This document shows, in pieces, positions 1 to 64,000 of a stretch of 64,000 nt of DNA. The stretch spans positions 7,843,481 through 7,907,480 of the forward strand of contig NZ_KB217478.1 in NCBI RefSeq assembly GCF_000331305.1, given 5' to 3'. The translations under genes and the position numbers were made by a program. The notes under the pieces were generated by a model. That model worked only from the letters and a program-made list of their open reading frames with translations, was not told where the DNA came from and ran no database searches. Origin of the DNA: Calothrix sp. PCC 7103 (GTDB taxonomy: Bacteria; Cyanobacteriota; Cyanobacteriia; Cyanobacteriales; Nostocaceae). How positions within the stretch are numbered: position 1 is the first letter of the stretch; the number at the start of each line of letters is the position of its first letter.

Positions 1-1
1 C

Positions 2-2077
2 AAAACTTGCACACAAATTTATAGTACTAAGCAAGGATGTTCAATTAGTAAATTGAAGGAGATATCTAGTAATTACTTCAACAATATAAATTATAAATTA
101 AACTTAGTAGCTCTAAGCGTATTGGGTAATAATATAAAAGCTTTACAAGATGACACTGATTATCAATACTTTTGCTTTATTTATGATAAAATTAAAATCA
201 TTCTACAAAATCATCAAAATTATTATATATTAGATTTCGATGACATTAAAGCTTTAATAGAAATATTTGGCGCCTCAATCAAAGGAATAGGACTAGATGG
301 TTTTGGAAAATATATTTTATATTATAATTACGATAAATCTCAATTTACCACTTTCGAGGAATTTATAAAAAAATTAACCACTGTACAAAATAAACTTAAA
401 AAATGTATTCCTACAACAAAATTACTTTTGGAAACTGGTAAGCAATGTTTTGAATGCCCAGGATTTTTTAATGTACTAAAACAATCTTGTTTAAAAAAAT
501 CAGAAGAGATTAATATAGTTATAAATGAATATTATCAAAAGCTTGAGCAAGCTGAGTTGAGTTCAGAAGCAAGCAGCACAGAATTAGAACAAAAGCAATC
601 AACGATTAAATCTATATATAATGAATTAAAAACAATACAGAAGTATGCAAAATTTGTGAATGATACAGTTTACAAAACTGATAGTCAACATAATTATACA
701 TTCTTTAATGAAAACTATATTCAACCTGCTGAGAATATCTTAAAATTCTATCAGAATGCAGATGAAATTATGTTGAAGAATAACGGGAATGGCGAAATAA
801 GATTATTTTTTGTTTTCTGTAATCAAAAGAAAAGTTACTATACAATTCGTCATGAGTATTCGTGTTTAAATCAATCATTGGAAAGATTACAAGAACAAGC
901 AAAATCGACTTATGATAGTAATAAAAATATAGTCCAGAAAAAAGAAGAACAAAAATCTGTATTGGAAAAATGTAAATTAGAAAATAAATTATTATATATT
1001 AAATGGTTATGGTTTAGTGCATTCGGTTCAATATTTTTATTTGGCTTGATGTATATTTTTAATGGACTTCATGTATACAATACTAAAAACAGAAATCAAG
1101 CTGAAAATATGGTATTAAAGTTAAATGATATTGGCGAAGCTAAAAATATCGACGACATCAAAAAAATACAACAAACATATGAACAAGCAAGTTTTATTCT
1201 CAAGAAAAATAAATTATATGTAGATGAACTTAAATATAATCATTATCAGTATAAAATTAACCAAGCGAAAGAAAAATTAAAAGATGAATATGAGGCAATA
1301 GATGAGCTACAAAGAGCCAATAAATTAGCGACATCAGGCATGAATTTAATTACAAATAAATCATATTCATTAGAAAAATGGGAGCAAGCTAAAAGTAATA
1401 TATATAGTGCAAAAAAGCTTTTATTAGCAATGTCAACATATACATTTGTAGAATCACAAAGATATCAAAAACTTCAAGAATATAATTATTATTATAGCTT
1501 GATTTCAGCACGTATTGTTACAGAAGCAGCTGATAGCGAATTACTTATAAAAGTACAGAACATTATAGAAGAAGTATCAAAAATTATAGAAAGCTCACCG
1601 CATGCGAGTGAAACTTGGAAAAAAGCAGAAAGTATGTTGGTGGAGGTGATTCCTGATTTAAAAGATACATCTAAAGATTCATCTAAGCGCGCAGAATTAC
1701 AGAAACAACTTAAACGATGCGAGAAATTTTATGTGATAGTTAGTAAGCAAGTTAAAATTGTTGAGGAATTTGAAAGTACTTATAATTATGGATATAACAT
1801 TTCACAAGAAGCTATTGGAATACTTGAGAAATCTCCTGATAATTTTAGTAAATTACGAAATATACTTCAACAAATAGAGTCAGCAATATCTTCTTTACAA
1901 ACAATTCCTTCCAATACATCAAATTATAAACAAGCTCAAGAGCTTATTGTTACACTCAAATCTAATCAAGAATCTATCATTACTCATATGAAAACTATTC
2001 AAAGCTGTAATCAGGTGCCTGACAACTATTGTGGATATGAAAACTTAGATTTAAGAACGCCACCATCTCTAAATTGA
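2..2077 (+). CDS. Hypothetical coiled-coil membrane protein, 5' end outside window
   Basis: The frame is open from base 2 with no stop, so the gene probably begins left of the window. The first candidate start inside is a TTG at 53 with no clear ribosome-binding site. The protein is rich in Lys, Asn, Glu and Ile. It has a Cys-containing N-terminal part (CIPTT and CFECPG near residues 120-140), a long helical stretch, one strong membrane segment at about residues 312-336 counted from the TTG (core WLWFSAFGSIFLFGL), and a C-terminal half of helical, probably coiled-coil repeats. I do not recognise the family. The gene is visibly more AT-rich than its neighbours, which suggests lineage-specific or acquired DNA. 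The arrangement (soluble N-domain, one TM, helical C-domain) would suit a membrane-anchored scaffold, but that is inference. Confidence 0.7.
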   Translation, partial: KTCTQIYSTKQGCSISKLKEISSNYFNNINYKLNLVALSVLGNNIKALQDDTDYQYFCFIYDKIKIILQNHQNYYILDFDDIKALIEIFGASIKGIGLDGFGKYILYYNYDKSQFTTFEEFIKKLTTVQNKLKKCIPTTKLLLETGKQCFECPGFFNVLKQSCLKKSEEINIVINEYYQKLEQAELSSEASSTELEQKQSTIKSIYNELKTIQKYAKFVNDTVYKTDSQHNYTFFNENYIQPAENILKFYQNADEIMLKNNGNGEIRLFFVFCNQKKSYYTIRHEYSCLNQSLERLQEQAKSTYDSNKNIVQKKEEQKSVLEKCKLENKLLYIKWLWFSAFGSIFLFGLMYIFNGLHVYNTKNRNQAENMVLKLNDIGEAKNIDDIKKIQQTYEQASFILKKNKLYVDELKYNHYQYKINQAKEKLKDEYEAIDELQRANKLATSGMNLITNKSYSLEKWEQAKSNIYSAKKLLLAMSTYTFVESQRYQKLQEYNYYYSLISARIVTEAADSELLIKVQNIIEEVSKIIESSPHASETWKKAESMLVEVIPDLKDTSKDSSKRAELQKQLKRCEKFYVIVSKQVKIVEEFESTYNYGYNISQEAIGILEKSPDNFSKLRNILQQIESAISSLQTIPSNTSNYKQAQELIVTLKSNQESIITHMKTIQSCNQVPDNYCGYENLDLRTPPSLN

Positions 2078-2188
2078 TAAATTGAAGGTATCACAAAATC
2101 TTCTATAAAATATGCCTATAATTTATGCTATAATACTACATTAAAAATAGTGTGTAGTAAAAACGAAAAAATAAGTGAATATAAAATA

Positions 2189-2761
2189 ATGACTGTTGTA
2201 ACACCAAAGCGATTTACAGTTGATGAGTATCATAGGTTGATTGAACTTGGTTTCTTAACCGAGGAAGATAAAATTGAGTTGATTCGTGGAGAATTAATAG
2301 AGATGATAGCGAAAGGAACGCCACATACAGTATGTGGTTCCATATTATGCCGCCAACTTGATAGACTATTAGGTGACAGAGCCGTCATTCGTGGACAAGA
2401 CCCTATTACACTACCAAATAATAGCGAGCCAGAACCAGATGTAGTAATAGCGCGCGGAACAGATGAAGATTATTTACCACATCATCCTTATCCTGAAGAT
2501 ATTTTATTAGTTATCGAAATTTCTGACAGAACCTTAGATTATGACCAAACCACAAAGCTAGAAATTTACGCAGAAGCAGGAATTATTAATTACTGGATTG
2601 TAAACTTAAACGGGCGCCAGTTACAGTGGTACCAAAACCCATATCAAAATGCTCAAGGTAAATATAATTATCTGTCGGTTCAAGTTTACCTACCTCTCCA
2701 AAGTATATTAATTCCTGGGTTTGAACCTATTAGTTTGGACTTAAGCAGAGTCTTGTTGTAA
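2189..2761 (+). CDS. Uma2 family (DUF820) PD-(D/E)XK endonuclease-like protein
   Basis: 190 residues from the ATG at 2189 (MTVVTPKRFTVDEYHRL); an in-frame TTG-type extension to 2150 is less likely. Family hallmarks are visible: an N-terminal 'F..DEYHRL.E.G.L', the nuclease-fold motifs EPEPDVVIA and LLVIEISD, then YAEAGIINYWIVNL. Uma2/DUF820 proteins are extremely multiplied in filamentous cyanobacteria. They have a restriction-endonuclease-like fold, but their cellular role is unsettled. A second member lies at 39097-39813. The gene stands alone between the coiled-coil gene and a phosphotransferase. Confidence 0.85.
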   Translation: MTVVTPKRFTVDEYHRLIELGFLTEEDKIELIRGELIEMIAKGTPHTVCGSILCRQLDRLLGDRAVIRGQDPITLPNNSEPEPDVVIARGTDEDYLPHHPYPEDILLVIEISDRTLDYDQTTKLEIYAEAGIINYWIVNLNGRQLQWYQNPYQNAQGKYNYLSVQVYLPLQSILIPGFEPISLDLSRVLL

Positions 2762-2850
2762 GGAAAAATAACCCTTACAGCACTTTGATACAGACCTTGA
2801 TGCAGCAATTGCGCTACTATAACTCTCATGACAAAGGGAGTCGCGCGCAC

Positions 2851-3954
2851 ATGACAGGTAATATTAAAACAAATAATTTAACTACAATTGCTGACCAATT
2901 TACTCAAACAGGCAAAGTAACAGACGTTCAACCATTTGGCAGTGGCAATATAAATGATACTTTTTTGGTCAAGGTGTCAACACAACAGAACTTTGTTTTA
3001 CAGCGTATCAATACACAAGTATTCCGCCAACCTCAGCTTGTTATGCAAAACATGCGTATTTTTACAGAGCATGTTAGCAAGCGGTTACAAAATACTTCTT
3101 TAAATCGTCGTTGGGAAGTACCAAATGTATTACCAACTAAAGATACTCAAGATTATTATACTGATGCCAATGGTTCATTTTGGCGCGCGATTAGTTTTAT
3201 CGAAGCTTCAGAATCTTTTGACATTATGCACTCTGGGGAGCAAGCTAGAGAAATTGGTTACGCTTTGGGTATGTTCCACAATCTCATTAGCGACCTGTCA
3301 CCACAAAAACTTGCTGACACTCTCGAAGGGTTTCATATTACCCCACTTTATTTAGAACACTATAACGAAGTTTTAGCTACAGTAACTCCACAATTAACTC
3401 CCGAAGTCAATTATTGCCTAGAATTTGTCGAAAAACATTACTCGCTGGCGCCAATATTAGAAAATGCCAAAGCTTCTGGTCAGCTACCACTACGTTTAAT
3501 GCATGGCGACCCTAAAATAAATAATGTCATGTTCGATACTAGTACTAAAAAAGCAGTAAGTGTTATCGACCTGGATACAGTCAAGCCAGGATTAGTACAT
3601 TATGACATTGGCGACTGTTTGCGGTCTGGCTGCAACCCTGCGGGTGAAGAAACCGAAAATTGGCAAAGCATAACTTTTGATACTGATATTTGTAAAGAAA
3701 TTCTCCAAGGGTATCTATCTGTAGCCAAAGAATTTCTGACCGAGCATGACTATATATATATCTACGATGCCATCCGCTTAATAGCATTTGAGTTAGGGTT
3801 GAGATTTTTTACCGACCATTTAGCTGGTAACGTTTACTTCAAAGTTAAATATCCAGAACATAACTTAGCACGCGCGCTCGTACAGTTTAAACTCACCGAA
3901 AGCATCGAAGCACAACAAGCAACAATTGAAAAAATTATCCAAGATGTAAAATAA
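2851..3954 (+). CDS. Phosphotransferase (APH/choline-kinase fold), N-acetylhexosamine-kinase-like
   Basis: 367 residues from the ATG at 2851, preceded by AAGGGAG about 10 bases upstream; in-frame upstream starts at 2785 and 2800 lack such a site. Protein-kinase-like phosphotransferase signatures are present: a glycine-containing N-lobe (FGSGNINDTFLV), the catalytic loop LMHGDPKINNVMF and the metal-binding VIDLDTVKPG. The N-lobe 'QRINTQVFRQP..VMQNM' resembles N-acetylhexosamine 1-kinases (NahK/LnpB type), so a sugar or amino-sugar substrate is plausible but unproven. The DOMON-like gene starts 3 bases after its stop, so the two are probably co-transcribed. Confidence 0.8.
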   Translation: MTGNIKTNNLTTIADQFTQTGKVTDVQPFGSGNINDTFLVKVSTQQNFVLQRINTQVFRQPQLVMQNMRIFTEHVSKRLQNTSLNRRWEVPNVLPTKDTQDYYTDANGSFWRAISFIEASESFDIMHSGEQAREIGYALGMFHNLISDLSPQKLADTLEGFHITPLYLEHYNEVLATVTPQLTPEVNYCLEFVEKHYSLAPILENAKASGQLPLRLMHGDPKINNVMFDTSTKKAVSVIDLDTVKPGLVHYDIGDCLRSGCNPAGEETENWQSITFDTDICKEILQGYLSVAKEFLTEHDYIYIYDAIRLIAFELGLRFFTDHLAGNVYFKVKYPEHNLARALVQFKLTESIEAQQATIEKIIQDVK

Positions 3955-3957
3955 TCA

Positions 3958-4503
3958 ATGCAAAACACTTTTACTCTACAACCATTCCCTTCTTTTCAGG
4001 CGCCAGCAAATTTGAAAATAACAGGTAACATAGCGAGACATGATAATTTACTCACTATCAGCTATAACCTCCTTGGCAATATTCAACAAGTTAATATTGC
4101 ACCACCAGAAACACCTCAACGTAAAAACGAACTTTGGCAAGACACATGCTTTGAGTTTTTTCTAGGTGCCAAAAATTCTCCTAGTTACTGGGAATTTAAC
4201 CTTTCCCCTGCTGGACATTGGAATATTTACCGCTTTGATAACTACCGTCAAGGAATGCAAGAAGAAACAGCTTTTACAACACTGCCATTTGACGTAAAGC
4301 ATAATTCAGACTCTTTAGACTTAACATTCGACGTAAAACTAGATAAAATCATCTCTACAGACCAACCAATTGAAGTAGCAATTACAACTGTAATTAAAAG
4401 CATGAATGGTGATGTCAGTTACTGGGCATTGAGTCATAAAGGCGCCGAACCTGATTTTCATCTGCGAGAAAGTTTTGTAATGAAGTTGGCCCAACTAACT
4501 TGA
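3958..4503 (+). CDS. DOMON-like domain protein
   Basis: 181 residues starting with ATG just after the stop of the phosphotransferase gene, hence probable translational coupling. It matches cyanobacterial DOMON-like proteins from memory: 'LQPFPSF', 'WQDTCFEFFLGAKNSPSYWE' and 'FNLSPAGHWNIYRFDNYRQG'. DOMON-type beta-sandwich domains bind haem or carbohydrate. With no signal peptide and a kinase-like neighbour, a sugar-related cytosolic role is possible. The 3' end converges on the methyltransferase locus; a minus-strand reading frame overlaps its last 90 bases. Confidence 0.85.
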   Translation: MQNTFTLQPFPSFQAPANLKITGNIARHDNLLTISYNLLGNIQQVNIAPPETPQRKNELWQDTCFEFFLGAKNSPSYWEFNLSPAGHWNIYRFDNYRQGMQEETAFTTLPFDVKHNSDSLDLTFDVKLDKIISTDQPIEVAITTVIKSMNGDVSYWALSHKGAEPDFHLRESFVMKLAQLT

Positions 4504-4648
4504 TATTGTCTGAGTGCCATTTGTCGTACTCTGCTTTAATTTCCTTAAGATACTTTTTGCTATCACTATCTCTATACTTTGTACGGTGAGCTTCTTTTTG
4601 CTCTAAATTTGAGCCAAGAACTAATGGGTTCCTATCGCTTGTGGGCAT
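4415..4648 (-). CDS. Small ORF or remnant following the C5 methyltransferase
   Basis: 77 codons starting with ATG inside the last 28 bases of the methyltransferase reading frame, an overlap typical of restriction-modification operons. The first ~50 residues (MPTSDRNPLVLGSNLEQKEA, then charged helices ending near DKWHSDNIKLVG) look protein-like. The last ~28 codons are antisense to the intact DOMON-like gene and are probably not original. I do not recognise it. It may be the truncated 5' end of a cognate restriction gene cut off near 4504, or a chance ORF. Confidence 0.3.
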   Translation of the reverse strand: MPTSDRNPLVLGSNLEQKEAHRTKYRDSDSKKYLKEIKAEYDKWHSDNIKLVGPTSLQNFLADENQVRRLYDSMPSN

Positions 4649-5856
4649 AACTGTAATTTTTCTTTAAGGTGAGATGCAATACATTGAGCAAGGAGAGGTG
4701 GAACTGCGTTGCCTACTTGGTTATACTGGCAGAGAAATTTTTCATCCAGTCGTTCTTCTCTTTGTAGTAGCTTATGGGAAACGACTGTTTTTTTTCCCAT
4801 AAATCTGTAAGTATCGGGAAATGACTGTACACGCGCTCCTTCACGGGCAGTTAAATTACGATGTTGAAATGGGTGGATGAAATTGGCGTAAAATGAAGCG
4901 GCAATTGTATGTGATGGTTTATATGGATGTAGGCGCCGATTATTTTGGTCATAGCTTATTCCTGATAAATCTCCATTACCACCACGGCGCCTAGCTCCAT
5001 GTTCTTCTGGAACATTTTAACTATAATTGCCCCATTTGATATGTTTAAAACGCTCAACTAATCGTTCTGAATGCTCCATCGCTACATGATTGTAAAGCGT
5101 TTTGCTATAACTTCTTATCCAGTGTTGATATTCGTTTTGAGGTTCTGTTGTAAAAGCTTGCTCCTCTACACCTTCACGTGCTTCAAGCAGTGGTAAATCA
5201 GATATTGCATCCCACAAAGTAGTCGCTGGTAATAAATTTACGGTGTCAAATACAGATAATTGAATAGTTTTTTTATTAACTAACTCTAATGAATGCGTTT
5301 TACGAGGAGGTTTTAATTCTTTCCCTGTTTTATTGCCTACGATAAAAACACGCTCGCGAATTTGTGGTACTCCATACTCTGCGGCATTTAATAACCACAC
5401 TTCTACAAAATAACCTAGTTCAGTAAATGTTTTTTTAATAATGTCTATAACTTTTTTGCCTTCTGCACTTCTGCGTGTAAGTAAACCCTTGACGTTTTCC
5501 ATTACAAATGCTTTAGGTTCTAAAAAGGTAATCCATTGAGCAAAGTTTTGGAACAAACTATTTCTTGGGTCTTTTGGGTCTTTTACTGCTGGCCCAGCAA
5601 TACTAAAACCTTGACACGGTGGACCACCAATAATAATATCAGGCTTAGAAGAGTAAATATTTGTAACGGCGCTTAAACTACTTAAATTGCATATATCATC
5701 TTGAATGACTATCATATCAGGATGATTGTAACGCAATGTATCACAAGCCCAAGCGTCAATTTCTAAAGAAACCGGAACAGAAAAACCTGCCATCTTAAAG
5801 CCTAAACCAAAGCCACCTGCTCCGGCAAATAAGTCGATTGCTACAGGTTGTGCCAT
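4621..5856 (-). pseudogene. C5-cytosine DNA methyltransferase interrupted by one in-frame TAA
   Basis: The N-terminal 279 codons carry motif I (DLFAGAGGFGLGF), motif IV with catalytic Cys81 (GGPPCQGFS), motif VI (ENVKG) and motif VIII (QIRERVF). Codon 280 is TAA (5017-5019). Reading on in the same frame continues without any shift for 131 codons to a stop at 4621. This part holds the target-recognition end, motif IX (NLTAREGARVQSFPD) and motif X (QYNQVGNAVPP). One substitution (for instance CAA to TAA) therefore splits a normal 411-aa enzyme. The truncated product lacks motifs IX and X and should be inactive unless the stop is read through. The start ATG at 5856 is divergent from the 5906 gene. 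Target specificity cannot be read from the sequence. Confidence 0.9.
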
Positions 5857-5905
5857 TAATACTTAAAATAAATATTGTGTGTAAATAACTATATTACAAT
5901 AAATT

Positions 5906-6400
5906 ATGTCGGAATTAAATGAAGTTGTATTTAAAGTCAGTGCTGCACAACTTGAAAAAAGACAACAATGGCGCCGACAATTAGAAGAACGAATTGCTAG
6001 GGAACAACTGGAAAAAGGAAAATTAAGCGAGTCTGTGGCTGAAGTTGTTAAGGCAAGTTTAGAGCGTGGTGAACCTTGTGCTTATTATGGAGCAATTGGT
6101 GGCGCCTATAATGATATATTTCAGCCAACTCCAAATGGTTTAATATATAAAGTTAAAAATAGCGTATCTGGTGATGAAATTGATCTTACCGATTTTGATA
6201 CTGTAGGTGATATTGTGACTGCTATAATTAGCGAGACAGAATATATAACTCTTTTAGAGTGGCAGCAATCAATTGAGCAAAAACTAGGATGTATTGGAAG
6301 TTACATATACAAGTTTAGTGGCACAACTTTAGGAACGATTATTCAAGTTAGATGTGTCGAAACTTTAGAAGAAATTGATTGTACAGATTATGATTGGTAA
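5906..6400 (+). CDS. Hypothetical protein divergent from the methyltransferase
   Basis: 164 residues from ATG. The N-terminus is a charged helix (residues 13-36, many Arg, Glu and Gln), followed by a compact, acidic C-terminal part ending in CTDYDW. No membrane segment, signal peptide or family that I recognise. It is transcribed away from the interrupted methyltransferase across a 49-base AT-rich gap, so the two may share a promoter region. The placement would suit a regulator or partner of the modification gene, but nothing in the sequence shows DNA binding. Confidence 0.65.
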   Translation: MSELNEVVFKVSAAQLEKRQQWRRQLEERIAREQLEKGKLSESVAEVVKASLERGEPCAYYGAIGGAYNDIFQPTPNGLIYKVKNSVSGDEIDLTDFDTVGDIVTAIISETEYITLLEWQQSIEQKLGCIGSYIYKFSGTTLGTIIQVRCVETLEEIDCTDYDW

Positions 6401-6460
6401 AATGATGAATGCGTCATAATTATAACTATTACTTAATGTGTGTTAGATAACAAGAAATAG

Positions 6461-6494
6461 TAAAACTGCTCTGCTATGCTATAAAACGGCTCTG
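6461..6494 (+). repeat. Two near-identical 13-mers upstream of the ParM-like gene
   Basis: TAAAACTGCTCTG at 6461-6473 and TAAAACGGCTCTG at 6482-6494 differ at one base. Their starts lie 21 bases apart, two helical turns, on the same DNA face. In ParMRC/StbAB systems the partner protein binds such direct repeats upstream of the operon, both as centromere and as operator. Only two copies are visible, so the assignment is tentative. Confidence 0.3.
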
Positions 6495-6638
6495 GTAAAG
6501 AGTCAATAATTTTAGTTTGGTATCAACTCTATAACAAATTTCTCCCTTGATTTATGGGTGATTGAAAAATCTACCTAGAAGTTCAGGGTAAATTGTTGTG
6601 GAAATTAACTATCGCGCGCAGGTGCTACCAAAAAATCT

Positions 6639-7658
6639 ATGTCTAATTTGTATAAACATTCACAATTAATTCATCTACAGACTGAGCAACAAACCCAAAA
6701 ATCTGGAGTGCAGGTAGCTGTTGATGTTGGAAATAGACTCATTAAATATTGTACAGGAGAAGGAATAGTAAAAGTTTTTTCATCGTGGCATAAAGATTTA
6801 GAACAATGGGATACACCCAAACCAGATGAAAACTCAGCTATTATCACTTACTTACGAGGAGATAATTCTGCCTTAGTAGATAATAGTTGGGTAGTGGGAA
6901 CGGTGGCTCAAGATTTAGGAGGAATGCCGACTTACGAATCAGAAAAGGCATTTTTGGCGCCGAAGTTGGTTTTAGCAATGATTGACCCGCAACCAGGTGT
7001 AAGTCATTTAACCGTCAACCGTCTTGTTTGTTCTTTGCCTAACGATTTGCAAGCAGATAAAGTTGAGGTTTTGATTCAGGGATTAATTGGAAATCACCAT
7101 ATTATTCGTAATAATCAATCGCTGAATATAGAAGTTCGGGAGGTGGAAGTTCAGCCCGAAACTTTGGGAGCATATAAATACGCTTTGGCAAATAGATTAT
7201 TTAATTATGCCAGGGTTAACGGCATTTTAGATTTAGGTGGCAAAACTGGAATTGGGCAACTCTACACAAAAAACGGTACTCTAATTCGAGAATCTAGAGT
7301 GATAGTCGAGGGAACTTATAGACTTGCACAAATGATTGCAAGACATCCAGCACTAATTGCACAGGATATGACCCCTAGTCTAAGTTTAATTATGGATAGT
7401 ATTGCTGATGGTTCTTTAATTTATGGCACCACAGGAATTAGTTTTGCTGACAGATTCCCCACATATGTTTCCCAATGGCTTTCTGGCATTCGTAACAAGC
7501 TTAAAATTAGTTGGGCTTCTTGGTTGCCAGAGTTAGGAGAGGTGTTGATAATAGGTGGTTCTGCTCATTTGGCAACAAGTTTACAAGAGCAAACCGAAGG
7601 AAGATTCAAAATTGCTAACCAACCTGATATTACTGGCGTATTGGGTATGTTGCTATGA
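6639..7658 (+). CDS. ParM/StbA-family actin-like ATPase
   Basis: 339 residues from ATG. An actin-fold phosphate-1 motif near residues 26-40 (VAVDVGNRLIKYCTG), a second one at GILDLGGKTGIGQLY and a late glycine motif (EVLIIGGSAHLA) place it in the ParM/StbA family. These ATPases form filaments that push plasmids apart. Members on cyanobacterial chromosomes and plasmids are poorly characterised. It overlaps the next gene by 4 bases (ATGA at 7655-7658), the arrangement expected for a motor-adaptor pair. It may mark a resident plasmid or an integrated segregation cassette, or have another cytoskeletal role. Confidence 0.82.
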   Translation: MSNLYKHSQLIHLQTEQQTQKSGVQVAVDVGNRLIKYCTGEGIVKVFSSWHKDLEQWDTPKPDENSAIITYLRGDNSALVDNSWVVGTVAQDLGGMPTYESEKAFLAPKLVLAMIDPQPGVSHLTVNRLVCSLPNDLQADKVEVLIQGLIGNHHIIRNNQSLNIEVREVEVQPETLGAYKYALANRLFNYARVNGILDLGGKTGIGQLYTKNGTLIRESRVIVEGTYRLAQMIARHPALIAQDMTPSLSLIMDSIADGSLIYGTTGISFADRFPTYVSQWLSGIRNKLKISWASWLPELGEVLIIGGSAHLATSLQEQTEGRFKIANQPDITGVLGMLL

Positions 7659-7948
7659 GCAAGAAAAAAAAGAAGCAGGTTACTATTCGAGGTGAGAGCG
7701 TAGATATAGTCGAGCGACTCTCCAACATTACAGGTCTTACCCATCGCCATGTAGTAGAGTTATTGTTGAGAAAATACGGAAAAGAGTTGGAGTCATGGGT
7801 GGGTGTTCCTCTACTTTCTTCTGTTTCGATAGAAGAAATTCGAGAACCAACCCCTGCTTTACTCCCTGCTCATACTCAGCATTATTCTGAACCAACTGTT
7901 AATTTACCTAAAGACCCAGGCAAAGCGTTAAAGCCTATTCAACTTTAA
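7655..7948 (+). CDS. Small basic partner of the ParM-like protein (ParR/StbB-like candidate)
   Basis: 97 residues, ATG overlapping the parM-like stop. It starts with a Lys-rich run (MSKKKKKQVTIRG), continues with a predicted strand-helix-helix (VDIVERLSNITGLTHRHVVE, LLLRKYGKEL) resembling a small DNA-binding fold, and ends in a Pro-rich, probably disordered tail. Size, basic N-terminus and coupling match ParR/StbB adaptors that bind the centromere and the filament end. No sequence family was recognised, so the role rests on context. Confidence 0.6.
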   Translation: MSKKKKKQVTIRGESVDIVERLSNITGLTHRHVVELLLRKYGKELESWVGVPLLSSVSIEEIREPTPALLPAHTQHYSEPTVNLPKDPGKALKPIQL

Positions 7949-7952
7949 CCTC

Positions 7953-8042
7953 TTCTCTGCGTCCTCTGTGACTCTGTGGTAAAAATAATTACTTGTGGGT
8001 CAGGCAAGATGCTTGACCATTGCACAGGCAAGATGCCTGTGC
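7953..8042. repeat. Dispersed cyanobacterial repeats with two tandem hairpins
   Basis: 7953-7980 is a 'TCTCTGCGTCCTCTGTGACT'-type repeat; a related copy in the opposite orientation is at about 56969-57005. Two hairpins with an AGA centre follow: GGTCAGGCA/TGCTTGACC, and the perfect GCACAGGCA (8022-8030) / TGCCTGTGC (8034-8042). They lie between the convergent ends of the parR-like gene and cysH and could stop transcription from both sides. No gene is seen here. Confidence 0.65.
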
Positions 8043-8051
8043 TACAGGTTT

Positions 8052-8789
8052 TTATGGGTTTTTGACGTTGGCTGAGTGTAGACCGCATTCTTTTTGCGTT
8101 GCTTCTTCCCACCACCAGCGACCTTCACGTTCGTGTTGGTTTGGTAATACTGCTCTTGTGCAGGGTTCACAACCAATACTAATGAACCCGCGTTCGTGGA
8201 GTTTATTATAAGGTACTCCTAGTGCGCGGATATATTCCCATACTTGTGCTGATGACCAGTTTGCTAGGGGGTTGAATTTAATTAACTCGTGGTCTGGTGT
8301 TGAAAAGGCGCCATCATTTTCAATAACAGGTATACCATTGCGAGTACCGGGACTTTGGTCTTTACGCTGACCTGTTATCCATGCATCAAGGGTGTTGAGT
8401 TTGCGACGTAGGGGTCTGACTTTGCGTATACCGCAGCATTCTTTGTGACCGTCTTGATAAAAGCTGAACATTCCCTTCTCTTCAACCATTGCTTGCACTT
8501 CGGCTGCATCTGGGAACATAACTTCTATTTTTATGCCGTAATGCTTCCTCACTTCGTCCAAAAATTGATAGGTTTCTGAATGTAGACGTCCGGTATCTAA
8601 AGTAAATACACGGAAGTCTGTTGTGATTTTTGACGCAATATCAATTAGTACCACATCCTCGGCGCCGCTGAAAGATATCGCGATATTATCGAAACTTTCA
8701 AGGGCAAATTTGAGTATTTCCCGTGGTGATTTTTGACTGTACTCAGCTTCGAGTGCTGCAACATCAAATTTTGTCTGAGCGGCTACCAT
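8052..8789 (-). CDS. cysH: Phosphoadenylyl/adenylyl-sulfate reductase
   Basis: 245 residues from ATG. It reduces activated sulfate (APS or PAPS) to sulfite for cysteine synthesis in the cytosol. Visible features are the SGAEDVVL nucleotide-binding loop (residues 41-48), the phosphosulfate-pocket region [11 protein letters not shown], the Cys pair at 118-119 (ECCGIRK) and CEPC at 207-210, and the catalytic Cys235 in KECGLH near the C-terminus. The CC plus CxxC set predicts a [4Fe-4S] cluster, normally linked to APS use. Annotated relatives in cyanobacteria are often named PAPS reductase. Single gene. Confidence 0.95.
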
Positions 8790-8921
8790 GCTTTAATTTT
8801 CCTCTCTCTAACCCTGATTTTACTAGTTATTGGCAGCACTTGATAATGCTATAAACCGAATCGTGCTTTAGGTACAACGGAATGGTATTTTAGACAATGT
8901 TGATAGTTTAAGATAAGGTTA

Positions 8922-9080
8922 ATGGCTACTCAAGGACGAATGCTACTGTCTCACAACTATGATATTTTTGATTCGGTTATTCCCCTATTGAGTCGCGATG
9001 CATTTGCACAGGTGTTTACTGATGGGTTGGGCGCCGTTGCACTTCACCCAACCTACGACCACAATAATAATGAAAAATGA
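8922..9080 (+). CDS. Possible 52-aa leader ORF overlapping metK
   Basis: ATG at 8922 after an AAGG-like site, 53 codons, with its TGA overlapping the metK ATG (ATGA at 9077-9080). The peptide starts MATQGRMLLSHNYDIFDSVI. The overlap suggests coupling. However, its last third lies in a segment resembling the dispersed 'GTTGGG...CCCAAC' inverted repeat (about 9025-9052), so it may be accidental. No homology is recognised. Confidence 0.25.
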   Translation: MATQGRMLLSHNYDIFDSVIPLLSRDAFAQVFTDGLGAVALHPTYDHNNNEK

Positions 9081-10267
9081 AAAAAGATTTTATGTTTAGC
9101 TCCGAGTCTGTTACTGAAGGACACCCGGACAAGCTTTGTGACCAAATTAGTGATGCAATTGTTGATAAGTTTTTGCAAAAAGACCCTTATTCAAGAGTTG
9201 TTGCTGAGTGTGCTGTAGCTACGGCTATTGTATTTATTGCTGCTCGATTTGAGTCGGATGCTGTTGTTGATTTTACTAAAATTGCTCGCCAAGTTATTAA
9301 ACAAGTTGGTTACAATGACGCTGATTTTAATGCTAACACTTGCAGTATTATTACGAGTTTGAAGGAGTTACCTTATAGTGGCTATCGGTATTGGGATGCG
9401 CGACAATTATCTGATGAAGAGTTAGATTTAATACCTGTAAAAGACCAGGTTACGGTATTTGGATTTGCTTGTAATCAAACTCTAACTTTTATGCCTTTAC
9501 CGATTTGGTTAGCGCATAATTTAGCACGTCGATTAACGGCAGTACGTCAAGAAAAGATATTACCCTATATTGCCCCTGATGGTAAAACTCAAGTGGGTGT
9601 TGAATACAGTAATCGCAAACCTCACCGCATTCACAGTATCTCAATTTTAGCTAGTCAAAATCAGCAAAATGCCTCAATCGTCGCACATCAGCAAGAGATT
9701 AAAGAAGCTATCATTGATTACGTTTTTAAAGACGAACTTATCAAACCCGATAATAATACTCGTATTTTTATTGACTTTGACCAGTCTTTCACTATTGGTG
9801 GGCCATCAGTACATTCTGGTTTAACTGGTCGCAAAAATGCTATTGACACTTATGGTGAATATTCACGCCATAGCGGCGCCGCATTAAGTGGTAAAGACCC
9901 TACTCGTATTGATAGAGTGGGTGCATACGCTGCTCGTTACGCTGCAAAAAATATTGTTGCTGCTCAACTTGCTTCGGAGTGTGAGGTGCAAGTTACCTAC
10001 TCAATGGGACTCGCGCGTCCTGTTAGTATTCAAGTCGAAACCTTTGGAACAGGCGCCATTCCCGATGCTGATATTGCTGCTCTTTTAGAAGAACACTTTG
10101 ACTTCCGCTTAGGTGGCATTATTCGTAAATTTAATTTACGGGCACTGCCTGCCATTACCGATGGCGGATTTTATCGTAAACTTGCTGCTTACGGTCACGT
10201 TGGTAGAGATGATTTAAAAAATTTACCTTGGGAAGAACTTGATATGGTTCCACTTCTAAAAAGGTAA
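9077..10267 (+). CDS. metK: S-adenosylmethionine synthase, divergent type
   Basis: 396 residues from ATG. It makes SAM from methionine and ATP. Conserved parts are FSSESVTEGHPDKLCDQISD at the N-terminus, FGFACN (residues 128-133), GLTGRKN..DTYG (248-260) and the P-loop-like SGAALSGKDP (266-275). Two signatures differ from the usual bacterial enzyme. The GAGDQG loop reads IPVKDQV (residues 119-125), and the GGPxGDAG segment reads GGPSVHSG (241-248). From memory this variant belongs to a divergent MetK group outside the usual cyanobacterial one, so this may be a second or transferred copy. No riboswitch was recognised upstream. Confidence 0.85.
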   Translation: MKKDFMFSSESVTEGHPDKLCDQISDAIVDKFLQKDPYSRVVAECAVATAIVFIAARFESDAVVDFTKIARQVIKQVGYNDADFNANTCSIITSLKELPYSGYRYWDARQLSDEELDLIPVKDQVTVFGFACNQTLTFMPLPIWLAHNLARRLTAVRQEKILPYIAPDGKTQVGVEYSNRKPHRIHSISILASQNQQNASIVAHQQEIKEAIIDYVFKDELIKPDNNTRIFIDFDQSFTIGGPSVHSGLTGRKNAIDTYGEYSRHSGAALSGKDPTRIDRVGAYAARYAAKNIVAAQLASECEVQVTYSMGLARPVSIQVETFGTGAIPDADIAALLEEHFDFRLGGIIRKFNLRALPAITDGGFYRKLAAYGHVGRDDLKNLPWEELDMVPLLKR

Positions 10268-10381
10268 ACCTATAGCTCGCTTATGTTTCCACCATCTGCA
10301 AAAAAAATTACATAATTAAAAATAAGTTTTTTCTCTTATTGGTGTTAAACTAAAGTTTCACAGTTCAAGGGGGTAAAACTC

Positions 10382-10570
10382 ATGGCAACACTTAAAATTA
10401 TGCCTGACCTTGAAAATATCAACAAGGGTCTTAATGTTCCAGGGATTATTGTCTACACGAAAAGTAAAGGATTGATTACTGGAGCTAGTGACGCTCTTGA
10501 GGATATTGTCACAGAAGCTAGAGCCGAACTTTCTGAATCGAAGTCAAGCAGCGCGCGAAGTAGTAAATAA
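10382..10570 (+). CDS. 62-aa DUF5132-like small protein, apparently without its membrane segment
   Basis: ATG at 10382 with a strong site, AAGGGGGT, 6 bases upstream. The core 'YTKSKGLITGASDALEDIVT' plus 'EARAELSE' resembles, from memory, the C-terminal part of DUF5132 proteins. Those normally have a hydrophobic Gly/Ala-rich segment before it and often sit beside metal P-type ATPases; that segment is missing here. The tail is Ser-rich (SESKSSSARSSK). The next gene, a degenerate P-type ATPase, has the same AAGGGGGT ribosome-binding sequence 200 bases downstream. The role as ATPase companion is inferred by analogy to DUF1490/PacL proteins. Confidence 0.55.
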   Translation: MATLKIMPDLENINKGLNVPGIIVYTKSKGLITGASDALEDIVTEARAELSESKSSSARSSK

Positions 10571-10640
10571 ATTCTAATCCCATAGATAGCATCATTTCAG
10601 CAAATAAGAAACTTCCAAAAATTTAATTCTCCATATTATG

Positions 10641-10662
10641 GAATGGGCATCCTTGCCCGTTC
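10641..10662. repeat. Dispersed hairpin 'GGGCATCCTTGCCC' type
   Basis: GAATGGGCATCCTTGCCCGTTC forms a near-palindrome. Other copies in the window are at 39046-39067, 44338-44358 (variant) and 56902-56925. This copy lies between the 62-aa gene and the ATPase-like gene and could attenuate read-through. Confidence 0.55.
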
Positions 10663-10770
10663 TTAAGATGATGGAGATATTTATAATGTTATAAATTATG
10701 GGTTCATATTGACATGCCAAAAATAGTCATATTTAATACCGCTAATTATTTCACTTAAAGGGGGTGTGCT

Positions 10771-12744
10771 ATGAGCAATTTGTGCGAGGATATAACACAA
10801 ATATTGCAACAACTTCACAGTAATGCATTTGATGGATTAACAACTAGTGAAGCAAACTTGCGGCTCAAAAAATATGGAAACAATGAACAAGTTGAACAAC
10901 TGCGTTCAATAAAGCAAATTCTTTGGGAGCAGATTAGCGCAACGTTAGTAATTGTACTTATTTTATCTGCTGTAATTACCTCGATTTTTGGAGATTATAA
11001 AGAAGCGGTAGGAATCATCGCGATGATTGTGCTGATTTGTTGCTTGGGATTTACTCAAGAGTACCGCGCACAAAAAGCAATTATGACTCTTAAAAAACTA
11101 TCAGTACCCGATGTTAAGGTACTTCGCGATGGTTATATTCAGAAAATCTCTGCCTTGCACTTAGTACCAGGAGATATTATTTATCTTGAAACTGAGGATA
11201 TTGTACCCGCTGATTGTCAAGTATTAGAAAGCCAAAATTTCAGAGTCGAAGAAAGTGCAGATGTTATCTCTACAAGCTCGATTTATAAAAGTTCAGTAGT
11301 TATATCTGGACAAGCTAAAGCTATTGTCACCGAAACTGGAGTACACACAAAATTTGGGTGTATTACTAATCATACTACTGCAACCAGCCCTACTTTGCTT
11401 CAACTTCGTTTAGAAAAACTGGGACGAGTATTAACTATAGTTGTTTTTTCGGTTGTGGGAATTATTCTCGCTTTCGGCTTGCTGCGAGGTGAAGACCCAA
11501 AATTAATGTTTTTGACTGCAATTACTTTAGTTGTTGCTGCTTTACCTGAAGGTTTACCTGCTGTCGTTGCAATTGCTCTTGCTCTCGGCGCCCGTTCTCT
11601 GCTCAAAAGACGTATCCTAGTTCGTAACCTCTCTTGTGTTGAAAAACTTGGTTTTGTGACAGTAATTGGTTCTGGTAAAACAGGAATGAACAACTCCGCA
11701 CGTCCACAAGTTAGGAGTGCTGTTGTCAATTGCAAGCGTGCGGGTATTCGTCCGATTATGATTACACCCGAACATCCCCTCAGAGCTATTCATATTGCGA
11801 AAGAAGTAAATATTAATACAAAAGCGCGCGTTGTTACTGGTAGCCAATTCAATGATTTATTAAAAAATAAATCAACGTATAGACTAAAAAAGGTATCAGT
11901 TTATGCAAGTGTATCACCTACAGAAAAGCTAGCAATTGTTGAATCTTTAAAGCGGCGCCGACATGTTGTTGCCATAACAGGTAATGGAATTGATGATGTT
12001 CCGACATTCCATACAGCAGATATTGGGATAGCGATGGGATTACGCGGTACTGATGTTGCTAAAGAAGCTGCCGATATTGTGTTACTAGATGATAATTTCG
12101 CCAGTATTGTAGCAGCAGTGAAGCAAGGACGAGTAATATACGATAATATTCGTAAGTTTATCAAGTACCTGTTAAGTAGCAATATTGGTGAACTTTTGGT
12201 GATGTTGATTGCTCCCTTTTTGGGAATGCCATTACCTTTACTACCAATGCAAATACTTTGGATTAACCTTGCTACCGATGGATTACCTGCCTTAGCTTTG
12301 AGTCTAGAACCACCCGAACGTAATATAATGAATCGTTCCCCATACCCACATGATGAAAATATTTTTAGTCGAGGTATGGGCAAAGATATTCTTTGGATAG
12401 GATTATTGTTGGGAACTGTATCTTTAGCCACTGGTTATATTTACTTTAAAAGTGGCGCCGCAAACTGGCAGACTATGTTGCTTACAGTTCTCACTCTGTC
12501 TCAAATGGGGAATGCTTTAGCAACTCGTGCCGAACGTGAATCGCTGTTCAAAATTGGATTATTTTCAAACAAACCCCTATTAGTGGCAGTTGCACTCACG
12601 CTGTTTATGCAGCTAGTAATAATTTACGTTCCCGAATTCGCGCGAATCTTCTCAACTACACCACTCTCGGCTACCGATTTAATCGTCTGCTTAGGCTTGA
12701 GCAGTATTGTTTTCTGGTCTACAGAACTTAAAAAATCCTTTTGA
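10771..12744 (+). CDS. P-type ATPase pseudoenzyme (Ca2+-ATPase-like membrane core, no catalytic motifs, no N-domain)
   Basis: 657 residues from ATG with a strong AAGGGGGT site; normal PacL/SERCA-like pumps have about 900. The cation-ATPase N-terminal domain, A-domain, TM segments, P-domain remnant and six C-terminal helices are in order. Catalytic motifs are replaced: TGES becomes VIST (165-168), the phosphorylation motif DKTGT becomes GKTGM (302-306, the Asp is Gly302), TGD becomes TPE (332-334), and GDGxND becomes GNGIDD (404-409). The ~250-residue nucleotide-binding domain between DKTGT and TGD is reduced to ~25 residues. Ion-site residues remain: PEGLP (259-263), SSNIGE (469-474) and NLATDGLP (499-506). 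It should bind cations but cannot pump by the known cycle. The open frame argues against a recent pseudogene. Confidence 0.88.
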   Translation: MSNLCEDITQILQQLHSNAFDGLTTSEANLRLKKYGNNEQVEQLRSIKQILWEQISATLVIVLILSAVITSIFGDYKEAVGIIAMIVLICCLGFTQEYRAQKAIMTLKKLSVPDVKVLRDGYIQKISALHLVPGDIIYLETEDIVPADCQVLESQNFRVEESADVISTSSIYKSSVVISGQAKAIVTETGVHTKFGCITNHTTATSPTLLQLRLEKLGRVLTIVVFSVVGIILAFGLLRGEDPKLMFLTAITLVVAALPEGLPAVVAIALALGARSLLKRRILVRNLSCVEKLGFVTVIGSGKTGMNNSARPQVRSAVVNCKRAGIRPIMITPEHPLRAIHIAKEVNINTKARVVTGSQFNDLLKNKSTYRLKKVSVYASVSPTEKLAIVESLKRRRHVVAITGNGIDDVPTFHTADIGIAMGLRGTDVAKEAADIVLLDDNFASIVAAVKQGRVIYDNIRKFIKYLLSSNIGELLVMLIAPFLGMPLPLLPMQILWINLATDGLPALALSLEPPERNIMNRSPYPHDENIFSRGMGKDILWIGLLLGTVSLATGYIYFKSGAANWQTMLLTVLTLSQMGNALATRAERESLFKIGLFSNKPLLVAVALTLFMQLVIIYVPEFARIFSTTPLSATDLIVCLGLSSIVFWSTELKKSF

Positions 12745-13057
12745 TACACGTAAATAAAATTGCAGAAAGGCGTGCAAGGAGGATAAATCGCTCTCCGCTG
12801 CTTTTCTGCATTTGTGCGTAAGTAAATAAACCCATGAGTCTCATCATTATGGCACTATGTACAAGTGTTTTTATTTCGTTTCAAGCCAATTGTGCTGTTC
12901 ACTTGCAATTTACGCATAAAAATAATGCAATAATCGCAATTGGATAAATATACTACCGTAGCAAAATCTAAATATTCTCAACGGTTAGTTGTTAATTGTT
13001 TCTCGTTAATGGTTAATTGTTATTTATCTGGCTGTTTATACTATTAGTTTGTCACCG
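12745..13057. other. Intergenic stretch with terminator-like hairpin and TTAATTG-type short repeats
   Basis: TGCAGAAA (12761-12768) pairs with TTTCTGCA (12803-12810), a probable terminator for the ATPase-like gene. About 12985-13025 carries degenerate 'GTTAATTGTT' repeats. No gene is seen. Confidence 0.5.
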
Positions 13058-13585
13058 ATGAAAATTTCGACCGATAACCGAGTTCCCTTTCCACGCCAAA
13101 TTGTATATACTACCTACCGGGATAAAATAACCGAATTAGTTCGTTATGTGCCAGATATTCGCACTATTAACGTCAAGTCCCGACGTGAAGCAGATAACAT
13201 TATATATATAGTCAACGAGTGGCATGGTGGTGGCGAAATTCCATTGGCAGCAAGAGCGTTACTAAGTGAGGATATGCTGTCTTGGCTTGAACACGATGTC
13301 TGGGATGAATCTAAATTTACACTAGATTGGCGCCTAGAAACGCGCGCTTTTACTGAAGCCGTCTCCTGTATAGGCAAAAATACTTTTATTGAAGATGGTG
13401 ATGCAACTATTATTCAAAGTCGAGGCGAACTGAAGATAGACCCGAATCAAATACATGGGGCGCCTGCATTTCTTACAGGTCAAATAGCCCGTGTCGTCGA
13501 AGATTTTTTAGCTGCCAAAATAAAACCAAGTTTAGTCCAAATGAGCGACGGTGTGCGTAAGTACTTGGAAAGAGCAGGTAATTAA
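13058..13585 (+). CDS. SRPBCC (START/Bet v1-like) family protein
   Basis: 175 residues from the ATG at 13058; a TTG three codons upstream is less likely. The pattern 'FPRQIVYTTYRDKITELVRY' at the start, NEWHGGGEIP in the middle and 'WRLETRAFTEAV' fits the SRPBCC helix-grip fold, which makes a hydrophobic ligand pocket. Members range from lipid binders to polyketide cyclases, so the ligand cannot be named. No signal peptide or membrane segment. It ends just before a strong 12-bp hairpin at 13632-13665. Confidence 0.7.
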   Translation: MKISTDNRVPFPRQIVYTTYRDKITELVRYVPDIRTINVKSRREADNIIYIVNEWHGGGEIPLAARALLSEDMLSWLEHDVWDESKFTLDWRLETRAFTEAVSCIGKNTFIEDGDATIIQSRGELKIDPNQIHGAPAFLTGQIARVVEDFLAAKIKPSLVQMSDGVRKYLERAGN

Positions 13586-13631
13586 ACAGCTAGTTGTAAC
13601 AAAATCTGTAACGGATAAGTAATTTTGAATG

Positions 13632-13665
13632 CAAGCCATGTAGATTAAAACAACTACATGGCTTG
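13632..13665. terminator. 12-bp perfect inverted repeat
   Basis: CAAGCCATGTAG (13632-13643) and CTACATGGCTTG (13654-13665) with a 10-base loop lie right after the SRPBCC gene. There is no T-run, so it is either a factor-dependent stop or an operator for the next gene, whose start is 7 bases downstream. The hairpin could mask that gene's ribosome-binding region. Confidence 0.5.
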
Positions 13666-13671
13666 TATATT

Positions 13672-14490
13672 GTGAAGTGGCTAGCAATTTACTTTAAAGA
13701 CCCTCGTGATTATCAAATTTTATTCCTGTGTTCATTTCTGATACTGGGAATAGGTGCCAGAGATTGGACATTAAAACCTAAAGTTATTTGTGTAGCTATT
13801 GGCACGTGCTTAGTTACGCAATTATTAATGTCTTTTTTTCTCAGTAACGATTCACCCGTAGGAAAATCGCTAAAAAGTGCATTAATTACTTCTTTAGGAC
13901 TTAGTTTGCTGCTGCGTGTAGACCATTGGACAACGATGGCACTTGCAGCAACTTGTGCTATTGCAAGTAAATTTGTATTTAAAGTCGGTGATAAACACTT
14001 TTTCAACCCGGCAAACTTTGGCATTATTACAGCTTTAGTATTTACGAATGATGCTTGGGTATCACCTGGACAGTGGGGTGAAGATTGGTGGTATGCAATA
14101 ATTTTTGCTGGATGTGGAGGTATGGTTCTCAAGCGTGTTGGTCGTTGGGATACTACTGCTGCATTTTTAGGTGCCTATAGTTTACTTGAAGCTGTTCGCA
14201 ATTTTTGGCTTGAGTGGACTTGGGATGTATTCGGGCATCGTTTAATGAGTGGGTCTTTATTATTGTTTGCTTTATTTATGGTGACAGACCCTCGCTCAAT
14301 ACCCAATACCCCCATTGGCAGAGTTACTTGGGCATTATGTATTGCCGCACTCACTTTTATTTTACGCAACTACTTTTATTTATCTACCGCTGTTTTTTGG
14401 GCGTTATTTGCTCTCTCTCCTACCACAGTATGGTTTGATACTTTGTTTCAAGGACATTGTTTTAAGTGGAAAGTGAGTTGTGCTGAGTAA
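13672..14490 (+). CDS. RnfD/NqrB-family membrane protein
   Basis: 272 residues if started at the GTG at 13672; the TTG at 13663 falls inside the hairpin. It is a polytopic membrane protein with about 8-9 hydrophobic segments. The family region 'FFNPANFGIITALV' and 'MVTDPRSIPNTPIGR' corresponds to the flavin-attachment and core region of RnfD/NqrB subunits. No other Rnf or Nqr subunits are nearby, so this is a stand-alone homologue, perhaps a flavin-binding membrane redox protein. The DUF2330 gene follows after 34 bases. Confidence 0.8.
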   Translation: MKWLAIYFKDPRDYQILFLCSFLILGIGARDWTLKPKVICVAIGTCLVTQLLMSFFLSNDSPVGKSLKSALITSLGLSLLLRVDHWTTMALAATCAIASKFVFKVGDKHFFNPANFGIITALVFTNDAWVSPGQWGEDWWYAIIFAGCGGMVLKRVGRWDTTAAFLGAYSLLEAVRNFWLEWTWDVFGHRLMSGSLLLFALFMVTDPRSIPNTPIGRVTWALCIAALTFILRNYFYLSTAVFWALFALSPTTVWFDTLFQGHCFKWKVSCAE

Positions 14491-14521
14491 AAAGTTAGGA
14501 GTAAAAAGTTAGGAGTTAGGA
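14487..14521 (+). repeat. Five tandem heptamers (GTTAGGA/GTAAAAA)
   Basis: Units are GTAAAAA, GTTAGGA, GTAAAAA, GTTAGGA, GTTAGGA, ending 3 bases before the ATG of the DUF2330 gene. The GGA units supply its ribosome-binding sequence. Tandem heptamers are typical of heterocystous cyanobacteria. Confidence 0.75.
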
Positions 14522-14524
14522 GTT

Positions 14525-15799
14525 ATGAAATTAAAATTTTTGATGACGCTATTTGTTTTGTGTATTGCACTATTATGCTTTACACCTGCTGCTTGGGCTT
14601 TTTGCGGTTTTTACGTAGCTAAAGCTGATACCAAACTATATAACAAAGCATCACAGGTAGTCATTGCGAGAGACGATAAAAAAACTGTGTTAACAATGGC
14701 AAATGACTTTCAAGGTGAAGTCAAAGATTTTGCGATTGTTGTTCCTGTACCAACCGTGTTGCAAAAAGAACAAGTAATTGTTGGTAAGCCAAAAATTATC
14801 GAACGTTTGGATGCTTTTAGCGCTCCCCGTTTAGTTGAATATTTTGACCCTGACCCATGTGAGCCAAGTTATGCTAGAGAAAGCGATGTACTAAGACCCT
14901 TACCAATGCCTTTACCACCATCTGCTCGTAGCACGCGCGGTGGAGATTTGGGTGTGACGGTGGAAGCACGGTACAGTGTCGGGGAGTATGATATTTTAAT
15001 TCTTGGCGCCAAAGAATCAGGAGGTTTACAAACTTGGCTCAACCGTAACGGTTATAAAATTCCACGAGAAGCTTCTTCATTACTCAAACCTTACATTCGC
15101 CAAAAAATGAAGTTCTTTGTCGCGAAGGTAAATATCGATAAGTTTGAAGAAAGTGGTTATCAATATTTACGTCCGTTACAAATATCTTACACTTCTCCCA
15201 AATTCATGTTGCCAATTCGTTTGGGGATGATGAACGCTTTGAGTGAACAAGATTTGATAGTGTATGTACTTTCTCCACAAGGACAAGCTGAAATTACTAA
15301 CTATCGAACGGTCAAGGTTCCGAGTGATATCAACATTCCAGTATTTGTGAAAGAAGAATTTGCAGATTTTTACAAGTCGATGTTTCAAACCTCTTACACC
15401 AAAGAAGACCGTAAAGTCGCATTTCTTGAATATGCTTGGGACATGGCAAGCTGTGATCCCTGTTCTGCTGAACCTTTGAGTAATTCTGAACTAAAAGACG
15501 CTGGTGTATTTTGGGGTGATAAAAGTAATAACGTTTTTATTACCCGGTTACATGTTCGCTACACACGCGATAAGTTTCCTGAAGACTTGATATTCCAAGA
15601 AACTTCAAATAAAGAAAACTTTCAAGGACGTTACATCCTTCAGCATCCCTTTACGGGTGAAGCGAAATGCGCTACGGGTCGAGAATATAAGCGTCGTTTA
15701 AACAAACGTTTTGAACAAGAAGCACAAACTCTAGCGAAACTTACTAATTGGAATATTCGGGATATTCGTCAAAAAATCAAGCAAAAAAACCAATCTTAA
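14525..15799 (+). CDS. DUF2330 domain protein, exported
   Basis: 424 residues from ATG. A signal peptide (KFLMTLFVLCIALLCF, cleavage probably after AWA, residue 26) is followed by the DUF2330 start 'CGFYVAKADTKLYNKASQVV'. The domain contains repeated Cys residues (DPCEPSY, CDPCSAE), suggesting disulfides or metal binding in the periplasm. The function is unknown. It lies 34 bases behind the RnfD-like gene and is probably co-transcribed. From memory this pairing recurs in cyanobacteria and hints at a periplasm-linked redox role. Confidence 0.85.
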   Translation: MKLKFLMTLFVLCIALLCFTPAAWAFCGFYVAKADTKLYNKASQVVIARDDKKTVLTMANDFQGEVKDFAIVVPVPTVLQKEQVIVGKPKIIERLDAFSAPRLVEYFDPDPCEPSYARESDVLRPLPMPLPPSARSTRGGDLGVTVEARYSVGEYDILILGAKESGGLQTWLNRNGYKIPREASSLLKPYIRQKMKFFVAKVNIDKFEESGYQYLRPLQISYTSPKFMLPIRLGMMNALSEQDLIVYVLSPQGQAEITNYRTVKVPSDINIPVFVKEEFADFYKSMFQTSYTKEDRKVAFLEYAWDMASCDPCSAEPLSNSELKDAGVFWGDKSNNVFITRLHVRYTRDKFPEDLIFQETSNKENFQGRYILQHPFTGEAKCATGREYKRRLNKRFEQEAQTLAKLTNWNIRDIRQKIKQKNQS

Positions 15800-15913
15800 G
15801 AACTAAAGCCTTCCCCTTTTCTCATCAAACAGGTAATATCACCATCAAGGGTAATATTACTTATGCAGACCATAAGCAATACTCAGATAGCATCGTTTGG
15901 CTTGAATTATTGC

Positions 15914-16549
15914 ATGAGTGGATTGGAGGAACAATTACGTCGATTAGTTGAAGAAGCTTGTGGACATCCACCCGGAAGTCCACAAAGAGCTAGAGTTTTG
16001 ACGCAAATTATTCGTTTAGTTACCGTCAGACTGTGGAGAGAAAATACTTCTTATTATCAAGACGCTTTACAGCAAACTTGGTTATATTTCTGCCGAAATA
16101 TTTGCGAGGGTTATGACCCTGACCGGGGAACGGTTGTAACGTGGCTGAATGCGTACTTAAAGCATAGGTTACAAGATTTGTACCTAAAAACACAAGAAGA
16201 CAATATCAGAAAAGCATCTTTGGGCATACAGCAGTTAGCTTCGGGTGATAAGAGTGATATATATGACCCTGTTGACAATATTGCTGCACCTCCTGACGCT
16301 CCCCCTATTTTAGAAAATGTTCAGTTGTGGGCAGAAGCTGATATATTAGGTGACTTGCGTCAAACTCATATTCAAGGACGACCCGATGTAAATTGTCAGG
16401 TGTTAATCTTGAAACGTTTACCACCAGAAGTTAGTTGGAAGGAATTAGGGAACGAATACGGATTAACAGTTTCGACGTTAAGCAGTTTTTACCAGCGTCA
16501 GTGTATACCTAGGTTACGTCAATTTGCAGAAAGCGAAGGTTATCTATGA
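15914..16549 (+). CDS. Sigma-70-family-like regulator
   Basis: 211 residues from the ATG at 15914 (MSGLEEQLRRLVEEACGHPP); an in-frame ATG at 15863 would add 17 residues. A region-2-like helix bundle (YYQDALQQTWLYFCRNI, YDPDRGTVVTWLNAYLKHRL) and a C-terminal helix-turn-helix of region-4 type (SWKELGNEYGLTVSTLSSFY) point to a minimal sigma factor. This cyanobacterial family is often found beside DUF1822 or CHAT-domain genes, but no intact partner follows here. Target promoters are unknown. Confidence 0.75.
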   Translation: MSGLEEQLRRLVEEACGHPPGSPQRARVLTQIIRLVTVRLWRENTSYYQDALQQTWLYFCRNICEGYDPDRGTVVTWLNAYLKHRLQDLYLKTQEDNIRKASLGIQQLASGDKSDIYDPVDNIAAPPDAPPILENVQLWAEADILGDLRQTHIQGRPDVNCQVLILKRLPPEVSWKELGNEYGLTVSTLSSFYQRQCIPRLRQFAESEGYL

Positions 16550-17378
16550 GTTGGTGTTCATTATAGTGTTTATTCTGCCGCTACCTCTATCATCACTTGA
16601 AAACATTACTGCATCAACTCTACCGCTACCTCTTTCGCAGTCAAAAAATATCATCATTTTTCTTTCCTCGATTTTAATTAATAGTTTTACGTTGCAAATA
16701 TTTATTTCCCAGAGTCAAATAGATACAGGCATTAAGAGAGTATGTAAACTGAATTCAGTTTCGAGTTTAAATACATCAAGTCCAATTACACCCTGGCTCT
16801 TGTGCAATCAGGATTTTTTTTTGACTGTTTTTAAAGAATTCTCCGAACTGGTAGAATGTAGTCCAGATGCCCGTCAATATCAAAGGCGCCCAATTCAGCC
16901 AATATATATATTCATATTTCAAATAATCAAGTATCCATTTGACATTAAATATCTCTTTTATCCAAAAAAATTGATAATTTAAAGATTGTTTGGAACTATT
17001 TATTATCATTGACCCTGATTAATGTTTAATAATGTTTGAACTTTTTCTCAGCTTTACATAGAGAATTTCCTTTCACCTGAGTATTTCTCCGTAAAGTAGC
17101 AAAAAATAATTACTTAAATTTATTCTCTTAAGTATCTATTTAGTGCTAATTATTATTCTTAATAAAAACTTTTTTTCTAAGTATTTCTTACTTAGATAAG
17201 TAGAATTATCAGTCAGTAAAAACCACAAACAGCACAGGACTATATATTGACAATATTAAGAAAATATTAAGCAGATATAAAGAAACTCGCTTTATCTGCG
17301 AGTATTTCACTAAATTATAAATTGATAATTATTATAAATTAAGAGAATTTACGCATAGTTTGGCACTTACGTAAAAAA
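16550..17378. other. Long AT-rich stretch without a supported gene
   Basis: A plus-strand open frame reaches 16982, but its composition (Leu/Ile/Ser-rich, no motif) and its origin inside the sigma gene argue against coding. Its 'LPLPLS' beginning faintly recalls DUF1822 proteins, which often follow this sigma family, so it could be a decayed remnant. Beyond 16983 I see only AT-rich sequence. Confidence 0.4.
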
Positions 17379-17409
17379 AAACCGGGTTTCTTCAAGAAAC
17401 CCGGTTTCT
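17371..17409 (-). terminator. Rho-independent terminator of pyrC, made from a dispersed repeat
   Basis: On the minus strand the stem AAACCGGGTTTCTT/AAGAAACCCGGTTT is followed by nine T residues just behind the pyrC stop. The inner palindrome AGAAACCCGGTTTCT (17395-17409) recurs at 36113-36127. Confidence 0.85.
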
Positions 17410-17411
17410 AG

Positions 17412-18749
17412 TTAACCAAACTCCAAAGCCTGACCACGCACGTAGGTACAGAGTTTACCTTGGTGATAAACGATTTGACCACCAACAATTGTCGTTTGTA
17501 CCCATCCCGTCAAGTTCCAACCTTCAAAAGGACTCCATCCGCACTTCGTAAATAGTTCTTCGCGCAGTACAGGACGATATGTTTTCAAGTCAACAAGTAT
17601 TAAGTCAGCATCATAGCCTACAGCAATTGCCCCTTTGTTTGGTATTTTATAAGCTTTGGCAACAGCAGTAGACATCCAGTTAACGACTTGATGAACGCTA
17701 CATTTACCCTGCATTGCTGCGGTTAGCATTAGCAAGAGTGAAGTCTCAACTCCAGGCATTCCAGAAGGACTATTAGGATACTGTTGAGCTTTTTCCTCCA
17801 AAGTATGAGGTGCGTGGTCAGTCGCAATAAAATCAATAACACCATCGTGCAGCGCTTGCCATAGTACTTCACAGTCGTGAGATGTACGTAGGGGAGGATT
17901 CATTTGCGCTAAGGTTCCAATTTTTGCATAAGCGCTTGTATCTAAGAGCAAATGCTGTGGTGTCACTTCTGCCGTAACCCAACTTGGTTTGTCCTCACGT
18001 AACAACTCTGCTTCATCTGCCGTAGACATATGCAGAATATGTAACCGTCGCTGATATTTTTTAGATAATTTTAATGCTAGTTTGGTTGCTAGAAGTGCAG
18101 CTTGGTTATCTTGAATTTGAGAATGAACTGCTGGGTCAGTAATACCAGCAAATTCTTGGCGCCGTTGGTTAATACGTGCTTGGTCTTCGGCATGAACCGC
18201 AATCAAGCGCGAACCCGAAGCAAATATTCTATCGAGTAAAGTGTCGTCCGAAACCAAAAGCTGACCGTGCATTGACCCCATAAAAATCTTGATTCCGCAT
18301 GTGGGGTTACATGAAAGCAAATCAGGTAAATTTTCGGACGTTGCTCCAATAAAAAAGCCATAATTAACTAGGCACTTTTGTGACGCACGCTGTAACTTGT
18401 CGTCCAGGGTTTGCTGAGTAGTAGTTAGAGGTCGCGTATTCGGCATCTCTAAAAACGAAGTGACTCCGCCTTTGGCACAAGCACAACTTGCAGTAAACAG
18501 GTTCTCCTTATGTTCAAGTCCCGGTTCGCGAAAGTGTACCTGGGGATCAATAACTCCGGGCAACAAAGTTAATCCATCTGCGTCAATTTGCGTAGTCGCT
18601 GAATTAGCTTCAATGTTTTTAGCAACTTCGGCGATCATTCCGCCGCGCGTTAGTACATCCCCAACCATGTACGTACCATCAGGTAAAATGATGCTTGCAC
18701 GGCGAATTAGTAAACTAATTGGAGATGACATAGAGGTAAATGAACTCAC
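17412..18749 (-). CDS. pyrC: Dihydroorotase
   Basis: 445 residues from a GTG at 18749 preceded by AAGGGAA; an ATG 6 codons later is an alternative. It catalyses the third step of pyrimidine synthesis, carbamoyl-aspartate to dihydroorotate. Class I amidohydrolase features are present: the zinc-binding HFREPG (DPQVHFREPG), two later His regions (LIAVHAED, LHILHMST) and the catalytic Asp in FIATDHAPH. The C-terminal beta part, with ADLILVDL and 'WSPFEGWNLTG', is typical of dihydroorotase and allantoinase-like enzymes. Single gene with its own terminator. Confidence 0.92.
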   Translation of the reverse strand: MSSFTSMSSPISLLIRRASIILPDGTYMVGDVLTRGGMIAEVAKNIEANSATTQIDADGLTLLPGVIDPQVHFREPGLEHKENLFTASCACAKGGVTSFLEMPNTRPLTTTQQTLDDKLQRASQKCLVNYGFFIGATSENLPDLLSCNPTCGIKIFMGSMHGQLLVSDDTLLDRIFASGSRLIAVHAEDQARINQRRQEFAGITDPAVHSQIQDNQAALLATKLALKLSKKYQRRLHILHMSTADEAELLREDKPSWVTAEVTPQHLLLDTSAYAKIGTLAQMNPPLRTSHDCEVLWQALHDGVIDFIATDHAPHTLEEKAQQYPNSPSGMPGVETSLLLMLTAAMQGKCSVHQVVNWMSTAVAKAYKIPNKGAIAVGYDADLILVDLKTYRPVLREELFTKCGWSPFEGWNLTGWVQTTIVGGQIVYHQGKLCTYVRGQALEFG

Positions 18750-18984
18750 ACAAAAGTTCCCTTGGAAATAATGATTATATTTTTAAGGTTAAACTTGCTT
18801 GTCTCAATCGCAATCACTTTTTGACTATCTGACAAAAAAGTTCATTTTTTCTTTACCCTATAAGAGTAGGTCAAAATGATAACATCACTTGCATGTCCAT
18901 CATCTATGGTTAAGATTAAAAATATCGCCTTATTTGTTTTACAGATATGCCACCTGTGTATCAATCTATTATTTAAGTAACTAC

Positions 18985-19623
18985 ATGCAGAATCAAGTGT
19001 CTGAAAATAACTCTAACAAACAACCTGACCATTCCTGGATTGGCGAACTAGGTAGAACTGTAATACTAAGCGTCGTTCTTGCCCTAGGAATTCGGACTTT
19101 CGTCGCCGAAGCGCGCTGGATTCCTTCTGGTTCAATGGAACCTACTCTTCACGGTACCCCCAACCAATGGGAAGCTGACAAAATTATAGTTGATAAATTA
19201 AAGTATAGATTTTCTGACCCACAGCGAGGCGATATTGTAGTATTTTCACCTACAGATGAGCTACAAAGAGAAAAATATCAAGATGCATTTATTAAGCGTG
19301 TAATTGGTTTACCTGGAGAAAAAATAGAACTTAAAGACGGTAAAGTCTTGATTAATGGCAAACCACTTGCAGAAAATTATCTTGGCACCAACCAACAAAC
19401 TTCAATTGATGTTTGTGTCTCTAGCCCAAATCCGCCATTTTTACAAAAACCCACTACAATACCCCAAGGCGAATATCTTGTACTTGGTGACAACCGCGCT
19501 CAAAGTTATGATGGACGCTGCTGGGGCTTAGTACCTCGCGGAAACATCATTGGTCGTGCAGTAGTCCGCTTTTGGCCTCTCAACAAGGTCGGTGGTATTG
19601 ATAAAGCCCCTGCGTATCCATAA
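18985..19623 (+). CDS. lepB: Signal peptidase I
   Basis: 212 residues from the ATG at 18985 (MQNQVSENNSNKQPDHSW); a longer in-frame reading from 18889 adds an unlikely leader. It cleaves signal peptides at the outer face of the cytoplasmic or thylakoid membrane. One N-terminal membrane segment (VILSVVLALGIRTFV) precedes the catalytic Ser in IPSGSMEPTL. The catalytic Lys is in AFIKRVIGLPGE, and GDNRAQSYDGRCWG is box E. A hairpin with a T-run follows at 19641-19675. Confidence 0.95.
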   Translation: MQNQVSENNSNKQPDHSWIGELGRTVILSVVLALGIRTFVAEARWIPSGSMEPTLHGTPNQWEADKIIVDKLKYRFSDPQRGDIVVFSPTDELQREKYQDAFIKRVIGLPGEKIELKDGKVLINGKPLAENYLGTNQQTSIDVCVSSPNPPFLQKPTTIPQGEYLVLGDNRAQSYDGRCWGLVPRGNIIGRAVVRFWPLNKVGGIDKAPAYP

Positions 19624-19640
19624 AATTTGTTCTAAAGCAG

Positions 19641-19675
19641 AAAAAAGGAAGAAGTCTTAGATTTCTTCTTTTTTT
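19641..19675 (+). terminator. Terminator of lepB
   Basis: AAAAAAGGAAGAA pairs (one G-T) with TTCTTCTTTTTTT around an 8-base loop, ending in a run of T. It lies 18 bases after the stop. Confidence 0.8.
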
Positions 19676-19679
19676 ACAT

Positions 19680-20171
19680 TTAGTTGCAGGCACCTCCAGA
19701 ACGCTTACTTTGAACTTGGCTTCTTCGTACATTTGTGAGTTCGCCACGTACACACATCAGAATTTTACCAAGATGGTTCTGACCACTTTTATCGGCGCCA
19801 CATCCCCAAAAATAATCACAGGGTGAATCTTCTACAAGTAATTGTGTACCTGTACTCAAAAGAACTTCACGAATATCAATGTGGTCCAAAAATTTTTTGT
19901 GGACAGCTTTGTGCATTACTTGAGTTTTAACGATATCCCAATCTGAACGAACACACTTAGTATCGCAGCGTCCTAATGCTGCTGCTTTCTCAGGTGTTTG
20001 TGCTATGTAAATCTCTGAAATAATCGCCGCATCTGGACTACCAACAAACTTTTGCGCTTGGTAGTAATGCTCTACTGTTGCCCAAACTGTCCCCTCAATT
20101 TCGATAGGGTGAGGAGAAAAATTAGAAAAACAACCGTAAGGGTCACAAACCTTGTAGAAATATATCGTCAT
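19680..20171 (-). CDS. NADAR family protein (YbiA-like N-glycosidase)
   Basis: 163 residues from ATG. NADAR features are an opening 'FYKVCDPYGCFSNFSPHPI', then TVEHYYQAQKF, CVRSDWDIVK, and the late WGCGADKSGQNHLGKILM. YbiA-type members hydrolyse the glycosidic bond of early riboflavin-pathway intermediates as damage control. Other members act in NAD/ADP-ribose metabolism or deADP-ribosylation. It converges with lepB. Confidence 0.88.
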   Translation of the reverse strand: MTIYFYKVCDPYGCFSNFSPHPIEIEGTVWATVEHYYQAQKFVGSPDAAIISEIYIAQTPEKAAALGRCDTKCVRSDWDIVKTQVMHKAVHKKFLDHIDIREVLLSTGTQLLVEDSPCDYFWGCGADKSGQNHLGKILMCVRGELTNVRRSQVQSKRSGGACN

Positions 20172-20366
20172 TTTTATAAAAAGCTTTATATAAACTTTTT
20201 AACAGATTTTTATTTAAAATTTAAGAAATATTTAAGAAAATATCCCATATACCGATAATAATCACCACCTGTACGCAATTACATAGATATTTACCTTCGG
20301 ACAGAAGATTATCTATATAAATAAGACTTATCGTTGGAACAACGAATCATATGGGACGAGGGATAT

Positions 20367-20840
20367 ATGGAGGCACAAGTCAGTAAGAGTTCCAAACCTC
20401 TAATTGCACCCGGAATTTTTCTAGGTGTGGGTTTTAGCGGTTTTTTTGATGGCATTGTACTCCATCAGATTTTGCAGTGGCATCATATGTTAAGCAATGT
20501 TAAACCATTGTTTACAGTCGCCAATATTGATTTAAACACGGTTTGGGACGGTTTATTTCATGCTTTTGATTTTGTCATGACTTTTACTGGGGTAATTTTA
20601 CTGTGGCGTACAGGCAAACGAGATGATGTAATTTGGGCGCCGAATACGTTTTTTGGTTCAATGTTGATAGGTGCTGGTATGTTCGATGTTATTGAAGGAA
20701 TCATCGACCACCAAATTCTCGGTATCCACCACGTTAAAGCGGGACCTAACCAGGTCGCGTGGGATTTAGGATTTTTAGCTTTTGGCGCCACTTTAATTGT
20801 CATTGGCAGAATGATACAGACAAGAGAAAATAAATCGTAA
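20367..20840 (+). CDS. DUF2243 membrane protein
   Basis: 157 residues from the ATG at 20367 with GAGGG upstream; in-frame upstream starts at 20334 exist. Four hydrophobic segments are visible. Conserved His residues lie in membrane-proximal positions (DGIVLHQILQWHHM, GLFHAFDF, IIDHQILGIHHV), as in DUF2243. The His pattern suggests metal or haem binding, but the function is unknown. It sits 73 bases before an alpha/beta hydrolase. Confidence 0.85.
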   Translation: MEAQVSKSSKPLIAPGIFLGVGFSGFFDGIVLHQILQWHHMLSNVKPLFTVANIDLNTVWDGLFHAFDFVMTFTGVILLWRTGKRDDVIWAPNTFFGSMLIGAGMFDVIEGIIDHQILGIHHVKAGPNQVAWDLGFLAFGATLIVIGRMIQTRENKS

Positions 20841-20913
20841 GTTGGGCAGATTTAATTTTCATGCAATAAAACTTAAAATATGAGGAGGCAGTTTAGAAAA
20901 ATTAATAGTAACA

Positions 20914-21807
20914 GTGATTACGCAACAGCAAACAGTAACAACCTCATTTGAGAAACATTTTTGGACTTGGCGTTCGTTTAAAATTCAATACACAGTTATG
21001 GGTACGGGTAAACCCTTAGTACTCATTCATGGGTTCGGCGCCTCTATCGGTCACTGGCGAAAAAACATACCTGTTCTTGCAGAAGCTGGATATAGTGTGT
21101 TTGCTGTTGATTTATTAGGATTTGGTGGTTCAGATAAACCACCACTCCAATACAACATAGAACTTTGGGTAGATTTACTTAAAGATTTTTGGGCTGCTCA
21201 TATTCAGCAACCAGCAGTATTTATTGGTAATTCCATTGGCGCCCTTATTGGTTTGACTGTACTGGCTGAACATTCAGAAATTGCCGCAGGTGGTGTATTA
21301 ATAAACAGCGCAGGTGGGTTAAGTCACCGTCCACACGAGTTAAACCCACCGTTACGCGTCGTCATGTCAACTTTTAATCGGTTAGTCAATCATCCAATTA
21401 CAGGTTCATTTGTATTTAACCGTGTTCGTCAAAAGCCTCAAATTCGCCGCACATTGTACCAAGTGTACCGTGACCGTAATGCTGTAACCGATGAATTAGT
21501 AGATTTATTGTACGAACCATCGTGTGACCCAGGCGCCCAAAAAGTCTTCGCGTCAATTATAACGGCGCCTCCTGGTGCAAGCCCAAATGAACTATTACCA
21601 AAGGTAAATGTACCATTGTTGGTACTTTGGGGTGCAGATGATCCTTGGACACCAATAACTGGGTCAAAAATTTACGAAAAAGCGCGTGCGGATGGAAAGC
21701 AAGTGAAAATAGTTGCCATTCCAGGTGCTGGTCATTGTCCCCACGATGAAGTCCCAGACAAAGTTAACCCAGAAATAATTAATTGGCTTATAGAAAAACT
21801 GGCATAA
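20914..21807 (+). CDS. Alpha/beta-fold hydrolase
   Basis: 297 residues from a GTG with AGGAGG 22 bases upstream. The oxyanion loop HGFGASIGHW, the nucleophile elbow GNSIGAL, the acid WGADDPWTP and the late His in GAGHCPHDE give a complete catalytic triad. It resembles the large cyanobacterial and plant-plastid group of hydrolases related to MhpC and pheophytinase-like proteins. The substrate is not deducible. Confidence 0.85.
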   Translation: MITQQQTVTTSFEKHFWTWRSFKIQYTVMGTGKPLVLIHGFGASIGHWRKNIPVLAEAGYSVFAVDLLGFGGSDKPPLQYNIELWVDLLKDFWAAHIQQPAVFIGNSIGALIGLTVLAEHSEIAAGGVLINSAGGLSHRPHELNPPLRVVMSTFNRLVNHPITGSFVFNRVRQKPQIRRTLYQVYRDRNAVTDELVDLLYEPSCDPGAQKVFASIITAPPGASPNELLPKVNVPLLVLWGADDPWTPITGSKIYEKARADGKQVKIVAIPGAGHCPHDEVPDKVNPEIINWLIEKLA

Positions 21808-21826
21808 AAATAGATTTTATGGCTGA

Positions 21827-21850
21827 GGCACAGGCAGGGATGCCTGTGCC
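21827..21850. repeat. Dispersed hairpin GGCACAGGCA/TGCCTGTGCC
   Basis: 10-bp perfect arms with a GGGA loop, between convergent genes. Same family as 8022-8042. It probably ends transcription in both directions. Confidence 0.65.
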
Positions 21851-21898
21851 ACAACTAGAATGTTATGAAATCATGATAATCAAAATGTGAACCACGGT

Positions 21899-22510
21899 TC
21901 ACAAAACTCCTTTTGAACTGGGGATAATGCCAGCACGACGTGGGTCTATTTCAGCAGCCATTCGGGTAGCACGCGCAAAAGCTTTAAATGTAGCTTCGAT
22001 GATATGGTGAGAATTAATACCATCTAATTGACGAATGTGTAATGTTGTAGAGCTATGGTTGACTAAAGCAACAAAGAATTCACGTACTAACTGAGTGTCG
22101 TATGTACCTACTCGTTGGGTAGGAATTTGTAACCCGTAGCTGAGGTGAGGGCGGCCAGAAAAGTCGAGAGCAACTTGAACCAAAGCTTCATCAAGGGGTG
22201 CAAGAAAATTACCAAAGCGCACAATTCCCTTTCTATCGCCCAAAGCTTTATTTAATGCTTGTCCAAGGGTAATACCAACATCTTCGTTAGTATGGTGGTC
22301 ATCAATATGTAAATCACCCGTCGCGCGCACGTCTAAGTCAATAAGTCCGTGCGAAGCAATTTGGTGCAGCATATGGTCAAGAAACGGGATACCAGTGGCA
22401 GCGCGACAAACACCTGTGCCATCAAGGTTTATAGAAACTTCTACATCTGTTTCGCCAGTAGTGCGACAAACAGTAGCTACACGTTGGTTTAAGTTTGTGA
22501 GGGTTTGCAT
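21899..22510 (-). CDS. hisB: Imidazoleglycerol-phosphate dehydratase
   Basis: 203 residues from the ATG at 22510; an in-frame extension to 22558 would be encoded by the repeat DNA upstream. It performs the dehydration step of histidine synthesis. Manganese-binding His/Glu clusters are present: [25 protein letters not shown], and in the second half '[10 protein letters not shown]' and [13 protein letters not shown] monofunctional dehydratase without the HisB phosphatase domain, as usual in cyanobacteria. hisIE is separate at 38293. Confidence 0.95.
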
Positions 22511-22617
22511 TATTTTAGTTATGAGTGCGCTCGTGCTGAGTGCTGAGTAGAGGCACAATTAATCCTGTCTTTACGAGTTCGGAGTTAAGAATGAGAAGTT
22601 AGGAGCTACTAATTGGT

Positions 22618-22680
22618 AACTCATAACTTTTTACTTACAACTCATAACTCATAACTCATAACTCATAACTCAGCACTCAG
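22618..22680. repeat. Nine tandem heptamers (AACTCAT type)
   Basis: Units AACTCAT, AACTTTT, TACTTAC, four AACTCAT, AACTCAG, CACTCAG run without a break between hisB and fabI. The same ACTCAGC/ACTCATA words occur at 26996-27047, 36530-36560 and 50791-50853. Confidence 0.85.
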
Positions 22681-22700
22681 CACTTTCAACTTAAATATTA

Positions 22701-23477
22701 TTACATTCCCATAATTTCATAACCTGCATCGACATACAGGACTTGTCCGGTAATACCGCTTGATAAGTCGCTGCATAAAAAAGCGGCAGTGTTACCTACT
22801 TCTGTTTGTGTGACTGTCCGACGTAACGGCGCCACTTGCTCGACGTGGTGAATCATGTCTAAAATGCCACCAACAGCGCTCGATGCGAGGGTGCGAATGG
22901 GTCCTGCGGAAATAGCGTTGACACGAATGTTTTGCTGTCCTAGTTCGCTGGCAAGGTAGCGAACACTTGCTTCTAAACCTGCTTTGGCGATACCCATGAC
23001 ATTATAATTGGGAATGGCGCGTACACCTCCTAGATAAGTTAGGGTGACAATGCTCCCACCTTCTGTCATGAGGGGTTTTGCGGCACCTGCTAACTGAATA
23101 AGCGAGTAAGTGCTAATTTCTAAGGCAGTATTGAAACCGGAACGCGAAGTTTGACTGAAGTCACCGCTTAAATCATCTTTGTTAGCAAAAGCAAGACAGT
23201 GGATGAGTATATCCAGCTTGTTCCATTTTGAGCTAATCTCAGCAAAAGTCGATTGAATCTCAGTTTCATTTTGGACGTTACAAGGCAGGAATAAGCTTGG
23301 ATTGAGCGGTTCAACGAGTTCTTTAACCTTTTTCTCCATTTTGCCTTTGTCGTCGCTAAGGTACGTAATACCTAGATTGGCGCCAGCTTTGTGTAATTGC
23401 TGGGCTATACCCCAAGCGATGGAACGGTTATTGGCAATACCTGTAACAAGGGCATTTTTTCCGGTTAAATCGAGCAT
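22701..23477 (-). CDS. fabI: Enoyl-ACP reductase (NADH)
   Basis: 258 residues from ATG. It reduces the enoyl-ACP double bond in fatty acid elongation. FabI features are LTGKNALVTGIANNRSIAWG at the N-terminus, the catalytic Tyr in 'LTYLGGVRAIPNYNVMGIAK' with the following Lys (YxxxxxxK type), and SAGPIRTLAS. The SDR fold covers the whole length. Single gene; heptamer repeats follow its stop. Confidence 0.95.
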   Translation of the reverse strand: MLDLTGKNALVTGIANNRSIAWGIAQQLHKAGANLGITYLSDDKGKMEKKVKELVEPLNPSLFLPCNVQNETEIQSTFAEISSKWNKLDILIHCLAFANKDDLSGDFSQTSRSGFNTALEISTYSLIQLAGAAKPLMTEGGSIVTLTYLGGVRAIPNYNVMGIAKAGLEASVRYLASELGQQNIRVNAISAGPIRTLASSAVGGILDMIHHVEQVAPLRRTVTQTEVGNTAAFLCSDLSSGITGQVLYVDAGYEIMGM

Positions 23478-23917
23478 ATATATATTTCAAGACAGACGCA
23501 TAACTAGGAGCATACTAGAATCTGATGTCTTTTGTACGAGCATGTTCAAACGTAACAAGACTGAACTTCTCATCAAAAGTTTTTGTATAAAGTGAGAGTG
23601 TTATTACCAAGGAATAATGTTATTTGTAAGCGTGTTATTACGAATGCCCTAGTTCTTTCTTAAGATTTTATGAATTTTATGTGGGTAAGAAAGCTCTTAA
23701 ATTTCATATGGGAGTGTTTTTGTAAATAGTTATCAAAAAGTAGTAGCCGAAGTCATCAAAAATTATGTATCATACAGGACAAATAACTATGATAAACGTT
23801 GATAAAGCGAGGTTGGGTATAGGAAAGTACAAAAAGGTTGACAATGTATTCTTGAATTTTCGAGTGTATTCTTAGGTAATCTGTTTTTATTTTCTGGCAT
23901 TGGGTAGGGGAAGGGAG
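23478..23917. other. Regulatory region between fabI and ntcA
   Basis: 440 bases with no gene. It holds the NtcA-type site at 23817-23830, a TTGACA at 23838-23843 and TATTCT hexamers at 23847 and 23867. The left part is AT-rich leader of the divergent fabI. Confidence 0.5.
23817..23830. promoter_or_regulatory. NtcA-binding-type site upstream of ntcA
   Basis: GTA (23817-23819), 8 bases, TAC (23828-23830) exactly fits the consensus GTA-N8-TAC and lies 88 bases before the ntcA start codon. ntcA is known to regulate itself in cyanobacteria. The spacing to the nearest TAnnnT (16 bases) is shorter than the usual 20-24, so the exact promoter is uncertain. Confidence 0.65.
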
Positions 23918-24589
23918 ATGATCGTGACACAAGATAAAGCCCTAGCAAATGTTTTTCGTCAGATGGCAACCGGAGCGTTCCCACCTGTTGTGGAAACGTT
24001 TGAACGTAATAAAACCATATTTTTTCCCGGTGACCCTGCTGAACGAGTTTATTTTCTTCTTAAAGGTGCTGTGAAGCTCTCCAGGGTGTACGAAGCAGGA
24101 GAAGAAATAACAGTTGCGCTGCTGAGGGAAAATAGCGTTTTTGGCGTTTTGTCCTTACTGACCGGAAACAAGTCGGACAGATTTTACCATGCGGTTGCGT
24201 TTACCCCTGTGGAATTGCTATCGGCGCCAATCGAGCAAGTCGAACAAGCGTTAAAGGAAAATCCCGAATTGTCGATGTTAATGCTGCGCGGACTCTCCTC
24301 GCGGATATTGCAAACGGAGATGATGATTGAAACGCTCGCGCACCGTGACATGGGTTCGAGGTTAGTGAGCTTTCTACTAATTCTTTGTCGAGATTTTGGA
24401 GTTCCTTGTGCAGATGGCATCACAATTGATTTGAAGTTATCGCATCAAGCTATCGCTGAAGCTATTGGTTCGACTCGTGTAACCGTTACTAGGTTATTGG
24501 GCGATCTACGCGAGAAAAAGATGATTTCAATCCACAAGAAAAAAATCACTGTCCATAAACCTGTAACTTTGAGTCGTCAGTTCACTTAA
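23918..24589 (+). CDS. ntcA: Global nitrogen regulator NtcA
   Basis: 223 residues from the ATG at 23918 with GGGGAAGGGA upstream, exactly the usual NtcA length. CRP-family regulator of nitrogen assimilation and heterocyst genes that senses 2-oxoglutarate. The effector domain ([20 protein letters not shown]) and the C-terminal helix-turn-helix ([20 protein letters not shown]) are intact. A GTA-N8-TAC site upstream supports autoregulation. Confidence 0.98.
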
Positions 24590-24979
24590 AACTTAGTGGA
24601 GGAATATTTCGGTGGCATAGAATTTATGTAGTCTATTGCTTTACACGTGTAATTAGTACTACTGCTATACCAATAGCTCCAAGTGCGGAACGCCGTACTC
24701 TATTATTGCTCGCGCCTCCACTCACCAAGCGGATTCTGACTAAAATAATAATGGCAGGACTCGCGCGACCAATATTTTTAGAGGGACGGCGTAAGCCGCT
24801 TTTAACGTGAAGTTGAAATTTACTAAAATTAAATCAGCTTGCAAATTACAAATCGCACGTGCAATTTGGTGAGCTGATAATTGCCACACATTATATTTGG
24901 ATACAAGTATCTTGAATTTTATAGTTAACGAGGCTGTTCGTGGTATTCCCTATCACCAAGAGGTTACAGTAGCCATTAT
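24590..24979. other. Intergenic stretch, ntcA to DUF3084 gene
   Basis: 390 bases. The minus strand has an open frame of ~60 codons, ending with a TAG near 24644, that encodes a small hydrophobic/basic peptide (late part ALGAIGIAVVLITRVKQ). It lacks a credible start, so it may be a gene remnant. Nothing else is supported. Confidence 0.3.
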
Positions 24980-26470
24980 ATGACCACCGCGTTCATCCTA
25001 ATTACAGCTATTTTAATTTTGGGAGGCGTTATTGCTACCGTTGGTGACCGAATTGGTACACGAGTTGGTAAAAAACGACTCTCGCTATTTAACCTACGTC
25101 CAAAAAATACAGCGGTAGTAGTAACAATACTAACGGGAATTGGTATTTCTGGTTCAACGTTAGGGATATTATTTCTCGCCGATGATGGGTTGCGAAAAGG
25201 AGTATTTGAGTTAGAGAATATTCAGAAGGATTTACGACGTAAACGTGAACAGCTAAAAGGCGCCGAAACTCAAATTAGTCAAGTCACAAACGAACTGAGT
25301 CAAGCAAAACAGCAGCAAGCAGAAGCACAACAGCGTTTAGAAGCGACGAATCAGAACCTGCAACAGGCAAACAAAAAACAAAGAGAAACACAAACCCAAC
25401 TCAACAAAACCCTGACAGTCCAAGCACAAACTCAAAATCAACTTCAAGAAACACAAACCCGTCTGACTAAGGTAGTTGCGCAGTACCGACAAGCGATATC
25501 ACAATTACAAAGTGTCTACGACGAACGTAAAAAGCTTCAGCAAGAAATTAGCTTACAAAAGGCAGAAAGCCAAAGACTATTTAACGATGCCAAAGCAGCA
25601 ATCGACGAAGCCAAAAATGCCATTAGTAGACGTGACCGTGAACTTGCCAAGCGTAAAGATGCCATTGAGTCACGTGACCGCAAAATCAATAACCTCGATA
25701 CCGTAATCCAAAAGCGCAACATCGAAATTACCGCACGTGAGCAAATTATTGCCCAACGCGAATCACGTCTTAAAGAACTTGAATCACAGCAAAGTGATTT
25801 AGAGCAAGAAGTAGCAAGACTAGAAAAGTACTATCAATCATTCCGCGACTTGCGTTTGGGTAAATTAGCTTTGGTTCGCGGTCAAGTTATCGCATCAGCA
25901 GTAGTTAGCGTGCAACAACCAAGTGCAGCCAAGCAAGCAGTAAGACAACTTTTAGAAGAAGCTAATCGTAACGCTGTTTCAGAACTGACCGAACCTGGTA
26001 CCAATCCACCTGCAGACGGTATTTTGCAAATCTCAAAAGAACAAGTACAGCAATTGAGCAAGCAAATTGAAAATGGACGTGAATATGTAGTACGTGTATT
26101 TTCAGCTGGTAATTATGTACGAGGAGAAAGACGAATTGAATTTTTCACTGATGCCACTTTAAATCAAATCGTATTTCGAGGGGGAGAGCTTTTGGCAACG
26201 ACAACTGCTGACCCCAATACAATGACATCTTATCAAATGCGCCAAAGACTCGATTTGTTAATTTCCGCTTCGCAATTCCGGGCACGGAATGCTGGAATAT
26301 TAAACGATATTCAAATTGATAGTACATTTTTACGCTTCTTAGCACAGCTACGACAGTACCAGCAACCTGTTGAAATTCGAGCGATTGCATCTGAAGATAC
26401 TTATACGGCAGGACCTTTAAGGGTTAAGCTAATCGCAATCCAAAACGGGCAAGTTATTTTTAGTACTTAA
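24980..26470 (+). CDS. DUF3084 coiled-coil protein
   Basis: 496 residues from ATG. Two N-terminal membrane segments (TAFILITAILILGGVIATV and VVVTILTGIGISGSTLGILF) flank a basic 'GTRVGKKRLSLFNLRPKNTA' motif typical of DUF3084. A very long coiled coil (about residues 75-295, Gln/Lys/Glu heptads) and a globular C-terminal domain follow. The conserved neighbourhood YqgF-DUF3146 lies downstream. Function unknown; the architecture suits a membrane-anchored spacer or scaffold. Confidence 0.9.
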   Translation: MTTAFILITAILILGGVIATVGDRIGTRVGKKRLSLFNLRPKNTAVVVTILTGIGISGSTLGILFLADDGLRKGVFELENIQKDLRRKREQLKGAETQISQVTNELSQAKQQQAEAQQRLEATNQNLQQANKKQRETQTQLNKTLTVQAQTQNQLQETQTRLTKVVAQYRQAISQLQSVYDERKKLQQEISLQKAESQRLFNDAKAAIDEAKNAISRRDRELAKRKDAIESRDRKINNLDTVIQKRNIEITAREQIIAQRESRLKELESQQSDLEQEVARLEKYYQSFRDLRLGKLALVRGQVIASAVVSVQQPSAAKQAVRQLLEEANRNAVSELTEPGTNPPADGILQISKEQVQQLSKQIENGREYVVRVFSAGNYVRGERRIEFFTDATLNQIVFRGGELLATTTADPNTMTSYQMRQRLDLLISASQFRARNAGILNDIQIDSTFLRFLAQLRQYQQPVEIRAIASEDTYTAGPLRVKLIAIQNGQVIFST

Positions 26471-26512
26471 TCAGGAGGCGCGGAGGTAGGGGTCAGGAGA
26501 CGCTAACTTAAA

Positions 26513-26561
26513 ATTCTAAATTCTCTATTCTAAATTTTGTATTCTGAATTCTATATTCTGA
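26513..26561. repeat. Seven tandem heptamers (ATTCTAA type)
   Basis: ATTCTAA, ATTCTCT, ATTCTAA, ATTTTGT, ATTCTGA, ATTCTAT, ATTCTGA fill exactly 49 bases and end 4 bases before the ATG of the YqgF-like gene. They therefore form its whole leader and replace a normal ribosome-binding site. Confidence 0.85.
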
Positions 26562-26565
26562 AGTT

Positions 26566-26982
26566 ATGACACAACCAATGATTCTAGGTTTTGACCCTGG
26601 AAAAGATAAATGTGGTGTAGCGGTAATGGGACTAGACCGCCAGTTATACTACCATGAAGTTGTTCCGGCGCCTTCGGCGATTGTAGAAATCATCCAACTG
26701 CGGCAAAAATACCCCATAACATTATTAGTAATGGGCGACCAAACCACCGCAAAACAATGGAAAAAAAGGTTAAACGACGAATTGACGGAAACAATAAATA
26801 TTATTTTGGTGGATGAACGTTATACAACTCTAGAAGCGCGTGACCGCTACTGGCAAATGTATCCACCCCAAGGATTAAATAAACTTTTACCCCAAGGAAT
26901 GCGTCAACCTCCACGACCAATCGACGATATCGTAGCAATTTTGCTCATCGAACGATATTTAAGCCGACTAACTAATAAATAG
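26566..26982 (+). CDS. YqgF/RuvX-like RNase H-fold protein
   Basis: 138 residues from ATG. The fold signature opens with 'MILGFDPGKDKCGVAVMG' (catalytic Asp), then LLVMGDQTT and LVDERYTTLEAR (second acidic residue), and ends with RPIDDIVAILLIERYL (third). Such proteins act in pre-16S rRNA 5'-end processing; RuvC-like resolvase activity has also been proposed. It follows the DUF3084 gene at 95 bases, a common cyanobacterial order. Confidence 0.88.
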   Translation: MTQPMILGFDPGKDKCGVAVMGLDRQLYYHEVVPAPSAIVEIIQLRQKYPITLLVMGDQTTAKQWKKRLNDELTETINIILVDERYTTLEARDRYWQMYPPQGLNKLLPQGMRQPPRPIDDIVAILLIERYLSRLTNK

Positions 26983-26995
26983 TGCTGAGTGGAAA

Positions 26996-27047
26996 GTGCG
27001 CTCGTGCTGAGTATTTTTTGTAACTTTCCTACTCAGCACGAGCGCAC
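26996..27047. terminator. 18-bp perfect inverted repeat between convergent genes
   Basis: The arms at 26996-27013 and 27030-27047 (GTGCGCTCGTGCTGAGTA and its complement) flank a 16-base loop with TTTTTT. It serves both the YqgF gene and the DUF3146 gene. The words GTGCTGAG belong to the heptamer-repeat family. Confidence 0.75.
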
Positions 27048-27058
27048 TCATTACTTTT

Positions 27059-27322
27059 TCATAAATCGGCGCGAATAGTAAACGCATAATCACCTCCTGG
27101 TTCAAGTTGATAATCCTTTTGCTCTAAAAAGCGACCAAGCGGTTCCTTAATTAATGCTCGACCTTGAGAAGGTTTAACAGTCAGTTCCCCTTGGCGGAAA
27201 TGCCATTGGAACTGCCACTCAAATTCGCCCGCGCGCACTTCGCCTTCTAGTAAGCCTTGCTGCCAAGACTGGCGTATAACCCTAACATGGGCAGTAGTTT
27301 CAGGTAGACGTTTGGCACTCAC
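27059..27322 (-). CDS. DUF3146 family protein
   Basis: 87 residues from ATG. It matches the cyanobacterial DUF3146 family by its pattern 'TAHVRVIRQSWQQGLLEGEV', EWQFQWHFRQGEL and a final AFTIRADL. A small beta-rich soluble protein of unknown function, convergent with the YqgF gene as in related genomes. Confidence 0.85.
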   Translation of the reverse strand: MSAKRLPETTAHVRVIRQSWQQGLLEGEVRAGEFEWQFQWHFRQGELTVKPSQGRALIKEPLGRFLEQKDYQLEPGGDYAFTIRADL

Positions 27323-27616
27323 AGCACTAATTAATTAGATTCTTTTACTTGGTTACGTAATTATGACCGTACATTGCTGTACATTTAACTAACTTACATC
27401 AAATATTTTGATTTGACTTGTATAGTACCTAAGTCGTTTGTCATAAATTTATAAAATAAATATAAATGAAACTAGTATTTAGAGCTAATACTCATGATTC
27501 AGATCAAGCAAAAATGCCTTTAAGTAGTTGCGTATTTTTGCGGTTGTAGAAAAATACATTGCAAAGCCATTTTGGGAGTATCACGTTGGCTTCTAATCTC
27601 CTCAATGTAATATGCT

Positions 27617-29152
27617 ATGACACTGCCCAACATAAACGAACAAGCAAAAAAAGGCGACCCCAAGGCAATAACATCACTGTTGAATCGTTCTTTCCAAGCT
27701 CATGGCATTAGTGTGGAAGCGGTTCTTCAAGATAATTGCTTACAAGTTTGGCTGAAATCAAATCAACCACCCGACCAAGCAAGTTCGGTTGGATTTATCC
27801 AAAAGGGAATGATGAAATTAGGCGCCAGCGTTATCAAAACAGTCAAAGTTTACGCATGGCAAGGAAGTGAAAATCAACCTTGTTGGAATGCTGAATTTAG
27901 TTTAGATAACTTGGATGTGCCTCAACAAGAACAAGAACTTAAACAGCTTGCAAGTTTTGGAAACGTTGAAGCAATAGCAAAAATTTTAAATACTGCTTTT
28001 TATAAACAAAATATTAAAATTGCAAAAATTACTATTAAAGATAACTGTTTACAAATATTATTAGAATCATCTCAAACTCCAAATCAATCGCTATCAACAG
28101 CTATTCTTCGTAAAGAATTAGTGCGATTAAAAATTCAATCAATTAAAACAATCAAAGTTTACGGTAGAGAACTACAGCAAGAAATGCCTGCTTGGTTTCA
28201 AGAGTTTAATGTGGGTGAAAGTAAGCTAACACCGATAATACCAACTTTAACGACACCAGCAAACCCAGAATTTTTAGCAATGCTGCGAACGTTCAAGTTT
28301 GACTCGGTAGTACCATTCAAAGATGTTCTTAGCGGTAAGTTATATAGTAGTAATACAGTTAGACTACTTTTATTTTTTGGTTTATTTCCTTTAGGGATAA
28401 GTTTAATTGCTAGAACATCCGGTCTTGGCTCAATAGCTTTTATATTAGGTATTTATTATTCATCTATTTGGGGAGTAGTGCTGTATGATTTGCTCAAGCC
28501 AGCAGCATTCTCCTGGGGAAATACGCTGAAATGTAGCTTATTCACAGCGTTTATCGGTATTCCAATACTCTTATTTTTCCAAAGAGTACCCCCATTTACA
28601 TTTCTTTACGGTGCCATCGACCAAGAAGCACTCATACCCCAACTAATTGGTTTTGTTTTGGGAGTCGGTGTATTAGAAGAAGCGTGTAAAGCTTTACCAG
28701 TTTACTTATTTTTACTACGTCCGGGTAAATTACAAGACCCGTTTACTTCCGCATTTTACGGGGCAATGTCAGGTTTAGGATTTGCCGTTGCAGAAGGTGT
28801 TCAATATTCTTATAAATACGCAATTAGTCTTGCAACTGGGCAAAGCGATTTTGGTTTTTATGTACTAATAAATACGATTAGATTTGTATCTTTACCTTTG
28901 TACCACGCTATCTGGGCAGGTATATTTGGATATTTTATTGGTTTAGCAGCAATTAACCCGTCCCGAAAAGGTTCAATATTATTTATCGGTCTAACGATTT
29001 CTGCTGTGTTACATGGAAGTTACAATACTTTTTCTAGCGGATTAATTGGTTTTGGTATTCTTGGCTTCTCCATTTTACTATTTGTTACATACTTAAATCG
29101 CAGTCAACAAATAGTGTCAGAAATGGAGAAGGCAGAACTCGAAGGATTTTAG
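27617..29152 (+). CDS. PrsW-family intramembrane metalloprotease with duplicated N-terminal domain
   Basis: 511 residues from ATG. The C-terminal 290 residues form a polytopic membrane domain with PrsW motifs: EEACKALPVY (paired Glu), GFAVAEGVQY, YHAIWAG and LHGSYN (metal-binding His and Glu). PrsW-type enzymes cut membrane proteins such as anti-sigma factors. The N-terminal ~200 residues hold two copies of a ~75-residue unit (compare NCLQVWLKSNQPPDQ with NCLQILLESSQTPNQ, and IKTVKVYAW with IKTIKVYGR). The unit is probably a cytosolic sensing or protein-binding domain. A hairpin at 29155-29184 ends the gene. Confidence 0.87.
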   Translation: MTLPNINEQAKKGDPKAITSLLNRSFQAHGISVEAVLQDNCLQVWLKSNQPPDQASSVGFIQKGMMKLGASVIKTVKVYAWQGSENQPCWNAEFSLDNLDVPQQEQELKQLASFGNVEAIAKILNTAFYKQNIKIAKITIKDNCLQILLESSQTPNQSLSTAILRKELVRLKIQSIKTIKVYGRELQQEMPAWFQEFNVGESKLTPIIPTLTTPANPEFLAMLRTFKFDSVVPFKDVLSGKLYSSNTVRLLLFFGLFPLGISLIARTSGLGSIAFILGIYYSSIWGVVLYDLLKPAAFSWGNTLKCSLFTAFIGIPILLFFQRVPPFTFLYGAIDQEALIPQLIGFVLGVGVLEEACKALPVYLFLLRPGKLQDPFTSAFYGAMSGLGFAVAEGVQYSYKYAISLATGQSDFGFYVLINTIRFVSLPLYHAIWAGIFGYFIGLAAINPSRKGSILFIGLTISAVLHGSYNTFSSGLIGFGILGFSILLFVTYLNRSQQIVSEMEKAELEGF

Positions 29153-29154
29153 CT

Positions 29155-29184
29155 CACCCTTACTATAGTCCTACTGTAAGGGTG
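29155..29184. terminator. Hairpin between the PrsW gene and pnp
   Basis: CACCCTTAC pairs with GTAAGGGTG across a 12-base loop, directly after the PrsW stop. Convergent pnp may also use it. Confidence 0.6.
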
Positions 29185-29247
29185 GGTTAACAGATATCTT
29201 ACAACTACACTACTAGTATAGTAAACCCGCCCTTACATTACTCGCGC

Positions 29248-31398
29248 CTACTTAGTAGCAGCCTCACGTGCTGCTGCTGCTTGGTCAGGATGAATACCTA
29301 AGCGAGTGAGATTGATTCTACCTTTGTTATCAATCTCGCGTACTTTAATAATCACCTCATCACCAACAGCTACCTCATCCTCAACTTTGCCGACGCGATA
29401 ATCAGCAAGCTGGGAAATGTGAATCATGCCTTCTTTACCAGGCAGAAATTCTACAAACGCACCAATTGGTATAATTCGAGTCACGCGACCTACGTAAACA
29501 TCACCTTCATTGAGTTTACGTGTCATGCCTTGAACAATATTGCGTGCTTTCTTGGCTTTATTTTCATCGATAGCGGAAATAGTAACGGTACCATCATCTT
29601 CGATATCGATTTTGGCGCCAGTTTCTTCGGTAATACCTTTAATCGTTTTACCACCCGGTCCAATCACCAGACCAATCATATCTGGGTCAATCTTAATGGT
29701 AAGTAAACGTGGGGCATATGGCGACATTTCCGTGCGTGGCTTATCAATAGCAGCCAGCATTTTACCGAGAATGTGTAAGCGCGCGTCTTTGGCTTGATGG
29801 ACAGCTTGAGCAATTACTTCCATCGATAACCCAGAAATTTTCATGTCCATTTGCAGGGCAGTAATTCCTGAGTCGGTACCAGCGACTTTAAAGTCCATGT
29901 CACCCAAGAAATCTTCTATACCTTGGATATCAGTAAGTACACGCACCTCGTCGCCTTCTTTAATTAACCCCATCGCGGCACCGCTAACAGGTTTAATAAT
30001 TGGTACACCTGCATCCATTAAGGCTAAGGTAGAACCGCATACTGAACCCATTGAGGTAGAACCGTTAGAAGATAAAACCTCAGAAACTACACGAATAACA
30101 TAAGGGAATTCGCTTTTAGGTGGTAGTACAGGTAACATAGCTCTTTCTGCTAAAGCACCATGCCCAATTTCCCGCCGACCTGGCGCCCGCATGGGTTTGG
30201 TTTCTCCAACAGAGAAAGGAGGGAAATTATAATGATGCATGTAGCGTTTTTCTTGGTCTACCTGCAAATCATCGTTCAAATTTTGAGCATCACCAGGAGT
30301 ACCAAGAGTACATGCAGACAAAACTTGGGTTAGTCCACGGTTGAATAAACCAGTACCATGAACGCGCTTGGGAATAATGCTAGTTTGACAGGAAACAGGA
30401 CGTACTTCGTCGAGTTTACGACCATCCACACGAACATTATCTTCAATAATTTGAAGTCGCATAAAATGTTTGGTAATTTCTTTGAAAGTATTACCAAGCG
30501 CTTTACCATCTGCTACAGCAGCTAAACGTATCGGGTCTTCTTCCGACATTTCCTCTATAGCATGTTTGATGGCATCCTTGACCTCATCTAAAGCAGCATC
30601 GCGTTCAGTTTTAGTAAATTCAAACTGTGCCAAGATTTTTTTGATGTCCGAAGTAGCACGTTCGCGAATAAAGTTCGCTAACGTTTGGTCTACTTCTGGA
30701 GGTTCTTCTTGAATTATTTCAATTCCTAGTTCAGCTAATAAATCGCGCTGTGCTTGAATTAAATCTTGCACTGCTTCATAGCCAAATTCGATTGCCTCGA
30801 TAATATCGCGTTCGGGCAGTTGATTGGCGCCAGCTTCCACCATGATTACACCGTCAGGCGAACCTGCAACAATTAAATCAAGGTCACCAGCCTCAATTTC
30901 TGCATAAGTAGGGTTGATGATAAAATCATCACCTACCAAGCCGACGCGCACGGCTGCCATTGGACCATTAAATGGAATTTTTGCTAACAGCGTTGCAATT
31001 GAGGCGCCTGTAACTGCTAATACATCAGGTGGTACTAATTCATCCATCGAGAGCGTCAATGCTACCACTTGCAGGTCATCGCGCAACCAAGATGGAAAAA
31101 GAGGACGTAGTGGACGGTCAATTAAACGACTTGTCAGAATAGCTCTTTCTGGTGGTCGTCCTTCGCGCCGTAACATCCCTCCAGGAATTCTACCTGCTGC
31201 ATACAGTCTTTCTTCGTAATCTACGGTCAAAGGTAGAAAATCGATGCCTTCTCTGGCTTGCGAGCGCGTCGCTGTTACTAGAACTGCCGTATCCCCAGAT
31301 TGTAGCAAAACAGACCCACCAGCCTGGGGAGCAAGCAAGCCAACCTTCAGTCGAATATCCCGTCCATCAAAGGATATTGACTTCTCAAATTCTCCCAT
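29248..31398 (-). CDS. pnp: Polyribonucleotide nucleotidyltransferase
   Basis: 716 residues from ATG. Phosphorolytic 3'-5' exoribonuclease of RNA decay. Two RNase PH cores (the first with [20 protein letters not shown], the second with '[14 protein letters not shown]'), a KH domain with [15 protein letters not shown] and a C-terminal S1 domain ([20 protein letters not shown]) are all present. Length is normal for the family. Single gene. Confidence 0.98.
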
Positions 31399-31845
31399 TC
31401 AGTTTTTTTTCCTTCTACGATCTCTTTTCTCTAGTAAGGCAATCCTAACATTTATGTACTATGGCTGGTAGTTATTATAGTTAAGACTTTTGAGTAAATA
31501 TCTATAACTTTTTCCGCCGTTTGTTAGTTTTTTCAATGTTCAAGCATATTGTAGCCAATTTTGCTTCTACTTTATATGTAGAATTATTTTGTACCCACAA
31601 AGGTTTTGGGTGCCTATGTTTAAGCAGCCCGCCCATTGTACAATCAAAGTAGTAGAACAGATGCGCTTGTACTTAGCTTGTACTTATAAAGTGGCAGCCG
31701 AGTCAGAAAATATTGGCTACCAACCCTACAAAGAGCCACGAGATATCGTTTCAACACAAGCTACTTAATTGATGACAAGCTATAATTAAAAATCTACGTC
31801 GCGCAGTGAACCCAATATTATTTAGTAATTATTAGTGTCTGGCAG
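31399..31845. other. Intergenic region, pnp to SNF2 helicase, with one small ORF
   Basis: 447 bases between divergent genes. Apart from the 50-codon frame at 31616-31768, nothing is supported. The left part is the likely pnp promoter and leader. Confidence 0.4.
31616..31768 (+). CDS. Possible 50-aa small protein
   Basis: ATG at 31616 to TAA at 31766-31768. The peptide starts MFKQPAHCTIKVVEQMRLYL and continues with a polar, well-mixed composition unlike the AT-rich surroundings, ending QPYKEPRDIVSTQAT. No clear ribosome-binding site and no family recognised. Confidence 0.35.
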   Translation: MFKQPAHCTIKVVEQMRLYLACTYKVAAESENIGYQPYKEPRDIVSTQAT

Positions 31846-34800
31846 ATGGCAATATTACACGGAACTTGGTTATATAAAAGTCAAAATAGTTGTTTATTTA
31901 TTTGGGGTGAAACTTGGCGAGTCCAAGAATCAATATTTACTCAAGTCGGAGATGATATATTATTAAATCCGCTCTTCATGGCGCCACTCGATTTATTGAA
32001 ATGGATGCAAACTCTTGGAGTGACGCTGCCAAAATCATTATACCCAGTAAATATTGAGCAAAACAAAACTTCAGGGCGCCTACGGAGTAAAGCAACAGCG
32101 ACAGTAGAAATAAGCTTACCGAGTAGCAAAGAAATCATTGCTTTACCAACTTACATAACAGAAGGCTCAAACAAACAGACATTTGAAATATCAGTACTAC
32201 ATTCCGGAACAATCGCTGATACCCTTGACACCCAAACAGTACAACTACAACCTTGGCAAATAGAAGGATTTTGTCTAGAACCAGCAGATACTATCAAATT
32301 TCTAGCATCCCTACCTTTACATATTGAAACAGGCGCCTCTCTAAAAAGTTACTATTTAGGGGGAGATTTACGCTTTTGGTCGCAAATCGCACGCTGGAGT
32401 TTAGATTTAATATCACGGTGTAAATTTTTACCAAGCCTAGAAAAATCTGACGGTTCTTTCGTTTCTAAGTGGCAAACACTTTTAGACAGTGCAATTGATA
32501 CATCGCGATTAGAGAAATTTTCGCAACAAATGCCCCTCGCATGTCGAACGTATCAAGACGGTAATGGTAGAGACGTGATTAATCACGTCTCTACAATTAT
32601 TCCTATTGAACCGCAAAAAATATTACTGGACTTTCTAAATACAATTATTGATACTCAAGTCCGAGGGATGGTAAGTCCTTTGGGTGCAGCAGAAGCTCGT
32701 TTAATAGCAGGTTTACCTTTGCCAGTAAGACAATGGTTACAAGGATTAACACCTTTTCCCTCATCAAATCAAAATAGCGCAACTGCCTCAGAAATGGAGC
32801 GTGTACAAGCTGCACTCAAAGCTTGGAAAATGCCCTTAGAATATCAGTTAGCTGGCAAAACGCTATTTAGGACATGTTTTGAACTGTGTTCTCCTGAACC
32901 TGGGGAAACAGAGTGGAGTTTAGCGTATTTTTTGCAAGCAACCGATGATACTGAGTTTTTAATTGACGCAGCAACAATTTGGCAACACCCAGTTGAAAGC
33001 TTTACATATCAAAATCGTAATATTGAACATCCGCAAGAAACATTTTTACGCGGTTTAGGATTAGCTTCGCGTTTATATCCACATCTTGCCGAAAATCTTG
33101 ATAACGAGGCGCCAACATCTTGCCCTATCACCCCGATGCAAGCGTATGAGTTTATTAAAGCTGTAGCTTGGCGTTTTGAAGATAGCGGTTTAGGAGTAAT
33201 ATTACCACCGAGTTTGGCAAACCGCGAAGGCTGGGCAAACCGTTTAGGACTAAAAATAACCGCCCAAACACTTCAACAACCAGGGCGCCTTAACTTAAAA
33301 TCATTATTAAATTTTGAATGGCAGTTAGCAATTGGAGGTCAGACTATTTCCAAAGCTGAATTCGATAAGCTTGTGGCATTAAATAGTCCATTGGTCGAAA
33401 TTAATGGCGAATGGGTAGAATTGCGTCCAAATGATATCAAAACAGCGCAAAACTTTTTTGCTTCTCGAAAAGAGCAAATGTCCTTATCACTCGAAGACGC
33501 ATTGCGTTTAAGTAGTGGTGATACTCAGACGATAGAAAAATTACCAGTAGTTAGCTTTGAAGCTTCAGGCGCCTTACAAGAATTAGTTACAGCCTTAACT
33601 AATAATAAAGCTATAGCCCCATTACCTACGCCCAAAGACTTTAAGGGGGAATTACGTCCCTATCAAGAACGTGGTGTTGCTTGGTTAGCTTTTCTCGAAC
33701 GCTGGGGTTTAGGCGCCTGTCTCGCAGACGATATGGGTCTCGGTAAGTCGGTGCAGTTCATTACATTTTTACTTCATCTCAAAGAACAAAATGTTCTTGA
33801 AAAAGCATCTTTACTTGTTTGTCCAACTTCAGTATTAGGAAACTGGGAGCGTGAATTTAAGAAATTTGCCCCAACTTTAAAGGTTTTACAATATCACGGT
33901 GATAAGCGTCCAAAAGGGAAACAATTTGAAACCGCAGTTAAAAAACATGATGTGCTAATTACCAGCTACTCATTAGTTCATCGCGATTTAAAATTATTAC
34001 AAACCGTTGAGTGGCAAACTATAGTATTAGACGAAGCACAAAATATTAAAAATTCCGATGCCAAACAATCACAGGCAGTACGACAACTAGAAACTACTTT
34101 CCGTATTGCCTTAACGGGTACACCTGTAGAAAACCGTTTGCAAGAGCTTTGGTCAATTTTAGATTTCCTCAACCCAGGATATTTAGGCAATAAACAATTT
34201 TTCCAGCGACGGTTTGCAGCACCCGTGGAAAAATACGGTGATACTTCATCTTTAGGTCAATTGCGCTCTTTAGTACAACCTTTCTTACTGCGGCGCCTGA
34301 AAACAGACCGTGAAATCATCCAAGATTTGCCAGAAAAGCAAGAAATGACAGTCTTCTGCGGACTATCTTCTGAACAAGCGAAGTTATATCAACAAGTAGT
34401 AGAAGAATCTTTAGCACAAATTGACGAAGCAGAAGGTGTACAGCGACGCGGTATGATTTTGGCACTACTCGTCAAACTCAAACAAGTTTGTAATCACCCT
34501 GCTCAATACTTAAAGCAAAACTCAATAAATATTAAAGACTCTGGCAAACTACAGCGATTAGATGAAATGTTAGATGTCGCTTTAGCAGAAGGAGATAGAG
34601 CATTAATATTTACGCAATTTGCCGAGTGGGGTAAATTACTTCAACCACACTTAGAAAAAGAGCTAGGACGCGAAATATTCTTTTTGTACGGAAGTACTAG
34701 CACAAAACAGCGCGAAGAAATGATAGACCGTTTTCAAAATGATCCCCAAGGACCACCAGTAATGATTTTATCCTTAAAAGCGGGAGGTGTTGGTTTAAAC

Positions 34801-35088
34801 TTAACGCGCGCAAATCATGTATTCCACTTTGATAGATGGTGGAACCCTGCCGTAGAAAACCAAGCAACCGACCGTGTATTTCGGATAGGTCAAACTCGTA
34901 ACGTCCAAGTCCATAAATTTGTATGTACTGGCACGCTCGAAGAAAAAATCCACGACATGATAGAAAGCAAAAAGCAACTAGCAGAACAAGTAGTAGGCGC
35001 CGGCGAACAATGGTTAACCGAACTAGACACCAACCAACTACGCGACTTACTCCTTCTCGATAGAGGCGCCGTAATTGACGACGAATAA
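31846..35088 (+). CDS. SNF2-family helicase with N-terminal SNF2-associated domain
   Basis: 1080 residues from ATG. The N-terminal ~580 residues form the bacterial SNF2-associated region. The ATPase follows: Q-motif region ELRPYQERGVAWL, Walker A DDMGLGKSVQ, Walker B VLDEAQNIKN (DEAQ), SAT-like LTGTPVENR, and helicase C with SLKAGGVGLNLTRA and motif VI ATDRVFRIGQTR. It probably remodels protein-DNA complexes. The SWIM-zinc-finger gene follows at 132 bases, its usual partner. A 28-base perfect palindrome (32567-32594) is embedded in the coding region. Confidence 0.94.
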   Translation: MAILHGTWLYKSQNSCLFIWGETWRVQESIFTQVGDDILLNPLFMAPLDLLKWMQTLGVTLPKSLYPVNIEQNKTSGRLRSKATATVEISLPSSKEIIALPTYITEGSNKQTFEISVLHSGTIADTLDTQTVQLQPWQIEGFCLEPADTIKFLASLPLHIETGASLKSYYLGGDLRFWSQIARWSLDLISRCKFLPSLEKSDGSFVSKWQTLLDSAIDTSRLEKFSQQMPLACRTYQDGNGRDVINHVSTIIPIEPQKILLDFLNTIIDTQVRGMVSPLGAAEARLIAGLPLPVRQWLQGLTPFPSSNQNSATASEMERVQAALKAWKMPLEYQLAGKTLFRTCFELCSPEPGETEWSLAYFLQATDDTEFLIDAATIWQHPVESFTYQNRNIEHPQETFLRGLGLASRLYPHLAENLDNEAPTSCPITPMQAYEFIKAVAWRFEDSGLGVILPPSLANREGWANRLGLKITAQTLQQPGRLNLKSLLNFEWQLAIGGQTISKAEFDKLVALNSPLVEINGEWVELRPNDIKTAQNFFASRKEQMSLSLEDALRLSSGDTQTIEKLPVVSFEASGALQELVTALTNNKAIAPLPTPKDFKGELRPYQERGVAWLAFLERWGLGACLADDMGLGKSVQFITFLLHLKEQNVLEKASLLVCPTSVLGNWEREFKKFAPTLKVLQYHGDKRPKGKQFETAVKKHDVLITSYSLVHRDLKLLQTVEWQTIVLDEAQNIKNSDAKQSQAVRQLETTFRIALTGTPVENRLQELWSILDFLNPGYLGNKQFFQRRFAAPVEKYGDTSSLGQLRSLVQPFLLRRLKTDREIIQDLPEKQEMTVFCGLSSEQAKLYQQVVEESLAQIDEAEGVQRRGMILALLVKLKQVCNHPAQYLKQNSINIKDSGKLQRLDEMLDVALAEGDRALIFTQFAEWGKLLQPHLEKELGREIFFLYGSTSTKQREEMIDRFQNDPQGPPVMILSLKAGGVGLNLTRANHVFHFDRWWNPAVENQATDRVFRIGQTRNVQVHKFVCTGTLEEKIHDMIESKKQLAEQVVGAGEQWLTELDTNQLRDLLLLDRGAVIDDE
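32567..32594. repeat. Palindromic repeat inside the helicase coding sequence
   Basis: GTAGAGACGTGATT followed directly by its complement AATCACGTCTCTAC. The same element, differing by one base per arm plus one central base, is intergenic at 63157-63185. It is translated as GRDVINHVST in an apparently variable loop of the SNF2-associated domain. Confidence 0.85.
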
Positions 35089-35100
35089 CTATACGAATTG

Positions 35101-35160
35101 TAGGTTGGGTGTAAACAGAGTTTTCCCGCAGGGTAGGCTTTGCGTAACCCAACATCAAAT
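35101..35160. repeat. Dispersed 'GTTGGGTG...CGTAACCCAAC' repeat with a nested CCCGCAGGGTAG word
   Basis: The outer inverted repeat TAGGTTGGGT/ACCCAACA encloses GAGTTTTCCCGCAGGGTAGG. The latter recurs inverted at about 59233-59252 with further fragments at 59163-59230. A related outer repeat is at 38990-39025. It lies between the helicase and SWIM genes. Confidence 0.6.
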
Positions 35161-35220
35161 ATTGTTTTTTTGTAGATATGTTCGGCGCCCACTCTTTTAA
35201 CTCCTAACTAATAACTTTTT

Positions 35221-36108
35221 ATGTCTGATTATACTTTACAAGCAAGTCGCGAATGGTGGTCACAACGGTGGCTAGAATTACTTGATTCTTATCGTTTTAA
35301 GAAGCGTTTAGAACGTGCGAGAAATTACTCACGGCAAGGTAATGTTTTAAGTATCGAATTTAAAGGCGCCAAAGTTCTAGCAAAGGTACAAGGAAGCGAA
35401 GTTGAACCTTACAGTGTATCGCTCTCTATTGACCATTTTAGTGATGAAGAATGGGGTTACGTAGTTGAAACTATGTCACAAAAGGCAATTTTTGCCGCAA
35501 AATTATTAGCTGGAGAAATGCCTCAAAATATCGAGCAAGTTTTTACAGCGAATGGTTTGTCACTATTTCCATTTACACTGTCAGATGTAAGAAGTAAATG
35601 TTCATGTCCTGATAAAGCAAATCCCTGTAAGCACGTTGCTGCTGTTTACTATCAATTAGGTGATAGATTCAGCGAAGACCCATTTGTATTATTCCAGCTA
35701 CGCGGACGCACGAAAGCAGAAGTTATTAGCAATTTACGCAAGCTGCGCGGTAAAAATATTGGTATAAATACAAATGATGATACGTCGGAAGAAAATAAAA
35801 GTGATGATATTAATCCACTAGAAGTAACTAATACTCAAGAATCACTACCTACACAAAAATATCGAGTTAATCTTGATACCTACTGGCAATACAATCAACC
35901 CCTAGAATCTTCTCTAGTTGTAATCGCACCATCTACGGGTGAAATGATTTTAGATGTTTTAGGCCCAATTCCTTTAGCCAAAGATGAAGAAAGTTTACCA
36001 AACTTTTCAACAGCTGATATTGTAATGAGATATTTAGATAGTCTTTACAAAGACGTTAGTCAAAAAGCTGTTATTGCAGCAATGAACGTTGGGGAAGGAA
36101 AAAATTGA
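35221..36108 (+). CDS. SWIM zinc-finger protein, SNF2 partner
   Basis: 295 residues from ATG. The SWIM motif CxCxnCxH is visible as CSCPDKANPCKHVAAVYY. The N-terminus (REWWSQRWLELLDSYRFKKR) and the region 'RLERARNYSRQGNVLSIEFK' are typical of the bacterial SWIM family found next to SNF2 helicases. It presumably binds nucleic acid or the helicase. The C-terminal ~90 residues, after a polar linker, show no known domain. Confidence 0.9.
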   Translation: MSDYTLQASREWWSQRWLELLDSYRFKKRLERARNYSRQGNVLSIEFKGAKVLAKVQGSEVEPYSVSLSIDHFSDEEWGYVVETMSQKAIFAAKLLAGEMPQNIEQVFTANGLSLFPFTLSDVRSKCSCPDKANPCKHVAAVYYQLGDRFSEDPFVLFQLRGRTKAEVISNLRKLRGKNIGINTNDDTSEENKSDDINPLEVTNTQESLPTQKYRVNLDTYWQYNQPLESSLVVIAPSTGEMILDVLGPIPLAKDEESLPNFSTADIVMRYLDSLYKDVSQKAVIAAMNVGEGKN

Positions 36109-36112
36109 TATC

Positions 36113-36146
36113 AGAAACCCGGTTTCTACAGAGAAACCCTGTTTCT
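36113..36146. repeat. Two adjacent palindromes AGAAACCC(G/T)GTTTCT
   Basis: 36113-36127 and 36132-36146, directly after the SWIM gene. The first is identical to the inner part of the pyrC terminator. Confidence 0.7.
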
Positions 36147-36218
36147 TGATGTGATATTAGTTATATTTTTAACATGTGCTTAAATGCTATAAAAGCATAG
36201 AAAGTATGTGTAACAAAG

Positions 36219-36518
36219 ATGGAATTTCAAAGCAAAATAATTTCTGTTGAACTGACAGATGGTACAATAGTTCGAGTTGAGGCGACTTCGATAGGCGACC
36301 GTAAAATTGGGTTGCAAACTCGACCGTTTAGTGAGGTTACTGGCGCCATCGAATCTTTGGCTAAAGAAATTTCAGAAACAGTGCAAAAAGTTAAGCCCGA
36401 TAAAGCGAGTGTTAGGTTTGGTGTAGAAATTGGTGTAGACTCAGGCAGACTAACTGCTGTATTAGCCAAAGGTACTAATACAGCAAACCTAGAAATTACC
36501 TTAGAATGGGGAAGCTAA
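36219..36518 (+). CDS. CU044_2847 family (trypsin-co-occurring domain 1) protein
   Basis: 99 residues from ATG. The pattern 'VELTDGTIVRVEATSIGDRK' and 'PDKASVRFGVEIGVDSGRLT' with a final ANLEITLEW fits the CU044_2847/Trypco1 family. These are found near trypsin-like proteases and vMAP/effector-associated conflict systems. No protease neighbours it here; it lies alone between the SWIM gene and hemL. A heptamer-like stretch follows its stop. Confidence 0.8.
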   Translation: MEFQSKIISVELTDGTIVRVEATSIGDRKIGLQTRPFSEVTGAIESLAKEISETVQKVKPDKASVRFGVEIGVDSGRLTAVLAKGTNTANLEITLEWGS

Positions 36519-36560
36519 TCACCTCCCCAAACTCATTACTCAGCACTTATCACTCATCAT

Positions 36561-37859
36561 TTATAAACTTGACATTACTTCTCGTGCAGCAGCAAGAGTC
36601 CGTTCAATATCTTCATCAGTGTGCGATATGGAAGTAAACCCAGCTTCAAACTGTGAAGGCGCCAAGTAAATGCCTTGTTCTAACATGCCACGATGGAAAC
36701 GTCCGAATTTAGCAGTGTCGGACTTTTTCGCATCTTCATAGCTGTGTACAGGCCCAGACGTAAAGAACATACCAAACATACCGCTAATTTGACCGCCACA
36801 AGCTTCATGCCCTGTTTCTTTGGCAACTTGTAATAAACCCGAAGCGAGCTTTTTAGTAATTTTATCGAGATATTCGTAAGTACCTGGCTTTTGTAATAAC
36901 TCAAGTGTTTTAATACCTGCCGTCATCGCCAAAGGATTACCCGATAAAGTTCCTGCTTGATACATTGGCCCTGCTGGCGCCACCATTGACATAATATCCC
37001 GGCGCCCACCATAAGCACCTACAGGTAAACCGCCACCAATAACTTTACCCAAGGTAGTTAAGTCAGGTGTAACGCCGAACTTTTCTTGGGCACCACCATA
37101 GGCAATGCGGAAACCAGTCATAACTTCATCGAACACAAGTAAGGCACCGTGTTCAGTAGTAAGTTCGCGCAGTCCCTCTAAAAAGCCAGCATCAGGAGTA
37201 ATAAACCCAGCATTTCCGACAACAGGCTCAAGAATGACACCAGCGATTTCGTCTTTGTTTTGTTCAAATAATGCTTTTACTGCTTCCAAATCATTGTATG
37301 GTGCATTGAGAGTGTTAGCAGTAGTTGATTTTGGTACTCCTGGTGAGTCAGGAAGACCAAGTGTCGCCACACCCGAACCTGCTTTAACAAGGAACATGTC
37401 AGCGTGACCGTGATAACAACCCTCAAACTTAATGACTTTATCCCGTCCGGTAAAAGCGCGCATCAACCGCAGTACCGCCATACAAGCTTCTGTACCAGAG
37501 TTAACGAAGCGCACCATTTCAATACTTGGTACAGCATCGATAACCATTTCAGCGAGGACATTTTCCAACAGACAAGGGGCGCCGAAGCTGGTACCTTTAT
37601 CCAGAGCGGCATGGAGGGCACCTATAACATCGGGATGTGTATGACCACAAATTGCAGGACCCCATGTGCCTACGTAATCGATGTATTGATTGCCATCTAC
37701 ATCCCAAATGTAGGCACCTTTCACATGGTCGAACACAATAGGCTGTCCACCGACAGACTTAAACGCGCGGACAGGAGAGCTAACTCCACCGGGCATTAGG
37801 TTTTGAGCTTTCTCAAAAATTTCTTGTGATTTTGTGGTTTTAATCGTGGTATTTACCAA
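36561..37859 (-). CDS. hemL: Glutamate-1-semialdehyde 2,1-aminomutase
   Basis: 432 residues from ATG. It makes 5-aminolevulinate from glutamate-1-semialdehyde, the entry to haem and chlorophyll synthesis. Class III aminotransferase features are [30 protein letters not shown], the Asp of [10 protein letters not shown] and the PLP lysine in [18 protein letters not shown]. Length is normal; single gene. Confidence 0.98.
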
Positions 37860-37965
37860 GGGTTATCTCCTACGATGCTATAAATGAAGCTCTATCCTAG
37901 GATAGGCGCAAAAATACCTTGAACTCTATATTGTAAAAGAATAGCTGAACCAAAAAAATAACAAT

Positions 37966-38151
37966 ATGTTATACAAATGTAATCAAGACTTACCTGTAGA
38001 AATTCGCTCTCTATCACAAGAGTGCCAGGATGTCTATAGAGCAGCCTTTAATTCGGCTGTACACTGGTATGGTGAAGCCTCCAAAGCTCACAAAGTCGCT
38101 CGAAGCGCTGTGAGAATGCAATCGGCAGTGCATAGAGGTGTTGGTGTTTAA
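37966..38151 (+). CDS. ChaB-like small protein
   Basis: 61 residues from ATG. It resembles ChaB proteins: NQDLPVEIRSLSQECQDVY followed by RAAFNSAVHWYGEASKAHKV. That is the compact helical domain once linked to cation transport regulation and often found in phage or stress contexts. Slightly shorter than typical (~75 aa). No partner gene. Confidence 0.75.
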   Translation: MLYKCNQDLPVEIRSLSQECQDVYRAAFNSAVHWYGEASKAHKVARSAVRMQSAVHRGVGV

Positions 38152-38292
38152 GTTTTGGTTGAAATCAAATGTGAATAAATCATCCGCGATTTAGGAAAAG
38201 TAGAAGGTACAAAAAAATAAAAAGTTGCCAGTTGTTTTCCCAAGAATGGTATGTTGATTGAATGAATCATTCTGACCCTGTGAGCAACTGGT

Positions 38293-38940
38293 ATGTTTTC
38301 TGAGTCATATTCATTACGCAACGCTATCCCAACTGATAAGATTCGTTACGACGAAAAGGGTCTTGTACCTGCCATTGTCCAAGATTACTTGGATGGTACA
38401 GTGTTAATGATGGCTTGGATGAACAGCGAATCGTTACAAAAAACCTTGGAAACTGGAGAAACTTGGTTTTGGAGTCGTTCGCGTCAAGAGTTTTGGCACA
38501 AAGGCGCCACATCCGGTCATACGCAAAAGATAAAAAGTATTCGTTACGATTGCGATAGCGACGCCATTTTAATCAGCGTCGAACAAATTGGTGATATAGC
38601 CTGCCACACTGGAGAGCGCAGTTGCTTCCACCAAGTTGATGGTAACATAATTCCCCCACCAGCAGACACTTTATCCCAAGTATTTCAAGTAATTTGTGAC
38701 CGTCGTGATAACCCCAACGAAACTTCTTACACGTGTAAGTTATTTGCAGGTGGCGACAATAAGATTTTGAAGAAAATTGGTGAAGAAGGCGCCGAAGTTG
38801 TGATGGCCTTCAAAGATAATAATACTGATGAGATAGCAGGCGAAGTTGCCGACCTATTCTATCACACAATGGTCGCATTAGCGCATCATAAAGTAGATAT
38901 TAAAGACGTATACCGGAAACTTCAAGAAAGGCGCCGATAA
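38293..38940 (+). CDS. hisIE: Bifunctional phosphoribosyl-AMP cyclohydrolase / phosphoribosyl-ATP pyrophosphatase
   Basis: 215 residues from ATG. The HisI half shows '[20 protein letters not shown]', [19 protein letters not shown] and the zinc-binding DCDSDAILI plus CHTGERSCF. The HisE half shows [17 protein letters not shown] and '[16 protein letters not shown]'. It catalyses steps 2 and 3 of histidine synthesis. Single gene. Confidence 0.97.
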
Positions 38941-38989
38941 TCTGGCAACGGATGAGAGCGGATGTAACGGATGGCATTGTAAAAATAAC

Positions 38990-39067
38990 CGTAGGTTGGG
39001 TGGAGCGACAGCGCAACCCAACATATTACCATTGAAAGCATAACAGGACGGGCAAGGATGCCCATCC
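38990..39067. repeat. Two dispersed inverted repeats behind hisIE
   Basis: TAGGTTGGGTGGAGCGACAG...CAACCCAACA (about 38991-39023) and GGACGGGCAAGGATGCCCATCC (39046-39067). Both have relatives elsewhere in the window. They separate convergent hisIE and the Uma2 gene. Confidence 0.65.
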
Positions 39068-39096
39068 CACAAGAATTAGATTAAATTTTAAATAAG

Positions 39097-39813
39097 TTAA
39101 AGTTGTTCTGGATTAATTCCTTTTTCTCGAAGTAAAGCGCGTAAAGCTTCTAACTGTGCTTCCGCTTGTTCGGCGCGTTGGCGTTCTTGTTGTGCTTGTG
39201 TTTCGGCTTGTTCGGCGCGCTGACGTTCTTGCTCTCTAAGTTGGTCGAGTTCCAAGAAAGTTAAAAATGGTTGTCCATCAGGACGAAAAATTTGTAGCTC
39301 GTTATTTGGTAGTTCAAAACGAATTCTTAAACGTGGACTAACCCAACCTGCCATTTGCTCAATTTCTTGTAATTCATTATTCGAGCGTAACCAACCCGTT
39401 AACTCACATGTATTGGGGTCATATAAATAATACTCTTCCACACCAAAGCGTTGATAAAACTTATATTTAGCAATCATCTCTTTATGAGTGTTGCCTGGAG
39501 ATAGTATTTCAAATACAACTTGTGGAGGAATATTATTTTCTTGTGACTGAACGTAAGAACCTCTATCTCCTTTTGGTCTGCCAAAAACCACCATTATGTC
39601 AGGCGCCCTACGAGTCACGTTATCATCTTTAACTGGATACCATAACAAGTCTCCAGCAACAAAAACATCTGGGTTATTAGCAAATAGCAAATCGCAGTTC
39701 TTTTTAACAAATACAATCAATTCAAACTGCTTAGTATTATCTGCCATTGGCTGTCCGTCACTCTCAGGGTAGATGATGTCCTCTTGGACTATCGGTGGCA
39801 ACTGAGTAACCAT
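39097..39813 (-). CDS. Uma2 family endonuclease-like protein with C-terminal coiled coil
   Basis: 238 residues from ATG. The nuclease-like domain has APDIMVVFGRPKGDR, VVFEILSPGNTHKEM and a YYLYDP strand. The last ~50 residues are Arg/Glu/Gln/Ala heptads in which 'QQERQRAEQAE' repeats, ending ALLREKGINPEQL. This tail is common to one Uma2 subgroup in cyanobacteria and probably oligomerises. Role unknown. Confidence 0.9.
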   Translation of the reverse strand: MVTQLPPIVQEDIIYPESDGQPMADNTKQFELIVFVKKNCDLLFANNPDVFVAGDLLWYPVKDDNVTRRAPDIMVVFGRPKGDRGSYVQSQENNIPPQVVFEILSPGNTHKEMIAKYKFYQRFGVEEYYLYDPNTCELTGWLRSNNELQEIEQMAGWVSPRLRIRFELPNNELQIFRPDGQPFLTFLELDQLREQERQRAEQAETQAQQERQRAEQAEAQLEALRALLREKGINPEQL

Positions 39814-40104
39814 TGGTGTAGCTCCGTTTGCGCTAATGTACTACTAATCTTAGCTTATACAATAATATTTTCAGCGTAACAAAGGCATCTTGCCTGTGCT
39901 GTCGGTCAAGTGCAATGCCATGAGCCAATCTTATCAACCGTTTGCGAAACGCGCGACTATACTAACAGCTAATTTTGAAGTGATATTGATAACGATAAGG
40001 ATAGAAGAAATTTAAATAACGTCCGTTACCTGCGAAACGTCCAGAGATATACATGTAACGTCTCTACATGTATTCCATGAACACGCAATTTCCTGTATCA
40101 ACCA
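39814..40104. other. Repeat-bearing gap between Uma2 and xisI
   Basis: About 290 bases. It contains 'GGCATCTTGCCTGTGC' and 'ACATGTAACGTCTCTACATGT' pieces of the dispersed repeat families. No gene is seen. Confidence 0.4.
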
Positions 40105-40440
40105 TTATTTAATAGCATATCCTGTATGCTGCCTCACGTATTCAGGATGAAATGCTAAAACAATATCATCTTTAGGAACTTTTTTCTCTACGAGTTCGCA
40201 AGTTATCCCATCTTCAATTCCATCACGCTGAATCCAAATTTTGCCATCAATAATTTCGACATGAACAATTACACCGTGAACTCTTTGGTTGCCATGCCAT
40301 CCTGCGTTCATCAACACAAAGTTATTACGCGCACTGTCAATAATTAATTTGCTCTCGATTTCTCCATAGGTGTAAGGTATACGGTGGTGAGCTTCTAAGA
40401 TATTTTGGATAATATCACGGTATGAGTCTAGTTTATCCAT
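40105..40440 (-). CDS. xisI: XisI-family protein (fdxN element excision controlling factor)
   Basis: 111 residues from ATG. It matches the XisI family: 'MDKLDSYRDIIQNILEAHHR', VHVEIIDGKIWIQRDG, IVLAFHPEYVRQHTGYA. XisH and XisI were first described as needed for fdxN-element excision in Anabaena. They occur in many copies and are more probably a toxin-antitoxin-like or nuclease-associated pair. The overlapping upstream partner xisH survives only as its last ~44 codons. Confidence 0.88.
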   Translation of the reverse strand: MDKLDSYRDIIQNILEAHHRIPYTYGEIESKLIIDSARNNFVLMNAGWHGNQRVHGVIVHVEIIDGKIWIQRDGIEDGITCELVEKKVPKDDIVLAFHPEYVRQHTGYAIK

Positions 40441-40563
40441 AGAACTACCTCTTCTTTTTTTACATTAAATATAATGAGTTTAAGATGATTGTTTTCAACT
40501 ACCATCTGAGCAATCTCTTCTTTAAAAAAATCTGTATATACTTCTTCTCGAATTGCTAGATAA
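40428..40563 (-). pseudogene. xisH: 3' remnant of xisH
   Basis: The minus strand reads LAIREEVYTDFFKEEIAQMV then VENNHLKLIIFNVKKEEVVL and ends WIN-stop at 40428, overlapping the xisI start. This is the C-terminus of XisH. The first two thirds, with the nuclease core, are absent, and upstream lies an unrelated 37-codon frame. Confidence 0.85.
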
Positions 40564-40669
40564 AGTCTACTAATCTTGCTAAATCATCACTAATTGCAGC
40601 TAGTTCTCGTAATTTTTGTTGTGAGGTGTTATGACTACTTGCTTCCTGCTTAAGCGAATCGAGTGACAT
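40556..40669 (-). pseudogene. Fragment resembling the start of a leucine-rich-variant repeat protein
   Basis: ATG at 40669, then MSLDSLKQEASSHNTSQQKL and RELAAISDDLARLVDF, stopping at 40556 where the xisH remnant begins. The pattern is like the first unit of LRV-type repeat proteins known from cyanobacteria. It looks like a rearrangement junction that joined two gene ends. Confidence 0.45.
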
Positions 40670-40736
40670 TAGCTGAACAATCCTTTTTACTGTAATAGTG
40701 AGAATCTAGCATACTGTAAAATTCCCGTATTGTAAC

Positions 40737-41159
40737 TTACATCGGCGCCTCAATTTCTGTAACAGTCCACTCCCACATTGCCATTATGAAACGCGCGCAT
40801 TTATAATCACAATCTTCCCACCATTCAATTACATCACCATTATTTCCCTGCCAAACGGTTGGATTAGGTGTATGTAAATCAGATTTTAAAATTGCCCAAT
40901 AAACAACCCATTGATTTTCATCCATAAACACAAGCTTATCATCCAACCACTCCAGTTCTTCAAGGTCACGAAGTCGATTATGTTCTTTGTTTATCCAGTG
41001 TAATCCTGCAACTGCATAGTACTGAGCAAGCGCTTCAGGTATTTTTAGTCCAAGTTGTTGCAGTTTGACTTTAACTAGCTGATCACCTAGCCCATCTGAG
41101 GTTTTGAGAGGTGAGCCAAAAATTTCCTTAAATTTGCTATTGTAGTATTCTTTAAACAC
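40737..41159 (-). CDS. SUKH (SMI1/KNR4)-like protein
   Basis: 140 residues from ATG. The fold pattern 'LKIPEALAQYYAVAGLHW', then LVFMDENQWVVYWAI and a Trp-rich C-terminal third fits the SMI1/KNR4 (SUKH) superfamily. Many members are immunity proteins against polymorphic toxins. No toxin gene lies beside it. Neighbouring debris (xisH, SDR fragment) marks a turnover zone, so it may be an orphan immunity gene. Confidence 0.7.
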   Translation of the reverse strand: MFKEYYNSKFKEIFGSPLKTSDGLGDQLVKVKLQQLGLKIPEALAQYYAVAGLHWINKEHNRLRDLEELEWLDDKLVFMDENQWVVYWAILKSDLHTPNPTVWQGNNGDVIEWWEDCDYKCARFIMAMWEWTVTEIEAPM

Positions 41160-41222
41160 GTTATTCTTAACTATTTTTCTATCGAAGCTCTAATTTATTG
41201 CGATAAATTAAGTAATTATATT

Positions 41223-41249
41223 GTAGGACAGGCGAGACGCCTATCCTAC
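41223..41249. repeat. Hairpin GTAGGACAGGCG-AGA-CGCCTATCCTAC
   Basis: 12-bp arms with one mismatch and the same AGA centre as the repeats at 8000-8042. It lies just before the SDR gene fragment. Confidence 0.6.
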
Positions 41250-41290
41250 GGTTGTGATAATTACACAGGTGCCGCCAGTAACGTGCAGGT

Positions 41291-41491
41291 GCCAGGAAAC
41301 CAAATTCTGTTGATAACCTTGTAGCAATTGATTCACAGCGAATTATTCCAGCACCGTTGGATATTACCGATGAGCAATCTGTTATTGCAGCTGCTAAAAA
41401 TTATACAGACGTGAATTTGCTGATCAATAATGCTGGAATAGGACTGCTCAAAGGATTTATTTCTGCACCTGACCTAAAGGCCAGCACATAA
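41291..41491 (+). pseudogene. Internal fragment of a short-chain dehydrogenase gene
   Basis: One frame reads ARKPNSVDNLVAIDSQRIIP, then LDITDEQSVIAAA and VNLLINNAGIGLLKGFISAP. This is the middle of an SDR, including the NNAG motif. It has no Rossmann glycine motif before it and no YxxxK after it; a TAA directly upstream and a stop at 41489-41491 bound it. A decayed gene about one quarter of normal length. Confidence 0.85.
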
Positions 41492-41513
41492 CCCAACATA
41501 CGGGTTTATTGGT

Positions 41514-44195
41514 TTAGTGGGTTTGTAGTTGTGCGTTTAGTGCTTGGGTGATACGCGCGCTTGTTTGTTCTAGATGTGCGAGGGTGTATGTGTTGAGGTT
41601 TTGATTTTTAAGACTGGTGTTTATTGCTGTTTGGAGTTTGTTTAATTGATGCCATGCTATTGTACTTGCGTCTTCGGGTACGTCTACGGTTCGTAGTACC
41701 ATATGCAATAAGATGTTGAGATGCTCGCGTTGTAGTGAGCGTCTAATGCTAGATATTAGTTGGGGTTTGCTACCAGTTAATACTTCACTCCAGATTCCTT
41801 GTTGTAAGGTGTCGAAGAGTTCGGGTATGGTTAGCGCATTTTCTGGTACAGTTTTTAGTTCAATGTCGAGTAAACGACTTAGACGTTCTCCATCTAGTAG
41901 TGAGTGCAGTACGTTACTTTGTAAGTTGAATATCCGCGCGTGAATGGGGTAATCGAGACGAGAGACGGGTATTGCATTTCCCCAATGTTGCCAACGTGAT
42001 GGCGCCAGTTGATTTAGTAATTCGGGTGAAAAGTTAAAGGCGTTTTCGGCGAATACATAATTTTGCAAGTTTGTCAATGCTTGCTGTTGTTTCTGTTTTG
42101 ACATGGGAATAAATGCCCATTGCGCGTTTTCACCTGCGTGATGGCGCCCAAATGATTGTCCAGCTATGTATTGCACGAGTAGATTGGTGTTGCGTCCGTA
42201 GTAGTGAAATACACGGTTGAATAGTACGCGCAGGTTGCTGTAACTATCTCCTTTTAATGGGTAGCGTTCATCTAAGCGTGTCCACATTATGCGAGCATTA
42301 TCTAGCTGCGATTGCGAATATTGCAGTACATCTCCACTCATGTCCCAAGCATTCGCTAAAGGGTTTACGTCCCATATGTCCTCATCGGTTGCGTAGGATA
42401 ATTCTGGTTCGGGTGATGCAGCAGCTATTTGCTCTAAAAATGCTTTCTCCTGAAGTGGAGTTATTTCTTCAACATCATTGGCAACTTGTTTATATCCATA
42501 TACTATTGCCCATTTATCGTATGGACCGATAACAGTGGGAAAATAATCACCTTGTTCGACTCCAGCAGGTGCAATGTTAACAGGTAGATAATCCATTACT
42601 GAACCTGTTAAACCCAAAGTATGGGTAATTTCTACATTATTTAATTCCTCCGGCGCCAACATTGTACTGCCATGAAAGTTATGGCGCAATCCTAATGTGT
42701 GTCCAACTTCATGAGCTATTAAATAACGTAGATATTCATGCACATACTTATGCATTTGCTCAGAGTCAGGTATTGTATCTGTAAGCAGGGACAGTGCCAA
42801 TGTACCCATCTTCGCTTGAAACGATGATTCGGCGCCGTAACAAACATCATTATCAGTTAGACAAGAATGTTTGGTTGTGGGTTCCAATTCTTCTGCTAAT
42901 GCCGTTGAACTACCTTTTACTAACGCACGATATTCATTCTCTAGCGAACGCACCATACTAGCATCAACAATAATATCCGCGTCTAAAATTTCACCTGTTA
43001 GCGGGTTAACTCGCGTTGGACCACGCGCAAATCCTGCATCGAGAGAATTAAACCAGCGAACTGTATTGTAGCGCACATCTGCGGGCTGCCAATCAGCATC
43101 ATCTGGCATTTGTTTTACTTCAATAGCATTTTCAAACCCGGCTATTTTAAATGCTTCATTCCACATCAAAATGCCTTCTTTGATTGCCGAGCGATATTCT
43201 AAGGGTACGGCGTTTTCTATCCAGAATACAATTGGTTTTTTTGGCGCCGATAATGGTAATTCTGGGTTCGATGCTTCCAGATCCCATCTATTTATATAGC
43301 GTACAAATAAATCATCACCACGATTACGGGAAAAATCCTGAAATGCAGTAATAAAATATCCTACTCGGTCGTCAGCAAGTCTTGGTATATAACCATTGTT
43401 TTCTGGCAATTCAGAAAAACTGTAATGAACTGACAGCGATAATGCTCGACTATCGGGAACTGTCACCAAATCGGCACCTTCTTTTGAAGAAAATCCGTAA
43501 ACTGAGTCAATTTCCAGATTCAGAGGAAAGCTATTAATGTTACTAAAGTATGACCTATGTTCCTCCAAATGATAATCTGCTTGGAGTGATGATTTTAATA
43601 GCCCAGTTAAACCTGGTAAATCCCCCATTAACAAATCGCCTAAATCAATCAGCAGACTTTTAGTATACTGATCACTTCCTGCAATTTCTGCGGCGCCGAG
43701 TACCGAATCTGTAAACGAACGCTTCAGCGAACGCTCTTCTGGTGCATTAATTTCTGTACGGAATTTTACATTTCGCACAACAAATTGTAAAGTATTGTTA
43801 ACACGTTGAAAGTAAAACAAAAAGTCTTGGAGTGGAAGTCCGCTATAAATTCCACTTTCGCCAATCCCAGACTCAAGTGTTACAGTCGCTAGGTAATTTT
43901 TATTAAGTTGTTCTGGCTTGACTTCGAGATAAGCTTCACCCGTATCTTGATACTGATAAAGCGTAAATAGACCGTCTATTTTGCGAGTATCGCGAGTTAT
44001 CTCACGATAGCGTCTCGAAGATTCTTTGCGCTCAATTATTCGATTTTCGGAGCTGGCAAAACCGTCAGCAATAGCCACTTCAAATTGCTGACCCTCAAAA
44101 TTTGATATCTGACTAGCAAATACACTATTGGCGCCAAATATACAATTCCACAGTAGTAACCCGCAGATTACTACTTTCACTATCCAATTATTCAT
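41514..44195 (-). CDS. Secreted zinc-dependent metalloprotease (DUF5117/DUF4953 type)
   Basis: 893 residues from the ATG at 44195; an in-frame ATG at 44243 would place 16 residues before the signal peptide (WIVKVVICGLLLWNCIF). The metzincin-like zinc site HEVGHTLGLRHNFHGS is present with a following VMDYLP. The DUF5117 region (residues ~70-250) and the C-terminal DUF4953 region surround it. The protein is exported, probably periplasmic or outer-membrane associated. It neighbours a porin but is not clearly co-transcribed (about 200 bases, with a dispersed repeat in the gap). Confidence 0.9.
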   Translation of the reverse strand: MNNWIVKVVICGLLLWNCIFGANSVFASQISNFEGQQFEVAIADGFASSENRIIERKESSRRYREITRDTRKIDGLFTLYQYQDTGEAYLEVKPEQLNKNYLATVTLESGIGESGIYSGLPLQDFLFYFQRVNNTLQFVVRNVKFRTEINAPEERSLKRSFTDSVLGAAEIAGSDQYTKSLLIDLGDLLMGDLPGLTGLLKSSLQADYHLEEHRSYFSNINSFPLNLEIDSVYGFSSKEGADLVTVPDSRALSLSVHYSFSELPENNGYIPRLADDRVGYFITAFQDFSRNRGDDLFVRYINRWDLEASNPELPLSAPKKPIVFWIENAVPLEYRSAIKEGILMWNEAFKIAGFENAIEVKQMPDDADWQPADVRYNTVRWFNSLDAGFARGPTRVNPLTGEILDADIIVDASMVRSLENEYRALVKGSSTALAEELEPTTKHSCLTDNDVCYGAESSFQAKMGTLALSLLTDTIPDSEQMHKYVHEYLRYLIAHEVGHTLGLRHNFHGSTMLAPEELNNVEITHTLGLTGSVMDYLPVNIAPAGVEQGDYFPTVIGPYDKWAIVYGYKQVANDVEEITPLQEKAFLEQIAAASPEPELSYATDEDIWDVNPLANAWDMSGDVLQYSQSQLDNARIMWTRLDERYPLKGDSYSNLRVLFNRVFHYYGRNTNLLVQYIAGQSFGRHHAGENAQWAFIPMSKQKQQQALTNLQNYVFAENAFNFSPELLNQLAPSRWQHWGNAIPVSRLDYPIHARIFNLQSNVLHSLLDGERLSRLLDIELKTVPENALTIPELFDTLQQGIWSEVLTGSKPQLISSIRRSLQREHLNILLHMVLRTVDVPEDASTIAWHQLNKLQTAINTSLKNQNLNTYTLAHLEQTSARITQALNAQLQTH

Positions 44196-44395
44196 TTCTA
44201 AAAGCCAATCACGCACGCTTGAGCAGTGTGCATACATACACACTGCTTAGATATTTTATAGAATAGCGTTGATTGATTGAATAAATATGTAGCGATTTTA
44301 GCCAGTAGAGTATATTGTGGCAGTAGATATATTATTAGGACGGACAAAATGCCCATCCCACAAGAGGTTTATTCCATAAGAAAAGTTAGAAAGTA

Positions 44396-46390
44396 TTAGA
44401 AAGTAAATGTTGTTCTTAATACACCTACTGTGGTTGTGTCGTTTCTGCTGTCACCTTCTGGGTTAAATAATACAAAGGCACCTGGGGTAATGCTAACGTT
44501 ATCGTTAACTTTGAATTTGTAATAAGCCTCTAAATGGTAAGGTGTTGCGCGTTGTACACCCGCAGTAGCAAGACTTGCGTCACCGTCTGCATCAGTACGA
44601 TACAGTGGTTGACCAAAAAGGATACCCGCAGTGTTTCCTTTTTTGATTAAATCCTTTAAGTGTAAACCAACCATCCAACTGGTAAAAGTACTAGATGCAT
44701 TTACACGACCCGAAGAGTCATCTACAAATATAGCGGCGCCGTATCCTGAAAGTGCTAATTGCTCACTAAAACGGAAGTTTACTGTACCACCGAACGAGTT
44801 GAGTTTAACTGGAATTCCTAAGCCGATGTTGGCGCCTGACAATGCAAAAATATCGCTGCTTGTCAAGCCTGTACCAAGAATATTTATTTCATGATAACTG
44901 TTGGCGTAGTTTAGACCAATATCTATGGATTTACTTGGTTTTAGGGTAAGTTGTGCTGCTACAACCGAACTACCGCCAAATACCCCTGAACCTAGAGGAG
45001 TTCCTGAAACACTCGGTAAAATATCTGGTGCATTTGCAGGAATATTCGCATTGACGTTACCATACAGCGCGCGTAAGTCAATGGCATCTGAAAGATTGAA
45101 AATGAAACCAGCTGCTGATGCTAAACCAGTTCCAGAAGTACCACCAGAAACTCGTAATACTGGGTTTAATGTACCAAAGCGTGATATTGATTCTTGTCCT
45201 TCTCCAGCAAAAGGTAAAATAGCTGGGAATGCATCGGATACTTCTGCTGATGTTCCTGCGAATAAAGTTAATTTGTCAGCAACAGGGAATATATATAGTA
45301 GCTTGTACAGTTCTACACTGTTGGCGCCTCTTGCCGATAAAGTTTTTGCGTCAATACCAGGAAATAGAGGTTCAAAGCTAGTGCGTGCGGTAGAAGCGCT
45401 AAGTAAAGGAGAAGCTAGTCCTAATGATTCTTGAACGCTACCGCGACCATCTAAACCACCTAAGAAATTATGCGCTTGTAAACCTGTAATAAGTAAATCT
45501 TTACCAGTAAAGCTTGTATTCAGATTTAACCTAACTCGGTTTGTCAAGATAATATTCGGGTCAGAACGACCAGGCGCCCCACCTGTAGCACCTATACCAG
45601 CAAATATTGCTTCACCTTGTAACTTGGTTGTCGTCGAAAATTGATTCGCTTCAAGTTCTGCCGCTCTAGCTTCGAGAGCATCTACTCGACCTCTTAATGT
45701 TGCAAGTTCAGCAGAAAACTCTTCTTGAAGTCTACGAAGTGTTTCTAAATCTTGTTTACGTACTAAGTCATTTGTTGCAGTAGCTATGAGTTCATTCACA
45801 CGTTCTAAACAAGCATTCAAACCTGCCGCAAACTCATAACGAGTCATCGCGCGGTTGCCTCGATAAGTGCCATTAGGATAACCAGCGATACAACCATAAC
45901 GTTCAACTAATGACTGTAAAGCTTGAAACGCCCAATCTGTTGGCTGCACGTCACTTAGCTGCGAGACTGAAGTAACCTGTTCAATTTCTCCAGATGCTGT
46001 TGTAGTTTTGTCTACACCAGTTCGATTTGAGTTTGCTTGATTAACATTTTCCGCTCTCTGCTTTTGAGTAAGCTTTTTGTTATTTTTTTGTTTGTCCGCA
46101 GTGAATATAATTTGCTTATCGGTGTTTAAAAGATTTTGTACGTTCTTCCAATCTGTATATTTCCCATTATTTATTCTTATATACGTTTCATTGACATTTT
46201 TAATGTTATCTGATTTAATTTCAAGATTATTGCTGATTTCGATTGCGAAATTATTATCAGACAGTTTATATTCTGATTCCTGCTTGTTTGCTGTTATTGT
46301 GTTTACGGGCGCTGCTTGTACACAAATTGAGCTAGCTAAAAGACATAAAAAGCTAGCTCCACCAGCAGAAGCTAGTAGATATTTTTTCAT
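44396..46390 (-). CDS. Iron-uptake porin (SLH domain plus OprB barrel)
   Basis: 664 residues from ATG. Signal peptide (LLASAGGASFLCLLASS...QAAP), a polar spacer of ~110 residues, then an S-layer-homology domain (SDVQPTDWAFQALQSLVERY, GCIAGYPNGTYRGNRAMTRY) and a coiled coil (residues ~210-245). The OprB-type beta barrel ends in TTVGVLRTTFTF, with a terminal aromatic residue as in outer-membrane proteins. Cyanobacterial relatives mediate iron and ion passage across the outer membrane. The spacer is longer than usual. Confidence 0.93.
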   Translation of the reverse strand: MKKYLLASAGGASFLCLLASSICVQAAPVNTITANKQESEYKLSDNNFAIEISNNLEIKSDNIKNVNETYIRINNGKYTDWKNVQNLLNTDKQIIFTADKQKNNKKLTQKQRAENVNQANSNRTGVDKTTTASGEIEQVTSVSQLSDVQPTDWAFQALQSLVERYGCIAGYPNGTYRGNRAMTRYEFAAGLNACLERVNELIATATNDLVRKQDLETLRRLQEEFSAELATLRGRVDALEARAAELEANQFSTTTKLQGEAIFAGIGATGGAPGRSDPNIILTNRVRLNLNTSFTGKDLLITGLQAHNFLGGLDGRGSVQESLGLASPLLSASTARTSFEPLFPGIDAKTLSARGANSVELYKLLYIFPVADKLTLFAGTSAEVSDAFPAILPFAGEGQESISRFGTLNPVLRVSGGTSGTGLASAAGFIFNLSDAIDLRALYGNVNANIPANAPDILPSVSGTPLGSGVFGGSSVVAAQLTLKPSKSIDIGLNYANSYHEINILGTGLTSSDIFALSGANIGLGIPVKLNSFGGTVNFRFSEQLALSGYGAAIFVDDSSGRVNASSTFTSWMVGLHLKDLIKKGNTAGILFGQPLYRTDADGDASLATAGVQRATPYHLEAYYKFKVNDNVSITPGAFVLFNPEGDSRNDTTTVGVLRTTFTF

Positions 46391-46665
46391 TGTTACTCCT
46401 CACACTTTAAATTAATTTAATCTGCTCAATTGCAAAATTAACCTACATCTACCAATTAACAAAGAATATTTAATTAGAGTTACTATCATTTTCGACAAAT
46501 GAAACCTTGCAAAAAAATGATACTTCTGATATGTACACTACTTGAAGAATCTAAATGTTGTTACCTCAAGTGTATTTAATATAGTAAATGTATTTCCATC
46601 AACAATTGACACAATCTTTGATTGATAAATCTTATGGTTATTATTAAGTTTTGAGTGCTGACTTT

Positions 46666-47700
46666 CTAAGAGCGCACTTTTTGAAGGTATTGTAAAATCA
46701 TAATCGTAATGACTACACTAAAAGCTAAACTAATCCAATAAGTTCCTGTTACACCATTGTCCAAGACCCAACCACCTAAAATTGGACCAATAAAATATCC
46801 GCAAGCCCAGCAAAGCGAGTTAATTGATAGATACACTCCACGTTGTGAAGCAGGCGCCAAGTCACTCACGAGCGCTACTGCATATGGTGTATACGAAACA
46901 ATTGCAATAGCAAACACACCTAAAGCAGCAATTGCCATCTCTTTTGATACCAAGGCGCCTGTTTGCCAAACTAAACCAAACCCTATTGCCCAAAAGCACG
47001 CTAACCGTCAAAGCTTGCGTATGGGAAAAACGATTTAAAATTCGGGCAACTGGTAACTGAGCAAAAATTGCTACAACTAAATGCCAAGCAAATAAAGCAC
47101 TGATATCAGTTTCGCTAAATATACTCTTGGCACCTTGAATATTCACATAATTCTTGAAATATAAAGGTAAAGTGCTGTGAAGTTGAGATATATATGTTGT
47201 AAAAATAATATTTACCACCACAAAAATACAAAGCTGGCGGTTTTGTAGTGCTGCTACCCAAGCATTTAAATACTGCCCTTGTTCTGATTTTTTATCTTCG
47301 GCTACTAATGTCTCACTAATCGCAATCCAGATTACTACGAAAAATACGAGAAATGAGATAGCATCAGCCATGAACAATAAACGGTAATTATTTGTTGTTG
47401 AAATTACAATTCCCGCCAAAACTATTCCCGTTCCCATTCCCAAATTATCTGCTAATCGGGTAATGGCAAAAGATAGGCGCCTATTACTATTTACCGTCAA
47501 GTCGGCAACAACTGCCTCTGTTGAGGGCCAATATAACCCCGTCGCAAACCCGAACCACCCAATATTCTGCCAAAAATTCCAGCAACTGAACCAGTACCCA
47601 AAGCAAAACCCACTTCGGTAGCACTTAAACCAACTTGATTAACAAAGAATATTGGAGCATAACCACTTCGGAAAACTCGGCTTATATAGTAAACTTGCAC
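46666..47700 (-). pseudogene. Broken MFS transporter gene
   Basis: Three minus-strand segments belong to one MFS protein. The N-part (YAPIFFVNQVGLSATEVGFA to GRILGGS) ends near 47555. The middle part, after a frame change, resumes as FGFATGLYWPSTEAVVADLT and runs to SHTQALTVSVLL near 46990. After a second shift the C-part (GALVSKEMAIAALGVFAIAI to LQYLQKVRS) reaches the stop at 46666. About 50 residues are missing at the first junction and the first membrane helix is absent at the start. No functional transporter can be made. Confidence 0.88.
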
Positions 47701-48077
47701 TATAAGAATGCTAATTAAAATTTACTTTTTTGTAATTCTTATCATTCACTTTCTATAATCCTCACTAATTCCACAAGTTTTCCACAGGAGCGAGTAAGTT
47801 TTCCACAGCTATTTCACGATTGAATCGACTGTGTATAGTAGCTTGTGGATTTTTTGTGATGTCCACTCTTTTACATATCATACTGAGTTATTGTAAAGAT
47901 AAGTAAATTTTTTGAGTCTCAAATACTTATTCTTACGTAAATATTTATTCTTTATGAATTATCTTGTAACATTTCGCAGCATTGACAAACCCACCTCCTG
48001 TTTCGCACAATAATTCGGCTTGCTTTTTTAAACAGGCAACGAAAGATTGATGGACGAGACATGGAGACAAGAGACGC
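47701..48077. other. Intergenic region with DnaA-box-like cluster
   Basis: 377 bases between the MFS pseudogene and the DUF2811 gene with no gene on either strand. The notable content is the TTTTCCACA cluster listed separately. Confidence 0.5.
47767..47852. promoter_or_regulatory. Cluster of DnaA-box-like sites
   Basis: Two perfect TTTTCCACA sites (47778-47786 and 47799-47807) lie 21 bases apart. A weaker AATTCCACA (47767-47775) and an inverted TGTGGATTT (47844-47852) flank them. TTTTCCACA is the cyanobacterial form of the DnaA box. The surrounding DNA is AT-rich. This may be a replication origin, a DnaA-titrating site or a DnaA-controlled promoter. Confidence 0.5.
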
Positions 48078-48275
48078 ATGAACGCAACAGTTAATATATT
48101 TACAGAAATTCCTGATACCCTCCACGAATCCCTCAAAACCTACTTGGAAACTCATCCTGATTGGGACCAAAATCGGGTGCTAACGGCGGCTTTGTCGTTG
48201 TTCTTGCTCCAGAATGGTGAAAGTGACCGTCGTACTGCGCGCGTTTACCTTGAAACGCTGTTCCACCACTCCTAG
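48078..48275 (+). CDS. DUF2811 family small protein
   Basis: 65 residues from ATG. It matches the cyanobacterial DUF2811 family: 'VNIFTEIPDTLHESLKTYLE', HPDWDQNRVLTAALSLFLL. A helical, ribbon-helix-helix-sized protein with no known function. It is placed directly behind the DnaA-box-like cluster. Confidence 0.88.
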   Translation: MNATVNIFTEIPDTLHESLKTYLETHPDWDQNRVLTAALSLFLLQNGESDRRTARVYLETLFHHS

Positions 48276-48337
48276 GTGGGCTATTAGATGTTACGACAGG
48301 TTAATTTGTATATCCAAAAACCTAAAGTTAACAAAAC

Positions 48338-48387
48338 AGGACTTACGCACGAAAACCTAGAAATCAGGTTTATGCAGCGTAAGTCCT
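48338..48387. repeat. Inverted repeat AGGACTTACGC / GCGTAAGTCCT
   Basis: 11-bp perfect ends 28 bases apart, with an inner AAACCT...AGGTTT pair, look like a miniature inverted-repeat element. No copy was seen elsewhere in the window. Confidence 0.55.
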
Positions 48388-48426
48388 ACAAAAAATAAGT
48401 ACTTTTTGTCTAAGGAATAAAAAATA

Positions 48427-48455
48427 AAGCAATCGCTTATCTACAGCGATTGCTT
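48427..48455 (-). terminator. Terminator of the response-regulator gene
   Basis: AAGCAATCGCT and AGCGATTGCTT (11 bp, 7-base loop). Read on the minus strand, a T-rich run (TTATTTTTTATT) follows. The regulator gene ends 219 bases upstream of it. Confidence 0.6.
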
Positions 48456-48673
48456 TATAATATATAGCCAAATAGCAATATACTTATTTTCTGATGAAGT
48501 TATGAAATTATTGAGTTGAACTTGGTTGAGTAATAAATTTAATTTATTGCTGGCGATAAATAGTTTAATTTATATTAAGCAGCAATTTAGTGGGCTGCTT
48601 AATACTATACAGGTTGAGAAAGCGCGGGGTTTGAATCAAACTGTGTAGATTTTAAATTTCTTTTAGTTTGGTT

Positions 48674-49393
48674 TCAAATAGCAGCTTTTTGTTCCTGTGG
48701 GTGAGTTGGACATTCAAACTTATATCCAACACCGCGAACAGTTTGAATTAAAGCTGGCTGACTGGCATCAGCTTCGATTTTTTTGCGAATTTGACCGATA
48801 TGAACGTCTACGACTCGTTGGTCGCCAACATATTCATAATCCCATACCTCCTGAATCAGTTCAGCTCGGCGCCAAACACGACCTGGGTGGCTAGCAAGGA
48901 AATGCAATAAGTCAAATTCCAAGGCAGTCAACAGCACAGGTTGGCTGTTTAATGTCACCTCGCGTCGCACGGGGTCTATCATCAGCTTTTCAAATACTAG
49001 GCGTTTTTGTTCGGCTGTGGTAACTACTCGCTGGCGTTTTAAAATGGCAGCGACTCGTACTTCTAACTCTCCTAAACCAAATGGCTTGGTTAAGTAGTCG
49101 TCGGCGCCTTTTGAGAAACCGCGAATTTTATCGGCTTCGTCGGCGCGGCTAGTTAGCATTAATACAAAAACACCATTGCGGCTTTGCATCTCTTGGCAGA
49201 GGTTAAACCCAATAACATCTGGTAAATTCACATCTAGAATTACCAAATCAGGGTTAAACTGCTCGAACAATGCTAGGGCTGACTTGCCGTCTTCGGCAGC
49301 TTCGACCTGGTAGCTTTGCTTGCTGAGAAAGCGCTGGATTAGGTTACGAACCGCTGGGTCGTCATCGACAACAAGAATCTTGGCAGGAGCCAT
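48674..49393 (-). CDS. OmpR/PhoB-family response regulator
   Basis: 239 residues from the ATG at 49393 (MAPAKILVVDDDPAVRN); an alternative start two codons upstream exists. The receiver domain has the acidic pair DDD, the phospho-acceptor Asp in LVILDVNLPD, the Thr of LMLTSRADEA and the Lys of YLTKPFGLGELEVR. The winged-helix DNA-binding domain has ALEFDLLHFLASHPGRVWRR and VDVHIGQIRKKIE. Highly conserved type in cyanobacteria, but it is not the RpaA or RpaB sequence I know. No histidine kinase lies nearby. Confidence 0.93.
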   Translation of the reverse strand: MAPAKILVVDDDPAVRNLIQRFLSKQSYQVEAAEDGKSALALFEQFNPDLVILDVNLPDVIGFNLCQEMQSRNGVFVLMLTSRADEADKIRGFSKGADDYLTKPFGLGELEVRVAAILKRQRVVTTAEQKRLVFEKLMIDPVRREVTLNSQPVLLTALEFDLLHFLASHPGRVWRRAELIQEVWDYEYVGDQRVVDVHIGQIRKKIEADASQPALIQTVRGVGYKFECPTHPQEQKAAI

Positions 49394-50162
49394 GACCATC
49401 TCTTCTTACAAAAATTTATAGGATTAAATGTGCGTGCATGTGGCATGTGAGATTTGCTTCTGCAACGCTCTTCAAGTGGTGGGTAATAACAATCTACAAG
49501 GCGCCTTACACTTTTCCCTGATTTTTTACACCTCATCCAGTGTAATCAGGATTGCGGAGAATTATAACCCAGAGCTACAATTTGGTAATTGACTGGGATA
49601 CAAATTTCCGATAATTGTGAGGTTTTGGCACGCCTTAAGTAATTACGCCCGTAGATGCATTAAATCTTAACGGTATCTTCATAGTACTGCATGATACTTT
49701 CGTTATCGTAAGTTACTATGTAATAAAATTCGCGCTCGATTTAAAATTAAGTTATAGCTACACACCATAAAGGATTATGACGCTTACTAATTAAAGCAAA
49801 GTTTACGGCACGGTGAGTAAAGAAGTCGAAAAAAAAAGATGTAACATGTTGTATACGCTACAGTAATGGTATTCTTAACTTAAATTCTAGAGTAGAGCTT
49901 ACTACCCAGTAGCGGCATGAGGGGATACACTGAGTTATTGCAATATGTTAAAGTAACCATAGTTAAAATTACCAGACTTTTATTAAAAAACTCGTGCTAA
50001 TATCCAGTTAGAATATATATATATTTATGAGCGAAACGTAGTTTAAACTTGTTCATAAGCGCAAAACTTCGTTTCGGCGGATAAAAACCATAAGGCAAGC
50101 TTGAATTCGTTTGTTTTTTACATTAAGCACGCCTAGTACTGAGGCTAAAATAATTAACTCCC
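49394..50162. other. Long intergenic region, response regulator to CPP1-like gene
   Basis: About 770 bases between divergent genes with no supported ORF. It contains a GGCGCC copy at 49501 and an inverted 'CGAAACGTAGTTT...AACTTCGTTTCG' pair at about 50034-50076. The length could hold promoters of both genes or an unrecognised small RNA. Confidence 0.45.
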
Positions 50163-50789
50163 ATGAGCGACCAAAATCCCTACGAAAAACTTGGGGTATC
50201 AGAAGATGCAACCTTCGAGGACATACAAAATGCGCGTAGTCGGCTTTTAGAACAGTGTAAAGGCGACAACAAGCGTGTTGAGTTAGTCGAAGCTGCCTAT
50301 GATGCTGTTTTAATGGACCGCTTGCGGATGCGCCAAGAAGGAAAAATCAAGGTGCCTGAACGTATTCGATTCCCTGAGCGTATTGTAAGCGCGCCGCCGC
50401 AAGAAAGTTTATCAAAACGCGACCAGTCTCCAACGTGGTTGAATAGAATGCTCGATAAGCCAACTCCGGGTGACGTAGTTTTACCTTTGGTATGGTATTT
50501 GGGTTTGAGTGCAATTTCTATCTTCTACAAAACAACAGGCGACCAAGTTCTACAACTGTCGCTGATATTGGGTGTAGGTATTAGCGTTTACTTTTTAAAC
50601 CGTAAAGAAAATCGACTCGGCAGAGCTGTGCTATGGACTTTTGCAGGGTTGATGATTGGTTTAATTGGTGGAGGGTTAATAGCTGCTGCCTTAATATCAC
50701 AAATTGTTACGGTTGGCATAAGCGTAGATCAATTTTCCACAGTATTCACTTTTGTCCTACTGTGGCTTATTAGTAGCTTTCTCCGTTAA
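50163..50789 (+). CDS. CPP1-like family membrane protein
   Basis: 208 residues from ATG. The N-terminal J-domain-like region 'NPYEKLGVSEDATFEDIQNA' lacks the HPD motif. Three to four C-terminal membrane segments follow. It is homologous to plant CPP1, the chaperone-like protein of protochlorophyllide oxidoreductase, which also supports plastid protein import. In cyanobacteria it probably aids membrane-protein or POR stability. Confidence 0.88.
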   Translation: MSDQNPYEKLGVSEDATFEDIQNARSRLLEQCKGDNKRVELVEAAYDAVLMDRLRMRQEGKIKVPERIRFPERIVSAPPQESLSKRDQSPTWLNRMLDKPTPGDVVLPLVWYLGLSAISIFYKTTGDQVLQLSLILGVGISVYFLNRKENRLGRAVLWTFAGLMIGLIGGGLIAAALISQIVTVGISVDQFSTVFTFVLLWLISSFLR

Positions 50790-50790
50790 A

Positions 50791-50853
50791 GTGCTGAGTG
50801 CTGAGTGATAAACTCCTAACTTCTAACTCCTAACTTTACTCAGCACTCAGCAC
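50791..50853. terminator. 16-bp inverted heptamer repeat between convergent genes
   Basis: GTGCTGAGTGCTGAGT (50791-50806) and its complement (50838-50853) enclose a loop of ACTCCTA-type heptamers. It starts 1 base after the CPP1-like stop. Its right arm contains the final codons and stop of the HAD gene. Confidence 0.75.
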
Positions 50854-51529
50854 TATTCAAAGCGATTTCGACGGCAGCGCTCAAGTTTTTAACAATTAAA
50901 TCTGGCTGAAAACTCTCTAATTGCTTGCGACTGCGAATACCGCATTCTACAGCTATAACTTTAATGCTATGTTTTTTTGCAGCAGCAATATCCGCTTCTG
51001 TGTCTCCTATCATCCACGTATTTGTAGCTTTCGGTAACTCTGTTAGCGCGCGTTCCATTAGTAAAGGCTTATCATCAACATCGCGGGTTTTAACGTAGTC
51101 ATTACTGAGACAGTAACAGCGATTTTCTGGGAAAAACCTTCCCAAGTCATGCTGTTTAAACGCGAAATCTAGTTCACTTACACGTCGCATTGTCATTACT
51201 GCTAGGTCTATATTCAACTGTTTAATTTTTGTTAGTGCTTCAACCGCATCAGGTGCCAACGTATCATGTTCAAAATAAGGCTGCGTATGCACTGTGTTTT
51301 TACGTAGAGAAGCGAATGCAGTTGCTTGGTCTTCACTTAATCCTGAAATAATACCAATTTGTTTTTCAGGAACCCGGTCACGCTTTAAAAGCCAAAATTC
51401 CTGTTTCGGTAGCAACCGCACCTCTTGTTCAGGATGCCGAGTTTTTTTTAAACAAAGCTCATATACCCGATAATACCGTTCGGATACGTCAACTATTGGG
51501 CCATCAAAATCTGTAAATATTCTTAACAT
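50840..51529 (-). CDS. HAD-family hydrolase
   Basis: 229 residues from ATG. HAD motif I is unusual in order but present (FTDFDGPIVDVS, nucleophile Asp). Motif II is in LAVMTMRR, and motif IV is MIGDTEADIAAAKKH. The cap helix region suggests a phosphoglycolate-phosphatase-like small-molecule phosphatase. Its last residues (NSAEC-stop) are encoded by the heptamer hairpin, so the C-terminus was replaced or extended by repeat DNA. Confidence 0.85.
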   Translation of the reverse strand: MLRIFTDFDGPIVDVSERYYRVYELCLKKTRHPEQEVRLLPKQEFWLLKRDRVPEKQIGIISGLSEDQATAFASLRKNTVHTQPYFEHDTLAPDAVEALTKIKQLNIDLAVMTMRRVSELDFAFKQHDLGRFFPENRCYCLSNDYVKTRDVDDKPLLMERALTELPKATNTWMIGDTEADIAAAKKHSIKVIAVECGIRSRKQLESFQPDLIVKNLSAAVEIALNSAEC

Positions 51530-51659
51530 ATTTTTATTATTAGCTTAATAATCTTAATATTTCGTTATCACAGTACCCCAGTTAAGAACGACTTGTGACA
51601 GTGTAAAGTTTTGAATAACTTATATAAAATATTGAAAAGCATAATATAAAGTTTTTAAG

Positions 51660-51686
51660 TTCCCGATTTAGTGAACAAATCGGGAA
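51660..51686 (-). terminator. Hairpin behind the 4-HPP dioxygenase gene
   Basis: TTCCCGATTT and AAATCGGGAA with a 7-base loop, 16 bases past the stop. A T-rich stretch follows on the minus strand. Confidence 0.65.
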
Positions 51687-51702
51687 TTTGACATTTAAAT
51701 GG

Positions 51703-52755
51703 TTACTCCAGAGCGCGTTTTAGTTGTTCGCGCTCGATAGCTTCAAATAGCGCGCGAAAATTGCCTTCCCCAAATCCTTTAGCGAGGTTACGACGTTCAA
51801 TGAATTCAAAGAAAAATGTCGGTTGCCCGAAAATGGGTTGAGTAAAAATTTGTAACAATAAGGCGCCTGGATTATCTTCTCTAAAGTCAACTAAAATTTC
51901 TTGTTGAGTTAGGGAGTCAATTTCGGATGGAGAAAGTGGAAAACCGGGTCTAGTTACAAGCTTGGAATAATAAGTTGGGGGAACCACTAAAAAAGGCAAG
52001 CTACGAGAACGAAACAGAGAAATCGTTTCCAGTAGGTTAGACGACGATAAAGCAATATGTTGAATTCCTGCACCTCGGTTGAAGTCCAGAAACTCTTGAA
52101 TTTGCGAGTTACCTGTTGCAGGTTGGTTAATTGGTAGCTGTACACCACCACAACGCGATATCATGACCCGACTGTGTAACCCTGAATTTTCAGTTTGGAT
52201 GTTAAAACTTTGCTGTGGTTGAAAATCAAGTATTTTTTCGTACCAAGTTACAGCGTTGTCTAATTCCCCTGTTGGTACATTTAATACAATGTGGTCGATG
52301 TTGACTAGTGTTCGAGGCGTTTTTGTAGGCGCCTTGAGGTGTGTTTCGATTAAGGTATGTGATAGGGAACCCCAAGCCTTAATTTTGGTAAATTGAGTAT
52401 AAATACCATTCCAATAATATTCGCTTATTGGTAGCAAAATTTTAGCGCCGTAATTATAAGCGCGCTCCTGTATATCTTGAATACCTTCTACAGTAAATGC
52501 TACATCAGCTACACCAGGTGGGTGGTGACGTAGAAACTCAGCGACTGGACTGTTGGGTAATAACGGTGAAGATAGTACGAAGCAGATAGAACCGCTTTTG
52601 ACTACTTGAGTACAAGTATGATTATCATTCTTGTAGTCAAGAGGATAAGGAGGAAGCATGTAGTCGTCTACCGCTTCAAAACCTAAAGTACTTACAAACC
52701 AGTCACGCCAAGCTTTGGCATCTTCCACGTAAAAGTGAACGTGTTCAATTTTCAT
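51703..52755 (-). CDS. hppD: 4-hydroxyphenylpyruvate dioxygenase
   Basis: 350 residues from ATG. It converts 4-hydroxyphenylpyruvate to homogentisate for tocopherol and plastoquinone-related metabolism. Two vicinal-oxygen-chelate domains are present. The Fe ligands of the second are visible as the His of NIDHIVLNV, the His of GIQHIALSS and the Glu of FFFEFIERR. The C-terminal gating helix region 'GEGNFRALFEAIEREQ' is typical. Confidence 0.93.
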   Translation of the reverse strand: MKIEHVHFYVEDAKAWRDWFVSTLGFEAVDDYMLPPYPLDYKNDNHTCTQVVKSGSICFVLSSPLLPNSPVAEFLRHHPPGVADVAFTVEGIQDIQERAYNYGAKILLPISEYYWNGIYTQFTKIKAWGSLSHTLIETHLKAPTKTPRTLVNIDHIVLNVPTGELDNAVTWYEKILDFQPQQSFNIQTENSGLHSRVMISRCGGVQLPINQPATGNSQIQEFLDFNRGAGIQHIALSSSNLLETISLFRSRSLPFLVVPPTYYSKLVTRPGFPLSPSEIDSLTQQEILVDFREDNPGALLLQIFTQPIFGQPTFFFEFIERRNLAKGFGEGNFRALFEAIEREQLKRALE

Positions 52756-52916
52756 AATTGCTGAAAATCCAGCCTCACAGCTTATCTGTTTGTAAATATT
52801 GCACTTTTTCTTGAATTTTCTGCTCTTTCTTAAGTAATAGTTAGCAATTAATGTTTAATAATTTAAAATTAAGAAGCTTTACAAATAACAAATTTTAATT
52901 TAAGTTCCAAAAATTG

Positions 52917-52949
52917 AGATACCAGGTTTTTGCAAAAAAACGGGTATCT
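52917..52949. repeat. Hairpin AGATACCAGGTTTTTGC.../...ACGGGTATCT
   Basis: AGATACC and GGTATCT ends with a T-rich/A-rich interior lie just behind the DUF6737 gene (minus strand). Probable terminator related to the 'AAACCCGG' repeats. Confidence 0.5.
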
Positions 52950-52956
52950 AATTGAT

Positions 52957-53181
52957 TTATTGCTCATCTAACATCCCGCTATTGGCGACTAATTTAGGGT
53001 ATACTAATAAGAAAAATCCCATCCATGTCAATATGGGTATAGTAACGAGGATAGTTAACCAAATAATTTTAAATATAATCCAACTGGCGCCAACTATTGT
53101 TATACCAGTTAGTAAAATAGACCAAGGTTGACACCACCAAGGTTTATAATCCCATACATTAACAGGTTGTTGTTTTGACAT
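52957..53181 (-). CDS. DUF6737 family membrane protein
   Basis: 74 residues from ATG. The start 'VNVWDYKPWWCQPWSILLTG' is characteristic of DUF6737. Two hydrophobic segments form a small integral membrane protein of unknown role, common in cyanobacteria. Hairpins bound it on both sides. Confidence 0.85.
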   Translation of the reverse strand: MSKQQPVNVWDYKPWWCQPWSILLTGITIVGASWIIFKIIWLTILVTIPILTWMGFFLLVYPKLVANSGMLDEQ

Positions 53182-53313
53182 TTTTTAACTACTTAATTAG
53201 TACATTAATATATTTTATTATCTAATAATAACATTTGATAGAGAGAAAGCACTTACACAGCAAAAACAAAACGTGCTTGAGGGCAAATAAGTATTTATAA
53301 ATTATAAAGTTTA

Positions 53314-53335
53314 GGGCAAGTTGCACAACCTGCCC
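53314..53335 (-). terminator. Hairpin behind murG
   Basis: GGGCAAGTTG-CA-CAACCTGCCC, one mismatch, 26 bases past the murG stop. A T-rich tract follows on the minus strand. Confidence 0.6.
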
Positions 53336-53360
53336 ATAATAACGCGCGCCATTTATAAAA

Positions 53361-54434
53361 TTATTTGTCTATTATTTCACGTACTAGCTGTGCTAATTTT
53401 TCGGCGCTATCAGGTAGGACTACAACTTTAGAGTTTTCTCCCATTTGTCGTAGTTCGTTTGGAGATTTTAATAAGCGTAATACTTCCTGAAGCAAAGTTT
53501 CTGCTGTTAAACCTGATTGTTTAAATAATAATGCTGCGTTTACTGCTGTAAACACGTTGGCATTATATGTTTGGTGGTCTTCTGCTGCAAAGGGGTAAGG
53601 TATTAATATTGACGGGGTGCCACAGACTGCTAATTCGGTTAAACTTCCGGCACCTGAGCGGCTTATCGCTAAATTAGCTCTACGTAATAATGCTGCCATG
53701 TTATCGTAGAATGGCAAACATATATACTGCGGATGGTGTACACTGTTAGCGTCGGGGTCACTTTCTCCTGTAAGGTGAACAATGTAGGCGCCTGCTTCAA
53801 ACCAAGCTGGAGCGCATTGTCTAACTAGTTTATTCACAGCCACGGCGCCTTGACTGCCACCGAATACGACTATTAAAGGCGCTTGGTCAGGAATTGGTAA
53901 ATCTAAAGTCGCGGCAATTCCTTCATCTAAAAATTGCGACCGAACTGGAGTACTGGTGTAAATAGTTTTAGCTTTGGGTAAATATTTTGCAGCCACTTCA
54001 AAACCGACAGCGACAGCATTACACATCGGACCAAAAAAGCGGGTAACTTTTCCGGGTAGGGCATTTGCTTCGTGGAGAATAACGGGTAAACCAAGCGAAC
54101 GCGCGGCAATAACCGATGGTCCAGCGATATAACCCCCTGTTGTAAAAACTCCTTGGAAGTTACCTTGCTTGAGGAGTTTGCGAACTTCTAAGATGGAACC
54201 GATAAGTTTCCCAAGCGTAAAGAGTGAAGAAATTCCAAAACCTTTTTGAAATCCTTCGACAGATATGGTATTCAGCTTATACTGTTTGGGAACTAGCTGA
54301 GTTTCCAGACGATTGGGAACACCCAGCCATTCAATTTGATACTCTGGCAATTTCTCGCAGAGTGCAATTGCGGGGAACAAATGACCCCCAGTGCCACTCG
54401 CAGCAATCAATAATCGTGTTGGTGTGTCTACCAT
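53361..54434 (-). CDS. murG: UDP-GlcNAc:lipid II precursor N-acetylglucosaminyltransferase
   Basis: 357 residues from ATG. It transfers GlcNAc to lipid I to make lipid II at the inner face of the membrane. The N-terminal loop SGTGGHLFPAIAL, the donor-site GGSQGAVAVNKL, SRSGAGSLTELAVCGTP and PFAAEDHQTYNA are intact. Not in a dcw cluster, as usual in cyanobacteria. Confidence 0.97.
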   Translation of the reverse strand: MVDTPTRLLIAASGTGGHLFPAIALCEKLPEYQIEWLGVPNRLETQLVPKQYKLNTISVEGFQKGFGISSLFTLGKLIGSILEVRKLLKQGNFQGVFTTGGYIAGPSVIAARSLGLPVILHEANALPGKVTRFFGPMCNAVAVGFEVAAKYLPKAKTIYTSTPVRSQFLDEGIAATLDLPIPDQAPLIVVFGGSQGAVAVNKLVRQCAPAWFEAGAYIVHLTGESDPDANSVHHPQYICLPFYDNMAALLRRANLAISRSGAGSLTELAVCGTPSILIPYPFAAEDHQTYNANVFTAVNAALLFKQSGLTAETLLQEVLRLLKSPNELRQMGENSKVVVLPDSAEKLAQLVREIIDK

Positions 54435-54519
54435 CTAAACTTTTACCCGTATCAGCCCTAGTTTAATTAAGATAAAACAAATTCGCAGTTTTCTTTCGTA
54501 AATATCTTACGTATCAGCA

Positions 54520-55329
54520 ATGCCTAACTTTATTAAGTTATTACCTTTACGCTCGTATCGTACCAAAGTCAACCACAAGTTAACTTTTTTTCTACTTGTA
54601 ATGAGTTTATTCACTAGTTTGCAGTCTGTCCAAGCTAGTACGGCACAAAATGCTCCTGCCGAACTGAAAAATTTGTTAACACAAATCGATTCTGCCGCAA
54701 GTCAGGGTAATGCAAAAGCAGTAATGCAATATTACAGCCCCAACTTTACCCATAGCGATGGTTTAAATCGCCAAAGCATGGAAAAGGCTTTAGTGTCGCT
54801 GTGGCAGCGTTATCCAAGATTGCGCTACACAACGCAGTTACAATCGTGGAGAAGACAAGGGAACACAGTTATTGCCCAAACAGTTACGCAAATCTCTGGT
54901 TTACCAAATGCAAACAGTCAGAGTATGGCACTTAATGCCACTATTCGTTCTGAGCAACGCATTAATGGGCAGCAAATAATACAACAAAATATAATATCCG
55001 AACGCACGCAACTCACATCAGGAGCAAAACCCCCACAAATTGATTTTAGATTACCTCAACAAGTCAAAGTTGGGCAGCAATTTAGTTTCGATGCTATTGT
55101 CTCCGAACCTCTTGGTGAAGATTATATTCTTGGCGCCGCATTAGAAGAACCAGTAAAACCTGAGACGCTTCTTAAAGCCACTCCTGTAAATCTTGAATTA
55201 CTTAGTTCTGGTGGGTTATTTAAACTAGGACAGGCGCCTGCAACTCCAGGAAGTCGCTGGGTATCAGCAGTAATTATGCGTGGTGAAGGTACAACAATGG
55301 TGACACAAAGGCTTCAAATTGTGAAATAG
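54520..55329 (+). CDS. Exported NTF2-like protein
   Basis: 269 residues from ATG. A signal peptide (KLTFFLLVMSLFTSLQSVQA, residues ~20-40) is followed by an NTF2/SnoaL-like cone fold: 'GNAKAVMQYYSPNFTHSDGL' and 'YPRLRYTTQLQSWRRQGNTV'. A C-terminal ~90-residue beta domain shows PPQIDFRLPQQVKVGQQFSF. Probably periplasmic. Function unknown. Divergent from murG. Confidence 0.8.
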   Translation: MPNFIKLLPLRSYRTKVNHKLTFFLLVMSLFTSLQSVQASTAQNAPAELKNLLTQIDSAASQGNAKAVMQYYSPNFTHSDGLNRQSMEKALVSLWQRYPRLRYTTQLQSWRRQGNTVIAQTVTQISGLPNANSQSMALNATIRSEQRINGQQIIQQNIISERTQLTSGAKPPQIDFRLPQQVKVGQQFSFDAIVSEPLGEDYILGAALEEPVKPETLLKATPVNLELLSSGGLFKLGQAPATPGSRWVSAVIMRGEGTTMVTQRLQIVK

Positions 55330-55416
55330 TAGGGTGCGTAACGCTATGAAAAAATTTGAATGTAGTGATAAGACTCATATCGTTACGCACCATATTCAGT
55401 TATTTATTACCCAATT

Positions 55417-56178
55417 ATGAATCAAATAGTTTTCATTACTGGTGCAAGTAGTGGTATAGGCGCCGCTTGCACTAAAATATTTGCTGAAGCTGGCGCCAAA
55501 TTAATTCTCGCAGCACGTCGAAAAGACAAATTACAGCAATTAGTCGAGTCATTAAGTATAAACTCGTCGCATGTGCATTTAATAGAACTTGATGTACGTA
55601 ACCGTGAGGCTGTGGAGTCTGCTATTTCTTCGCTTGGAGCCGAATGGTCGAATATAGATATTTTAATTAACAACGCTGGTCTAAGTCGCGGTTTAGATAA
55701 ACTCCACGAAGGCGCCTTTCAAGACTGGGAAGAAATGATTGATACTAATGTCAAAGGCTTACTTTACATGACACGCTATATAGTTCCAGGAATGGTACAA
55801 CGCGCACGGGGTCATGTAATTAATATTGGTTCGATTGCCGGACACCAAACATATCCCAGTGGTAATGTATACTGCGGTACAAAAGCTGCCGTTAAATCTA
55901 TTTCAGAAGGATTAAAACAAGATTTACTTGGTACTCCTATTCGTGTAACTTCGGTTGACCCAGGTATGGTAGAAACAGAATTTAGCGAAGTACGGTTTCA
56001 CGGTGATAGCGAACGCGCGGCAAAAGTCTACCAAGGAGTTACACCCCTAACACCTGATGATGTCGCTGATGTTGTTTACTTTTGCGCTACCCGTCCAGCC
56101 CACGTCAACATCAACGAAGTTATTTTAATGCCCGTAGACCAAGCAAGTGCTACCTTGGTCAATCGCAAATCGTCGTAA
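55417..56178 (+). CDS. SDR family oxidoreductase (YdfG-like)
   Basis: 253 residues from ATG. NADP-binding TGASSGIGAACT and the AARRKDKL basic residues, NNAGLSRG, the catalytic Ser in INIGSIAGH and Tyr/Lys in YCGTKAAVK are intact. The C-terminal 'DDVADVVYFCATRPAHVNIN' is typical of YdfG-type 3-hydroxy-acid (L-allo-threonine/serine) dehydrogenases. The substrate is not certain. A DUF1295-like gene starts 49 bases downstream. Confidence 0.9.
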   Translation: MNQIVFITGASSGIGAACTKIFAEAGAKLILAARRKDKLQQLVESLSINSSHVHLIELDVRNREAVESAISSLGAEWSNIDILINNAGLSRGLDKLHEGAFQDWEEMIDTNVKGLLYMTRYIVPGMVQRARGHVINIGSIAGHQTYPSGNVYCGTKAAVKSISEGLKQDLLGTPIRVTSVDPGMVETEFSEVRFHGDSERAAKVYQGVTPLTPDDVADVVYFCATRPAHVNINEVILMPVDQASATLVNRKSS

Positions 56179-56226
56179 TGTTATTACAATATAAATAATT
56201 ATTACAATTTGTAAAGATATTACATC

Positions 56227-56883
56227 ATGCAAGATACAGCTAACCCCCCAATAAAAGGGATAACAGCATTAAAAGCGATTAATGTTGCAAAAGTTTTTAC
56301 CATCGTTTTACTAGTCGCTTTTAGCTTTATATATGGCGTTCATGATATGCGACAGGTAATTTACCTTTGCTTGCATATCAGCTATTGTTTATGGTGGCTA
56401 CTTGAACAATGGCTGTTTCCACAACGGCGCCAGATGTTTGGTGAAGAAGTCGGAATTATTGGGTTTATATTTTCACTACTTTTTGTAGGGGTCTTGTATG
56501 CTTTGCCTGGGTACTTGGCATTTATTAACCCAAGTCCATTATCAATGATGGCAACAGGTATTGCCTTACCACTATTTATTTTTGGCACACTTATAAATAC
56601 TGCTGCCGACGTTCAAAAATTAACAGCAAAACAATTTAATGCAGGACTTGTGCGCGATAATATTTGGCGCCTGTCCCGCAATATTAATTACTTCGGTGAT
56701 TTATTAAGATACTTAAGCTTCAGCATTGTAGCTGGTTCAATTTGGGCATATGTAGTACCTGTTACTATATTCGCGCTTTACCTTCAGCGTATCAATCAAA
56801 AAGAACAATCAATGCCTTCCAAATATCCAGAGTATGCTCAATATCAACAATCTAGCGCCCGCTTAATTCCCTTCATTTGGTAA
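56227..56883 (+). CDS. DUF1295-like membrane protein (steroid 5-alpha-reductase/ICMT fold)
   Basis: 218 residues from ATG, with about six hydrophobic segments. The C-terminal motif 'WRLSRNINYFGDLLRYLSFS' corresponds to the SRHPNYFGE cofactor site of DUF1295 and isoprenylcysteine methyltransferase-like proteins. The His is replaced by Ile, and the end 'KYPEYAQYQQSSARLIPFIW' fits that family. A reductase or methyltransferase of lipids is plausible. Probably co-transcribed with the SDR gene upstream. Confidence 0.75.
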   Translation: MQDTANPPIKGITALKAINVAKVFTIVLLVAFSFIYGVHDMRQVIYLCLHISYCLWWLLEQWLFPQRRQMFGEEVGIIGFIFSLLFVGVLYALPGYLAFINPSPLSMMATGIALPLFIFGTLINTAADVQKLTAKQFNAGLVRDNIWRLSRNINYFGDLLRYLSFSIVAGSIWAYVVPVTIFALYLQRINQKEQSMPSKYPEYAQYQQSSARLIPFIW

Positions 56884-56901
56884 TATACAATCACTTCTTG
56901 T

Positions 56902-57005
56902 GGGATGGGCATCCTTGCCCGTCCCAAAAATTATCTGTCAAGATTAATGTTGGCGTGTAGAAAAAACGAACCGCAAAGAACCCAAAGGGCGCAGAGAAGA
57001 GAGAA
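56902..57005. repeat. Dispersed repeats behind the DUF1295-like gene
   Basis: GGGATGGGCATCCTTGCCC plus GTCCC (56902-56925), then a GCAAAGAACCCAAAGGGCGC-type element (about 56971-57005) complementary to the one at 7953-7980. Confidence 0.6.
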
Positions 57006-57054
57006 ATTTATAATCGGTGCCAGCGTGTCAGAATTAATGATAAAAGATTTTTTA

Positions 57055-58095
57055 TTAGATATTAATCTTGCAAATTGCCATGATGTGTGATTGATACTTG
57101 TTTGTACTATAATTCACAAGCTTTAATCCTGCTTGTTCTAATTCTTGAATAAGTTCGGGAAGCTGGTGTTTGTGATGGCGCCAAATTGTAATTTCTTCAT
57201 CTTTGAAAATCACTACCTTTTTATTTATTCCCGTACTACTAAAATCAATAGTGTAATCAGAAGTAAATTTTAAATTGGCTACTACACTATCTGTCTTATC
57301 ATCATATTTTCTGACAAGCTCGCAGTCTTGGTGTTGAATACCAATATTCTTATTAATACCTTGATATATTTGTTCGGCATGATAGTAACACCCACCTCTT
57401 GCTATTCCATCCCATTGAGAGTTATTACCAATTTCATTAGTTAGCACTAATAAATCATTTTCACCCATACTTTGTCTAAAGTTTTTAAATGCTTTGACTC
57501 GATGTTGTAGATTACCTATGGTGACACCTAAATGCAAAAATATATTTATATTATCTTGGTGTAACAAGTATTTGGGAATAGGACTACTTTCTATATCAAT
57601 GTAGCTATTTGTATATTTGATAAATGGAAACCATTTTATAAAGTTTATTTTCGATACTTCGAGTAATTCTTCGCTAATATCTAATGCTGTATATCTATTT
57701 ATTTTGCCTAGTTTATCAAGTTTATAAATATATTTTTTAACGGGATATGAATTTCCGGCACCTACATCTATTATATTGACTTTTTTGCTGTTTTGTGCAT
57801 CGCCGTTGAGATATTCAAAGTTATCCCTGAGTAGATTTATCTCTACATTTGAGCGATACCAATTTGGTATAATCAGCTTTGTGTAGAAATTATCCCAAAT
57901 ATTGGCGCCTGTACCTTTGTAAGAATATTTTAAAGGTATTTCGCGTCGAGTTTCCAGTGCTTCAATTAGATTTAAAATTTCCTGTTGAGAAAAAACTTTG
58001 TAAAACTCAGAACTTGGCTTTGCAATATGCTTATTATTTATGGTATAATTTTGCTTTTGTAAACTGTTAGGAATTTTTTCAGCCACTGTTCTCAA
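57055..58095 (-). CDS. EgtD-like (Methyltransf_33) L-histidine N-alpha-methyltransferase family protein
   Basis: 346 residues from ATG. The family opening 'IPLKYSYKGTGANIWDNFY' resembles the EgtD domain. The SAM-binding motif is VNIIDVGAGNSYPVKKYIY, with ALDISEELLE and LHLGVTIGN following. EgtD trimethylates histidine for ergothioneine, but no EgtB is present nearby and this member is divergent, so the substrate may be another amino acid. The serine-hydrolase gene ends 9 bases upstream of its start, so the two form an operon. Confidence 0.8.
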   Translation of the reverse strand: MRTVAEKIPNSLQKQNYTINNKHIAKPSSEFYKVFSQQEILNLIEALETRREIPLKYSYKGTGANIWDNFYTKLIIPNWYRSNVEINLLRDNFEYLNGDAQNSKKVNIIDVGAGNSYPVKKYIYKLDKLGKINRYTALDISEELLEVSKINFIKWFPFIKYTNSYIDIESSPIPKYLLHQDNINIFLHLGVTIGNLQHRVKAFKNFRQSMGENDLLVLTNEIGNNSQWDGIARGGCYYHAEQIYQGINKNIGIQHQDCELVRKYDDKTDSVVANLKFTSDYTIDFSSTGINKKVVIFKDEEITIWRHHKHQLPELIQELEQAGLKLVNYSTNKYQSHIMAICKINI

Positions 58096-58104
58096 GATTT
58101 AAGG

Positions 58105-59142
58105 TTACGATATTAATCGCAGTATATCATCAACCATTCCGTAAGGGTGGTCGAACATTGAAGCATTACAAAAAATAGCTAATGTTAGTTTACGACCTTT
58201 AAAATTTGGTAGATGCATTGCCCAAGTATTGTAACCGGGACCGCTACCACCGTGACCATATATAGTACCGTATTTATTTTCAGGGTCAATCATTACTCCT
58301 AAACCATAACAAGGGTTTTTGTACCAAGGATGACGAGTTGGTGTTGGTACTGGGGTTAGCATTTCCTTTAAAGATTGAGAATTAAGTAGTTTTCCAGTAA
58401 ATAGATTTTCAAAGAATTTCACAATGTCTTCTGGTGTTGAAACAATTAACCCTGTTGCACACCAGTCTGGATGATAACGAGGAATTACGTTTTCGATACG
58501 GTTTTCTTCATTTAATTCTCTACTATAACCCTGCGCCAATTTTCCTTTAATATCAACTTCATGTGCGACATATGTATTATGTAAATTCAATACATCAAAA
58601 ATCTTACTTTTTAATACTTCAGCAAAACTTCTACCTGTGACTGCTTCAATAACTTCATACAGCAACATGTACCCGGTATTCGAGTAACTAAATTTTTCTC
58701 CTGGTTCAAAATCAAGTTCTCCTTGAGACGTTAACTCAATAACTTGTTGATGTGTCCAAGGTGTTGAAGGATTTGCTCTTACAGCAGGTAAATAATTCTC
58801 TAAGCTTGTATAATTAGGCACGCCACTTCGATGATTTAGCAGGCGCCGTAAAGTTACTGTTTCAGGAATTGGTAATTTAGAAAGCCATTTGGTTACAGGT
58901 TCATCTAAGTCTATTAAACCTTCTTGTATTGACAGCAATAAGCAAGCAGCGACAAAAGTCTTAGTAATACTATATATATAGAAGCGACTGGCGCCCATTT
59001 TTTCGCGTGCATCCAAATCTGAGTATCCAGTGCTTGCAGTCCAAATATGCTTTTCGTCACTTATTGCTACATTCACACCAATGCACGCTTCAAAGCGAAG
59101 CGACTGGTTTAACTGGTTTTGCAAAGCTTCTAAAAAACACAT
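58105..59142 (-). CDS. Serine hydrolase (beta-lactamase/DD-peptidase fold)
   Basis: 345 residues from ATG. Class C-like motifs are SITK (residues ~56-59, catalytic Ser and Lys), YSN (in FSYSNTGYML) and HGGSG near the C-terminus. No signal peptide is visible, so it is probably cytosolic and an esterase or amidase rather than a cell-wall enzyme. Immediately upstream of the EgtD-like gene, suggesting a shared peptide or amino-acid-derived substrate. Confidence 0.87.
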   Translation of the reverse strand: MCFLEALQNQLNQSLRFEACIGVNVAISDEKHIWTASTGYSDLDAREKMGASRFYIYSITKTFVAACLLLSIQEGLIDLDEPVTKWLSKLPIPETVTLRRLLNHRSGVPNYTSLENYLPAVRANPSTPWTHQQVIELTSQGELDFEPGEKFSYSNTGYMLLYEVIEAVTGRSFAEVLKSKIFDVLNLHNTYVAHEVDIKGKLAQGYSRELNEENRIENVIPRYHPDWCATGLIVSTPEDIVKFFENLFTGKLLNSQSLKEMLTPVPTPTRHPWYKNPCYGLGVMIDPENKYGTIYGHGGSGPGYNTWAMHLPNFKGRKLTLAIFCNASMFDHPYGMVDDILRLIS

Positions 59143-59162
59143 AGTTTAGTATTTGTCATGAG

Positions 59163-59283
59163 TCCCGCAGGGTAGCATCTCATAAGCATCAAGGTTAAAG
59201 AGATTCTTCGCTACCCTACCCTTCGGGATATCCTACCCTGCGGGAAAACTCCGTTTACGGATAACGGGAAAACTTCGTTTATG
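59163..59283. repeat. Composite of CCCGCAGGGTAG and CTACCCTGCGGG copies
   Basis: Direct and inverted copies of a CCCTGCGGG word, with GGGAAAACTCCGTTTACGG and a similar GGGAAAACTTCGTTTATG repeated after it. Shares GAGTTTTCCCGCAGGGTAG with 35118-35136. It fills the gap between the serine hydrolase and the ligase gene. Confidence 0.6.
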
Positions 59284-59323
59284 CTCAGAATGACATTTGG
59301 TGATTCGCGTGACGAATGACATT

Positions 59324-61258
59324 TTATGTGAACATTTTGCGAATAATATCTTGATAACGTTCTGTTACTACGTTTCGGCGAATTTTTAGGGTTTGGGTTA
59401 GTAGACCATTTTCAATCGTAAATGGCTCTTGAATTAAATCAAATACGAGAATTTCATCATCACGACGATAACCGGGACGGTCCCGCGTTTCGCGGTTAAT
59501 TTCTTCTCTAAATAAGTCTCGTACTACTTTGCTGTTTAAATCAATTTGGGTGCCTAGCTTTGCTTCTAACGCTTCCATATTCGGTACAATTAAGGCGCCT
59601 AAGAATTTCTGGTCTTGACCAACGAGCATTATTTGGTCGATATAGTCGCTTCGTAAACAAGCGTCTTCAATTGGTTGAGGTTCAATATTTTCGCCGTTAG
59701 TTAATACAATTGTATCTTTAGCTCTACCAGTTAAGACTATTTGATTATCTTGAGTTAACCAACCAATATCACCAGTGTCAAACCATCCTTCTGCATCGAT
59801 AGCTTTGCGTGTCGCTTCGGGGTTTAGATAATATCCTTTCATGATTTGCGGACCCCTTGCCATAACCAAACCTTTTTGTTTTGGAGATAAAGTTTGACGA
59901 GTTTCTAAGTCCACTATTTTGAACTCTGTACCAGCAATGGGTATACCGGAAGAACCACGCAAGTTTTTGTAATGACGACGTGCAGAAAGAACGGGAGATG
60001 TTTCTGTGAGTCCATAACCAACTAAAATATTAATGCCAACGATTTCAAAAAATTCTTCTAAATGCTGGGCTAGTGAACCACCACCACAAATTAGTTGTTT
60101 GACGTTGCCACCTGTTGCTTGCTGAATTTTCTTGTAAACTATCATCTCACCTAGGAAGTGTAGTGGCGCCAGTAAAATGGTAGTTTTCCAAGCGTTGATT
60201 ATTTGTGCGCGCGTTGGATTTAAGTTTTGTAAGTCTAAACCTTTCCAAGTTCTGACTGCTTTAATAAATCTACCACTGACAGCAAGGAAATTATTAATCA
60301 GCTTTTGCATACGTGGTGACTTTTCACGGAAGGATTTTTGAATTCCTTCGTATATAGATTCCCATAAACGGGGTACACCAACAACGTACTGGGGTTTATA
60401 TTCTTGTAAGTCTTGCTTCAAATAACGACGATTAGTATAAACTTGAGTACACCCCTGAGAAAGCGTGTAATATTCTCCAACACGTCCAAAGCTGTGCCAA
60501 GTCGGCAATATACTCAATGTTTTATCACCAACAGCAGGTTGAATAACTGCTGTAAGAGTATTAAGTTGATGAATTAAATTCCCGTGCGTTAACATTACAC
60601 CTTTGGGTTTGCCTGTTGTCCCAGAAGTGTAAATTAATGTTGCTAAGTCTTGACGATTTAGCTTTACTTCTTTAAGGGTATTACTCGATGCCAACTGCAT
60701 GAGTTGGTTATAGTTAATTATTTTTACAGATGAATTTATTGGTGCTTCTTCATCAGATAGCAAAACTATCCACTGTATATTTGCACTATATACTTCTGGC
60801 TCAAGCTTTTTGAGAGTTTTGATATTTTCGACAACTAAACCAGTGCTGCCACTATGTTCTAATATATATAGTAATTCGTCTTTATCTGCTGCTGAAGACC
60901 TGACTGCATTCGCGGCGCCTGCCATCATAATACCTTGGTCGGCAATAATCCAGCGCGCGCTATTATCTGCAAATAATGCAATTCGTGGTAATACTGTATC
61001 TTGTGTACCTTGATTAAACCCTAATACCTGAATTCCTATGGCAAACTGTTGAATTTTATAGTACAATTGCTCATAAGTGAGAGTAACTTCAGGTTTGACA
61101 TGAGGGTCTATTAATGCTGCAACATCTTTGAACTGTTTTGCAGCAATTTGCCACATACCAGGTAATGATTGTAACTCAGCATAGCTAACCAAACCCGTCA
61201 TTTGGTATTGTTCGATTTGAGAAAAAGAATAATTATCTATAGTGTGTTGAATTGCCAT
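59324..61258 (-). CDS. Long-chain acyl-CoA/acyl-ACP ligase (AMP-binding)
   Basis: 644 residues from ATG. It activates fatty acids by adenylation; the cyanobacterial enzyme recycles free fatty acids mainly as acyl-ACP. The AMP-binding motif TLIYTSGTTGKPKGVMLTHG, VGYGLTETSPVLSARR, the hinge GWFDTGDIGWLTQDN and GRAKDTIVLTNGENIEPQPI are all intact. Length normal. Single gene. Confidence 0.93.
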   Translation of the reverse strand: MAIQHTIDNYSFSQIEQYQMTGLVSYAELQSLPGMWQIAAKQFKDVAALIDPHVKPEVTLTYEQLYYKIQQFAIGIQVLGFNQGTQDTVLPRIALFADNSARWIIADQGIMMAGAANAVRSSAADKDELLYILEHSGSTGLVVENIKTLKKLEPEVYSANIQWIVLLSDEEAPINSSVKIINYNQLMQLASSNTLKEVKLNRQDLATLIYTSGTTGKPKGVMLTHGNLIHQLNTLTAVIQPAVGDKTLSILPTWHSFGRVGEYYTLSQGCTQVYTNRRYLKQDLQEYKPQYVVGVPRLWESIYEGIQKSFREKSPRMQKLINNFLAVSGRFIKAVRTWKGLDLQNLNPTRAQIINAWKTTILLAPLHFLGEMIVYKKIQQATGGNVKQLICGGGSLAQHLEEFFEIVGINILVGYGLTETSPVLSARRHYKNLRGSSGIPIAGTEFKIVDLETRQTLSPKQKGLVMARGPQIMKGYYLNPEATRKAIDAEGWFDTGDIGWLTQDNQIVLTGRAKDTIVLTNGENIEPQPIEDACLRSDYIDQIMLVGQDQKFLGALIVPNMEALEAKLGTQIDLNSKVVRDLFREEINRETRDRPGYRRDDEILVFDLIQEPFTIENGLLTQTLKIRRNVVTERYQDIIRKMFT

Positions 61259-61505
61259 ATATGAAATAAGAGCTAGTTTGTTTAATTATATATAAACCTT
61301 ACTGATTACTATTTATGCAAAACAAAGTTTAAAAATATCTCAGGTATAGACAGTTTTGCAACCTGTCCATGATACATACGATAATAACTGTAGCATGGTT
61401 TACGCACTCGTTAGTCATGGTACGGAATATACGTGTATGTTTTGCCGCGAAAAAAGACTTTTGTCCTACTTTTAAAGCAACAACCATGCGTTTATTGAGA
61501 ATTCA

Positions 61506-62927
61506 TCAATTTAATTGAGAATAAAAACTTGAGCTAACTTTAGAGCATTGCTCCCTAACAGAGACATACTTTATAAACAAATGTTTTAAACTCAATCTAT
61601 TGCCGAGTTTTTCCATCAACGACCTTCTGACAAGCGAAGCACAGGCCTCTAATAGTTCATGACTTAAAAATTGTTTGCTAAAATATACTTGTAATTCTGA
61701 AAAAGATAGCGATTTTTGATTGCTAACAAACTGATATAAAATTTGTGTTTCTACAAATGATAAACTCTGAAATTGTTGTTCCAAAATTAATTTTATTTCG
61801 GATAAAATTAAATTATTCTGCTTTAAAAAAAGAACAGCTTGGGAAATATCGCCTTCAAAATACTCTTGAATTTTCGCTGCAACAATCTTTAAAAACAATG
61901 GGTTGCCTAGATAGTATTCTATCAAATACTGCCATTGAGCTTCAGTACCAGAGAATTCGCCTTTGGCATGAAACAGCTTTTGTGCATCTTGATATCGCAA
62001 ACCTGATAATTGCAGGCACTTAATAGGTAATTCTTCACCTTGTTTTGCCGCTAAACCAATTGGTCTTTCGCGACTAGTTAGTATTACGCAACTGTTATGA
62101 AGCGTTTCTCCCACACATCGTAGCAATTGCCCATATCCAGAATATCCGTCTCGATAGCGACCTTCCAGATTACCGCTTTCTAAGATTGTTTCTATATTAT
62201 CTAATATTAACAAGCATCTTTTGGAACGCAAATATTGTAACAGTAGCAAAATTTTACCATCTAGTCTGTGCGGTAAATCGATTTCTTGCTCTTGGGAAAG
62301 GAATTGAATTAATTCATTAAGTAATTCTTCTATGTTTGGAGAGTTACGAAGATTACGAAAAATCAAATACTCAAATTTATCTTGAATTTGTTGTGCAGCA
62401 CGTACTGCCAGTGCAGTTTTGCCAATTCCTCCCATACCTAACAGTAGCACTAAACGGCATTGGTCTTGCACTATCCATTTCTGTAGTGTGGTTAATTCTT
62501 CCGCGCGTCCAAACAAAACAGGCGTATCAATTGCATCTCCCCAATCTTGATGGTTTTGAATTTTAAATTTTTTAGCTGAGTTTATGCTGGCGAATTTCTG
62601 CAACTCCCATGTTCCCGTGTTTATGTAAGGTTGATTTTGGCTTTCTATCTTTCCCAACTTAGAACTGGACTGAACTTGAGCATGATATTTTTTGAGAACT
62701 GGATAGAAGTTAGCTTTTGTTACCTTCTCTCCCAAAGCCTGACTTAGTTGTTTCCATAATTTGTGACCTACTTGTTTGATATACTCTGGCTCGTAGCTAA
62801 GGTTAATGGCAATTTCTTCATAGCTTTGTTGTTCCCAACTTAGGCAGAATACTTGAAGCTCAAGGGTTTTTAAGCTTATTGGTTGGATCAGTGAATTCAA
62901 AATTGTAATTGCTTCTTCTTGATTCAT
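61506..62927 (-). CDS. NB-ARC STAND ATPase with vMAP-type N-terminal HTH, no repeat domain
   Basis: 473 residues from ATG. The N-terminal ~85 residues (LQVFCLSWEQQSYEEIAINL, YIKQVGHKLWKQLSQALG) resemble the helix-turn-helix found at the start of vMAP and NB-ARC proteins in cyanobacteria. The NTPase has Walker A LLGMGGIGKTALA, Walker B CLLILDNIETIL, SCVILTSRERP and GNPLFLKIVA. STAND proteins act in signalling and antiphage or regulated-death systems, usually with C-terminal WD40 or TPR sensors. This one stops after a short winged-helix part, so the sensor is missing or supplied by another protein. Confidence 0.88.
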   Translation of the reverse strand: MNQEEAITILNSLIQPISLKTLELQVFCLSWEQQSYEEIAINLSYEPEYIKQVGHKLWKQLSQALGEKVTKANFYPVLKKYHAQVQSSSKLGKIESQNQPYINTGTWELQKFASINSAKKFKIQNHQDWGDAIDTPVLFGRAEELTTLQKWIVQDQCRLVLLLGMGGIGKTALAVRAAQQIQDKFEYLIFRNLRNSPNIEELLNELIQFLSQEQEIDLPHRLDGKILLLLQYLRSKRCLLILDNIETILESGNLEGRYRDGYSGYGQLLRCVGETLHNSCVILTSRERPIGLAAKQGEELPIKCLQLSGLRYQDAQKLFHAKGEFSGTEAQWQYLIEYYLGNPLFLKIVAAKIQEYFEGDISQAVLFLKQNNLILSEIKLILEQQFQSLSFVETQILYQFVSNQKSLSFSELQVYFSKQFLSHELLEACASLVRRSLMEKLGNRLSLKHLFIKYVSVREQCSKVSSSFYSQLN

Positions 62928-63407
62928 ATACGATTACTTATCCGATTTATAGATACTCAGTTTTGGTCGATTGAGGTCATCTAAGTTACCTATGGGAGTA
63001 ACTTCAGGTAACTTATGCAAGTAACTTTGAATAAATCGAATATAACTTTTAATTTTAAATCGGGTGTGATTACTTACGTAATTATACATATTTACATGTT
63101 ATTAAATACTCTTTTTGATATCTCTAGGTATTAATTATGTCTTGTCTGAAACCCTTGTAGAGACGCGATTTAATCGCGTCTCTACATCCTGCATAGTAGA
63201 TGTCATTTAGGTAAATTTTGTGGTTTACTGACTTTTTAGTAACTTTTTCTTACTGCAACCCAGAAAAAAAATGAGCATAGTTGTAGAAAGCACAATTATT
63301 TAAGCGAAAGAGTGAACTTTTTTATAAAGGCTCAAGTATGTTTATCAATTGAGTTTTGGTTAAGGAGCGCGAAATTTACATAAACCTGGAACACGAAAGA
63401 AATAATT
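62928..63407. other. Divergent promoter region, NB-ARC gene to GMC oxidoreductase gene
   Basis: 480 bases without a gene. It contains the perfect hairpin repeat at 63157-63185 and otherwise AT-rich sequence. Confidence 0.45.
63157..63185. repeat. Palindromic repeat GTAGAGACGCGATT-T-AATCGCGTCTCTAC
   Basis: 14-bp perfect arms around one base. Sister copy of the element inside the SNF2 helicase gene at 32567-32594. Partial relative 'ACGTCTCTAC' at about 40065. Confidence 0.85.
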
Positions 63408-64000
63408 ATGCCACTGAATAGATTAGTAGATTCCGGACAGCAAATTCAGCCACCTCCAGACATTCAGAGAACAACTTTTTCTTTAGATGCAATCGCTCGC
63501 TTTGTTTGCAATACATGGGAAGAAATCAATTCAGCGCAAGCAGGAGGGCAGTTTGATGCGGTGGTTATTGGATCGGGTATGTATGGCGCCTACACTGCCG
63601 CCAAGTTATTTGAGTTTGGCAAGGAATTACCACAGGAACCTCGCATTCTCGTCTTGGAAGCAGGACCATTCCTGATTAGCGAACATGTGCAAAATCTCAC
63701 TCGCCTTGGTAACTTATTTGACACCGTTTTGGAACCGCTGGTTGAGCCAAATTCTCAGGGACGAAATATCGCTGAACCTTCAAACTATGATCGCGCCAAT
63801 GAGCTTCTTATGCATCACCGTTGTGTAGGTGGCAAATCACTGTTTTGGGGTGGTTGGACACCACGCTTGACGGAAGAAGATCTCAAGCAGTGGCCAAAAG
63901 ATGTTGTAGAATATTTGCTGCTCAAAAATCAACCCGACGGTTATGAATATGTAGAGCGGGAAATCGGCACTTGGCCTATTGCTGATTTTATCAACGGCGA
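63408..64000 (+). CDS. GMC-type FAD-dependent oxidoreductase, 3' end outside window
   Basis: At least 197 residues from the ATG at 63408 (MPLNRLVDSGQQIQPPPDIQ) and open to the window edge. The FAD-binding Rossmann motif is VVIGSGMYGAYTAAKL (about residues 50-65), followed by ILVLEAGPFL and the GMC signature region HHRCVGGKSLFWGGWTPRL. Such enzymes oxidise alcohols or sugars. The N-terminal ~45 residues before the FAD motif are not a signal peptide. The substrate cannot be judged from the fragment. Confidence 0.88.
   Translation, partial: MPLNRLVDSGQQIQPPPDIQRTTFSLDAIARFVCNTWEEINSAQAGGQFDAVVIGSGMYGAYTAAKLFEFGKELPQEPRILVLEAGPFLISEHVQNLTRLGNLFDTVLEPLVEPNSQGRNIAEPSNYDRANELLMHHRCVGGKSLFWGGWTPRLTEEDLKQWPKDVVEYLLLKNQPDGYEYVEREIGTWPIADFING

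Follow-up and report, generated by a model that had tools for sequence, protein, structure and literature searches.

The stretch analysed here (64,000 nt of the 11.6-Mb genome of Calothrix sp. PCC 7103, referred to below as the window) carries, a short distance downstream of metK, an open frame for a P2A-type ATPase from which most of the catalytic apparatus has disappeared. The features of the locus are as follows, with G001 standing for another genome of the same genus.

9077..10267, + strand: metK, the upstream synteny anchor common with G001
10382..10570, + strand: decayed DUF5132 frame of 62 aa without the predicted-membrane-helix segment of its 91-aa counterpart in G001 (Pfam 24.3 bits, just below the 25-bit cut-off)
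10771..12744, + strand: catalytically dead P2A-type ATPase without N-domain, 657 aa (open frame with ATG start; Pfam, NCBIfam and PDB matches; alignment)
11263..11274, + strand: VIST (residues 165-168) at the TGES columns of the alignment
11545..11559, + strand: PEGLP, the M4 cation-site motif (residues 259-263), retained (alignment)
11674..11688, + strand: GKTGM (residues 302-306) replacing DKTGT, with the N-domain deletion junction directly here (alignment)
11764..11772, + strand: TPE (residues 332-334) replacing TGD (alignment)
11980..11997, + strand: GNGIDD (residues 404-409) replacing GDGxND (alignment)
12175..12192, + strand: SSNIGE, the M5 cation-site motif (residues 469-474), retained (alignment)
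12265..12279, + strand: NLATD, the M6 cation-site motif (residues 499-503), retained (alignment)
13049..13585, + strand: gene of 178 aa without a Pfam match, the downstream synteny anchor, 83% identical in G001

Downstream of the pump there are also an NQR2/RnfD-like gene (13663-14490) and a DUF2330 gene (14525-15799), both of which are present in the G002 and G003-G006 stretches and missing from that of G001.

P-type ATPases are defined by a phosphorylated Asp, in place of which the window protein has Gly. Its membership in the superfamily is supported by the model TIGR01494 (198.3 bits against a cut-off of 62.3) and by the Pfam N-terminal, E1-E2 and C-terminal cation-ATPase domains, all above their cut-offs, while the P-domain model (Hydrolase) stays below its own (22 against 26.4 bits). 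The top NCBIfam models are those of PMR1- and SERCA-type pumps, and the nearest solved relatives by sequence are SPCA1, the Listeria Ca2+-ATPase (lmo0841) and SERCA. In the PDB sequence search SPCA1 is matched in two blocks, 9-306 and 287-653, that flank its N-domain; the alignment places the missing segment between GKTG and MNNSARP, where relatives have this domain, and reveals another, smaller deletion in the TGES region of the A-domain. The protein resembles P2A Ca2+-ATPases, including the cyanobacterial PacL-type ones, in fold as judged by sequence, in domain order and in the M4, M5 and M6 residues (PEGLP, SSNxGE and NLxTD), which fulfil the cation-site criterion of this group. It differs from them in having no phosphorylatable Asp, no TGES Glu, TGD or GDGxND and no N-domain, and in scoring below the P2 equivalog cut-offs (TIGR01522, 478 against 798.3; TIGR01116, 402.9 against 703.4). 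A structure prediction built on four near-identical rows reached a mean pLDDT of only 31 and was not used as evidence.

The preliminary description of this gene had read the four altered motifs, the absence of the N-domain and the survival of the Ca2+-site residues in the membrane directly from the sequence, and alignment to relatives bears all of this out. Its statement that every catalytic motif is lost goes slightly too far: the main motifs are indeed replaced, but of DKTGT the Lys and the first Thr survive, as do the Lys of the P-domain and the final Asp of GDGxND.

The expectation that relatives sharing the deletion would be found was met by orthologues of 657-658 aa, 95-97% identical, in Dulcicalothrix desertica PCC 7102, Calothrix sp. 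PCC 7716 and Calothrix sp. HK-06. The alignment places the deletion junction at the same point in all four genes, all of which read GKTGM, TPE and GNGIDD, have Ser (three) or Tyr (one) at the position of the TGES Glu and Asn instead of the DPxR Asp, and retain the P-domain Lys. A sequencing error is very unlikely, given that the junction and the three motifs recur in three other assemblies.

The short genes are under purifying selection. Their pairwise dN/dS, for which the preliminary description had named a value near 1 as refuting its reading, is 0.15-0.19 (upper bootstrap limits 0.27-0.32); five flanking genes in the same four species give 0.01 to 0.27. In a branch codon model over 654 codons the crown of the short genes has a dN/dS of 0.175 and their stem one of 0.32; the branches of the longer forms in G001, G014 and G010 have 0.084, roughly half the crown value. 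A crown dN/dS of 1 is rejected, as it lowers the log-likelihood by 56 units (likelihood-ratio statistic 112), while for the stem the loss is 3.0 units (statistic 5.9); the deep branches of this model are saturated. Since a single deletion junction is common to all four genes, the constraint acted after the N-domain had been lost. Pairs of longer dead genes (0.10-0.15, n=3) gave values like those of pairs of their catalytic sisters (0.11-0.17, n=5).

These data bear on the idea that the gene is merely a pseudogene awaiting loss, for which the fate of the locus in some relatives offers a certain support. In G005 (locus L063) only two remnants of the dead pump are left, one of 36 bases and one of about 209 bases from the 3' end, corresponding to window positions 11778-11813 and 12536-12744; they lie between metK and the next genes, with normal sequence beyond, as a deletion caught mid-process. 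In G003 no match to the dead pump was found between the flanking genes. The flanking-gene tree places G005 beside G006 inside the short-form group (100/100), so the loss in G005 is secondary, and the gene appears to be dispensable in some lineages. The adjoining DUF5132 gene is broken throughout the short-form group: the membrane-helix segment is gone in the window and in G004, the G006 copy aligns with a deletion and a 2-base insertion, and in G002 only the start remains. One of the longer relatives (G832) is frameshifted as well. Nevertheless, the low dN/dS following the common deletion and the fact that indels among the four short copies comprise whole codons are not the behaviour of a pseudogene, and we consider this explanation very unlikely. 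Conservation under selection with the calcium-binding residues intact suggests instead a job that needs no pumping.

The origin of the short form is illuminated by G001, where a 978-aa orthologue occupies the same place, with metK upstream and a 172-aa gene downstream. It possesses the N-domain, TGD and GDGIND and already reads GKTGT, with TGES missing. Among 388 genomes of the order, six (G336, G325, G023, G014, G168 and G265) match a degenerate DNA pattern for SGKTGT, counted only inside P-type frames as it also matches other frames; a class-wide sample of 388, which overlaps with the first, added one from another order (G526). Many of the WGKTGT matches may be penicillin-binding or carboxypeptidase proteins. 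When 217 genomes of the family were searched with a profile, 16 reached E <= 1e-299, and every one has a protein with Gly at the Asp site; among these, G013 reads SGKKGT, and G014 additionally holds a catalytic sister. The frameshift of G832 (L153) lies between residues 270 and 271 of the G014 protein numbering and may be decay or an assembly error. The 16 family members, the five dead pumps outside the family (G336, G325, G168, G265 and G526) and the four short forms make up 25 rows, 21 of them N-domain-bearing. Only cyanobacterial genomes were sampled. Wherever the motif could be read in the P-type loci examined, the residue at the site was either Asp or Gly, with the reservation that the pattern search covered GKTGT only.

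Gly is invariant in the 25 dead rows and is encoded by GGT, GGC or GGG. At the position of the TGES Glu the 21 longer rows have Val (8), Ile (5), Ala (4), Thr (2), Glu (1) or a gap (1), so that Glu is missing in 19 of the 20 readable cases. The rest of the ATP site is largely kept: the TGD Asp, all three tested GDGxND residues, the Asp and Arg of DPxR and the P-domain Lys in 21/21 rows, the KG Lys and the first Thr of DKTGT in 20/21 each, and the TGD Gly in 19/21. The Ala of KGA is the exception, being changed in 20 of the 21, which could mean altered nucleotide binding.

The cation site is invariant. The M4 Glu, the M5 Asn and Glu and the M6 Asn, Thr and Asp are present in all 25 dead rows, whereas in the catalytic sisters (L116-L134 and L046) the M6 Thr is Ala in 13/20 and the M5 Glu is lost in 1/20. 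The calcium site of the dead clade is therefore more canonical than that of most of its active sisters, the ion preference of which may differ because of the M6 Ala. This invariance would be compatible with a passive cation path, in which the membrane core without its motor lets Ca2+ or Mn2+ through as a gated leak or channel, and so would the finding that the window protein, from a group devoid of nucleotide motifs, agrees best with its G001 counterpart in M5-M6 (89% identity). No path-opening change was identified, however, the A- and P-domains are still constrained, and a plain channel would have no need of the ATP site kept in the longer relatives; such a path thus remains conceivable but doubtful. 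The conserved cation residues may also reflect inherited structure and are not proof of cation binding.

In a 51-row tree all 25 dead rows, including the window protein with its Gly at the Asp site, form one clade (support 100/99) that lies beside 20 catalytic sisters and apart from six canonical pumps. The 14 dead rows available to an earlier 47-row tree were likewise a single clade (100/100); that tree contained the sisters L135-L137 and the canonical rows L017, L028, L138 and L139, which are omitted from the larger one. After removal of the columns that separate the groups, the 14 rows of that run still clustered together against 19 sisters (SH-aLRT 99). The column comparison and the reduced tree omit L128 and L135-L137, and both predate the last 11 dead rows. 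Several independent losses of the Asp are not supported, one clade being recovered with and without the diagnostic columns. The first branch within the clade is G794 (L149), which has Gly at the Asp site and an intact TGES and is apparently an intermediate.

The sequences and trees show that the gene belongs to a cyanobacterial P2A-type clade in which the phosphorylated Asp has been replaced, and the Asp-to-Gly change preceded the loss of the N-domain; the simplest order of losses would be Asp, then the TGES Glu, then the N-domain in the Calothrix/Dulcicalothrix lineage. The retention of the TGD Asp, GDGxND and the N-domain in the longer members of this clade means that the ATP site outlived phosphorylation. 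Later, the lineage of the window also lost its N-domain together with the motifs for nucleotide and magnesium, while the cation site and the membrane core remained under selection. The pseudoenzyme reading of the preliminary description is supported by the relatives with the same deletion and by the low dN/dS, but it overlooked the stepwise course of the process, as relatives that still bear the N-domain had already exchanged Asp for Gly.

The preserved ATP site of the longer relatives could be taken to mean that the proteins are still catalytic in some way, using another residue or an N-domain supplied in trans, and, in the available parts of the literature on the animal protein ERMA/TMEM94, activity without TGES and GDGxND has been claimed (PMC13322241) and disputed (PMC12134183). 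The Asp, however, is replaced in 25/25 rows, and according to the available text of the former paper the Asp-to-Asn change abolishes uptake by ERMA itself and similar changes inactivate SERCA and Na,K-ATPase (PMC13322241). Supply of the N-domain in trans finds no support either: no free-standing N-domain occurs among the matches in the window genome, which all belong to full-size pumps, the one exception being an edge match of 29 residues within the dead gene itself. Residual catalysis is hardly credible on this evidence.

A DUF5132 gene is present in the examined flanks of 11 of the 21 longer dead pumps (one match is partial, at a locus edge) and was not found in those of the other 10, the flanks being unequal in length; among 23 loci of catalytic sisters, three (L123, L126 and L129) have one. 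In 13 selected genomes there are 36 DUF5132 matches above the cut-off, at least 16 of them within 4 kb of a P-type ATPase (for example, G000:C7:7560726, L041:6064-6339 and L042:6732-7052). Among the matches listed, DUF5132 lies within 4 kb of 6/11 dead pumps against 9/139 other ATPases (Fisher p 1.2e-4). These genomes are related and were chosen for their dead pumps or, in the case of G351, for a DUF5132-linked sister, and the comparison rests on 150 of 197 ATPase matches. A family of unknown function is hereby linked to P-type ATPases.

This frequent adjacency is what one would expect of a scaffold or assembly factor that organises other membrane proteins and for which ATP and cation binding are both irrelevant. 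Mycobacterial efflux platforms are organised by small transmembrane proteins encoded beside P-type ATPases, as far as the available part of PMC9374683 describes them, and the single-TM protein PacL1 (DUF1490), which accompanies a P1B-ATPase, is comparable to DUF5132 in this position. The two belong to different Pfam families and adjoin different ATPase classes; DUF1490 is described in the same portion of that paper as exclusive to Actinobacteria, and five DUF5132 proteins compared with Pfam, with E values up to 1 allowed, gave no DUF1490 or DUF6110 match, although no profile-profile comparison was made. A plain scaffold would need neither the invariant cation site nor the TGD Asp and GDGxND that are invariant in the longer forms, and we regard this role as rather improbable.

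In our opinion the window protein would represent the cation-dependent membrane part alone and serve another membrane complex, such as a catalytic P2 pump, as a subunit for regulation or sensing. We assign this reading a probability of about 0.5; it is an inference, with no data on function, expression or structure behind it. Lacking the Asp, the protein could neither form a phosphoenzyme nor run the phosphorylation cycle, which argues that it is not a pump. Changes at the Asp site can raise ATP affinity. The longer relatives would probably bind ATP and cation without turnover and act as a switch, with the DUF5132 protein as a candidate partner, though no partnership has been demonstrated. The window form would have given up ATP but not the cation site, so that its selected role should be sought in the membrane part, be it regulation or sensing as a subunit or the passage of cations. 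More tentatively, Gly itself may have been selected after a single replacement of the Asp, so that former calcium pumps came to hold ATP and cation without ever turning over, as sensors of energy and cation; one Calothrix/Dulcicalothrix lineage would then have shed the ATP module, leaving a selected, purely cation-driven membrane protein, whether a sensor, a subunit or a channel. Replacement of the Asp is reported to inactivate SERCA and Na,K-ATPase and to trap an E1-like state in the available part of a 2026 paper (PMC13322241).

The fold itself is known, while in open-licence PMC, as far as titles and abstract openings allow one to judge, we found no earlier description of a bacterial clade in which loss of phosphorylation has been selected, or of the removal of the N-domain, and no report that we could recognise as concerning the dead clade. 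The words pseudo-ATPase or pseudopump alongside P-type ATPase were not found there, DUF5132 is not mentioned in that literature, and the examined parts of a 2023 review of P-type ATPases (PMC10654040) contain no such pseudoenzyme family. A close parallel, drawn on architecture and motifs alone, is the animal protein TMEM94/ERMA, which, in the available portions of PMC12134183 and PMC13322241, shares with the window protein the P-type architecture, the missing TGES and the replaced GDGxND. TMEM94 differs in retaining the Asp (DKQGI) and an N-domain-like part, its transport being disputed; the cyanobacterial clade, on the contrary, has lost the Asp and kept GDGxND in its longer members. It may be considered a bacterial counterpart to the TMEM94/ERMA dispute, in which the Asp was lost once and the constraint equals that of the working sisters. 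The natural series from an active sister through G794 (Asp lost, TGES kept) and the forms without Asp and Glu that keep the ATP site to those without the N-domain allows a step-by-step comparison, by which the roles of the membrane part and of the ATP site apart from pumping become testable.

Parts of other cation ATPases lie near some of the longer dead pumps. In G325 an N-terminal part (L095:7029-8315) ends 2 bases before the dead pump, in G336 a C-terminal part (L094:26-832) precedes it at the contig start, and in G526 another C-terminal part (L107:11529-12125) is two genes away.
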